A stretch of 39,520 bases of DNA from NCBI GenBank assembly GCA_009778135.1, contig WRKJ01000095.1, positions 1 to 39,520 of the forward strand. Reading direction: 5' to 3'. This document shows, piece by piece, positions 1 through 39,520 of this stretch (position 1 is its first letter; each line of letters opens with the position of its first letter). The stretch comes from Defluviitaleaceae bacterium. GTDB lineage: Bacteria; Bacillota_I; Bacilli_A; MOL361; Turicibacteraceae. The notes beneath the pieces are model-generated. The model was not told the DNA's origin, made no database searches, and saw only the letters and a program-made list of their open reading frames with translations. Both the position numbers and the translations under genes were made by a program.

Positions 1-92
1 CCTCGAGGTCATTTCTTGTCCTGTACTGATCACCTCGTGATAAGTCGGACTTCAAAATGCTTGTCGGGGTTTACACGCTCGTTTTCACTTTT
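1..92 (-). repeat. Left copy of the 120-bp structured repeat/RNA element (truncated by window edge)
   Basis: Read on the minus strand from 92 to 1, this stretch is nearly identical to the units at 22769-22860 and 22889-22980. It begins AAAAGTG, contains the CCCCGACAAGCATTTTGAAG segment and the GTCC...GGAC hairpin, and ends at CCTCGAGG where the window stops. Differences from the right-hand copies are few: a changed triplet before CCCC, one A-for-T near the start, and GAG for GAA in the hairpin loop. It lies downstream of sigE but beyond that gene's terminator and has its own promoter at 94-122, so it looks like a separate transcription unit. Its full length and what follows it cannot be seen. 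Confidence 0.85.
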
Positions 93-93
93 A

Positions 94-122
94 ATTGTAT
101 CATTAAATGCGCTAAAAAACAA
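94..122 (-). promoter_or_regulatory. Sigma-A-like promoter of the left repeat copy
   Basis: On the minus strand, TTGTTT (122-117), a 17-bp spacer, then TGA-TACAAT with the -10 hexamer at 99-94 and an extended TGN. Transcription would start about at the first bases of the repeat. The right-hand copy has an equivalent, stronger box (TGG-TATAAT) at the same position. Confidence 0.55.
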
Positions 123-144
123 TGAAAAACCATCATTTCTTCAG

Positions 145-172
145 CAAAAAAGCCATTCTTCTCAGAACGACT
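145..172 (-). terminator. Intrinsic terminator of spoIIGA-sigE
   Basis: Minus strand: AGTCGTTCT (172-164), loop GAGA, AGAATGGCT (159-151), then a T-run (150-145). The stem has nine pairs, two of them G-U. It lies just after the sigE stop codon and before the promoter of the left repeat copy. Confidence 0.75.
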
Positions 173-183
173 CTTTCATCTCA

Positions 184-891
184 TTAGCTTTTTTTAGCTA
201 CATCCTTTTTAATTTTGGCAATGATTTTCTTTTCCAGGCGAGAAATGTAAGATTGTGAGATCGCCAGTTTATCAGCCACTTCTTTTTGGGTCAAGGCTTC
301 TCCGCCTCCTAGTCCAAAACGCATAAACATGATTTCTTTTTCTCTTTCTTTTAGCTGACGAATGGATTCGAAAACAATTTGTCGTTCAGTATCATCCTCG
401 ATCTCTTGTGACACCACATTTTCATCTGTGCCCAAAACGTCGGATAAGAGCAATTCATTGCCATCCCAATCGACGTTTAACGGTTCATCAAAAGAGACTT
501 CACTTTTCATGCGTGCAATTTTCCTTAAGTACATGAGAATTTCATTTTCAATACAACGGGCTGCATAGGTTGCTAATTTAATGTTTTTATCACTTTTAAA
601 CGTTTGTACCCCTTTGATGAGTCCCATCGTACCAATGCTAATTAAATCTTCGATGTTGATCCCTGATGATTCAAATTTCTTTGAAATAAAAACCACCAAA
701 CGCAAATTTTTCTCAATCAAAACTTGTCGTGCCGATTCATCTCCGCCGTGGTAACGAGCCAATGTTGCAGCCTCTTCTTCTCGTGTTAAAGGCTCAGGCA
801 ATGTTTCCGAGCCATTCACATAATGGACATCTTGATGCTGCTTTTTAAATTTTCCCACCATCCGTGCCACTAAACGCATTAAAACATTCAT
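184..891 (-). CDS. sigE: RNA polymerase sporulation sigma factor SigE (pro-sigma-E)
   Basis: Directs early mother-cell transcription during endospore formation. The 235-residue product matches Bacillus SigE nearly end to end. Region 2 carries [13 protein letters not shown] and the invariant stretch [17 protein letters not shown], followed by [32 protein letters not shown] and LSDVLGT come next, and the C-terminal helix-turn-helix reads [19 protein letters not shown]. About 24 residues precede the conserved [12 protein letters not shown] segment and correspond to the pro-sequence that SpoIIGA removes in Bacillus. The ATG directly abuts the spoIIGA stop codon (892-894), with a GGGGAG ribosome site inside the end of spoIIGA, so the two genes are translationally linked. 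Confidence is high because family and neighbour agree. Confidence 0.97.
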
Positions 892-1668
892 CTATCCCAC
901 TCCCCTACCTACTGTTATTTCTGGTTGTAGCAAAAAATCATATTGAGCAAAACTGGTTTCACACAAACCGACGATGACACCTTTGACAATGACTTCATCA
1001 ATTAAGAGCAAAGTAGGCTTAAATGCCACCATTTTCTTTTCTTCATCACCAACGACACTAAAACCAAGCTCCCATGTTTGAATCACACCATTTTCAATTA
1101 AATCATCGATATTTTCAACTGCACGACGCGGCACAATCATCACAGGCAACTGCGTCCTTTGATCAATCAAGGCATTTCCTGTGTCTACAAACCCCACACC
1201 TGCGATGACCACATCTCCAACATACAGCTTCACTTGATGCTCAAATTCACTTAATGTGTAAACTTTTTTGAAAAAGCGAGATTTGAGCATAAAAGAAACG
1301 GTGCTTATCACAGCTATCACACAACCAAAAACCAAAAACCAACCAATCGGCATCCGATCCAGTTCCATGAAGTACCTCAGTATATGTAAGATCCCTGACA
1401 GAAATGCACTCAACGCATAAAAATACAACGTTATTATTCCATACCCTTTTAATGTTTGCGGCCAAAATGCAATACTGACTGTTAACAGTGGTACAACCAT
1501 GAGAAAAAGTGGCACCGTGAGAAACAAAATCAGACTCACAATGAAACTCACACCAACTGCTGTTAAAAAGATTAAAACAGGTATTTTTTTTTTGACGACC
1601 CAACTAACAGAACTCAATATCAACGCGTCGTAAAAGAGGCTTTGACCGAGGAATAATAACATTTCCAT
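892..1668 (-). CDS. spoIIGA: Sigma-E processing peptidase SpoIIGA
   Basis: Membrane-embedded aspartic protease that activates pro-sigma-E once the sporulation septum forms. The 258-residue protein has an N-terminal half of about five hydrophobic segments (residues 5-130) and a C-terminal soluble protease domain. The catalytic motif FVDTGNALID, with Asp near residue 162, matches the family's D-[ST]-G-N motif. The protein is shorter than Bacillus SpoIIGA (about 309 residues), mainly in the C-terminal domain. An AAGGAG ribosome site lies about 11 bases before the ATG. It is directly upstream of sigE, the usual order. A TATAAT box (minus strand 1713-1708) and loosely Spo0A-like heptamers lie upstream, but I could not define a convincing promoter. 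Confidence 0.93.
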   Translation of the reverse strand: MEMLLFLGQSLFYDALILSSVSWVVKKKIPVLIFLTAVGVSFIVSLILFLTVPLFLMVVPLLTVSIAFWPQTLKGYGIITLYFYALSAFLSGILHILRYFMELDRMPIGWFLVFGCVIAVISTVSFMLKSRFFKKVYTLSEFEHQVKLYVGDVVIAGVGFVDTGNALIDQRTQLPVMIVPRRAVENIDDLIENGVIQTWELGFSVVGDEEKKMVAFKPTLLLIDEVIVKGVIVGLCETSFAQYDFLLQPEITVGRGVG

Positions 1669-1809
1669 GACCTTGTATGCTCCTTTTAAAATTTTTTTGT
1701 TTGACTTATTATAGCTTAACCTCCGTCTGTTTTTTGTCGGAGCGTAGGAAAGTCATTGGCAATTCGATCGACAACAACTCATATAATATTCTTAAGGAGT
1801 TGAAGTTAT

Positions 1810-2514
1810 ATGTTAAATATATTACCCAAAGGCATGATCCTTCATCATATTGTCGACACATTAAAAAAGGAACCTGAACATGGCGTTGTTAAACTAGTTG
1901 AAAAATTGAAATCTCATGCAAAAAAAGATGATGACCGTGCATTAATTGATCAAATCATTCATTATTATACGACGCACGCAACAGCTCGAATGCAACTTAA
2001 AAATCTGGTTTATAACACGAATCGACAGACACTTTATACATTTTCAGAGCACATTTATGATGCCCTCTCTCAGCAGCCACTTACATTCAATTTTATGCGC
2101 ATGATGAGCATGCTAGACGCCTCCAAATTAACCTCTGATCGACCTATTTTTCCTGTTATTGACTTGAAAAATCTAAACGATCCGTCAAAGGAAGTACTGG
2201 CTCAGCTTAAAAACAACGGTTATATCTTCTTTGTCTCCATCGCCGTAACCGACAAAAACTTCACCATTGTAACTTCTGATCAAACTGTCTTAACCTTGAT
2301 TAAACATGGTGTTCGTAGTATTTTTTATCGCCTGCCTGAAGCCGATCAAGCACTTGAAACCCGCCTACTAGAAAGTATTCATCACATCCGAACAGAACGA
2401 CCCATTCTTGCGTTTTTAATAAAAAAAGACGTATCCACTCATACGTCTTTGAATTATGTGATTAACGAGCACTTGGATCAGAAAAGGTATACCATTCGAT
2501 TGAACTTAAACTAA
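1810..2514 (+). CDS. Hypothetical protein without cysteine
   Basis: I do not recognise this 234-residue protein. It has an AAGGAG ribosome site 10 bases before the ATG. There is no signal peptide or clear membrane segment. The N-terminal 70 residues are helical and charged (LKKEPEHGVVKLVEKLK). The middle contains PVIDLKNLNDPSKEVLAQL and an alternating hydrophobic pattern around FFVSIAVTDKNFTIVT and GVRSIFYRL, suggesting a beta/alpha fold. The N-terminal part faintly resembles the region ahead of the radical domain in some radical SAM proteins, but there is no cysteine at all, so it cannot bind such a cluster. The gene is divergent from spoIIGA and convergent with rluB. The rluB terminator lies inside its last 100 bases. 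Confidence 0.75.
   Translation: MLNILPKGMILHHIVDTLKKEPEHGVVKLVEKLKSHAKKDDDRALIDQIIHYYTTHATARMQLKNLVYNTNRQTLYTFSEHIYDALSQQPLTFNFMRMMSMLDASKLTSDRPIFPVIDLKNLNDPSKEVLAQLKNNGYIFFVSIAVTDKNFTIVTSDQTVLTLIKHGVRSIFYRLPEADQALETRLLESIHHIRTERPILAFLIKKDVSTHTSLNYVINEHLDQKRYTIRLNLN
2421..2450 (-). terminator. rluB terminator embedded in the convergent gene
   Basis: Perfect inverted repeat AAAGACGTAT (2425-2434) and ATACGTCTTT (2441-2450) with loop CCACTC. On the minus strand the stem is followed by seven T (2427-2421), as in an intrinsic terminator. On the plus strand no T-run follows. It lies about 80-110 bases after the rluB stop, wholly inside the coding region of the plus-strand gene at 1810-2514. Confidence 0.85.
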
Positions 2515-2528
2515 GCGATGCGCCTTTA

Positions 2529-3311
2529 TCAATACTGTCGCATCCCTTTTGTTGCACGAATGGGCATCTTCTCGCTCGCTTCTTCATCTGCTAGTCGAAG
2601 CAATGCTTTCACTTCACTTTTCGTTAAATGTCGAAACTTCCCTTGCGCCACACCATTGACATCCAAAAAAGCAAAGCGATCACGACGAAGCCTTTTAACA
2701 GGATGACCCACTGCTTCAAGCATGTTCTTAACTTGATGATAACGCCCTTCATGAATGATCAGTTCAACAAGGGTTGATTGATTTTCTTTATCAACACTTA
2801 AAACTTGAAAGACTGCTGGTGCGGTTACATGTCCATCAATTTTAACACCTTTAAGCAAAGGCTTGAGGGTGCTTTTTGTTGCAATTCCTTTAACCCTTGC
2901 TAAGTAAGTTTTGGGAATATGCGTTCGTGGATGCATCATTTTATTAGCAAAATCACCATCATTGGTTAAAAGCAGCACACCTGCTGTGTCATAATCCAAG
3001 CGTCCGACTGGGTAAACACGTGCTGCAACTTTTGTACCAATCAAATCCATCACAGTCTGACGGTCAAACTCATCTTTAACTGTCGTCACACAACCGCGTG
3101 GTTTATTCATTAATAAATAAACATGACTTTCTTTATGAATGGGGACACCATTGACCTCAATCTTGTCTTTTGATGAGACTTTCGTTCCAAGTTCTTTCAC
3201 TGTTTTTCCATTTACTTTAACGACACCTGTCGTTATTAATGCTTCAGCTTTGCGACGAGATGTCACACCTGCTGCCGCAATCACTTTTTGTAATCTTTCT
3301 AAATTTTCCAT
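2529..3311 (-). CDS. rluB: Ribosomal large-subunit pseudouridine synthase, RluB/RsuA family
   Basis: Isomerises a uridine of rRNA to pseudouridine. The N-terminal S4 RNA-binding domain (about residues 3-60) reads RLQKVIAAAGVTSRRKAEAL and VKVNGKTV. The catalytic domain follows with the motif VGRLDYDTAGVLLLTNDGDF, whose aspartate is the catalytic residue, then PKTYLARVKG and HEGRYHQVKNMLEAVGHPVK, typical of the RsuA/RluB/RluE/RluF group. Its 260 residues suit the family; the exact target base cannot be read from sequence. It is transcribed from an extended -10 promoter at 3396-3424 and ends at the embedded terminator 2421-2450. Confidence 0.93.
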   Translation of the reverse strand: MENLERLQKVIAAAGVTSRRKAEALITTGVVKVNGKTVKELGTKVSSKDKIEVNGVPIHKESHVYLLMNKPRGCVTTVKDEFDRQTVMDLIGTKVAARVYPVGRLDYDTAGVLLLTNDGDFANKMMHPRTHIPKTYLARVKGIATKSTLKPLLKGVKIDGHVTAPAVFQVLSVDKENQSTLVELIIHEGRYHQVKNMLEAVGHPVKRLRRDRFAFLDVNGVAQGKFRHLTKSEVKALLRLADEEASEKMPIRATKGMRQY

Positions 3312-3395
3312 TATTTATCACTCACTCATCTGAAGAAGCTTTTCACATGTTTTCCTTTAACCTTCAAGTTGATAAGAAAAAAAGCCACTAAAATC

Positions 3396-3424
3396 ATTGT
3401 ACCATAAAATGACCAAAAGTTAAA
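3396..3424 (-). promoter_or_regulatory. Probable rluB promoter
   Basis: Minus strand: a weak TTTAAC (3424-3419), 17 bases, then extended -10 TGG-TACAAT with the hexamer at 3401-3396, about 85 bases before the rluB ATG. Promoter strength would rest on the extended -10. Confidence 0.5.
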
Positions 3425-3437
3425 TACGCCAGCTTCA

Positions 3438-4991
3438 TCATAAGATATCTTTTGATTTAAGTTTTAAAAGATAGGTCGTTGGTAAAATGGTTGCTAACAT
3501 CATAATGAAGACAAAGCTAACAAAGAAGGCTAAAATGCCGTTTTGACCCAATGTGAAGTCATAAGCTTCTACCATTTGTTCTGCTGTCATTTGAATCCCA
3601 AATCCCATCGCATTAAAGTCTCGACCGATCATCAATTCATTGGGAACGACAAAAGGATGCGTGATGAGTTGTTCATTTAACATCATATAAGTCAGTCGCT
3701 GTGCCATTAAATGACCCGTCAACAACGAAACGACAAGGGCGAAAGTCGTCACAATCAAAACTTCTATTAACATCTGGCAAATGATCTTAACTTTAGGCAT
3801 GCCAAGCGCTAAATAGATGCCAACTTCTACCTTTGAATCTGATAAAAATAGCAAGATTAGCAAGCCTAGAAGGGCAAACGAGCCTAATATCGTTCCGATA
3901 AATAGACCCGTTGATATCCCCTGAAATTGAGCCAGCACATCGGTCATGTGCCCAAACTCAGTCCGTAAGTCTTCAATCACATAAAAAGGGGGAATGAATG
4001 CAGTAGCAGCGACATTAAAAGCTTCTAAATGAAGGGGATCATCTAAGACAAATACGATGTCATGATAATTTGTTTCTGGAAAATAATCAAGTTGCTCTGG
4101 AAAATAAATTTCAACATGAGTTCGATAAAATTGAAAATTTGCATCCGCAATGGCAAATGGCACATACATGCGACGCCCATTTAGTTCCACATGATTAAGA
4201 AAATCAATCAGACTCATCTCATCATTCATTTCCACGGTGGGTCTAAAAATTCCGATAACTTCAAGCTGAACTTCTTCAGCTACACGTAGCTGAGCTCCTG
4301 GTCTAAAAAGTCCGATAAATCGACCTGTAAAATCATCAAACGTCTCATAAATACGTTGCTCAAAAGTGATCATTGAGCCAATCCCCAATCCATTAGCCAA
4401 AGCAAATCCTTCTGGTATGAGCATGACAGGATGACCATTTTCGACTTCTTCCGTCGTAAACGTTCGTCCTGAAACCAATTCAATCACACCTGCCGCCATC
4501 TCTAAAATAGCTGGATAACGAATACCTTTAATATCTTCAAATACTTCAAAAGCTTCTCCCATCATGCGATGACTTCTTCGAGTAAGTTCTTGCATGATCA
4601 CTTCTTCTGCCAACCAATCAACATCTAAATAAAGACTCGTATCAAGTGGGAAATAGAATTCATTGCTATAAAAGCCTGCAAAAATGGCATAATCAAAAAG
4701 CCGTACGTACGGCAACTGACCCATCAGCTCAAAAATACCACGATTCAAGCTTTCGATTTCTAGCCATTCATCATAGCGCTCAAAATGTGAAACGATGGCA
4801 TCCGTATCGGCTCTAATCGTCGCAACAGGCGGAATCTGTTGCAATAAATTGACCTCCGTTTGACGAATGGCTCTTGAAATCGAAACAGCCCCTAAGGTTA
4901 AACTTCCTAATACAACTGTCACTAAAAATAAAATGAGAAATTTAATAGGTCGGCGGATAATGCTAATAAATCCACGCTTAAACACATGCAT
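3438..4991 (-). CDS. ABC transporter permease, FtsX/MacB-like
   Basis: Membrane subunit of a type VII (MacB-like) ABC system. The 517-residue protein starts with a positively charged cytoplasmic tail (MHVFKRGFISIIRRPIKF) and one membrane segment (about 17-38). A large acidic extracytoplasmic domain follows (about 40-355). Three C-terminal membrane segments (about 360-385, 405-430, 480-505) surround the FtsX-type segment SKVEVGIYLALGMPKVKI, and the protein ends LLKLKSKDIL, as is common in this family. An AAGGAGTGG site lies upstream of the ATG. It is 21 bases downstream of the lipoprotein gene and shares its promoter. No ATPase gene lies beside it, so the energising subunit must be encoded elsewhere. 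Substrate unknown. Confidence 0.85.
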   Translation of the reverse strand: MHVFKRGFISIIRRPIKFLILFLVTVVLGSLTLGAVSISRAIRQTEVNLLQQIPPVATIRADTDAIVSHFERYDEWLEIESLNRGIFELMGQLPYVRLFDYAIFAGFYSNEFYFPLDTSLYLDVDWLAEEVIMQELTRRSHRMMGEAFEVFEDIKGIRYPAILEMAAGVIELVSGRTFTTEEVENGHPVMLIPEGFALANGLGIGSMITFEQRIYETFDDFTGRFIGLFRPGAQLRVAEEVQLEVIGIFRPTVEMNDEMSLIDFLNHVELNGRRMYVPFAIADANFQFYRTHVEIYFPEQLDYFPETNYHDIVFVLDDPLHLEAFNVAATAFIPPFYVIEDLRTEFGHMTDVLAQFQGISTGLFIGTILGSFALLGLLILLFLSDSKVEVGIYLALGMPKVKIICQMLIEVLIVTTFALVVSLLTGHLMAQRLTYMMLNEQLITHPFVVPNELMIGRDFNAMGFGIQMTAEQMVEAYDFTLGQNGILAFFVSFVFIMMLATILPTTYLLKLKSKDIL

Positions 4992-5012
4992 AAGACCACT
5001 CCTTCACATGTC

Positions 5013-6122
5013 TCACTCCGCTACAACTTCAACTAAAAGGCGATTAGATGCACGCTGTGGAAAGGAGTTGGCAAGTGAATTAGGTAATAGTGGATTTTCA
5101 ATGAGGAAGAACACAAGTTCATGATAACCGACTTCATCAATCCCATCAAGGATCAAATAGCCATGATCTTTCACATGATTCAACCCATGATTAGCAGTAT
5201 CAACGATGAAGAACGGTTCTCCATTAATCCGGACTTGCTCCCAATTTAAAAGACCGATGATTAAATAATTTTCCAACGCATACCCAGCTCCCGGTTGAGG
5301 GCTGGTATAAAACTGCAAACGAATGTCTTCACCAGGATGTACTTGAATATGGAGCTCTGGAAAAGCAACCAAGTCAAATTCATCCATTTCAAATTCAGGT
5401 GCTACCCACAAATCCATAAACTGCTGATTCTCTTGACGTACGTGCACTTCCTGATAGCGCCTCATGACTTCAACCCTATTTTCACCTGTTCCCACGATTA
5501 AATCATTGTTTAAAATCCTTGCATGTTCTGGTCGACGAAAGACAATGGCATCATCATCCGTAATCACTTCTCTTTGAGGATCGGTAAATAAAGCCATGGT
5601 TAATTTATTGGTACTGTCTGGCAACAAATAAGCATCATGAATGGTGAATTCCAAATCAATTTCGTAGCCTCTTGCTAAAAAAAATAAAAAATAAGGTGCA
5701 TATGCTTCGCATCCACTCCCCACCACTGAAAATGGAACAGCTTCATAATTGAGGAAAAATTTCAAAAGGAGCGGTAAACCGTCAGTCGAATGGTTAGCAA
5801 AATAAGCCGTCAACGAATCACTAACGTCATCAATTTCAATGACACCATAAAAATCTTCAAAAGGACCTAAGACCAAATCTGTTTGACTGACACCAAAAGA
5901 TTTAGCCAGTTCCATGGATGTGGCGGCGTCAAACATCTCATCCATCATGTAAAGCATACCTTCATCTGTAATCGGCCTGATATTTAACACATCGTTAAGG
6001 TGACACTGTTCATCCAAATGATGACTTAATTGATCTTCACTTTGCTGATCAGCTTGACATGCCACTAAAAATGAAGTAGCCGTTAAGACCACAGCTGTTC
6101 CTTTTTTAATTTTTTTGATCAT
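5013..6122 (-). CDS. Putative lipoprotein, function unknown
   Basis: The 369-residue protein begins with a lipoprotein signal peptide: lysine-rich MIKKIKKGT, a hydrophobic core, then the lipobox FLVAC with the lipidated cysteine at residue 22, followed by QADQQSEDQ. The mature part is acidic and appears to be mostly beta-strand and loop, with repeated short hydrophobic strands (for example NYLIIGLLNWEQVRINGEPF). I recognise no catalytic motif or named family. An AAGGAG site lies 11 bases ahead of the ATG. It is the first gene of a two-gene unit with the MacB-like permease, behind a consensus sigma-A promoter. This suggests, as inference only, that the lipoprotein works with the permease at the outer face of the membrane. 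Confidence 0.82.
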   Translation of the reverse strand: MIKKIKKGTAVVLTATSFLVACQADQQSEDQLSHHLDEQCHLNDVLNIRPITDEGMLYMMDEMFDAATSMELAKSFGVSQTDLVLGPFEDFYGVIEIDDVSDSLTAYFANHSTDGLPLLLKFFLNYEAVPFSVVGSGCEAYAPYFLFFLARGYEIDLEFTIHDAYLLPDSTNKLTMALFTDPQREVITDDDAIVFRRPEHARILNNDLIVGTGENRVEVMRRYQEVHVRQENQQFMDLWVAPEFEMDEFDLVAFPELHIQVHPGEDIRLQFYTSPQPGAGYALENYLIIGLLNWEQVRINGEPFFIVDTANHGLNHVKDHGYLILDGIDEVGYHELVFFLIENPLLPNSLANSFPQRASNRLLVEVVAE

Positions 6123-6169
6123 CCTTAATCATGCTCCTTTCATGCTTTAACCAACGGTTATATTGAAGC

Positions 6170-6198
6170 ATTATAGCTGATCAGATCATTTTTGTCAA
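6170..6198 (-). promoter_or_regulatory. Consensus sigma-A promoter of the lipoprotein-permease unit
   Basis: Minus strand: TTGACA (6198-6193), exactly 17 bases, TATAAT (6175-6170). Both hexamers match the consensus perfectly. Start would be about 40 bases before the lipoprotein ATG. Confidence 0.88.
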
Positions 6199-6266
6199 AA
6201 CTTACAAAAGGTCAAAGGGACGTATTTCTACAATTTTCCACAGAGTCAAAGCATCTTCTCAAACAC

Positions 6267-7367
6267 TTACACATTGAACCTAAATAGCATAATATCGCCA
6301 TCTTGAACCACGTAAGTTTTTCCTTCCGAACGGTATTTCCCTGCTTCTTTTACTTTTGCTTCTGTTTGGTGCGTCATTAAATCTTCAAAAGTCATCACTT
6401 CAGCACGGATAAAACCACGTTCAAAGTCTCCGTGAATAATTCCCGCACACTGCGGGGCTAACATCCCATCCCGAAATGTCCACGCACGCACTTCTTTTGG
6501 ACCTGCCGTGAAGTATGTTTTTAAGTTTAATAAGCGGTAAGCTTCTCGAATCAATTGATCAAGTCCACTTTCTTCGATGCCCAAGTCTTCTAAAAACAAC
6601 GCTTTGTCTTCATCTTCCAAGGTTGCTATTTCTTCTTCAATTTTAGCACTGATCACGACGACAGCTGCATTTTCTTTTGCCGCATAAGCTTTCAACTGGG
6701 CTAAATGTTGGTTTTGCGATGGATCAGCTAAATCAGTTTCTGCCACATTAGCCACATAAAGGATGGGTTTTAGTGTAAGCAGGGTTAAATGTTTAATGAT
6801 GGCGACATCGTCTTCTGATAATCCCAGTGCACGTACCGGTAATGCTTCTTCAAAGCCAGCTTTAACTTTTTCTAAAACCTCAGCTTCAGCTTTGGCGGCT
6901 TTATCTCCAGATTTAGCAGCTTTTCCTAAACGTGCCAATCGCTTATCGACTTGTTCCATATCCGCAAGAATTAATTCTAGATTAATGACATCTGCATCAC
7001 GTGTTGGATCAGTGCTCCCTTCTACATGAATAATATTTTCATCATCAAAACACCGAACCACGTGACAAATGGCATCTGTTTCACGAATGTTGGCAAGAAA
7101 TTTATTTCCAAGGCCTTCTCCTTGCGACGCACCTTTAACAAGTCCAGCAATGTCAGTAAACTCAAAAGTTGTCGGAATGGTTTTTTCGGGTTTAATTAAA
7201 GCAGTTAAAGCCGTGATTCGTGCATCAGGCACGGTGACCACGCCTACATTAGGTTCAATGGTTGCAAAGGGGTAATTAGCTGCTTCAATCTCCGATTTCG
7301 TAATCGCATTAAATAAGGTTGATTTTCCAACATTTGGCAAGCCGACAATTCCAGCGGTAAGTGGCAT
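6267..7367 (-). CDS. ychF: Ribosome-binding ATPase YchF
   Basis: Obg-related P-loop protein that hydrolyses ATP and binds ribosomes. The 366-residue product is the standard length. It shows the G1 loop [16 protein letters not shown] (residues 9-24), the YchF signature [18 protein letters not shown], and G3 [20 protein letters not shown]. The G4 region reads NVAETD instead of NKxD, as usual in YchF and the basis of its ATP preference. A central helical insertion (about 135-200) and a C-terminal TGS domain follow ([20 protein letters not shown] and [13 protein letters not shown]). A GGAG site lies about 9 bases upstream of the ATG. It appears to be a single-gene unit. Confidence 0.97.
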
Positions 7368-7434
7368 AACTCTTCATCTCCTAGTGAATAAACACAGTCA
7401 TTTTTCTTGTGCTTTCTTTTTGCACAACTCGTTC

Positions 7435-7463
7435 ATTATACACTAATTTTCTTGTTTTTACCA
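7435..7463 (-). promoter_or_regulatory. Possible ychF promoter
   Basis: Minus strand TATAAT (7440-7435), 17 bases downstream of a weak TGGTAA (7463-7458), about 67 bases before the ychF ATG. The -10 hexamer is perfect but the -35 matches only half of the consensus. Confidence 0.4.
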
Positions 7464-7539
7464 GTGAGAACTGACATTTTCACATCAATTCTCAACATGT
7501 CTTATCAACAGATGTACCCTCCATTTGCTTCGATACGAC

Positions 7540-8751
7540 CTAAACAATCAGTGCTTTTATTTGTTCAATGGACAACTTGGCATGTTTAGCAACCTCACCT
7601 GCTGGCATATTTGTTTGCAAAAGGCTTTTTGCTATTTCCAGTTTTTCCGCTTCTGCCCTCCTACGTTCTTGTTCAATGCTTTTTACTGCTTCAGCAGTGA
7701 CAACTTCCGCCTCAGCCATCAAAGCTTTTGCTTCTGTCATTGTCGTTTTTGCTTTTGTCATTGTCGTTTCTGCTTCTGTCCTTGCAACTTCTGCTTCTGT
7801 CCTTGCAACTTCTGCTTCTGTCCTTGCAGTTTCTAATTCAATCCTCACCGCTTCATGTTTTAACCTTCTATCTTCTTCTTCAGCAAGATGCCTTAACCTT
7901 CTAGCTTCCTCTTCAGCAAGATGTTTTAACCTTCTAGCTTCCTCTTCAGCAAGATGTCTTAACCTTCTAGCTTCCTCTTCAGCAAGATGTTTTAACCTTC
8001 TAGCTTCCTCTTCAGCAAGGCGTTTTTGCTCTAGTCGATCAATGAGATCAGCCAACTCTCGCTCTTCTTTTGTAAACGCAGTAATTTCTGACATGGTAGC
8101 CGCCTCCTGTAAATAAGATGGTGCTTCTTCTGGTACACGTCCTGTTTTGAAATATGCCAGCCATAATTGTAAGTTTTTCGGTAACTTCGATGTGTCTTTG
8201 TTGATCTCAACGTAAATTTCCAGTCCTAAGTTTAAATTATTTTTATAGACTTGATGTCTAAAATCGTATGGACGTAAAAAACGAATGGCGATCTCATCTT
8301 TGAAATGGTTATCTTCTAAAATGATAACGCCGATAACTGGTTTTAAATTGGCATATTTTGATTGCGTTTTGTCCGTTGTACGCGCATAATGCTGCGCAAA
8401 TTTTTGACCAATGTTATAAGCGACACGTTCCTCAAGATAAGTCTGGTCTCGTTTTTGCATTTCGAGTAAGAAACGACTCCCATTTTCATCTCGACAAGCA
8501 TAGTCCACTTCTGTGTTGAGTAAAAGATGTTCATGATGAGATCGAAGCTGATTCACCTCTTGAAAGTTATAAGGCGTTTCGATGGAAAGAGCGGAAATAC
8601 GAAGACCTCCAAGTGGATCATACGCTGCTAAGTCTTGAAGAAATCCTTCACTAATATGAATTAATTCAGGCGAAGCAAACAAGCGTTTGAAATTTAAATC
8701 GTTTGTCGGAAGAATCACTTTACGTTGTTCTTTACTGTCATTATACATCAT
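7540..8751 (-). CDS. Rpn-family PD-(D/E)XK nuclease/transposase-like protein with coiled-coil tail
   Basis: Member of the recombination-promoting nuclease (Rpn, PD-(D/E)XK transposase) family. The N-terminal 230 residues hold the nuclease core: the start LPTNDLNFKRLFASPE, then TEVDYACRDENGSRFLLEMQ with the aspartate and glutamate of the D...ExQ active site, VAYNIGQKFAQHYAR, and VIGVIILEDNHF. Residues about 240-300 are five 11-residue units (LAEEEARRLKH/RLRH), followed by about seven 7-residue units (ARTEAEV, TTMTKAK and similar), giving a long charged coiled coil. The end, MPAGEVAKHAKLSIEQIKAL, resembles the short helix-turn-helix tail found in Rpn relatives. No terminal inverted repeats or partner transposition genes are nearby. 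An AAAGGAG site precedes the ATG; an alternative ATG lies one codon in. Confidence 0.88.
   Translation of the reverse strand: MMYNDSKEQRKVILPTNDLNFKRLFASPELIHISEGFLQDLAAYDPLGGLRISALSIETPYNFQEVNQLRSHHEHLLLNTEVDYACRDENGSRFLLEMQKRDQTYLEERVAYNIGQKFAQHYARTTDKTQSKYANLKPVIGVIILEDNHFKDEIAIRFLRPYDFRHQVYKNNLNLGLEIYVEINKDTSKLPKNLQLWLAYFKTGRVPEEAPSYLQEAATMSEITAFTKEERELADLIDRLEQKRLAEEEARRLKHLAEEEARRLRHLAEEEARRLKHLAEEEARRLRHLAEEEDRRLKHEAVRIELETARTEAEVARTEAEVARTEAETTMTKAKTTMTEAKALMAEAEVVTAEAVKSIEQERRRAEAEKLEIAKSLLQTNMPAGEVAKHAKLSIEQIKALIV
7740..8030 (-). repeat. In-frame 33-bp and 21-bp tandem repeats inside the Rpn-like gene
   Basis: About five 33-bp units encode LAEEEARRLKH-type 11-mers (about 7855-8025), followed on the minus strand by about seven 21-bp units encoding 7-mers (about 7700-7850). 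The 33-bp units alternate between TTTTAACC and TCTTAACC versions (K versus R), suggesting expansion of a two-unit block. Confidence 0.85.
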
Positions 8752-8978
8752 TACAGCTCCTTTGTACAGTCTTATTTTCTACGAAAAGTCGTAACTTAAA
8801 AAGATCCCCCTATTTATTACATACGCAGAAAACAAAAAAACATCTTCTCTTTTTGCAACTTTTGCATAAGAAAATGTTTTCTTCGTTATTTTTAACGCCT
8901 TTTGATCAACACGGCATGTGAAAAGCTTAAAATAATGGGTGGGTGAACCATCTGAACAAGGCATCTTCTTTGATAAGA
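8752..8978. other. Intergenic stretch between the Rpn-like gene and the YuiD-like gene
   Basis: It holds the terminator of the YuiD-like gene (8834-8878) and presumably the promoter of the Rpn-like gene, which I could not pick out with confidence. I see no open frame with a ribosome site. Confidence 0.5.
8834..8878 (-). terminator. Terminator of the YuiD-like gene
   Basis: Minus strand: AAACATTTTCTT pairs with GAGAAGATGTTT (12 pairs, two G-U), with an inner TGC/GCA pairing, followed by seven T (8840-8834). It lies about 100 bases after the stop codon. Confidence 0.72.
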
Positions 8979-9449
8979 CTAAATCACCAACAACCGATAG
9001 CTAATGGCGACTGTGATCCCAAACACAACACCCCAAAATGTTTCAGCTGGCTCATGTCCAAGTAATTCTTTAAACTGCTTGTGATATTGGGGATCACTAA
9101 ACCGTTTCATCAAGTTGGGACTTTCTTTTAGTTCTTTCAAATCCGCAATTAATTTATTTAACATGGCTGCATGTTTTCCTGCATGCCTTCTAATGCCCGT
9201 CGCATCATAAATCACAACAGCTGCCAAGACAAATGCGATGGCAAAGTGTACACTACTTACACCGGTTTCCAACGCGACAGACGTTGCCAAAGCCGAAACA
9301 AACGCCCCATGTGAAGACGGCATCCCACCTGTTGAGAGCATTAACCCAACTCGCCATGTTTTATGCTTGACATAATAAATCGGTATTTTCACCAATTGCG
9401 CCAATAAATTGGCTAAAATGGCTGATTCAATCATGATATTAAATAACAT
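8979..9449 (-). CDS. Divergent PAP2 family protein (YuiD/DUF212-like)
   Basis: Small integral membrane protein of the divergent PAP2 family, whose relatives share the phosphatase-type motif of type-2 phosphatidic acid phosphatases; no substrate can be assigned. The 156 residues match YuiD in length. Diagnostic segments are STGGMPSSHGAFVSAL (about 40-55) and VIYDATGIRRHAGKHAAMLN (about 79-98), plus the C-terminal GHEPAETFWGVVFGI. Four or so hydrophobic helices are visible. The gene is divergent from the YutH-like gene, with 43 bases between the start codons, so the promoters must overlap each other or the coding starts. Confidence 0.9.
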   Translation of the reverse strand: MLFNIMIESAILANLLAQLVKIPIYYVKHKTWRVGLMLSTGGMPSSHGAFVSALATSVALETGVSSVHFAIAFVLAAVVIYDATGIRRHAGKHAAMLNKLIADLKELKESPNLMKRFSDPQYHKQFKELLGHEPAETFWGVVFGITVAISYRLLVI

Positions 9450-9492
9450 TTTTTCATCCTTTTTTGCATAGACTTCACTAAGGGTGATCGTT

Positions 9493-10407
9493 ATGCGTGA
9501 TTTAATCAGTTTTTCTTACAACCTTGATGCAACAACATTACAAGCCTTCGGCGAAATTTATTACATCGACCATGGAAAAACATTTACTTATATTATACCA
9601 GTTGGTAGTCAAAAGAACACTACTTTTTTTCATCTTCTTAAATTTATCAACGCTTCACCGTATTTTAGTCATATTTTTACAGTGGAAAATGCACCGACGC
9701 TCCTGATTCGAGACGTTCATTTTTTCTGTCTTTACACAACCCTCAAACTTCATCAAACCATTACTGAATCACAGTTAGGTGTTCCCATCCTTTATCCAGC
9801 TGAATATCCACTCGCCGAACATTTTAAAATTAAATGGCTTCAAAAAAATCAGATTCACGAGGACAACCTGAACCTCGCATTGGATAAGACACCACCCACC
9901 ATGCGTGCCATTTTATTTGACATTGCCACCTACTACATTCATTTAAGCGAAGAAGCTTACCGACTTTTAAAACCTGTCGAATCAACTGTTTTTTCCACCT
10001 CACTCTGTCATGCTAGAATTAAACCTGATACACCCCTGTATCAATGCTTCATGCCTGATTATTTAATCTTGGATAACCGTTCAAGAATTTACTGTGAATA
10101 TTTACGTTACTTATTCCTTGAAACAAACAACATGGTCCTTGTCGAAAGGGTCGTCGCACATGTTTCACAAACGGATCCTCTGACGCCGAGCGAGTGGCAT
10201 TTTTTATATGCACGTCTGTATTTTCCAACCCACTTTTATGACACAGTTTACGATCTCATTGTCAATGGTCAAGTTAATTTAGATGCACTTTATGAACAAA
10301 CCATGAATTATACTGAATTATTAGCCAGCTTGCCGCTTTTGGTTCAGCAGTACACAGGCGTGCTATTGGACACACCGGAATGGACACGACTCGATCAAAA
10401 AATGTAA
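9493..10407 (+). CDS. YutH/CotS-like spore coat-associated protein (tentative)
   Basis: The ATG at 9493 is preferred over the upstream GTG at 9484 because AGGGTG (9481-9486) sits 6 bases before it and overlaps the GTG. The 304-residue product has no signal peptide. The C-terminal third (EWHFLYARLYFPTHFYDTVY, then a short tail) resembles the end of the CotS/YutH/YsxE family of kinase-fold spore coat proteins. The canonical HGDxxxxN loop is absent: the matching place reads CHARIKPDTPLYQCF, so no kinase activity is expected. The central DIATYYIHLSEEAYRLL also fits the family's helical region. The family call is from pattern memory and moderate. It ends at a bidirectional terminator shared with the convergent MgtC-like gene. 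Confidence 0.6.
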   Translation: MRDLISFSYNLDATTLQAFGEIYYIDHGKTFTYIIPVGSQKNTTFFHLLKFINASPYFSHIFTVENAPTLLIRDVHFFCLYTTLKLHQTITESQLGVPILYPAEYPLAEHFKIKWLQKNQIHEDNLNLALDKTPPTMRAILFDIATYYIHLSEEAYRLLKPVESTVFSTSLCHARIKPDTPLYQCFMPDYLILDNRSRIYCEYLRYLFLETNNMVLVERVVAHVSQTDPLTPSEWHFLYARLYFPTHFYDTVYDLIVNGQVNLDALYEQTMNYTELLASLPLLVQQYTGVLLDTPEWTRLDQKM

Positions 10408-10413
10408 CACGTA

Positions 10414-10438
10414 AAAAGGTTGACCTTGTCAACCTTTT
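10414..10438. terminator. Bidirectional terminator between convergent genes
   Basis: AAAAGGTTGAC (10414-10424), loop CTT, GTCAACCTTTT (10428-10438): an 11-pair perfect stem. T-rich tracts flank both sides (TTTTATT on plus, TTTTTAC on minus). The stop codon of the MgtC-like gene (10437-10439) overlaps the stem. Confidence 0.9.
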
Positions 10439-11153
10439 ATTCATGCTTGTCTGTTAAGCCACGCTCTTCCAGATCAGCACCAATGTTGTGGACTTGTAAA
10501 ATTCGACGTTCTGTCAGGAGTTTTTCAACCAAACTTTTAATCCTAATCGGTGTGCTACTTTCATGTGCATTCACTTCTAAATCGATCAAAATGTCAACGC
10601 GCCCTTCTTTGACAGAACTACATGTAATTTGATTAAAATCAAGACCCAATGCGTTTAACGTATGCAATATTTTCGTTCGAACCTTAATCTCATCTTCATG
10701 ACCACATTTCACCGACACATAATAATGCGTCGAATCAGAAAGAAGAAAATTGTCTACTTTTCGTGATAAACTTCGTAACACAATATTGACGAACATCAAC
10801 ATACAAGCAGCCACAATCCCTTCTAAGCGATAACCCGCACCAATGATGGAACCAATCGCAGCTGAACACCAAATGATGGCTGCTGTATTGATTCCTGAAA
10901 CGGAAAAACCATCACGGATAATGACACCTCCAGCGAGGAAACCAATACCGCTAACAACTTGGGCTGCAATTCTCGTCGGACTACTGTCATCACCAGCCAT
11001 AAAAACTGATAATGTGACAAAGAGACAGGCACCAAAACTAACCAATGCCGTCGTTCGCATGCCTGCAATTTTATGTTGCCATTGACGTTCAAGTCCTACA
11101 ATAATCCCTGCCATAATGGCCACTGTTAAATTAACCACAAAGGTGACATTCAT
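10437..11153 (-). CDS. MgtC/SapB family membrane protein
   Basis: The ATG at 11153 follows a strong GAGGAGG site by 8 bases, so I prefer it to an in-frame codon 16 residues upstream. The 238-residue protein has an N-terminal MgtC domain with four to five membrane helices: VAIMAGIIVGLERQWQHKIA, MRTTALVSFGACLFVTLS, SGIGFLAGGVIIRDG and GINTAAIIWCSAAIGSIIGA are family hallmarks. A cytoplasmic C-terminal domain (about 135-238) with an ACT-like beta/alpha pattern follows. Relatives affect magnesium homeostasis and, in pathogens, survival inside host cells by modulating ATP synthase; the role here is unknown. An extended -10 promoter lies upstream. Confidence 0.92.
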   Translation of the reverse strand: MNVTFVVNLTVAIMAGIIVGLERQWQHKIAGMRTTALVSFGACLFVTLSVFMAGDDSSPTRIAAQVVSGIGFLAGGVIIRDGFSVSGINTAAIIWCSAAIGSIIGAGYRLEGIVAACMLMFVNIVLRSLSRKVDNFLLSDSTHYYVSVKCGHEDEIKVRTKILHTLNALGLDFNQITCSSVKEGRVDILIDLEVNAHESSTPIRIKSLVEKLLTERRILQVHNIGADLEERGLTDKHE

Positions 11154-11189
11154 CGTCGTAACCTCCTCATCAAAAAATGAACCACTCCT

Positions 11190-11218
11190 AGTATAACACA
11201 CTATTTCTCATAAAACCA
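11190..11218 (-). promoter_or_regulatory. Probable promoter of the MgtC-like gene
   Basis: Minus strand extended -10 TGT-TATACT, with the hexamer at 11195-11190, about 37 bases before the chosen ATG. The -35 region (TGGTTT, 11218-11213) is weak. Confidence 0.45.
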
Positions 11219-11240
11219 TGATTTTATTAAACCATCGTCA

Positions 11241-11825
11241 TTAACGTCGCCTTTTTCTCGGTTCGTATAACTGCTTTACATCAACATACGTCCACATGAT
11301 TAAGAGCAAGTTACCGTGAGAAATCGACAAAGCCATCACGGTTAAAAAATTCGGGCGTAGCAAATAGCTCAACATCAATTGATAAAAAAACAAGAACATC
11401 AAGAATCCCCACCCGATATATGACAGTCGTTTTAACCAATTGATCCTTTTTTTAATCCTTTTTTTCTTTTTACGACGTTTAAGCTTCATGGCACTCGCTG
11501 CAATGAAAGCAAACATGAACATGGCAAGAAAAAAGTACATCATATTCATCAAGTCAATCCTGAAAGCAATCCAAAGAAATCGCTGGGCAATAATGGATAA
11601 AGAAAGACAACTCGACACTGCCATGATGGCATAAATATCTTTCGTGATCATATAAGGCTTATGAGACAAATAAATCCCGCTTCCGAGGGTCGAGAAAAAA
11701 ATGGCCATCCACAACATGAATCCCAACTGTACATGCATAAAAAGTCGAAAGATCACCATCATGAGTAAGCAAAAAACATGCACTTTGAAAAACTGTTTGA
11801 AACAAAATAAGCGAAAGCCAGACAT
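11241..11825 (-). CDS. Small multi-pass membrane protein, function unknown
   Basis: A 194-residue protein with five or six hydrophobic segments (about 12-35, 36-55, 63-82, 90-112, 135-155 and 163-180). A very basic cytoplasmic loop, MKLKRRKKKKRIKKR, lies near residue 115, and the C-terminus is basic (EPRKRRR). I recognise no family. An AAGGGG site precedes the ATG. It lies 57 bases downstream of ysxE, behind a hairpin that probably ends the spoVID-ysxE transcript. It may be read from partial readthrough or from its own weak promoter. Confidence 0.75.
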   Translation of the reverse strand: MSGFRLFCFKQFFKVHVFCLLMMVIFRLFMHVQLGFMLWMAIFFSTLGSGIYLSHKPYMITKDIYAIMAVSSCLSLSIIAQRFLWIAFRIDLMNMMYFFLAMFMFAFIAASAMKLKRRKKKKRIKKRINWLKRLSYIGWGFLMFLFFYQLMLSYLLRPNFLTVMALSISHGNLLLIMWTYVDVKQLYEPRKRRR

Positions 11826-11851
11826 CCTACCACCCCTTACTTAAACATATG

Positions 11852-11879
11852 AAAAGCATGCCCATCAATAGACATGCTT
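11852..11879 (-). terminator. Probable terminator of spoVID-ysxE
   Basis: Minus strand AAGCATGTC (11879-11871) pairs with GGCATGCTT (9 pairs, one G-U), then only four T. It begins 4 bases after the ysxE stop codon. The short T-run suggests incomplete termination. Confidence 0.55.
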
Positions 11880-11882
11880 CGC

Positions 11883-12881
11883 TCATTTATCTTCGGATTT
11901 TTCAACATTTTTCTTCTCAGATTTTTTCGCTGGTTTTTTCGGTGCATTCATTTCATCATAAATGCTCATGGCAATTAACCCAGGTGCTAATTTTTCATTT
12001 AAGAGTGAAATATCAATCAGCGTATTGCCACTTAAATGCTGGGTCAACCATAAAAGATCGATACAGAGACTTTTCATAAAAAAATGATGGATGATCAACT
12101 GATTTTTTTGTGACTTCAAATAATCAGTAATGGTTTTCGTTGTACTACTCGATTGATGATAATGAGATAAAAATTTCAGCATGTCGTGGGTTGGGATATC
12201 AAAAACACTGTGTTCAAAGTTGATCAAATGGTTTTTCTTCGCACTCGGTAACACATTGGCGACATTCACATCACCATGCGTCATGGCAATCGGTAACTGT
12301 TTTTTCCGCCCTAACAGTCGATAAAACTTTTTCATGGCGTCATCACTGCGCCGATACATCCCATACATTAACGGATACATCATGAGAATTTGCCATTCAA
12401 AAGGTGAACGAGACAGTTTTATTTCATACTGGCCCATCATTGTCTCAAGGGTCACAAAATTTTCTTCTAAACGTCTGTAATCTGTTTCATACATCCAAAA
12501 CACTTCATCGTCGTTTTTATCCACTGTGACCTCAGTCGCTTCATGCAGCTGATTTAACAACTTGGCATAATCACGTACCCGACTTTCAAATGGCATCGGT
12601 GTTTGCGCCACATAATCAGTTAAATAAGCAAATCCATCCTTTCCTTGTGCCATGCGCGCACCAGAACGGGTTTCGTAAATCGGCAAAACCACTTCTGGCA
12701 ATTCTTTATGGGCATAAAGCTGCTTCATCACAAAGTCCTCATCCCCGTTCGCAAATTTTAATAAATATGCCTTTTGACTTGATTCTAGCTTAAAAACTTT
12801 ATCGGTTAATTGCGCCAAACGACGCACATCAATGTCGTAGTGCGCTTGGACAAAAGCAGCAACATCAGAGCGTTTTTTCAT
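11883..12881 (-). CDS. ysxE: CotS-family spore coat kinase-like protein YsxE
   Basis: Kinase-fold (aminoglycoside phosphotransferase-like) protein of the CotS/YsxE family, connected with the spore coat. The 332-residue product has the catalytic-loop motif MTHGDVNVANVL (HGDxxxxN, about residue 199). The following metal-binding position reads LINFEHSVFDIP, with Asn where active kinases have Asp. A long helical C-terminal region and a lysine-rich tail (KKPAKKSEKKNVEKSEDK) follow. The start overlaps the end of spoVID by 17 bases and lacks a ribosome site of its own, suggesting coupling. The order spoVID-ysxE is the same as in Bacillus subtilis, which makes the assignment stronger than sequence alone. 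Confidence 0.85.
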   Translation of the reverse strand: MKKRSDVAAFVQAHYDIDVRRLAQLTDKVFKLESSQKAYLLKFANGDEDFVMKQLYAHKELPEVVLPIYETRSGARMAQGKDGFAYLTDYVAQTPMPFESRVRDYAKLLNQLHEATEVTVDKNDDEVFWMYETDYRRLEENFVTLETMMGQYEIKLSRSPFEWQILMMYPLMYGMYRRSDDAMKKFYRLLGRKKQLPIAMTHGDVNVANVLPSAKKNHLINFEHSVFDIPTHDMLKFLSHYHQSSSTTKTITDYLKSQKNQLIIHHFFMKSLCIDLLWLTQHLSGNTLIDISLLNEKLAPGLIAMSIYDEMNAPKKPAKKSEKKNVEKSEDK

Positions 12882-14595
12882 AGCGTAGCATCACACAATC
12901 ACCAACAGACACACCATTCGCTAACGCTGATAAATTCCATACATCATCAAGGGTCGCCGTGTAACGTTCAAGAATCCCACCGAGCGTCACTGTTTCTTCT
13001 TTCACATAGATCATTTTAATGGTCGTTTCACCATCTGCAAATTGTTGTGCCACAGAATCCATGTGTATCACAGGTGGTCTTTTTTCGATGCTTTCAACCT
13101 CTTTTTCAATCGGTGCAACTTCCTCTTTTGCCATCACTTCCTCACTTTCAATGTTTTCCATTTCCATCTCAATAGGTATCACCTCAACTTCTTTCACTGA
13201 AACAGGTTCAACATCTTTTACTGAAATAGGTTTTAAAACTGCTTTCATTGGGGTGGGTTCTGCCACTTTTTCAACTGTGGTCACTTCATGACGCATGCGC
13301 TGTTTTTCTTTCTCTTTAAAAGCAGTTCCTCGTTTCATGGCAAATAATTCATCCATTAATGCCGCAGCACTTTCTGATAAATGAGGGGACCGTCTTTCAT
13401 GAACGACTTCCGCCACAGGAGGAGACACTGCTTCAACTTCTACAACAGGTTCTTCCGCTGCTTCCAAAGCTTCTACAGGTTCGAATGCAAGTGACTCAAT
13501 GTCGACCATCCGTTCTTCAATGGCAATTAAAGGCGAATATGGAATCTCTTCAAACACCTCTGTCTCAACCCGATCAACAGAGACTTCCGGTTCTTCCTCT
13601 AAGACTTCTAATTCAACAACGTCGACAAAAGCTTCCTGTTGTTCTTCGACTGCTTCCGCTTCAACCCGATCAACAGAAACTTCCCGTTCTTCTTCTGAGA
13701 CTTCTAATTCAACAACGTCGACAAAAGCTTCCTGTTGTTCTTCTACTGCTTCTGCTTCAACCCGATCAACAGAGACTTCTCGTTCTTCCTCTAAGACTTC
13801 TAATTCAACAACGTCGACGAAAGCTTCCTGTTGTTCTTCGCATGCTTCCGCTTCAACATGGTCAACAGAGACTTCTCGTTCTTCCTCTAAGACTTCTAAT
13901 TCAACAACGTCGACAAAAGCTTCCTGTTGTTCTTCGACTGCTTCTGCTTCAACCCGATCAACAAAGACTTCTCGTTCTTCCTCTGAGACTTCCAATTCAG
14001 CAACGTCGACAAAAGCTTCCTGTCGTACTTCTAAAACCTCATCTTCAACTGTTTCAACAAAAATGGCGTGATCTGCTTCGATCACTTCCATGTGAATCTC
14101 TGATTCAGTAAGTGCTTCCTCTCTTGCGTGACATGCTTTTTCAAACACTTGCTCTGCTTCATGTGAGGAAGACGTGACAAAATCAAAGGGTTCAATCACC
14201 ACTTCTTCATAAACAGGTTCTTCAACGACTGGATCCATCCAAGCATCCATGATGGCTTCACGGTTATTTGCTTCTTGATAGCCTTTTAATTCAACTTCAA
14301 GATTGAGTGTCAATGATTCTTTATTGATCACACGATAATCAAAAGAAATCACTTCCGGCTTCACATCAGGCTCACCCCCTAAGTAAGGTAAAGTAATATC
14401 AAGTGGCACGCTGCCGTCAAAGGGTGCTTCGCCAAGATCAGGTGTTAAATAGGAGCCTCTGAATGCTAAGTAGCCGTGGATTTCGATATCGCTACCTGTC
14501 ACCAAACATCGTGTTTCCGGCTTAATATCAATGGTAATCATATCGTGAACATCTGCAATCTCCAGTGTGTGATCTAGATTAAATTTATAACTCAT
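12865..14595 (-). CDS. spoVID: SpoVID-like spore coat assembly protein with expanded acidic repeats
   Basis: Organises coat encasement on the forespore surface in Bacillus. Of its 576 residues, the N-terminal 105 resemble the SpoVID N-domain (DVHDMITIDIKPETRCLVTG, then IEIHGYLAFRGSYL). A highly acidic middle follows (about 115-470). The final 45 residues form a LysM-like module (TVTLGGILERYTATLDDVWN and ALANGVSVGDCVMLRYE), as in SpoVID. The middle includes five tandem 32-residue repeats with EEQQEAFVDVVELEV and EEEREVSVDRVEAEA halves. A GAGGGGG site precedes the ATG by 8 bases. A sigma-E-like promoter lies at 14631-14660, in keeping with sigma-E control in Bacillus. The adjoining ysxE supports the call. 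Confidence 0.85.
   Translation of the reverse strand: MSYKFNLDHTLEIADVHDMITIDIKPETRCLVTGSDIEIHGYLAFRGSYLTPDLGEAPFDGSVPLDITLPYLGGEPDVKPEVISFDYRVINKESLTLNLEVELKGYQEANNREAIMDAWMDPVVEEPVYEEVVIEPFDFVTSSSHEAEQVFEKACHAREEALTESEIHMEVIEADHAIFVETVEDEVLEVRQEAFVDVAELEVSEEEREVFVDRVEAEAVEEQQEAFVDVVELEVLEEEREVSVDHVEAEACEEQQEAFVDVVELEVLEEEREVSVDRVEAEAVEEQQEAFVDVVELEVSEEEREVSVDRVEAEAVEEQQEAFVDVVELEVLEEEPEVSVDRVETEVFEEIPYSPLIAIEERMVDIESLAFEPVEALEAAEEPVVEVEAVSPPVAEVVHERRSPHLSESAAALMDELFAMKRGTAFKEKEKQRMRHEVTTVEKVAEPTPMKAVLKPISVKDVEPVSVKEVEVIPIEMEMENIESEEVMAKEEVAPIEKEVESIEKRPPVIHMDSVAQQFADGETTIKMIYVKEETVTLGGILERYTATLDDVWNLSALANGVSVGDCVMLRYEKTL
13555..14040 (-). repeat. Five tandem 96-bp repeats in spoVID
   Basis: The landmark GTCGAC recurs at 13621, 13717, 13813, 13909 and 14005, exactly 96 bp apart, giving five in-frame 32-residue acidic units. 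The copies differ by scattered substitutions, many of them silent. Confidence 0.92.
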
Positions 14596-14630
14596 GAAAA
14601 GTCCCCCTCATTTCTACTCATGTCAAAACT

Positions 14631-14660
14631 AGCTTATGCGACTTTAAAGAAAAACATGAC
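14631..14660 (-). promoter_or_regulatory. Possible sigma-E promoter of spoVID
   Basis: Minus strand GTCATGTTT (14660-14652), 13 bases, CATAAGCT (14638-14631), resembling the sigma-E pattern of a KMATATT-like -35 and CATACAMT -10. It lies about 36 bases before the ATG and just after the exporter terminator. Confidence 0.4.
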
Positions 14661-14696
14661 AAAAGCGATCGGAAACCTTTTGTTCCCCATCGCTTT
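14658..14696 (-). terminator. Terminator of the ABC exporter operon
   Basis: Minus strand: AAAGCGATGGGGAAC, loop AAAAG, GTTTCCGATCGCTTT (15 positions, one mismatch, one G-U), then TTTTG. The stem begins inside the TAA stop codon (14697-14695). Confidence 0.75.
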
Positions 14697-16527
14697 AACC
14701 CACACTTTTTTGATACATACTGGCATAACTGCCACCTGTTGCAAGTAACCCTTCGTGAGTTCCTTGTTCAATAATTTGTCCTTTGTCAACGACTAAAATT
14801 AAATCAGCATCTTTAATGGTCGACAAGCGATGAGCAATCACAAGCGATGTCCGACTCTCCATTAGCACTTTAAATCCTTCTTGAACCCGTGCCTCAGTTA
14901 AGGTATCAACATTAGCGGTTGCTTCATCTAAAACAACAACTGCAGGCTCCATCATTAAGACCCGGGCAATCCCCAATAATTGACATTGTCCGACAGAAAG
15001 CGACCCACCATTATCTGTGATCACAGTGTCATACCCTTTCGGCAATCGCTCAATAAAATCATGCGCACGGGCGAGTTTTGCTGCGAGTTTAATCTCGTTG
15101 CGCGTTGCATCTGGTCGACCATATTTAATATTATCAGCAATGGTACCTGTAAATAAGCGCGTATCTTGCAACACCATGCCCATATGCTGACGCAAGCTTG
15201 TTTTGGTTAACGTCTGAATGTCATGACCATCGAGGGTAATTTGCCCCGAACGAATGTCGTAAAATCTTGAAACTAAATTGCTGATGGTGGTTTTACCGGC
15301 ACCTGTTTTCCCGATGATTGCCACTTTTTGACCCGGCTTTGCTTCAAAACTAATGCCACGTAACACCAATGTTTCATCTTGATAGCCAAATGTCACATCT
15401 TTAAAGACCACATGCCCTTTTGATTGTTCTAACGTAACAGTCCCTTCATCTATTTCTGATGCTTCATCTAGCGTATCAAAAATGCGATCACTTGCAGCTA
15501 AGGCTTTAATAATCGCATTGATTTGTACGGAAATTTGACCAATAGGATGTACAAATGTTCGACTTAAATATAAAAAGCTCGCGACAGCACCAACGGTCAA
15601 AGCGCTGTTAGGATTTAACACCAAAATGCCACCTACAAGTGCAATAAAGCCATACAAAGCTTGCCCCATCGCAATCAATAAAGGAAAGAGCATGTTAGAG
15701 AAGCGATTGGCTGTCCGCAGATGATCTGTTAGTTCTTCATTTAGCAGATCAAATTCAGCTTTGACTTTCTCCTCTTGCGCAAAAACTTTCACCACTTTGT
15801 GACCTGCGAGCATCTCTTCGATATAGCCATTCATCTCACCCATGGCTTTAGCCGATGAAATAAACCCTGCTTTACTCTTCCCAGTCACCCATTTTGCCAT
15901 GCAAACTTGAATCAACACAGCCACAACGACAACAGCTGTTAAAGAAAGACTTAGCATCACCATCCCAACAAAGGTGACAACCAATGTAAATAAAGCACGG
16001 ATGATTTCAGGTAAAGATTGCGATAACATCCCACGCATGGCATCCACATCATGGGTCACTTTACTCATGAGATCCCCATGTAGCTGGCCATCAAAATAGT
16101 TAATCGGTAATGTCTGCATTTTTTTAAACAAATCATCACGAATCATGCGTTGAATGCCACCAGAAACGCGCACCATTAAAAAATACAACAAAAAGGTTGC
16201 AACTGCACCGCCTGCATAAATGAGTGCCATCACCATGATTTCTCTGATCATCCCAGCGGCATCAAAAACACCTGGTGTTTCTAAAATGGTGATACCGGAA
16301 GCATCCATGATGACAGTTCCTAAAGCAGGCAGCACAAAATCATCTACAACGGTCTGTAAAAACAGCGCCCCTCGGACACCAGCAAATGTTGAAAAGAAAG
16401 TGGCTGCTAAAACAATGATCATGACCCCAAAATAATGTTGGGACATGTACTTAAATAAGCGACCCAGTGCTTTAACTGTCTTTTTTTTCGACCGATGGTT
16501 ATCTTTACTCCAATCACTATTCCTCAT
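14695..16527 (-). CDS. Heterodimeric ABC exporter, subunit with intact Walker motifs
   Basis: Half-exporter of 610 residues with an N-terminal six-helix membrane domain (about 30-340) and an ATPase domain. The Walker A motif GKTGAGKTT, Walker B VVVLDEATANVD with the catalytic Glu, and the switch histidine in LVIAHRLSTIKD are intact. Its signature motif, however, reads LSVGQCQLLG instead of LSGGQ. The partner upstream has the complementary defects, so the two should form one working and one degenerate ATP site, as in BmrCD- and TM287/288-type exporters. A 30-residue basic N-terminal extension (SKDNHRSKKKTVK) is present. The start lies inside the end of the partner gene (11-bp overlap). Substrate unknown; multidrug or lipid-like compounds are typical of the class. 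Confidence 0.93.
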   Translation of the reverse strand: MRNSDWSKDNHRSKKKTVKALGRLFKYMSQHYFGVMIIVLAATFFSTFAGVRGALFLQTVVDDFVLPALGTVIMDASGITILETPGVFDAAGMIREIMVMALIYAGGAVATFLLYFLMVRVSGGIQRMIRDDLFKKMQTLPINYFDGQLHGDLMSKVTHDVDAMRGMLSQSLPEIIRALFTLVVTFVGMVMLSLSLTAVVVVAVLIQVCMAKWVTGKSKAGFISSAKAMGEMNGYIEEMLAGHKVVKVFAQEEKVKAEFDLLNEELTDHLRTANRFSNMLFPLLIAMGQALYGFIALVGGILVLNPNSALTVGAVASFLYLSRTFVHPIGQISVQINAIIKALAASDRIFDTLDEASEIDEGTVTLEQSKGHVVFKDVTFGYQDETLVLRGISFEAKPGQKVAIIGKTGAGKTTISNLVSRFYDIRSGQITLDGHDIQTLTKTSLRQHMGMVLQDTRLFTGTIADNIKYGRPDATRNEIKLAAKLARAHDFIERLPKGYDTVITDNGGSLSVGQCQLLGIARVLMMEPAVVVLDEATANVDTLTEARVQEGFKVLMESRTSLVIAHRLSTIKDADLILVVDKGQIIEQGTHEGLLATGGSYASMYQKSVG

Positions 16528-18295
16528 GGGCGACGTCTACCTCCATTTCTTGCTGCATCTCATAAATTTGACGATAGATCGTGCTACATGCTAACAATTC
16601 ATCATGCGTTCCCACGCCATCAATGTGATGATCATCAACAACGATAATCATATCCATGTCTTTAATCGATGACACCCGTGCACTAATGACAATTACCGTT
16701 GCATCACTGTTAAATTGATCAAATCCTGCAAATATGTCTGATTCTGTCTTCACATCAACGGCAGATGTGGAATCATCCAGCACCAGTACCTTCGGACGCG
16801 CAAGCAATGCCCTTGCGATACACAGTCGTTGCTTTTGACCCCCTGATAAATTAGTCCCGAGCTCATCAATACGCGTTTCAAAGCCAGCTGGCAACTGTTC
16901 GATAAATTCCATCGCACCTGCAACTTCACAAACGCGGATGAGTGCTTCATCAGTGGCATGAACATTTCCAAACAGCAAATTGTCTCGAATGCTACCCGAA
17001 AATAACACATTTTTTTGCAACACCACCGATACCGCGCGTCTAAGTGCTTTTAACTCATATTCACGGACATCAACGCCACCAATTTGGACTGAACCTTCTG
17101 TGACATCATATAAACGCGATAACAAACTCACCAATGTCGTCTTAGAAGCGCCTGAAGCACCAATCATACCGACCTTTGCACCATGTGGGATGCTCAAATT
17201 TATCCCTTCTAAAACAAACTTCTCATCTTGATGGTATTTAAAATAAACCTGATCAAAAACAAGACTGCCATCTTTAACCGTTGTAACAGCATTTTCTTTA
17301 CTCACTAACGTGACATCTGCATGAATCACTTCTAAAATTCTGGCGATGGCAGGTCGTGCACTCACATAAAGCGTCACACCAAATGACAATAGCATGACAC
17401 CCATCAACATTTGAAACGTATACGTCAAAATACTCATTAATTCACCTGTTAACATTTCTCCACTGACCACTGAACGTGCGCCCAAAAAAGAAATCACTAA
17501 AATACACGCATAAATGGTTGCTTGTGCAATGGGCATATTAAGCGCAAGTAAACTTTCAGCTTTCACAAAATCAGTGTACAAGTCTTCTGTAATTTTCGTA
17601 AACTTTTTCACTTCACTTCCAGCTGTTCCATTGGCTTTAACAACACGAATCGCACTTAAATTTTCACTGACGACATTATTAAGATGGTCATAATGTTTGA
17701 AGATTTTCTTATAGATGTCATGGGCTTTTGTGATGAAAACAAACATGATCAAGCCAAGTGGTGGAACAGCGAATAAGAAAATAAACGCAAGCCATGGATT
17801 CATGGTCAACACGATCATAAATGAGACCAAAACCATCAATGGTGAACGAACCAACACGCGTAAAAAAGCGACTTGATACATCATTTGAACATTTGTGACA
17901 TCTGTTGTCATGCGCGAGACCAAACTTGAACGAGAAAATTCATCCATGTTTTCATGGGAAAAATCTTGCGCTTGATGAAACATCACTTGTCGCAAATTTT
18001 TTGCAAATCCAGCAGATGCAAGGGCTGAGTCACGCCCCGAACGCGTCCCTAATATGAGCGCGGTCATCGCTGCGAGAATCATCAAACCACCAAATAAAAA
18101 AATATTCCCCCGATCTTGAGTTGCAACCCCCCGATCAATCACCATCGCCATGAGCAATGGAATCGACATTTCCAATCCGATTTCAAACAATACGGTTACA
18201 ATCGCACGGATGGATTCTTTTTTATACACACCGACATAACGAAAAAGCTGCTTTAACAAACCATCACTTCCTTCAAAACGTATTAAACGCAACAT
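16517..18295 (-). CDS. Heterodimeric ABC exporter, subunit with degenerate ATP site
   Basis: Half-exporter with six membrane helices (about 20-320) and an ATPase domain. The signature LSGGQKQRLCIARALL is canonical, but three catalytic places deviate. Walker A reads GASGASKTT, with Ser (codon TCT) where Gly should precede Lys. Walker B ends VLDDSTSAVD, with Asp for the catalytic Glu. The switch region reads VISARVSSIKD, with Ala for His. These fit the non-catalytic half of an asymmetric exporter. I place the start at the ATG 18295, 8 bases after an AAGG site, rather than the GTG two codons upstream, which sits too close to it. It overlaps the next gene by 11 bp. Confidence 0.92.
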   Translation of the reverse strand: MLRLIRFEGSDGLLKQLFRYVGVYKKESIRAIVTVLFEIGLEMSIPLLMAMVIDRGVATQDRGNIFLFGGLMILAAMTALILGTRSGRDSALASAGFAKNLRQVMFHQAQDFSHENMDEFSRSSLVSRMTTDVTNVQMMYQVAFLRVLVRSPLMVLVSFMIVLTMNPWLAFIFLFAVPPLGLIMFVFITKAHDIYKKIFKHYDHLNNVVSENLSAIRVVKANGTAGSEVKKFTKITEDLYTDFVKAESLLALNMPIAQATIYACILVISFLGARSVVSGEMLTGELMSILTYTFQMLMGVMLLSFGVTLYVSARPAIARILEVIHADVTLVSKENAVTTVKDGSLVFDQVYFKYHQDEKFVLEGINLSIPHGAKVGMIGASGASKTTLVSLLSRLYDVTEGSVQIGGVDVREYELKALRRAVSVVLQKNVLFSGSIRDNLLFGNVHATDEALIRVCEVAGAMEFIEQLPAGFETRIDELGTNLSGGQKQRLCIARALLARPKVLVLDDSTSAVDVKTESDIFAGFDQFNSDATVIVISARVSSIKDMDMIIVVDDHHIDGVGTHDELLACSTIYRQIYEMQQEMEVDVAHEE

Positions 18296-18312
18296 GCGCA
18301 CAACCTTATATC

Positions 18313-18343
18313 AAAAAGACACGCTCAAAACAAGGCATGTCTT
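18313..18343 (-). terminator. Terminator after cse60
   Basis: Minus strand AAGACATGC (18343-18335), loop of about 10, GCGTGTCTT (18324-18316; 9 pairs, one G-U), then five T. It lies between cse60 and the ABC exporter genes. Confidence 0.78.
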
Positions 18344-18374
18344 CAAACTAAAAACTTAACGCACACAGATGACG

Positions 18375-18569
18375 TTATTGGCTCTCTTTCTTTTTATAAA
18401 TAATCATTGCAGAATAAGAATAAATTTGTCCGGGTCCATCACTAAAATGTGAAAGCTGATACTTAATGTCAATCAAGCAATCACTGGTCACCCCTTTTAA
18501 AAACCCATTCACAGCTTCTTCTAAATCCTTATCATGCTCTTCATCAAAGATTTTAACTTTGACCCCCAT
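18375..18569 (-). CDS. cse60: Cse60-like sporulation protein
   Basis: A 64-residue protein starting MGVKVKIFDEEHDKDLEEAV, matching the small Cse60 family known in Bacillus as sigma-E-controlled; its molecular role is unknown. The ATG at 18569 follows AAGGGGA by about 9 bases, whereas the in-frame GTG at 18575 is too close to it. A CATACAT sequence just upstream (minus strand, about 18592-18586), inside the gap after tyrS, fits a sigma-E -10 box, but no good -35 was found at the right distance. It may also be read through from tyrS, which ends 13 bases upstream. A terminator follows. Confidence 0.75.
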   Translation of the reverse strand: MGVKVKIFDEEHDKDLEEAVNGFLKGVTSDCLIDIKYQLSHFSDGPGQIYSYSAMIIYKKKESQ

Positions 18570-18582
18570 ACTCACATTCCCC

Positions 18583-19830
18583 TTATGTATGCTTCACTAA
18601 AAAATATTTTTTCTTGCCACGTCTAATGACTGTAAATGTCTCATCAATGGCCATTTTCTTTTCGACGACAAAAGACAGCTCATTTTGCTTCACACCATTA
18701 ACAGAAATAGATTGATTGGTAATGAATTCGCGTGCTTCACGTTTTGAACGGGCCGCACCAACTGCAACTAACACATCAATGAGCGTTAAGTCTTCAGCCA
18801 ACGTCATGCCTGGAACATCTTTAAAACCAACTTCAACTTCCGCACGGGTCAAGTCGGCAATCTCACCTGAAAATAAAGCATCTGTTATGCGAATGGCTTG
18901 ATCAACAGCAGCTTCACCGTGTATCAGTTTCACAATTTCATACGCCAATGTTTTTTGTGCCAAACGTTCATGAGGTGCTGCTGTAAATTGTGCTTCAATG
19001 TTTTCAATGTCAGTTTGAGATAAAAAGGTAAAATACTTTAAAAATTGAATCACATCTGCATCAGCTGTATTAATAAAAAATTGATACATTTCATACGGAC
19101 TTGTTTTCTTTCCATCGAGCCAAATGGCACCACTTTCTGTTTTTCCAAACTTCGTCCCATCAGACTTTGTAATGAGTGGCAACGTTAATCCGAACGCTTT
19201 CGCTTCATGTCCTTGCTTTTTACGAATCAAATCAAGGCCCGAAACAATATTGCCCCATTGATCACTGCCACCAATTTGTAATTGACAATCGTAGTTGTCA
19301 TAAAGATGATTAAAGTCCATGGCTTGTAAAATTTGATACGTAAACTCTGTATATGAAATCCCTGTTTCTAGACGAGATTTAACCAAATCTTTCGCAATCA
19401 TCTGACTCACATTAAAGCTTTTACCAAAGTCACGCAAAAAATCAAGCACACTTAAACCCTGTGTCCACTCATAATTATTCACAAAAGTCACAGCTTCACC
19501 AAACAGTTGTTCCAATTGTAGCGTTAAACAACGGACATTGTGCGCCACTTCTTCCATTGTTTGTAATTGACGTTCTTCCGTTTGCCTGGGATCTCCAATC
19601 ATACCCGTTGCCCCACCAACCAAAACAATCGGCTTATGACCCCTCTGTTGAAATCTTTTCAAAAGCAAAAACGGTAACAAATGTCCAATATGCATGCTGT
19701 CTCCTGTTGGATCCACACCGCAATAAAGCGACAACGGCTTGTCATCCAATGCTTTTTCTAATCCTTCAATATCGGTGCAATCATTAATAAGACCCCTCCA
19801 CTGTAACTCTTTTAGCAACTCATTGTTCAC
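18583..19830 (-). CDS. tyrS: Tyrosyl-tRNA synthetase
   Basis: Charges tRNA-Tyr. The Rossmann catalytic domain shows YCGVDPTGDSMHIGHLLPF (HIGH motif), GDPRQTEER, QIGGSDQWGNI and the KMSKS-equivalent KFGKTESG; the C-terminal S4 domain contains SKREAREFITNQSISVNG. I choose the GTG at 19830 (product starting MNNELLKELQWRGLIND, 415 residues). It aligns with known TyrS starts and has a GGAG site 10 bases upstream. The in-frame ATG at 19866 lies about at the predicted transcription start and could not carry a ribosome site. The 37-base leader has no T-box, unlike many Firmicutes tyrS genes. Confidence 0.95.
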   Translation of the reverse strand: MNNELLKELQWRGLINDCTDIEGLEKALDDKPLSLYCGVDPTGDSMHIGHLLPFLLLKRFQQRGHKPIVLVGGATGMIGDPRQTEERQLQTMEEVAHNVRCLTLQLEQLFGEAVTFVNNYEWTQGLSVLDFLRDFGKSFNVSQMIAKDLVKSRLETGISYTEFTYQILQAMDFNHLYDNYDCQLQIGGSDQWGNIVSGLDLIRKKQGHEAKAFGLTLPLITKSDGTKFGKTESGAIWLDGKKTSPYEMYQFFINTADADVIQFLKYFTFLSQTDIENIEAQFTAAPHERLAQKTLAYEIVKLIHGEAAVDQAIRITDALFSGEIADLTRAEVEVGFKDVPGMTLAEDLTLIDVLVAVGAARSKREAREFITNQSISVNGVKQNELSFVVEKKMAIDETFTVIRRGKKKYFLVKHT

Positions 19831-19873
19831 ACTATTCAAACTCCAATCTTTTGTTAACCGAATCATCAGTGAA

Positions 19874-19902
19874 ATTATAACATATGTAGCCTGATTTTAC
19901 CA
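19874..19902 (-). promoter_or_regulatory. tyrS promoter
   Basis: Minus strand extended -10 TGT-TATAAT (hexamer 19879-19874), 17 bases after a weak TGGTAA (19902-19897). It predicts a start near 19867, which rules out the ATG at 19866 as the initiation codon. Confidence 0.65.
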
Positions 19903-19990
19903 GTGCAATCACGGGCTTATCCAACCGTTGTACAACACTTTCATTTATTTTTTGAATCATTTCTATTTTGTTGAATTGTGTTGAATGCTG

Positions 19991-20025
19991 CAAAAAAAGT
20001 CGGCATGTCTTCAAAACCGACTTTT
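19991..20025 (-). terminator. ccpA terminator
   Basis: AAAAGTCGG (19995-20003) and CCGACTTTT (20017-20025) form a nine-pair stem with a 13-base loop. On the minus strand seven T in total follow CCGAC, just after the ccpA stop codon. Confidence 0.88.
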
Positions 20026-20031
20026 ACGCTG

Positions 20032-21033
20032 TTAATTTTTCGTACTGCCACGCCAAGCAAAAGCATGCGGTAACATCACTTCTTGTTCTTCGACTTCTTC
20101 CTCTTCTTTGTTCATTAACTTGGTTAACAAACGCATGGACACAGCACCGATGTCATAAGTAGGAACCATAACAGTGCTGAGTTGTGGACGTGACATCAAA
20201 GCATATTGGGTATTTTGGAAACCAACAATTTCAATATCATCTGGGACACTTAATCCAGAATCAATGGCAGCATTCATAAAGCCAATGGCCATGGAATCAC
20301 GAATTGCAAGGGCTGCATCAGGTGCTTTTTCATGTTCGAAGAAATGTTTGAACTCACCAATAGACGTTTCAAATTTATCAGCAAACTTCAAAACACGAGG
20401 TGTTAAACCTGCTTCTTCAACTGCTTTAATATAACCCGCTTCTTTTTCTGGATTTGTTTCGAATTTTTCTTCAACCGTCAAGAAGGCAATGTCTTTATTG
20501 CCACTATCAATCAACTTTTTTGTTGCTTCATAAGCCGCTGATGCATAATCAATCAAAACAGCAGGTACACGACTTTGACTATCTTTAAATCCCAATAAAA
20601 CGGTCGGAACCGTTTCATTTAATAAACGATCCATTTGATCTTCACCCATTTGATCACTCGCAAGTAACACACCATCTACTTGTGAAGCAATCATATTTTC
20701 CCAAGAGTCTGTTTGTAATTCGCGTTCATTGTGCGTGACGTTCAAGAAAACGGAGTAACGATACTTATCTGCAATGTCTGCAATCCCATTGGTCATCTCT
20801 GAAATAGAAGCGCGTGACAAAGTCGGTACAATTAAACCGATATTCGTCGAACGGCGACTTGCCAAACCTCTTGCAATGGCATTAGGTCGATAACCTAATT
20901 CTTTAATGACTTCTAATACACGATTTCTCGTTTTTTCTTTCACGCGTGTCGGGTTGTTTAAAACCCGTGAGACCGTTGCTAAAGACACATCTGCTTTTCT
21001 TGCAACATCATAAATTGTAATTTTGTTTGACAT
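20032..21033 (-). CDS. ccpA: Catabolite control protein A (LacI family)
   Basis: Global carbon catabolite regulator that binds cre sites with HPr-Ser-P. The 333-residue product has the LacI helix-turn-helix TIYDVARKADVSLATVSRVL and the hinge GYRPNAIARGLAS. A periplasmic-binding-like core follows, with CcpA-like segments near the end: PDDIEIVGFQNTQYALMSRP and VPTYDIGAVSMRLLTKLMNK. Similarity to Bacillus CcpA is high across the length, which distinguishes it from other LacI members. The effector region is somewhat divergent. An AGGAG site precedes the ATG. It is a single-gene unit with its own promoter and terminator. Confidence 0.94.
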   Translation of the reverse strand: MSNKITIYDVARKADVSLATVSRVLNNPTRVKEKTRNRVLEVIKELGYRPNAIARGLASRRSTNIGLIVPTLSRASISEMTNGIADIADKYRYSVFLNVTHNERELQTDSWENMIASQVDGVLLASDQMGEDQMDRLLNETVPTVLLGFKDSQSRVPAVLIDYASAAYEATKKLIDSGNKDIAFLTVEEKFETNPEKEAGYIKAVEEAGLTPRVLKFADKFETSIGEFKHFFEHEKAPDAALAIRDSMAIGFMNAAIDSGLSVPDDIEIVGFQNTQYALMSRPQLSTVMVPTYDIGAVSMRLLTKLMNKEEEEVEEQEVMLPHAFAWRGSTKN

Positions 21034-21084
21034 TTCACTTCATCTCCTCATTTTTTAAAACGCTATACAAAGATTCATACCACT

Positions 21085-21113
21085 ATTGTAACCGATATTA
21101 TCAAAAAAATCAA
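21085..21113 (-). promoter_or_regulatory. ccpA promoter
   Basis: Minus strand TTGATT (21113-21108), 17 bases, TACAAT (21090-21085). The leader before the ATG is about 45 bases. Confidence 0.72.
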
Positions 21114-21199
21114 TATTTTTATGAAAATTTTCAATTTTTTTTTGAATTAAGACTGCGTTAACGATCTTTTCTATTTTAATTTGTAAATTTTTCACGATT

Positions 21200-22636
21200 T
21201 TATACCTTTTTTATGCGTTTAATACGCAACTTTGCAAGCCATAACATCACAAAACCGATCACAAAACCGACAATAATGAAGAAAAAGTGATCGTATACAA
21301 AGGTTAAAGCTTGTCCGAGTGGATAGCTGTGATAGACGACACGACCGATTAAATTTTCTCCATGGTGCACCACATCATCTGGTATGCCATTATTTGCATC
21401 ACCGATTAATCTGAAGCCATATATACCCAAGTTCTGATAATTTTCGTATATGGCATGAATGCGATGGGTGATCGTTCGATCATTCGCCATCATAAAAGTC
21501 ACGATTTCTCCGACTTCTAATGATGCTGGATCAACCAAGCGTGTCACAATGACGGTATTCATCCGTAATGCTGGATGCATGCTCCCTGTGGCAACACGCA
21601 TGATAGAATACCCCAGAAATATTCTTGGTAAATGATCAGGTGTATGCCGATACATCCCAATGATAAACGCAACTAAAATTAAACTCATTAAAACGGTATA
21701 AAGCATCACATTCAAGAAAATAGAAAACCCCTTAAATTTCTTATTCGCTGGCACTTGCTCCGTCACTTGATCTTGATCAACTGATAAAGGTGCTTCTTGA
21801 GTCACAGCTTCCATTAAAGAGTTGAAAGAATCTGCTTCACGAATAAGGTCATCACTGGGTTTTAAGACATCCGGCAACGGTGCCACAGGTAGCTCAATTT
21901 CTGAATGGTTGTGAATGTGTTCATCTTCATCTTTTTGACTAACAATCAGTTCCGACTCGACAACGATTTCTTTTGCAACAGGCATCTGAGGGATGTTTTC
22001 TGGCAGTGCGTCCTTAGTTGTGGTGTACTTATCTTTTAAAAGGAGTCGTTCTTGTCGCAATTGTTCTTTGATTGAAACAGGTGGCAACATTAACATGTCT
22101 GCTTGCTTTTTTTCAACGTCATCTCGTTGCGTCACACGTCTTTTTGTTTGTGCAACAACGTCTTTATCTTGCCCTTCATGCAGATGTGGGACGTCCGCAA
22201 CATTTAAATTCAAGCGTTCATGCGTTGTTCTTTTTCTAACAGCAGGCGCAGCAACCTTTGCTTGCGCATTTTTTTCTAACGCTTCACAACCATCTTGTTG
22301 ATCGGTTTCATCGTCAAGTGTGTCATTTCCAAGCGTCGCTTCAAGTAACTGAACGTCGTGTTGTGTTTGCTTATAAAGCGAAACCAATTGTTCATATCTA
22401 TTTTTAAGAATCAGACTGTTCATCTCTTTCTTTTTAACCTGAATATCGCGCTCAATCGCACCAATTAAAGCTTCCATTTTTTCAATTTCCAGTTGTGGTT
22501 GACGCCCACCGCCTAATAAATCCTGATCCAAATATTCAATTTCTCGTTTGGCTTGTTTGCACATTTCCAACAGTTGATCATATTGTCTATTGATCATGCG
22601 TTTGATCATTTCTTGTTTATCCGATAGATGACTAAT
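21200..22636 (-). CDS. SipW-type signal peptidase I with long cytoplasmic N-terminal extension
   Basis: Membrane serine protease that removes signal peptides. The C-terminal 180 residues form an ER/archaeal-type (SipW-like) signal peptidase: a membrane helix, YSIMRVATGSMHPALR with the catalytic Ser, TITHRIHAIY with the catalytic His that replaces Lys of the usual bacterial type, RLIGDANNGIPDD, and a last membrane helix with basic tail. Ahead lies an unusual region of about 300 residues: a coiled coil (about the first 100) and an acidic, low-complexity linker, which should be cytoplasmic. The start is uncertain. A strong AAGGGAG (minus strand 22651-22645) is followed at 8 bases by in-frame ATT (22636); the next ATG is at 22609; the upstream TTG at 22672 sits on the transcription start. 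Confidence 0.85.
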   Translation of the reverse strand: MSHLSDKQEMIKRMINRQYDQLLEMCKQAKREIEYLDQDLLGGGRQPQLEIEKMEALIGAIERDIQVKKKEMNSLILKNRYEQLVSLYKQTQHDVQLLEATLGNDTLDDETDQQDGCEALEKNAQAKVAAPAVRKRTTHERLNLNVADVPHLHEGQDKDVVAQTKRRVTQRDDVEKKQADMLMLPPVSIKEQLRQERLLLKDKYTTTKDALPENIPQMPVAKEIVVESELIVSQKDEDEHIHNHSEIELPVAPLPDVLKPSDDLIREADSFNSLMEAVTQEAPLSVDQDQVTEQVPANKKFKGFSIFLNVMLYTVLMSLILVAFIIGMYRHTPDHLPRIFLGYSIMRVATGSMHPALRMNTVIVTRLVDPASLEVGEIVTFMMANDRTITHRIHAIYENYQNLGIYGFRLIGDANNGIPDDVVHHGENLIGRVVYHSYPLGQALTFVYDHFFFIIVGFVIGFVMLWLAKLRIKRIKKV

Positions 22637-22680
22637 AAGACTCACTCCCTTCAACTTGGAAAAAGTTTGCAATTGTCAAT

Positions 22681-22710
22681 ATTATACCACAAATAACACT
22701 CGAATTTCAA
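22681..22710 (-). promoter_or_regulatory. Promoter of the signal peptidase gene
   Basis: Minus strand TTGAAA (22710-22705), 18 bases, extended -10 TGG-TATAAT (hexamer 22686-22681). It is divergent from the promoter at 22739-22767; their -35 elements are 28 bases apart. Confidence 0.78.
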
Positions 22711-22738
22711 CAAATTATGAAAGTGAACCAACAATAAA

Positions 22739-22767
22739 TTGCCATATGACCGCAAGCATGGTATAAT
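22739..22767 (+). promoter_or_regulatory. Strong promoter ahead of the tandem repeat array
   Basis: TTGCCA (22739-22744), exactly 17 bases, TATAAT (22762-22767), with extended TGG. The predicted start, near 22774, falls at the first bases of the first repeat unit, so the array should be transcribed, with the exonuclease gene about 300 bases downstream. Confidence 0.82.
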
Positions 22768-22768
22768 T

Positions 22769-23024
22769 AAAAGTGTAAACGAGCGTGGTAACCCCGACAA
22801 GCATTTTGAAGTCCGACTTATCACGAAGTGATCAGTACAGGACAAGAAATGACCTCGAGGGGTTGCGAGTTGAAACTAGATATCATTTAAAAGTGTAAAC
22901 GAGCGTGTCAGCCCCGACAAGCATTTTGAAGTCCGACTTATCACGAAGTGATCAGTACAGGACGAGAAATGACCTCGAGGGGTTGCGAGTTGAAACTAGA
23001 TATCATTTAAAAGTGTAAACGAGC
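22769..23024 (+). ncRNA. Tandem 120-nt structured repeat units, candidate non-coding RNA
   Basis: Unit 1 (22769-22888) and unit 2 (22889-23008) are near-identical 120-bp copies; the first 16 bases of a third follow (23009-23024), where the match ends at GAGC. Each unit folds as a nested hairpin. In unit 1, TAACCCC (22789-22795) pairs with GGGGTTG (22859-22865), CATTT (22802-22806) with AAATG (22847-22851), and 22811-22843 closes with GTCC/GGAC over ATCAC-GAA-GTGAT. In unit 2 the outer strand is CAGCCCC, which still pairs with GGGGTTG. No open frame with a ribosome site runs through it, and no T-run terminator follows. The function is unknown; I match it to no RNA family. Confidence 0.65.
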
Positions 23025-23079
23025 TATCATTAAAAGTGGCACCGTCAAAACAAGACTTTACATGGACGAGGAATATAAT

Positions 23080-23829
23080 ATGATTTACGACTTTATTGCA
23101 ATTGATTTCGAAACAGCATCTAATAGATACAACAGTGCTTGTTCTTTAGGACTTGCTTTTGTTAAAAATTCAAAAATTGTTGACCAAAAATATTATCTGA
23201 TTAAACCACCAGGAAAATTTGTTTCCTACAATGTTAAAATTCATGGTCTAACTGAAAAGGATGTGGAACATGCACCGACATGGGGAGACATTTGGCCAGA
23301 AATTAACACATTAACCAAAAACTCACTTTTGGTGGCACATTCTGCAAGCTTCGACATTTCTGTTTTGATTGCATGTTGTAATCATTACAATTTTCCACTG
23401 CCACACTTTCAATATATTGATAGTATAGACCTTTTTAGAGCAGCTTATCCAACTCACCAGAAAGCTTCTTTAGATTATTGCGCACATCTTTTAAGTATTA
23501 AGTTAGACAACCATCATAATGCCATGGAAGATGCGATTGCTTGTGCCCAAGTTGCCATTAAATCCATTAAACGGATTCAAAAATTTTCGCTTCCACAAAT
23601 GATTGCAGCTTTCAAAAGCATTCCTGTCAAAACGAGTAACATTATTTTTACACTACCCAATTTGGATACAGAACATCCCTTGTATGGACAAGAGCTCACT
23701 TTTGATGGTGATATCATTTCTGTTAAAGGCAGTACCAAAATCCTCTATCAAACAGTCGCAGACTCTCCTTTACCACCTGCCAATCCAAGAAAGAAAAAAG
23801 AAAAATCCGACAAAGGAAAAGAAACTTAA
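23080..23829 (+). CDS. DnaQ-like DEDDh 3'-5' exonuclease
   Basis: Exonuclease of the polymerase III epsilon fold. Motifs: Exo I FIAIDFETA (about residues 5-13), Exo II VAHSASFDISVL, and Exo III HNAMEDAIACAQV with the His and Asp of the DEDDh subclass. The 249-residue product ends in a basic tail (PRKKKEKSDKGKE). Between them, the segment TEHPLYGQELTFDGDI resembles the start of the BRCT domain found in similar Firmicutes exonucleases, but the rest of that domain is missing. I choose the ATG at 23080 because GAGGAA (23068-23073) lies 6 bases upstream; the in-frame ATG at 23062 has no such site. It lies just after the tandem repeat RNA and probably shares its promoter. Confidence 0.88.
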   Translation: MIYDFIAIDFETASNRYNSACSLGLAFVKNSKIVDQKYYLIKPPGKFVSYNVKIHGLTEKDVEHAPTWGDIWPEINTLTKNSLLVAHSASFDISVLIACCNHYNFPLPHFQYIDSIDLFRAAYPTHQKASLDYCAHLLSIKLDNHHNAMEDAIACAQVAIKSIKRIQKFSLPQMIAAFKSIPVKTSNIIFTLPNLDTEHPLYGQELTFDGDIISVKGSTKILYQTVADSPLPPANPRKKKEKSDKGKET

Positions 23830-23854
23830 AGTTTCTCATTGTTGGATTTTTTCT
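23804..23854 (+). terminator. Terminator of the exonuclease gene, overlapping both gene ends
   Basis: AATCCGACAA (23804-23813) pairs with TTGTTGGATT (23839-23848; 10 pairs, one G-U) around an inner GAAAC/GTTTC hairpin, followed by a run of T. The stem uses the last codons of the exonuclease gene and of convergent nth. Confidence 0.75.
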
Positions 23855-24483
23855 TTATCTTTGTAGCCACACATGGCATTTAAAGGACAGCCCGTACATT
23901 TAGGACGTTTAGCCGTACAATGATAACGTCCAAAGAAAATCATGGCATGATGGGCATGACTCCACATCTCTTCTGGTAAAAGATACATTAAACGATGTTC
24001 AACTTCAAGAACCGTATCCTTCAAGCGCGCAAATTTTAACCGTTTTGAAATGCGTTCTACATGAGTATCTACAGCAATTCTGGGCACACCAAACCAAACT
24101 GAAAGGACAACATTGGCCGTTTTCCGACCGACACCAGGTAAGGTGATTAAATCGTCGTAATTTCCTGGGATTTCACCGCCATAATTTGAGATTAATAATT
24201 CACATAATTGACGTACGTTTTTTGCTTTCGTTTTGTAAAGGCCAATGGCGCGCAAGTCATTTTCTATGTCACTCAGCGGTACTGCTAAATAATCAGCTGG
24301 TGTTTGATATTTAGCAAACAAGTTAGGGGTGACTTTATTAACACCTTTATCTGTTGTTTGCGCTGATAATAAGACTGCAATGGTTAATTCAAAGGCATTG
24401 GCATGAATCAGTTCACAATGGGCATCTGGGTAAAGCTGACACATCATATTTACCATTTCTCGGGCACGGATTTTCGAAACCAT
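23836..24483 (-). CDS. nth: Endonuclease III
   Basis: DNA glycosylase/AP lyase for oxidised pyrimidines (base excision repair). The 215-residue product shows LLSAQTTDKGVNKVTP and the helix-hairpin-helix LPGVGRKTANVVLSVWFG with the catalytic Lys. The catalytic Asp is in IAVDTHVERISKRL. The C-terminal 4Fe-4S loop has cysteine spacing C-x6-C-x2-C-x5-C (CTAKRPKCTGCPLNAMC). The ATG directly abuts the dnaD stop codon, as in the Bacillus dnaD-nth pair. Confidence 0.97.
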   Translation of the reverse strand: MVSKIRAREMVNMMCQLYPDAHCELIHANAFELTIAVLLSAQTTDKGVNKVTPNLFAKYQTPADYLAVPLSDIENDLRAIGLYKTKAKNVRQLCELLISNYGGEIPGNYDDLITLPGVGRKTANVVLSVWFGVPRIAVDTHVERISKRLKFARLKDTVLEVEHRLMYLLPEEMWSHAHHAMIFFGRYHCTAKRPKCTGCPLNAMCGYKDKEKIQQ

Positions 24484-25173
24484 TTATTTCAACTCCTGTT
24501 TAACTTTCTCGATCCAGTTGTAATAGGCATCTTGGTTTTGAGTCGATGACTGCGTTGTGTCAAGGATGCCGTTGCGTAAACGTCTAAAGTCAATCAAGCT
24601 CCGCTTTGCTTCATCTACCGTATAAATGTTTTTACGTTTCCAATCAAGTAAAATTTTATCCACATACTTCAAAGAACGAATGTCGTGCATTTGCATCTCA
24701 CCAAGGGCGATTTCAATGAGGCTCGGATCAAAGCCATCATCACTGATCCAATATTGAATTAATTCAATGTCTTTCGGTGAAAGGGCACCGAAAATCTGTT
24801 CAATTTTCTCTGCCAATGCTTCTAAATCAGCAACACGACTCATCTGGGATTCTTTTTTCAAAAGGGCATCAATTTTTAAAAATAAAGGTGCCAAAGAATA
24901 ATGCTCACTACGACGCCCCGTTTCATCTTCTTTGCTTTCTACAAGTAAAAAGCCATCATGAATCAACGCCATGAAAATACGCGAACAATCATGGGCATCC
25001 ACGGTCATCCATTCCATAATTTCTGATAAAGACCATGCTGATGGCCGCTCTTTCATCAGTCGTGCAAAAAGAACCAAAAACGTATAAGAAGCTTCGTCAA
25101 GGCCTAATTTCTTATATGTTATCGCCAATATTTCTCCAAAATTTAGCGCGCCTTGTTGCCATAATTGATACAT
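24484..25173 (-). CDS. dnaD: DnaD-like replication initiation/primosome protein
   Basis: Helps load the replicative helicase during initiation and restart. The N-terminal winged-helix oligomerisation domain is about residues 1-100 (LGLDEASYTFLVLFARLMKE, LSEIMEWM). The C-terminal DnaD domain contains LSPKDIELIQYWISDDGFDP, IEIALGEMQMHDIRSLKYVD and KILLDWKRKNIYTVDEAK, with the YxxxI-like end of the family. I start at ATG 25173, 9 bases after GAGG; the in-frame GTG two codons upstream is too close. The position between ypmB and nth matches Bacillus order, minus aspB. Confidence 0.95.
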   Translation of the reverse strand: MYQLWQQGALNFGEILAITYKKLGLDEASYTFLVLFARLMKERPSAWSLSEIMEWMTVDAHDCSRIFMALIHDGFLLVESKEDETGRRSEHYSLAPLFLKIDALLKKESQMSRVADLEALAEKIEQIFGALSPKDIELIQYWISDDGFDPSLIEIALGEMQMHDIRSLKYVDKILLDWKRKNIYTVDEAKRSLIDFRRLRNGILDTTQSSTQNQDAYYNWIEKVKQELK

Positions 25174-25185
25174 CCACACACACCT

Positions 25186-25659
25186 CTACATATAAAAACT
25201 CATGATCACTTCTCCATTTTGAGCGTCGATGACCACATAATGAATGACATCTTCATCTGTCAGTTGGACTTCAAAAATAGGGACACCATTTAACATGCCA
25301 AGTTGGCTATTGATGATTTGTCCATTGCCAATCAACGCTTGAGCACGCGAACGTACTGCTTGCTCATCAATCAATTGAGAACGAAAAAAGTAATACGCAA
25401 CCGACGCTTCATAAACAAAAAAATAAACATCTTCTCCACTTTCATGTTCAACTTCTGCCACAATATAAGCATTCAAACCGTTAAATCGGTGAATGTGTCT
25501 GACAGCAACCACCTCTGGCAAAGCCATGAGTGATAGGTGATAAGCTTCTAACAGGGTGACGTCACTTTCAGCATATCTGACCAATGTCACCACATAAGTC
25601 AGTAAAATAATGCTTATCGATGCGAGGATTAAAAATCCCCATTTAATTTTCTTCAACAT
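25186..25659 (-). CDS. ypmB: YpmB-like membrane-anchored protein (DUF5590)
   Basis: The 157-residue protein starts with basic MLKKIKW and one membrane helix (about 8-30), then an extracytoplasmic domain of PepSY-like fold (EAYHLSLMALPEVVAVRHIH, YIVAEVEHESGEDVYFFVYE and IHYVVIDAQNGEVI). The role of the family is not known. An AGAGGGG site lies 6 bases before the ATG 25659; an adjacent upstream TTG is too close. The start lies inside the end of cca (17-bp overlap). In Bacillus ypmB neighbours dnaD, which supports the call. Confidence 0.85.
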   Translation of the reverse strand: MLKKIKWGFLILASISIILLTYVVTLVRYAESDVTLLEAYHLSLMALPEVVAVRHIHRFNGLNAYIVAEVEHESGEDVYFFVYEASVAYYFFRSQLIDEQAVRSRAQALIGNGQIINSQLGMLNGVPIFEVQLTDEDVIHYVVIDAQNGEVIMSFYM

Positions 25660-26830
25660 CAAAAACCCCTCTTTCTTGTATAAAAGCTAAAAGTGATTTC
25701 CTATTATTTTCAACACGTCCTAAAACAACTTCTACTTCTATTTCAGTAAACAATTGATTAATCCAAGCGCCTGGCACATCGTTTGACCATGCAATCACTT
25801 CTTTTGGTTCAATGGCTAAATCGCTTCTGCTTTCAATCGGTAGCCGAAATGCTTTAAACGCTTCGCTTGTCTCTTTGTTTTTGGCATCGAAAAAATGTTG
25901 GTATTTTTTCTTCAGTCGAAGTGTTTCAACACCAAAATAATATTGAATCAAACGTTCACAGGCCTTATCAAGGTCATTCCATTTGGAACGAGCAAGATGC
26001 ACATCTTTAATGAGTTTCTTCTCATCTCTTGTAAGTGGATATTGCGTTAAAAATGCCACTGAATCCTGACAAGATGCTTCCGTTAGCAATAGCATCAATT
26101 TAAAGTCATCTAATCTTTCAATTTCTTTATCACAACAACGCGCAAATACATCGAAAAAGGGAATGTGATCAAACAAACCGCCATCACGCATGATTTTAAG
26201 CGCTTTTTGACGATATTCGCCTCCGATGATCCCTTCAAATTCTTTACGAATCCGCTCAAGTGACAACTGTCCAAGTAACCCACTGTGTGCTTGCATTGCT
26301 TTCAAAGTCTCTTCTTCAAGATCAAATCCTAATTTTGCCACAAACCTCATCCCACGCAAAATGCGCAAAGCATCTTCTTCAAAACGCACGAGTGGGTTTC
26401 CAACAGCACGAATGATCGCTCCTTCAAGGTCAATTTGTCCGTTAAAAGGGTCAATCAACGCATCATCTAACCCTTGCGCCATCGCATTAATGGTAAAATC
26501 ACGTCGCTTTAAATCTGCCATTAACGAACCTGTAAAAGCCACACCTTCTGGATGACGATGATCCACATAATCACCGTCTAGCCGAAACGTCGTCACTTCA
26601 ATCGGATGACCCTCAATCACAACCGTTACTGTGCCATGTTTTAAACCCGTTGGAATGACTTTTTCAAATAACGTCAACACTTGATCCGGCGTCGCTTCTG
26701 TTGTAATGTCAACATCAATCAACTCGTGACCCAGTAGGCGATCCCTTACCATCCCACCCACAAAATAAGCTTCATACCCTGCGCACTTTAATTGCTTTAA
26801 CACTTTTTGACCTGACGATTTGATTGACAT
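25643..26830 (-). CDS. cca: CCA tRNA nucleotidyltransferase
   Basis: Adds or repairs the 3' CCA of tRNA without a nucleic acid template. This is a class II enzyme of 395 residues: GYEAYFVGGMVRDRLLG and DVDITTEATPD hold the nucleotidyltransferase signature and catalytic Asp pair. RRDFTINAMA and the neck region EEDALRILRGMRFVAKLG follow. A GAGGG site precedes the ATG. Likely co-transcribed with apt upstream (49-bp gap) and overlapping ypmB downstream. Confidence 0.96.
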   Translation of the reverse strand: MSIKSSGQKVLKQLKCAGYEAYFVGGMVRDRLLGHELIDVDITTEATPDQVLTLFEKVIPTGLKHGTVTVVIEGHPIEVTTFRLDGDYVDHRHPEGVAFTGSLMADLKRRDFTINAMAQGLDDALIDPFNGQIDLEGAIIRAVGNPLVRFEEDALRILRGMRFVAKLGFDLEEETLKAMQAHSGLLGQLSLERIRKEFEGIIGGEYRQKALKIMRDGGLFDHIPFFDVFARCCDKEIERLDDFKLMLLLTEASCQDSVAFLTQYPLTRDEKKLIKDVHLARSKWNDLDKACERLIQYYFGVETLRLKKKYQHFFDAKNKETSEAFKAFRLPIESRSDLAIEPKEVIAWSNDVPGAWINQLFTEIEVEVVLGRVENNRKSLLAFIQERGVFDVEEN

Positions 26831-26879
26831 ACCGATCCCTCACCTATCAAGTTGACGACATTCATAAAGCTGCCTTTTT

Positions 26880-27404
26880 TTATTCACTCACGTCATACGT
26901 TGTTAAAGCCAATGTGTCATAACCCTTTAAAACGTCACGTCCAGGCAAGCCCAGTAATTCAATTAAAAAAGCACATCCGACCACTTCACCACCGAGACGT
27001 TCAACCAATGCAATGGTGGCTGCAATCGTGCCACCTGTTGCTAACAAATCATCGACAATTAACACCTTTTGACCCGGTTTAATCCCATCTGCATGCATGC
27101 ATAAAGAATCAGTGCCATATTCTAACTCATAATAAGCCGTTTCGACAGGTCGTGGTAATTTCCCAGGTTTACGAACAGGGACAAATCCAGCACCTAAATC
27201 AAGGGCAACAGGGACACCAAATAAAAAACCACGCGCTTCTGGACTAGCCACCATGTCAACCCCTAATGTCTTCGCATAAGCGGTAATTTGACTCACTGCG
27301 TATTGAAACGCTTCTGGGTCTTGTAAAACTGGGGTAATATCTTTAAACGCAATCCCTTTTTTGGGGAAGTCCATAACCTCTGCTATATAATCCTTTAACC
27401 TCAT
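26880..27404 (-). CDS. apt: Adenine phosphoribosyltransferase
   Basis: Salvages adenine to AMP with PRPP. The 174-residue product has [35 protein letters not shown] and the PRPP-binding loop [18 protein letters not shown]. An AGGAGG site lies 9 bases before the ATG. It follows recJ with an 18-bp gap, the same order as in Bacillus. Confidence 0.97.
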
Positions 27405-27422
27405 TTTTAAAGCCTCCTGTGT

Positions 27423-29570
27423 TTAACCCGTTATAAATTCCAACATTTCGTCCGTCGTCGCAAGTTCTAAAAATTCATACACAGCGACTTTTGTGGCACG
27501 TGCCATGTAAGCCGGTGCCGTTTTAAAATCAACCTTTTCAGTCGTTTCATTCAATTTGAGTATGCCTTCATCATAGCTCATCAACCCTACTTCCGTGAAA
27601 ACCCGCATAATAAAGATCAGCATCCCTTTAGAAATGCCTTCTTTTTCAAAAAACACCAGAATATCAGGGGTCAATCTAAAAGGGGCATACGTTTTGGCTG
27701 TCTGATAAACGAAAACAAATTGAAGACGAGATGGCATGGTCATGACCGGTAATCTTTTTAAGACGACATTTTTAAACCCAGATGCCGCATAGGCTGACTT
27801 CAACAACGCTTTGGAATCAAAAATAGTATCGATCACAAAGCCATCTTTAATGAAAGGCGCATACGCTTCATCAAGCTTCTGGTTACGTAAATCTAATAAC
27901 TGCACCTCATCACATTTCATATCAATGATACGGGCTTGCAACTTTTGATGTCCATTCCATTCATTGCGTTCAATGTCACACAACACATCAAATCGAGCAC
28001 CCTGTGTCAAATAAATAAAAATGGACGCACCACCAAAAAAGATCGCATCAATGGCATGCTCATTTTGATGCATCGTGAATTTCAAATGATCATGGGTTGC
28101 GCCAATTCTTTTAACCTGTTGAATGGTAACACCTGAGAGCTTAACGATCGGCTTTTGATTCCCTTGTCCAAATGGTGCTAAACAAGCCAGTTCATCTAGC
28201 CAGTTTAAATCAAGCTCTGCCAATGGGACATGCATATCAACTGTCAGCCCATTTCGTGCAGTGCTCTTTGCTAACGTCCGATTTAAACCTGCTTCTAGTA
28301 AGTTGGGATCATCAATGGCAAGCGTCATGCCGGCAGCGCCTTCGTGACCACCATATTTAGCAAGCAATGCTTCATTGTCAGTTAACGCATGTAACAAATT
28401 TAAACCTGCTGGTGCACGAGCAGATCCTTTCATCAATCCTTCTTCACTATCGGTTAACACCACCACGGCCTTTCCATATTTTTCCACCATTCTGGATGCG
28501 ACAATGCCTAAGACACCTTCATGCCAACTGGGATCATGGACCACCAGTGCTTTTAGCTCATCTACTTCTTTTTCCTCAGTAAGCTGAATGGCTGCTTCCG
28601 TGATTTGGTTCGTGATCGCTTTGCGCTCCTGATTCATCGCATCAATTTCTTTCGCATACATCATGGCCATTTCTGTCTCTTCAACAAGCAATAACGCCAC
28701 GACGATGCTCGCATCATCCATCCGTCCTGGTGCATTGAGTCTCGGACAAATCACAAAGCCAACTGTCGTTTCATCGGCTTCATCCTGAATCACTTCTCCT
28801 ACACGAAGCAATGCCAACAACCCAGGTAATGTGGTTTTTCGAAGCGCAGCCAATCCGCGTTTGACGATGGTTCGGTTTTCATCTATCAGCACGACCACGT
28901 CACCCACTGTTCCCAACATGGCTAACACATAATCATCAGCTTCTAATTGGCCATCCTTTAATGCTTCAACAACTTTTAACGTCACACCTGCGCCTGCTAA
29001 ATAATCAAAAGGATAAGCGGCATCATATTCAGGATGAATAATCGCCATCGCATGCGGGACTTTTGCTTTCAAATGATGATGGTCGATGATGATTAAATCC
29101 ACTTGATGGTCTTTTAACAGTTGGGCTTCGGCTACGCCAGAGATCCCACAATCAACCGTGATGATCAGTTGATACCCTTCATTAACAGCTTGCATAAAAG
29201 CTTCTTCATTAGGTCCGTAGCCTTCAAAAAAACGATGTGGGATATAAAAGTTAGCGTCTGCGCCTAACTGTCGTAACACCCTGAGTAAAAGCGCTGTCGA
29301 TGTGGTGCCATCTGCATCATAATCCCCATAAACAAGAATGGGCGCTTGCGCTACGATGGCTTGTTTAATCCGATTAATTGCGATGTTCATGTCTTTAAAT
29401 TTAAAAGGGTCGTGCCAAACTTCTCCGACTAAAGCATCTTTTTTCAACGCATCGATCGTGCCTAATCCACGTGCTAAAAAGAGTCGTTCAATTTCAGGAT
29501 TCACACCACTGCCAACCGACTCATACGCAGCCCATTCTTCTTCATGCCAAATAAATTTTGATTTTAACAC
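27423..29570 (-). CDS. recJ: Single-stranded-DNA-specific exonuclease RecJ
   Basis: 5'-3' exonuclease of recombination and mismatch/base excision repair. The DHH domain shows YGDYDADGTTSTALLLR (motif I), ITVDCGISG, LIIIDHHHL (the DHH motif), and later GAGVTLKVVEAL. The DHHA1 domain contains GSARAPAGLNLLHALT and YGGHEGAAGMTL. An OB-fold region and a C-terminal domain (about 560-715) follow. At 715 residues it is somewhat shorter than Bacillus RecJ. The start is GTG (29570), with AAGG 7 bases upstream. It sits 28 bp after asnB in the long lysC-nth run. Confidence 0.95.
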   Translation of the reverse strand: MLKSKFIWHEEEWAAYESVGSGVNPEIERLFLARGLGTIDALKKDALVGEVWHDPFKFKDMNIAINRIKQAIVAQAPILVYGDYDADGTTSTALLLRVLRQLGADANFYIPHRFFEGYGPNEEAFMQAVNEGYQLIITVDCGISGVAEAQLLKDHQVDLIIIDHHHLKAKVPHAMAIIHPEYDAAYPFDYLAGAGVTLKVVEALKDGQLEADDYVLAMLGTVGDVVVLIDENRTIVKRGLAALRKTTLPGLLALLRVGEVIQDEADETTVGFVICPRLNAPGRMDDASIVVALLLVEETEMAMMYAKEIDAMNQERKAITNQITEAAIQLTEEKEVDELKALVVHDPSWHEGVLGIVASRMVEKYGKAVVVLTDSEEGLMKGSARAPAGLNLLHALTDNEALLAKYGGHEGAAGMTLAIDDPNLLEAGLNRTLAKSTARNGLTVDMHVPLAELDLNWLDELACLAPFGQGNQKPIVKLSGVTIQQVKRIGATHDHLKFTMHQNEHAIDAIFFGGASIFIYLTQGARFDVLCDIERNEWNGHQKLQARIIDMKCDEVQLLDLRNQKLDEAYAPFIKDGFVIDTIFDSKALLKSAYAASGFKNVVLKRLPVMTMPSRLQFVFVYQTAKTYAPFRLTPDILVFFEKEGISKGMLIFIMRVFTEVGLMSYDEGILKLNETTEKVDFKTAPAYMARATKVAVYEFLELATTDEMLEFITG

Positions 29571-29597
29571 ATTACCACCTTAGTCTCTTCTGTTCTT

Positions 29598-31439
29598 TTA
29601 AACATCAGGATTTAAATAACAGTCCAACCAGAGAATAAACACCATGATGGTCCAAATTTTACGACTGTTATCTTTCCCCATGCGATGTGCTTCTAGCAGC
29701 GCTAATGACACTTTTTGATCAACAAATGGAACGGCCACTTCTAAGGTCAAAACATCACGGATTTCTTCATACAATTCTGTTCTCATCCAATGCGCAAGCG
29801 GCACTGGGAAGCCACGTTTTTTCATTTGCTTCATGTGAGCGGGTAAATAATCATCAAACGCTTCACGCAAAATGGCTTTCGCTGTCATCCCGTGAATTTT
29901 TTCTTCTTTAGACAACTGTGTCGCCACATCAAAGACGACATCATCAAGAAAGGGTACCCGTACTTCCAACGAATGCGCCATGGATAAACGGTCTGCTTTC
30001 AAGAGAATATCACCTTTTAGCCATGTATGCAAGTCAATGGTTTGCATTTGTTCTAGCGGTTGTAAATGACCGATTTGATCGTATAACGGATCTGTGACAG
30101 TTTGCCAATGACTCCCTTTGAACTTCAATAAATTTGCCTTTTCTTCTTCTTTAAAGATAAAGGCATTACCCGCATAACGGTTGCGAAGCGGCGTACTCCC
30201 ACGTTCTAAAAAGCTTTTCCCTTTCATCCCAGTCGGTAATGTTTGAGAGACAGCAAGTAAGCCTTTTTTCATACTAGCGGGCATTTTGGTGAACATTTTC
30301 AATCCATCGACTTCTTTGTAAATGGGGTAACCACCAAACAACTCATCAGCGCCCTCACCTGATAAACAGGCTTTTACTTCGCGTACGGCAAATTCTGATA
30401 ACAAATAAAACATAATCGCTGATGGGTCTGCTTGGGGCGAATCCATGTGGTAAACAGATTGACGAACAGCGGCCATATACGTCGTCGCTGATACTTTTCG
30501 AGTTCTCAAATCAATGCCTAATGCATCAGCTGAAACTTCAGCATCACTGATCTCACTATGCGATGCCAAGTCATAACCGATGGTGAATGCTTTGATATTC
30601 GGGTTGACTTTTTTGGCAACACTTGCAACAATGGTGGAATCAATGCCACCTGAAAGAAAAGTACCAATTTCAACTTCAGCTTGCAAATGGGCATGCACCG
30701 ATTCCATAATGGCTTCACGCACTTTGCTCGCAGGTGTTTTTGACGTCGGTGATCCTTGAATCACTTTAAATGGCTTATAGCGTTCAATTTTCAGCCCGGA
30801 CGTTAAATCATACGTCAACAATGCACCTGCTAAAACATGTCGAATCCCTTTGATGGCTGTTTCGTCTTCTGGCGCATATTGAAACGTGAAGTAATGGGAC
30901 AAGGCGTCTTCGTTTAACGCTTCACGTGCATAACCTGCTTCCGGTTTAAATGCTTTTAATTCTGAAGCTAAAGATAAGGTATCGCCTTCAAGTCGGTAAT
31001 AAAGGGGTTTGATGCCAAATGAATCCCGTGCTGCAACGATCCGCTGTTTCACATGGTCATACAACACGATGGCAAACATGCCGCGAAGTTTTTTAACGAA
31101 GTCATCACCTTGATGCCGGTACAATTCAATAATGACTTCAATTTCTGAATGGGTATCAAACGTCACACCAGCTGCTTGAAGTTGGGTTCTTAATGCGTGA
31201 TGGTTGTAAATTTCACCGTTAAAAAGGCACGTATAGTGACTGTCAGATGTCGTATAAGGTTGCGCCCCTTGTACCAAATCCACAAAGCTTAACCGTTTAA
31301 AGCCGAAGGCAATATGCGCATTAAAATAAAACCCTTCGTCATCTGGACCCCGATGGCTCATCACCTGAACGCCTTTTTTAATAAACCCCTGCTCACTTTC
31401 TGTTACTGATCCCTTCATTAGGGCGACGAATCCACACAT
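29598..31439 (-). CDS. asnB: Glutamine-hydrolysing asparagine synthetase
   Basis: Makes asparagine from aspartate with glutamine as amide donor. The ATG at 31439 is chosen over the one two codons upstream because it places the catalytic cysteine at position 2 (MCGFVALMK). The 613-residue length is that of Bacillus AsnO (sporulation-linked) and AsnB enzymes. The glutaminase domain contains MSHRGPDDEGFY and FNGEIYNH. The synthetase domain contains the PP-loop FLSGGIDSTIVASV, SGEGADELFGGYP and SLEVRVPFLD. The gene lies between murE and recJ. Confidence 0.95.
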   Translation of the reverse strand: MCGFVALMKGSVTESEQGFIKKGVQVMSHRGPDDEGFYFNAHIAFGFKRLSFVDLVQGAQPYTTSDSHYTCLFNGEIYNHHALRTQLQAAGVTFDTHSEIEVIIELYRHQGDDFVKKLRGMFAIVLYDHVKQRIVAARDSFGIKPLYYRLEGDTLSLASELKAFKPEAGYAREALNEDALSHYFTFQYAPEDETAIKGIRHVLAGALLTYDLTSGLKIERYKPFKVIQGSPTSKTPASKVREAIMESVHAHLQAEVEIGTFLSGGIDSTIVASVAKKVNPNIKAFTIGYDLASHSEISDAEVSADALGIDLRTRKVSATTYMAAVRQSVYHMDSPQADPSAIMFYLLSEFAVREVKACLSGEGADELFGGYPIYKEVDGLKMFTKMPASMKKGLLAVSQTLPTGMKGKSFLERGSTPLRNRYAGNAFIFKEEEKANLLKFKGSHWQTVTDPLYDQIGHLQPLEQMQTIDLHTWLKGDILLKADRLSMAHSLEVRVPFLDDVVFDVATQLSKEEKIHGMTAKAILREAFDDYLPAHMKQMKKRGFPVPLAHWMRTELYEEIRDVLTLEVAVPFVDQKVSLALLEAHRMGKDNSRKIWTIMVFILWLDCYLNPDV

Positions 31440-31464
31440 ACCCATCTATCCTCTCTTTTTCTCT

Positions 31465-32934
31465 TTACTGCTGTTGAAGCAAGATGGCAGCGCGTGCCAT
31501 TTCACGGTCATCAAAGTCCAGTACTTTTTCTCCAATAATTTGATACGTTTCATGACCTTTTCCTGCAATTAGGACCACATCTTTAGGTTGCGCTTGATTG
31601 ATGGCATAGGTAATGGCTTCTTTTCGATCAACAATCGTTTGATGGTTATTTTGCACAATACCTGCTTCCATATCCTTTAAAATGGCAATGGGATCTTCTG
31701 TTCTCGGATTATCAGATGTAAAAATAGGATAATCTGATAAGTGACTGGCAATTTCTGCCATCATCGGTCGCTTTGTTTTATCGCGGTCACCCCCACAGCC
31801 AATGAGACAGTAAATTTTCCCTTCCGTGAATGCTTTAATTGTTTTCAACACATTCTCCAAACTATCAGGGGTATGGGCATAATCCACAATGACACTAAAT
31901 GATTGCCCTGCATCAACCAATTCGAACCTACCTGGCACACCCGATAAATGCGGAATGTCTTCAATCATCGCATCCAATTGAAGTCCAGCTGCTAACCCTG
32001 CACCAAGCGTTGCCAACATGTTATACACGTTAAACTTGCCAACCAAACCCATTTGCACGACGCGTGCCACATCATTCATCAACAGCGTAAACGTTGTGCC
32101 ACGACTGGTCGTTTTAACATCACAAGCCATTAAATCTGCCTCATTGTCAATGCCATAAGTGATCACGATGCCTTGACTCGCAACGATGTATTCAGCTGTT
32201 GCTGCATCATCTACATTTAAAATCGCATATTTAGGATGTTTTACATCATAAGCATGCCCTAATTGCGAAAATAATAAACTTTTTGCCGCACGATAAGCAT
32301 CCATCGTCTTGTGGTAATCCAAGTGATCTTGTGTCAAATTGGTAAACACCGTCACATCGTATTGACAGCCATGAACCCGACCCATATGAAGCGCATGCGA
32401 CGACACTTCCATGACAGCCGTCTCAATTTCTGCTTCAACCATTTGTGTAAACATTTTTTGCAACGTGAGTGAATCAGGCGTGGTGTTTTTCGTTTCGAAG
32501 GTTGCTTCATTCATCTTCATCCCGAGCGTACCAATCAAACCTGTCCGCCGGCCAGCACGACGTAAAAGTGCTTCAATTAAATGAGAAACCGACGTTTTAC
32601 CATTGGTCCCTGTAATCCCAATCAGCTGCAATTTGGACGTCGGGTTATCATAAAAAGCATTTGCTAAAACAGCCATGGCACGTTGGGTGCTTTTAACTTT
32701 GATCACAGGTACATCAGTCTCGACATCTTTTTCTACAATGACTGCCACCGCACCACGTGCGACTGCTTGCTTCACATAATGATGACCATCTACTGTGTAG
32801 CCTTTCACACAAATAAACAAACTACCCACTTTTACTTCGCGTGAATCCATTTCAATGGAAGTCACTTCTGGATTCACCACTGGCATCATGCGAAAATCAT
32901 GTAATGCCGCTAATAATTCATGTAACCTCATCAT
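31465..32934 (-). CDS. murE: UDP-MurNAc-tripeptide synthetase MurE (meso-DAP type)
   Basis: Adds the third amino acid of the peptidoglycan stem peptide. The 489-residue Mur ligase has the P-loop [32 protein letters not shown] and [14 protein letters not shown]. The specificity motif [10 protein letters not shown] (DNPR) indicates meso-diaminopimelate as substrate. A GGAGGG site lies close upstream; the start overlaps the end of the aspartokinase gene by 17 bp. Aspartokinase begins the DAP pathway, so the pairing is functionally coherent. Confidence 0.96.
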
Positions 32935-34273
32935 CAGTCCCTCCTACTCCCACTAACCCTTTATCATCAGAAAATCCTTCATACAACACTTTCATTGTTT
33001 TTTCATAATCTTCAGTGGCAACCCCAATCATCCAAGCTGGCCCGCGCGCACTTTGCTGGAGCAATAAGGTTTGAATCTTTGCAGATGACAGCATGAAAAA
33101 TGCCAGCCCTAAAAAACCCGATTCACGGACAGTGTTGCGACCAAAAATACCAATGAGCGAAAATCCCTCTAATCTTTCAATTTCTTCAACTTCAAGCTGA
33201 ACTTTTAACAGGTCAAATAAGGTCGGCGGACAGTATTTAACATCAACAGACGGCACCAAAAACCCAACATAATCAAGTCCTGTTGTCACTTGTTCAACAT
33301 GAATATCATAACGTTCAAAAATAGCCAACACATGCCGTATCAAACCTTTTTCCGAAAAAGCACCTTGTTTATATAAGGTGAAAAAAGTATAATCTTTTTT
33401 TCCGAAAAAGCCGATTAACTGCGGCGCTGCTTCTGATGTTTCATGATGAATCAACGTCCCTGGTGCAAGCGGGTCGTTCGTGTTTTTAATATGAATGGGA
33501 ATCCCAGCGCTTTTAGCTGGATCAACACTTTGCCGATGTAACACGTGAGCACCCATATCAGCCATGTAACTCATTTCTTCGTAAGTCAACTCCGGGATCG
33601 CCAGTGGGTTTTCAATCAAGCGTGGGTCGACCATTAAAACCCCTGAAACATCCGTGAAATTTTCATAAGCATGCGCTTTAACGCCTGCAGCGACAATGGC
33701 ACCGGTAATGTCACTACCACCACGACTAAACAGTTTGATGGTGCCATCTTCATCTGCACCATAAAAACCAGGAATTACCACATGGGCATCTTTTGGAAGG
33801 GTTTTGGCAATTCGTTGTAAACAACCGTCTAAATCAATTTCTCCTGTTTCCTTAAATAAAATCAATTGTTTCGCATCACAAAAATCATAACCTAAATACT
33901 CACTCATTAACCGAGCCGTCAAATATTCACCACGACTGACCACCTCGTCTACTGTTAACATCTGAGCAGCAACACCAGCTCGAATGTGATTTAATTCCTT
34001 TTCAACATCATAGACTAAGTTTAACTCATGCTTAATTGCTAAAAATCGCATGCTAATTTCTTGCCATAATCCCTCATAGTACGTACTCTGTGAGACATTT
34101 TCACAAACAGAATAAAACAAATCTGTCAACTTATGATCCGATGGCTGTCTTTTCCCCAACGCAGAGACGATAATAATTTGTCGTCTGGTATCTGCTTCAA
34201 CAAGTTGCTTGACTTTTTTAAACTGGACACCACAAGAGACAGAAGAACCTCCAAACTTTGAAACGACGCGCAT
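32918..34273 (-). CDS. Aspartokinase
   Basis: Phosphorylates aspartate, the first step toward diaminopimelate, lysine, threonine and methionine. The 451-residue monofunctional enzyme has the N-terminal [18 protein letters not shown], the catalytic-domain segments [19 protein letters not shown] and [18 protein letters not shown], and [19 protein letters not shown]. Two ACT-type regulatory units form the end (about 300-451). The layout is that of Bacillus YclM (aspartokinase III). The FGGSS form matches the nucleotide-binding start of the family. No lysine riboswitch precedes it: the gap to the upstream gene is only 58 bases. Confidence 0.94.
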
Positions 34274-34285
34274 ATTTTGACCTCA

Positions 34286-34310
34286 CTTAAAAATAAGATA
34301 CTTTTAAGTA
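34286..34310. promoter_or_regulatory. Inverted repeat in the aspartokinase leader
   Basis: ACTTAAAA (34286-34293) and TTTTAAGT (34303-34310) with a 9-base spacer. It overlaps the -10 box at one end and lies about 12 bases before the ATG at the other. It could be an operator or a leader hairpin. Confidence 0.4.
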
Positions 34311-34335
34311 TAACAGAAACAGCTTTTTTGATCAA
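34307..34335 (-). promoter_or_regulatory. Promoter of aspartokinase-murE and the following run
   Basis: Minus strand TTGATC (34335-34330), 17 bases, extended -10 TGT-TATACT (hexamer 34312-34307). The -35 overlaps the stop codon of the upstream DUF1576 gene (34334-34332). Confidence 0.68.
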
Positions 34336-35636
34336 GAAACTTTAATGTATTTATCTTCAAGATTTTCCGGTCGTTTAACCGGTTTAACAAAAGCTTTCAA
34401 AAAGGGCGTCATGACCATGGCTGTCATCCCTGCTGCAAAACCATGGTTATATAAATTCAAGCCTGCATGAAAACCAGCTGCACGATGAACAAAAGACAAA
34501 TGAATAAAGCCAGCAACAACACCAGCAATGACGCCATATTTCCCAGCAATCGGGGCAATCGCTGTTCCAAAAGTCGCAGCCATTAACGGTGTAAAATGAG
34601 AGATGTCCCAAATCTTAACAACGCTTCCTAGTGCCACACCTGCCATAACTGGCCACATGTTTAACGGATGTTTGCCCACCGCACCAAAACCAATAACCGT
34701 AAAAATACCTGAAATAACCGCACCATTTAACGTACCACCGACCACTAACACATAAGACAATGTTAAAATCCCCGTCATCCCCATGTTAACCAATGAAGCA
34801 GAAAAGCCATCTAACGCAATAAAATCTGTCTGCAAAGTTCCCGCTCTTTTCATCAAACGCCACGTGTAACGTAACGCATGCTTATCTGTTAACAACCCGA
34901 TTAAAATAAAGCACAGGGAAACACCATAAATATAAAACATCAGAAAAAAATGGTAGTCATCAGCGATGAATAAATTCGGAACATGTTCATAACCAAATGA
35001 CATAAAAACGGAAGCCAACACCGTTAATAAAATCCCAGCCGTAAATCCAACATTATATAAATTATTTCCTTCACTGACTTTCAAAAACATGGCGACTGTG
35101 ACGGGAATGATAAAACCTAAAAACACCCCGACACCAATCCCTGCAAAAGGCCTCAGTGCAATGGGCATGTAAATGTGGATGAGCACTTCTGTCACAATGG
35201 GCGACATGCAAGTGGCAAGCAAAGCCACATTAAGATAAGTTAGAAAAGGCTCTTTTTTATATTTAGCATACACATAAACGCCCGCTATAATCGGCCATAC
35301 ATTAATCAAATTTTTCCCTAAAAAAGATAAGCCCAGCATGGCAAAAACGGCACCAAAGCTCAACCCATTAAAAGGCGCTTTATTGATCCACAATAAAAAA
35401 GCACAGCATAAAAGTAACAAGCCTGAATTCAAAAAAGCACCACCAAGGCCACCTATATATAAATAATCCGTCATTAAAACGTTATTATAAGTCAAAACTC
35501 GCCATAAACCTGCTAACACATCAGTTGTTGACCCGCTAAACAAAGCTGCGATAATCAATGTCAATGTAAAACCCACCATTACACCCATTTTTTCGACAGG
35601 TTTCCACATGCGATATTCTAAAACTCTTTTTTCCAT
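34332..35636 (-). CDS. DUF1576 family multi-pass membrane protein
   Basis: A 434-residue polytopic membrane protein with about 11-12 hydrophobic segments, which I recognise as DUF1576-like; function unknown. It is internally duplicated. GKNLINVWPIIAGVYV (about residue 108) matches GKHPLNMWPVMAGVAL (about 325), and EGNNLYNVGFTAGILL (about 188) matches AGLNLYNHGFAAGMTA (about 400), so it is a two-repeat transporter-like fold. A GAAGGTG site lies 10 bases before the ATG. No terminator was seen between it and the aspartokinase gene, so both could be read together. Confidence 0.85.
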   Translation of the reverse strand: MEKRVLEYRMWKPVEKMGVMVGFTLTLIIAALFSGSTTDVLAGLWRVLTYNNVLMTDYLYIGGLGGAFLNSGLLLLCCAFLLWINKAPFNGLSFGAVFAMLGLSFLGKNLINVWPIIAGVYVYAKYKKEPFLTYLNVALLATCMSPIVTEVLIHIYMPIALRPFAGIGVGVFLGFIIPVTVAMFLKVSEGNNLYNVGFTAGILLTVLASVFMSFGYEHVPNLFIADDYHFFLMFYIYGVSLCFILIGLLTDKHALRYTWRLMKRAGTLQTDFIALDGFSASLVNMGMTGILTLSYVLVVGGTLNGAVISGIFTVIGFGAVGKHPLNMWPVMAGVALGSVVKIWDISHFTPLMAATFGTAIAPIAGKYGVIAGVVAGFIHLSFVHRAAGFHAGLNLYNHGFAAGMTAMVMTPFLKAFVKPVKRPENLEDKYIKVS

Positions 35637-35656
35637 ATTCTTAAATCACCTTCGCC

Positions 35657-35685
35657 ATTGTATCATATTTGAAGCGAAAATTAAA
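35657..35685 (-). promoter_or_regulatory. Promoter of the DUF1576 gene
   Basis: Minus strand TTTAAT (35685-35680), 17 bases, extended -10 TGA-TACAAT (hexamer 35662-35657). The leader would be only about 14 bases. Confidence 0.55.
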
Positions 35686-35709
35686 GCCATCTCTCAAGAA
35701 ATCATCAAA

Positions 35710-35820
35710 TAAAACCTTTTTATGCTTTACTAAAGGGTCATTTTCGTGTACAATAAAAAGTCAGATAAAGCCTTTTTATACTTTACTAAATGGTCGTTTT
35801 AGTGTACAATAAAGAGGTTG
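35710..35820 (+). promoter_or_regulatory. Tandem duplicated promoter region of miaB
   Basis: Two near-identical 56-bp segments (from 35710 and 35766). Each carries TTTACT, 17 bases, TACAAT: P1 at 35726-35731/35749-35754 and P2 at 35782-35787/35805-35810. Conserved bases extend beyond the hexamers (CCTTTTTAT upstream; GGTC in the spacer), so a shared regulator site is possible. Confidence 0.68.
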
Positions 35821-35866
35821 ACTTAAGAATTTATAGTCTGTAAGTAAAACATAAGGATTGATGATC

Positions 35867-37336
35867 ATGGCAGAAGTAAAAGACTACAGTAAATATTTTA
35901 ATAAACCGAGTTTAAAAGAAGCAAAAAGTCGTAAACGTCTTAATGTAAATATCGAAACTTTTACAACGGCTAAAAGCATGGCTGATATCGGTAAAGGAAA
36001 AAACTATCACATTAAAACGTATGGCTGCCAAATGAATGAACACGACAGTGAAGGCATTGCAGGTATTTTAGAACAGCTGGGTTATGTCGTAACTGCAGAT
36101 GAAACCCTTGCTGATGTCCTCGTCTTAAATACTTGTGCCATTCGTGAAAATGCTGAAAACCGCGTGTTTGGCGAGCTTGGACGCTTAAAACCCCTTAAAG
36201 TGACTAATCCCGATATGATTTTAGCGATTTGTGGCTGTATGTCACAAGAAGAAGCTGTCGTCAATAAAATATTAAAAAAATATCAACAAGTTGATTTGAT
36301 TTTTGGGACACATAACATTCACAGATTACCCGAATACTTACATGAAGCTTTGATTTCAAAAGAACGCGTTGTTGAAGTGTGGTCTGGTGAAGGTGACATC
36401 GTTGAAAATTTGCCTCGCCGTCGTGCCAATTCAGTGAAAGGCTGGGTCAATATCATGTACGGTTGCGACGAATTTTGTACGTATTGTATCGTCCCTTATA
36501 CCCGTGGTAAAGAGCGCAGTCGGATGCCGGCTGATGTGATCAATGAAGTAAAAGAACTCGCAGCGAAGGGTTATCAAGAAGTGACGTTACTCGGTCAAAA
36601 CGTCAACGCTTACGGAAAAGACTTCAAAGACCGTGACTACACATTTGGTAACCTGCTTGAAGAACTTCGTCACCTTGACATTCCTCGCATTAGATTCACT
36701 ACCTCGCATCCTCATGATTTCGATGAACTGATGATTGCAACCCTCGCTAAAAAAGGAAACCTCATGGAATATGTCCATCTACCTGTCCAATCAGGAAATG
36801 ACACCATTTTAAAACGAATGAACCGTCGTTATACCCGCGAATCTTATTTACAATTGGTTCGCGATCTAAAAACCGCCATTCCAGGTGTCTCTATTACAAC
36901 CGATATTATCGTTGGCTTCCCAGGTGAAACAGAAGAACAATTTCAAGATACGTTATCCTTAGCCAAAGAAGTGGGCTATGAAGGGGCTTATACGTTTATT
37001 TACTCACCGCGAGAAGGAACACCCGCTGCACAAATGGAAGATGATGTGACAGAAGCTGAAAAGAAAGATCGCTTGCGTCGACTCAATGAAATCATCAACA
37101 AAGGTTACCTGGATGGGAACATGCGTTTCCAAGACCAACTGGTTGAAGTACTCGTTGAAGGACCAAGTAAAAATGATGAAACGGTCATGTCTGGTTATAC
37201 CCGTCATCAAAAATTAGTTAACTTTAAAGCTGATCCTGCAGTGATCGGGAAAATCGTTCAAGTCAAAATTACCGAAGCAAAAACATGGCATCTATTTGGC
37301 GAATTAGTCGAAAATGCGAGCGACACAAGTGCTTAA
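35867..37336 (+). CDS. miaB: tRNA-2-methylthio-N6-dimethylallyladenosine synthase
   Basis: Radical SAM methylthiotransferase acting on i6A37 of tRNA. The ATG 35867 is 9 bases after AAGGA; earlier in-frame TTG and ATG codons are too close. The 489-residue product has an N-terminal extension of about 45 residues, as in Bacillus. The methylthiotransferase domain has three cluster cysteines ([27 protein letters not shown] and [10 protein letters not shown]). The radical SAM motif is [20 protein letters not shown], and a C-terminal TRAM domain ends the protein. Two tandem promoters precede it and a perfect palindrome terminates it. Confidence 0.97.
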
Positions 37337-37354
37337 GCCATTTCTTCCCGTTTT

Positions 37355-37386
37355 AAAAGCTGATCATCGATGATCAGCTTTTTTCG
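37355..37386. terminator. Palindromic terminator between miaB and hpf
   Basis: AAAAGCTGATCATC (37355-37368) and GATGATCAGCTTTT (37369-37382) form a perfect 28-base palindrome, followed by TTC on plus and preceded by TTTT on minus. It can serve both convergent genes. Confidence 0.92.
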
Positions 37387-37399
37387 TTTGATGACGTTT

Positions 37400-37945
37400 C
37401 TATTCTCGATTGGTTTCAATCACACCAATTTGACCGTCTTTACGGCGATAAACAATACATACTGCGTTAATTTCCATATCAAAGTAAACATAGAAATCAT
37501 GTCCGAGCAAGTCAAGTTGCATGATGGCTTCTTCAACGTCCATCGGTTTTAAGAAAATTTCTTTCGATTTGAAAGGCACGCCATTGCTAACGTCTTTCTC
37601 ACCATTTTCCAAATTGATAAAATACTCTGCAATGCCTTCTCTTTCTTTAATCTTTTTATTGGCTTTCGTTTTATGACGGCGAATTTGACGTTCTAACTTA
37701 TCAATGACCAAATCAACTGCTGCGTATAAATCTGTATGCTCCTCTTCTGCACGTAAAATAAACTGCTTCCCTGGAAGGGTCACTTCAACCTTTTGAATCA
37801 CATCATAAATTTTAATGTTCACGCGTGCTTCTAATTCTTCATCAGCTGGCAAAAACTTTGCTAAAGACCCTACCTTTAACTCGATGTGCTCCTTAATCGC
37901 ATCTGTAATTGTAAAATTATTTGCTGCTCTTGTCGTAATTTTCAT
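37400..37945 (-). CDS. hpf: Ribosome hibernation-promoting factor, long form
   Basis: Dimerises and inactivates ribosomes in resting cells. The N-terminal domain (about 1-100) shows KITTRAANNFTITDAIKEHI, AVDLVIDKLERQIRRHK and a charged helix. The C-terminal dimerisation domain (about 120-181) shows IFLKPMDVEEAIMQLDLLGH and DFYVYFD, then VYRRKDGQIGVIE. The length of 181 residues is that of the long HPF of Firmicutes. The ATG 37945 lies 9 bases after GAGGAG; an in-frame TTG three codons upstream is less likely. Confidence 0.95.
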   Translation of the reverse strand: MKITTRAANNFTITDAIKEHIELKVGSLAKFLPADEELEARVNIKIYDVIQKVEVTLPGKQFILRAEEEHTDLYAAVDLVIDKLERQIRRHKTKANKKIKEREGIAEYFINLENGEKDVSNGVPFKSKEIFLKPMDVEEAIMQLDLLGHDFYVYFDMEINAVCIVYRRKDGQIGVIETNRE

Positions 37946-37977
37946 GCCAACCAACTCCTCAAATGTAGTATAGCATT

Positions 37978-38006
37978 ATTATATCATTTTCACCCTTATC
38001 CGTAAA
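37978..38006 (-). promoter_or_regulatory. Probable hpf promoter
   Basis: Minus strand TTTACG (38006-38001), 17 bases, extended -10 TGA-TATAAT (hexamer 37983-37978). A second box, TATACT, lies 5 bases further downstream. No clear sigma-B pattern is present. Confidence 0.5.
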
Positions 38007-38059
38007 CACTTTCTATTAAAAAATCCCTCTTTTTGAAAAATCTGTCCGAGAACTTCTCC

Positions 38060-38341
38060 TTATTGGCATGAAGCAACTTCAAAATACATGGAAACTTGCA
38101 CAAAACCAGATTGATTCAATGGATTGTCTTCATTTTCAGGAAAGTAAACACTCATCTCATTGTATCGTTCTGTTCGATCAAAGGCAAATTCAGCTGTTTC
38201 TTTATGATTCACTTTTGCCAGTTTACAAAAATAATTAAATTTGTCTAACGCCATCAACACATCCGTGTAATATTTATCAAAATAAACGGACTCGCCCACT
38301 TGCACCACAACCAATCGGACCCGACTAAAATTTCTACTCAT
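38060..38341 (-). CDS. Small hypothetical protein
   Basis: A 93-residue protein with GGGGGAA 5-6 bases before the ATG. It has no signal peptide or membrane helix. The N-terminal strand RVRLVVVQVGESVYFDKYY and C-terminal strand SGFVQVSMYFEVASC, with a helix between (DVLMALDKFNYFCKLAK), suggest a small alpha/beta domain. I recognise no family. It lies downstream of the patatin-like gene with a 78-bp gap and may be co-transcribed with it. Confidence 0.7.
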   Translation of the reverse strand: MSRNFSRVRLVVVQVGESVYFDKYYTDVLMALDKFNYFCKLAKVNHKETAEFAFDRTERYNEMSVYFPENEDNPLNQSGFVQVSMYFEVASCQ

Positions 38342-38419
38342 CTAAGTTCCCCCGTCTCTTTCGTAAGATTTCCTCATCTAACCAACTGATGCTTTCCTCA
38401 CTTTTCATCTTATGCCAAA

Positions 38420-39451
38420 TCAACCTTTATTAGACGTTTCATATAATCTTTCATGGCCAGACGTGACATGACTGAAAACGACTTTTTGTAAAAAAGCTTT
38501 TAGCTGAACATCGAAGGACTGATACATGTGATCACCAACGTCGATCAATGCTTTGATATTTTGAGTTGTTGCATCATCCATTGCTAAGCTAGCAGGAAAA
38601 TCTTTTAAATGAGGTTCAATTCTTAAATAGTTGTCTATTCGATCTTTGTTCCGATAAATGATTTTCATTTGATGATCAACCGTTTGCGAAGCCGCTGAAG
38701 CATAAATTTCTAGTGCAGGTCGAAGCCAATTTAATCTCCCCCAACGTTTTGCGACTTCATAAGGGTAGTAGCGATTGATTGAACCTGTTCCAAGAGATAA
38801 AACCATCATCTCACATGGTCGTGGCTCTGAAGGAAACTTGGTCGCTTCAATGTAAGCACAAAGTGCTGGATTGTTAGCAAACATCCCGCCGTCAATAAAA
38901 GCATCTGGGTTTTGAAATGTTGGTGCAAAATAAGTAGGTGCAGCCGTTGTCGCACGCAAAACATCTCGAACCAAGCAGTCAGAATTTGGATTTTTTAAAA
39001 TTTCAAGACTGCTAGTAAAGACTGCCACACCAGTTTCAATGTTGTAAGTGGGAATCAGACAAGGACGTACAAGCTCACTTATTTTCAAGTCACCAAGGTA
39101 TGTTTTCAATAATGCTTCAAGGGGTTCGTGTTGATACAGCGGATGAAATAGCCCACCACGATCCAGTTTTTTTGTCATCCATGATCGACTAAAAATGTCA
39201 GCACCATGCGCCACATAGAGCTGAACCATATCTGATGCTGTATAACCAGGTTCAGGTGCTAAAATCAACGCTGTTAAAATCCCACCTGTTGAAGTTCCAG
39301 CGATCAAATCAAAATAATCACTAATTTTAGCTTTTTCGTTACGACTAATTTCTTGAAGCATGCGTTCAATATAAACAAGCAACTGCGCTGGAATCACACC
39401 TCGAATCCCACCACCATCAATGGCCAATACCCTTACTTTTAACTGTGTCAT
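38420..39451 (-). CDS. Patatin-like phospholipase
   Basis: Predicted lipid acyl hydrolase with a Ser-Asp dyad. The oxyanion-hole loop AIDGGGIRGVIPAQLL is near residue 12, the nucleophile elbow LIAGTSTGGIL (GxSxG) near 50, and the catalytic Asp in FIDGGMFANNPALCAY near 190. The 343-residue length and motifs match the stand-alone bacterial patatin group that includes CapV-type effectors and housekeeping lipases. No cyclase or other CBASS gene is visible. The ATG 39451 is 8 bases after AGGG; upstream in-frame start codons overlap that site. Confidence 0.92.
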   Translation of the reverse strand: MTQLKVRVLAIDGGGIRGVIPAQLLVYIERMLQEISRNEKAKISDYFDLIAGTSTGGILTALILAPEPGYTASDMVQLYVAHGADIFSRSWMTKKLDRGGLFHPLYQHEPLEALLKTYLGDLKISELVRPCLIPTYNIETGVAVFTSSLEILKNPNSDCLVRDVLRATTAAPTYFAPTFQNPDAFIDGGMFANNPALCAYIEATKFPSEPRPCEMMVLSLGTGSINRYYPYEVAKRWGRLNWLRPALEIYASAASQTVDHQMKIIYRNKDRIDNYLRIEPHLKDFPASLAMDDATTQNIKALIDVGDHMYQSFDVQLKAFLQKVVFSHVTSGHERLYETSNKG

Positions 39452-39500
39452 TTGCATCACCCTAATTTATCAAAATTTCTCTGTTATGACTAAAGTATGC

Positions 39501-39520
39501 AAAAAGCAACCCTAAGGTTG
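39501..39520. terminator. Possible hairpin cut by the window edge
   Basis: CAACC, loop CTAA, GGTTG preceded by a run of A looks like half of an intrinsic terminator for a minus-strand gene beyond the window. The other side cannot be seen. Confidence 0.35.

Follow-up and report, generated by a model that had tools for sequence, protein, structure and literature searches.

The window, by which we mean the whole 39,520-nucleotide stretch of DNA analyzed here, carries a tandem array directly upstream of a gene for a DEDDh 3'-5' exonuclease (PF00929; 23080..23829, + strand). The start of this gene was set by the same-genus ortholog (MIYDF), a longer open reading frame being possible from 23062, and no terminator lies between the array and the gene. 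Ahead of the array, the sequence reads as a −35-like hexamer TTGCCA (22739..22744, +) and a −10 box TATAAT (TGGTATAAT; 22762..22767, +) with a 17-nt spacer in which a TGG falls. A TTGCCA-N17 promoter is thus present just upstream of unit 1, as the original prediction had it.

TRF over 22767-23024 returns a period of 120 with 2.2 copies and 97% matches, in agreement with the 120-bp period and two full units first proposed. Unit 1 (22769..22888, +; TRF, folding, and 130.6 bits with the covariance model R1) begins 1 nt past the −10 box with the left end AAAAGTG at 22769-22775, and consists of a structured domain (22771-22878) followed by a linker with the end ATATCATTT. Unit 2 (22889..23008, +; TRF, R1 133.1 bits) follows directly, the ends of the unit being AAAAGTG...ACTAGATATCATT. 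What had been read as a 16-bp third start turns out from sequence and TRF to occupy 23009-23039: an internally deleted 23-bp mini-unit (23009..23031, +) made of AAAAGTGTAAACGAGC at 23009-23024 and TATCATT, and then a fourth-unit start AAAAGTGG (23032..23039, +) that forms the ragged right end of the array, TATCATT-AAAAGTGG together spanning 23025-23039.

The two full units differ at four positions: 22788 G>T, 22789 T>C, 22791 A>G, and 22844 A>G. The claim that differences in the stem preserve pairing stands for 22789 (U-G to C-G) and 22791 (A-U to G-U) and fails for 22788, a change left unmentioned, where a G-C pair at the outer stem edge is replaced by U opposite C and the pair is broken. The position of 22844 outside the stems agrees with our fold.

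A DNA search of the organism's own genome places a second copy of the repeat in the window, at 1..94 on the − strand, directly after a −10-like box (GATACAATT) and cut by the contig edge. This copy probably continues on another contig (C57) upstream of a gene for a MoxR ATPase, judging from the 47 bases that the two ends have in common with identical variants. The window also contains a 56-bp tandem duplication at 35705-35813 (about 1.9 copies, including TGTACAATAAAAAG) just upstream of the open reading frame at 35858, which is a second promoter-region duplication with a sequence unlike the 120-bp unit, and two coding tandem repeats: one of 21/33 bp at 7729-8026 inside the open reading frame 7540-8751, and one of 96 bp (4.9 copies) at 13565-14034 inside the open reading frame 12865-14595.

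Copies within and beyond the genome

The genome (2.32 Mb in 109 contigs) yields 23 matches at scattered sites when searched with the unit as DNA. With the covariance models R1 and R2, divergent copies were also found on six contigs (C86, C29, C107, C97, C36, and C69), as was one degenerate copy on C25; copies found by these models lie upstream of ilvC, of a response regulator gene, of a KDGP-type aldolase gene, and of a gene divergent from dnaA. Contig ends fall within the copies on C95, the contig of the window, and on C57, C73, C64, C54, C36, and C97, and from shared variants and overlaps the pairs C95/C57, C73/C64, and C36/C97 would each be one array that was broken up in assembly, which leaves about 21 loci after merging. 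The stand-alone non-coding RNA locus originally envisaged is therefore replaced by about 20 dispersed loci instead of one array. Copy number per locus varies (0.x, 1.x, or 2.x), most loci being a single unit or a fragment, and on C44, C58, and C59 only a left-end fragment is present, with the fold broken, truncated, or missing.

Some of the arrays have features of their own. On C107, and across the end of C36 and the start of C97, a full unit of the GAUGAAAUC subtype is trailed by a partial unit of the GACAAG subtype, so that one array combines units of more than one subfamily. To the left of the C29 array, the 3' end of the upstream gene (GAAGTCAGACGTAGCTAGGTATAATT) looks like a mini-unit that has collapsed, lying in the last part of the reading frame. 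On C103 (L019:1994-2040), the truncated unit that follows spoIVA continues into a hairpin and T-run, a likely terminator whose 5' arm is the ACCTCGA of the unit, used a second time.

Among the genomes searched, the family is found only in this species. No copy above threshold was obtained in seven genomes of the same family, nor in approximately 395 sampled Bacilli genomes and 392 sampled genomes of the phylum, these larger samples being searched with stricter filters that could miss weak copies; viral contigs, phages, and plasmids gave no copy. A scan for the exact motif over contigs of 84,980 species, which may omit the organism's own genome, gave four hits (Acidobacteria, Saprospiraceae, a Bacillota MAG, and Prevotella) that are unrelated and scattered and were judged to be chance. 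A 24-bp match in another genome (G007), which also had some T-box resemblance but no Rfam hit, was likewise treated as chance. Rfam gives no match to the unit at gathering threshold or even at E up to 10, as expected from the claim that it belongs to no known family, and no tRNA or tmRNA was found. The segment GAGCGTGGTAACCCCG of unit 1 slightly resembles AGGGTGGTACCGCG of the T-box antiterminator motif; UGGN is not conserved among the other copies and there is no Rfam T-box match, and this identity was rejected. A search of the literature on Turicibacter repeats returned nothing relevant.

RNA fold and compensatory changes

The sense strand of the unit folds as one long irregular hairpin composed of helices P1 and P2, an internal loop, and helices P3-P6. 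P1 is AGU/ACU plus a co-varying triplet and P2 is usually CCCC/GGGG. The internal loop GACAAG/ACCUCGA is constant as the surrounding stems vary, except in one divergent subfamily (C29, C107, and C36) where it reads GAUGA/AUCAA. The 120-nt unit folds better than its dinucleotide shuffles with a z of −3.15 (0/200 shuffles) and the 90-nt core with a z of −4.04, and the antisense strand folds more weakly (z = −1.83).

It is the copies across the genome that carry the structural argument. In a MAFFT alignment of 15 units, the 31-pair structure has 96.1% of cells paired, with 11 pairs altered on both sides relative to a shuffled mean of 3.7 and a covariation score of 0.190 relative to 0.078, and sliding the partner strand as a control drops pairing to 29-40%. 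When 21 units including the divergent ones are aligned, two-sided changes appear in 20/31 pairs and 80 cells vs. 18 in shuffles, in an alignment that was fitted to the model and so leans toward it. Several clear changes can also be read directly. The outer triplet occurs as AAC/GUU, GCC/GGC, GUC/GAC, and GAC/GUC; AGU/ACU becomes AGC/GCU on C98, UUUU/GAAA becomes UCAC/GUGA in one C65 copy (C65a), and GUCC/GGAC becomes GGGC/GCCC on C103; and on C86 nearly the entire inner hairpin is swapped with the architecture retained and GAAA closing the loop. The claim of a structured unit, for which two units were slender evidence, gains strong support from these copies, and the genome-wide comparison that the original prediction had named as able to refute it finds the stems kept by two-sided changes. 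Since the sense strand has 22 G-U cells and 2 A-C cells, the comparison points to sense RNA as the selected strand.

The assertion that this is not a decaying repeat is borne out for the divergence of the family, during which structure was kept, and fails for individual copies, which tolerate breakage. At paired sites of the main subfamily only one of the six one-sided private changes keeps the pair, relative to a random expectation of ~35% (small numbers), and C98 has two fully compensated pairs among its private changes. Pair-breaking is frequent among recent private changes, which leaves selection on individual copies at their sites unproven. Lineages that spread kept the fold, and single copies seem free to decay.

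Placement, empty sites, and spread

Nineteen of the about 20 loci lie in sense with the flanking gene. The most divergent copy, which sits on C69 in the interval from map to infA, lies in antisense, and the orientation of the degenerate C25 copy is not assignable. At promoter-type loci, the repeat stands directly 3' of TATAAT, TACAAT, or TATCAT; at operon-type loci it stands directly past the stop codon of spoIVA, of DUF1430 genes, of the gene before ilvC, of a baseplate-like gene, or of a SelA-like gene. This sense position just past a promoter or a stop codon would have given many host genes a new structured RNA leader.

A genome of the same genus (G001, 75% complete) has the orthologous genes and gives no match in the R1 covariance search. 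At seven gene starts of this genome a −10 box occupies the corresponding position, with an ordinary leader and no unit, namely those of the exonuclease (TGGTATAATTGTC, with the −10 region CTTGTGGTATAATT), the PBP (TGGTATAATTTTT), the open reading frame after rnc (GTTATAATTAAAAAAAC), rsmB (TGGTATACTATAG), a polysaccharide gene (GCTATAATAGG), mutM (GATATACTGATAC), and MoxR (GTTACAATAG), and its spoIVA runs directly into its own terminator. Because −10 boxes are present there without the repeat, the promoters must be native and the repeats inserted at the transcription start. By this comparison the promoter at 22739-22767 is that of the downstream exonuclease gene, with the repeat inserted at its transcription start, and the proposal of promoter and array as one unit has to be given up: the ortholog has TGGTATAATT and no repeat.

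The two ends of the arrays behave differently. The left end is uniform and fixed (AAAAGTG or AAAAGCG), and the last partial unit stops at many different positions, which makes the right ends ragged. Successive units are joined by a linker, usually ATATCATT, that is similar to the promoter side TATAATT; at the operon-type loci C103 and C86 its last bases are TAAG, as in the left flank there. At each locus the junction linker and the left flank share a few bases (AAG or ATT), AAAAGTG being common to all, and no clean target duplication can be defined at the junctions. Imperfect terminal inverted repeats, AGTGTAAACGAGC vs. AGTTTCAACTCGC (about 9/14 by eye), form helix P1. The arrangement fits a change in unit number by local duplication or loss between direct repeats after insertion.

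Searches of the genome with Y1_Tnp and RVT_1 profiles found no mobilizing enzyme. An origin from IS200/605 (REP-like) elements was rejected, there being no Y1 transposase in the genome, and so was a retron origin, since the leader of the only intact reverse transcriptase is unrelated and the repeat is absent from its surroundings. That enzyme (C68, L121:6243-8015; 590 aa, RVT_1) looks like a retron reverse transcriptase, has a TEGKTD motif that suggests a fused TOPRIM domain, and is preceded by an inverted repeat GCGTGTGGCAA...TTGCCACACGC. Because the linker TATCATTAAAAG resembles the insertion sites, microhomology-primed copying or a transposase could explain the spread. We tentatively prefer copying primed on microhomology of TATCATTAAAAG with host −10 or TAAG sites, as one possibility among several; movement by a transposase outside the families searched is about as likely, and movement by an RNA intermediate is less likely than either. 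It is improbable that the repeat is a mobile structured RNA spreading via transcript-derived copies inserted at transcription starts; its fixed end, coinciding with the +1 region, and its ragged other end are what would be expected if a transcript from the first unit were copied 3' of −10 boxes. If true, such insertion of RNA copies would amount to a novel way of dispersal, one that hands genes ready-made structured leaders.

A dispersed repeat probably transcribed as a structured leader

Taken together, these data probably describe a lineage-restricted, non-coding, dispersed repeat of ~120 bp, of the BOX/bcr kind, that is transcribed as a structured 5' leader. Features of that class are all present: dispersed copies in one genome, a conserved secondary structure, and empty sites in a relative. 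The unit would have spread as a non-autonomous element with its left junction aligned on TATAAT- or TAAG-like sequence, and units would then have expanded or contracted locally between direct repeats. We infer that, after insertion, the repeat forms the transcribed 5' leader of the host gene's mRNA, and by analogy with BOX and bcr the folded 5' end would most likely alter mRNA stability or translation modestly.

The closest competitor, which we consider unlikely, is a plain DNA element of the MITE type whose hairpin serves DNA transposition only, the RNA fold being incidental. Dispersed non-coding copies, imperfect terminal inverted repeats, and empty sites in the relative would all suit such an element; a DNA hairpin would give covariation too, and the private changes are not pair-preserving. 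Against it stand the near-exclusive sense placement at 19 of about 20 orientable loci, the 22 G-U vs. 2 A-C cells of the sense strand, the weaker fold of the opposite strand, and the finding of neither a matching transposase nor an autonomous parent.

We regard as rather doubtful a cis-regulatory RNA regulon, in which selection in place would maintain a ligand- or protein-binding leader for joint control of its carrier genes. Its sense orientation and 5' leader position at most loci, the strong two-sided changes, and a loop GACAAG/ACCUCGA that stays constant though the flanking stems fully differ (C86, C97, and C103) would be natural for a regulon, but the carrier genes are unrelated (exonuclease, dehydrogenase, rsmI, pyrF, mutM, PBP, rsmB, ilvC, and response regulator), some copies follow stop codons (spoIVA and DUF1430 genes), the repeat is absent from the same-genus orthologs, the copies on C44, C58, and C59 are broken, truncated, or fold-less, and no terminator/anti-terminator switch is seen. 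Finally, an independent promoter driving a tandem precursor that is cut into RNAs of about 120 nt is very improbable: a promoter does sit at the start of an array of repeating units, but it is the exonuclease gene's own and is unit-free in the same-genus genome, most loci are a single unit or fragment, no terminator splits the array from the exonuclease gene, and cutting into 120-nt pieces finds no support in these data.

The dispersed, leader-forming repeat that we favor has several relatives in kind. The bcr1-bcr18 repeats of the Bacillus cereus group are likewise lineage-specific intergenic repeats, some of them structured; their transcription within UTRs is common (PMC3446304; Kristoffersen 2011 cited there), bcr10 and bcr18 form conserved structures in 5' UTRs, and bcr3 is located next to housekeeping genes and is correlated with a longer half-life of the mRNA (PMC3446304). 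Unlike them, the 120-bp unit has no sequence match in Rfam or in the sampled genomes, its left end is locked to a −10 box or stop codon with copies almost all in sense, and its arrays run head-to-tail and include partial units. BOX elements of Streptococcus pneumoniae are small, dispersed, structured repeats almost confined to one species; they contain internal tandem modules (boxB), are transcribed, sometimes within 5' leaders, and affect nearby genes (PMC3049150). They are composites (A-Bn-C) with defined inverted ends and target duplications (PMC3049150), whereas here the whole unit repeats and no clean target duplication could be defined. The MITE-like repeats ERIC, YPAL, and Correia are non-coding, below 200 bp, known from empty and filled sites, and have orientation-dependent effects at the RNA level (PMC2229807); the 120-bp unit differs from these in lacking both obvious TA termini and clear long inverted repeats and in being placed at transcription starts.

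The repeat is thus a new family within a known kind, the dispersed structured repeats, and what is unusual is its placement, anchored at promoters and sense-only; such targeting is an uncommon rule that calls for a mechanism. It also supplies a new small covariance model usable for annotation. In this one species, the family rewrites the 5' leaders of unrelated housekeeping genes, always at one position with respect to the promoter and with a fold that is kept by compensatory changes, and its about 20 natural pairs of filled and empty sites offer a way to test whether structured 5' ends stabilize or silence mRNAs.
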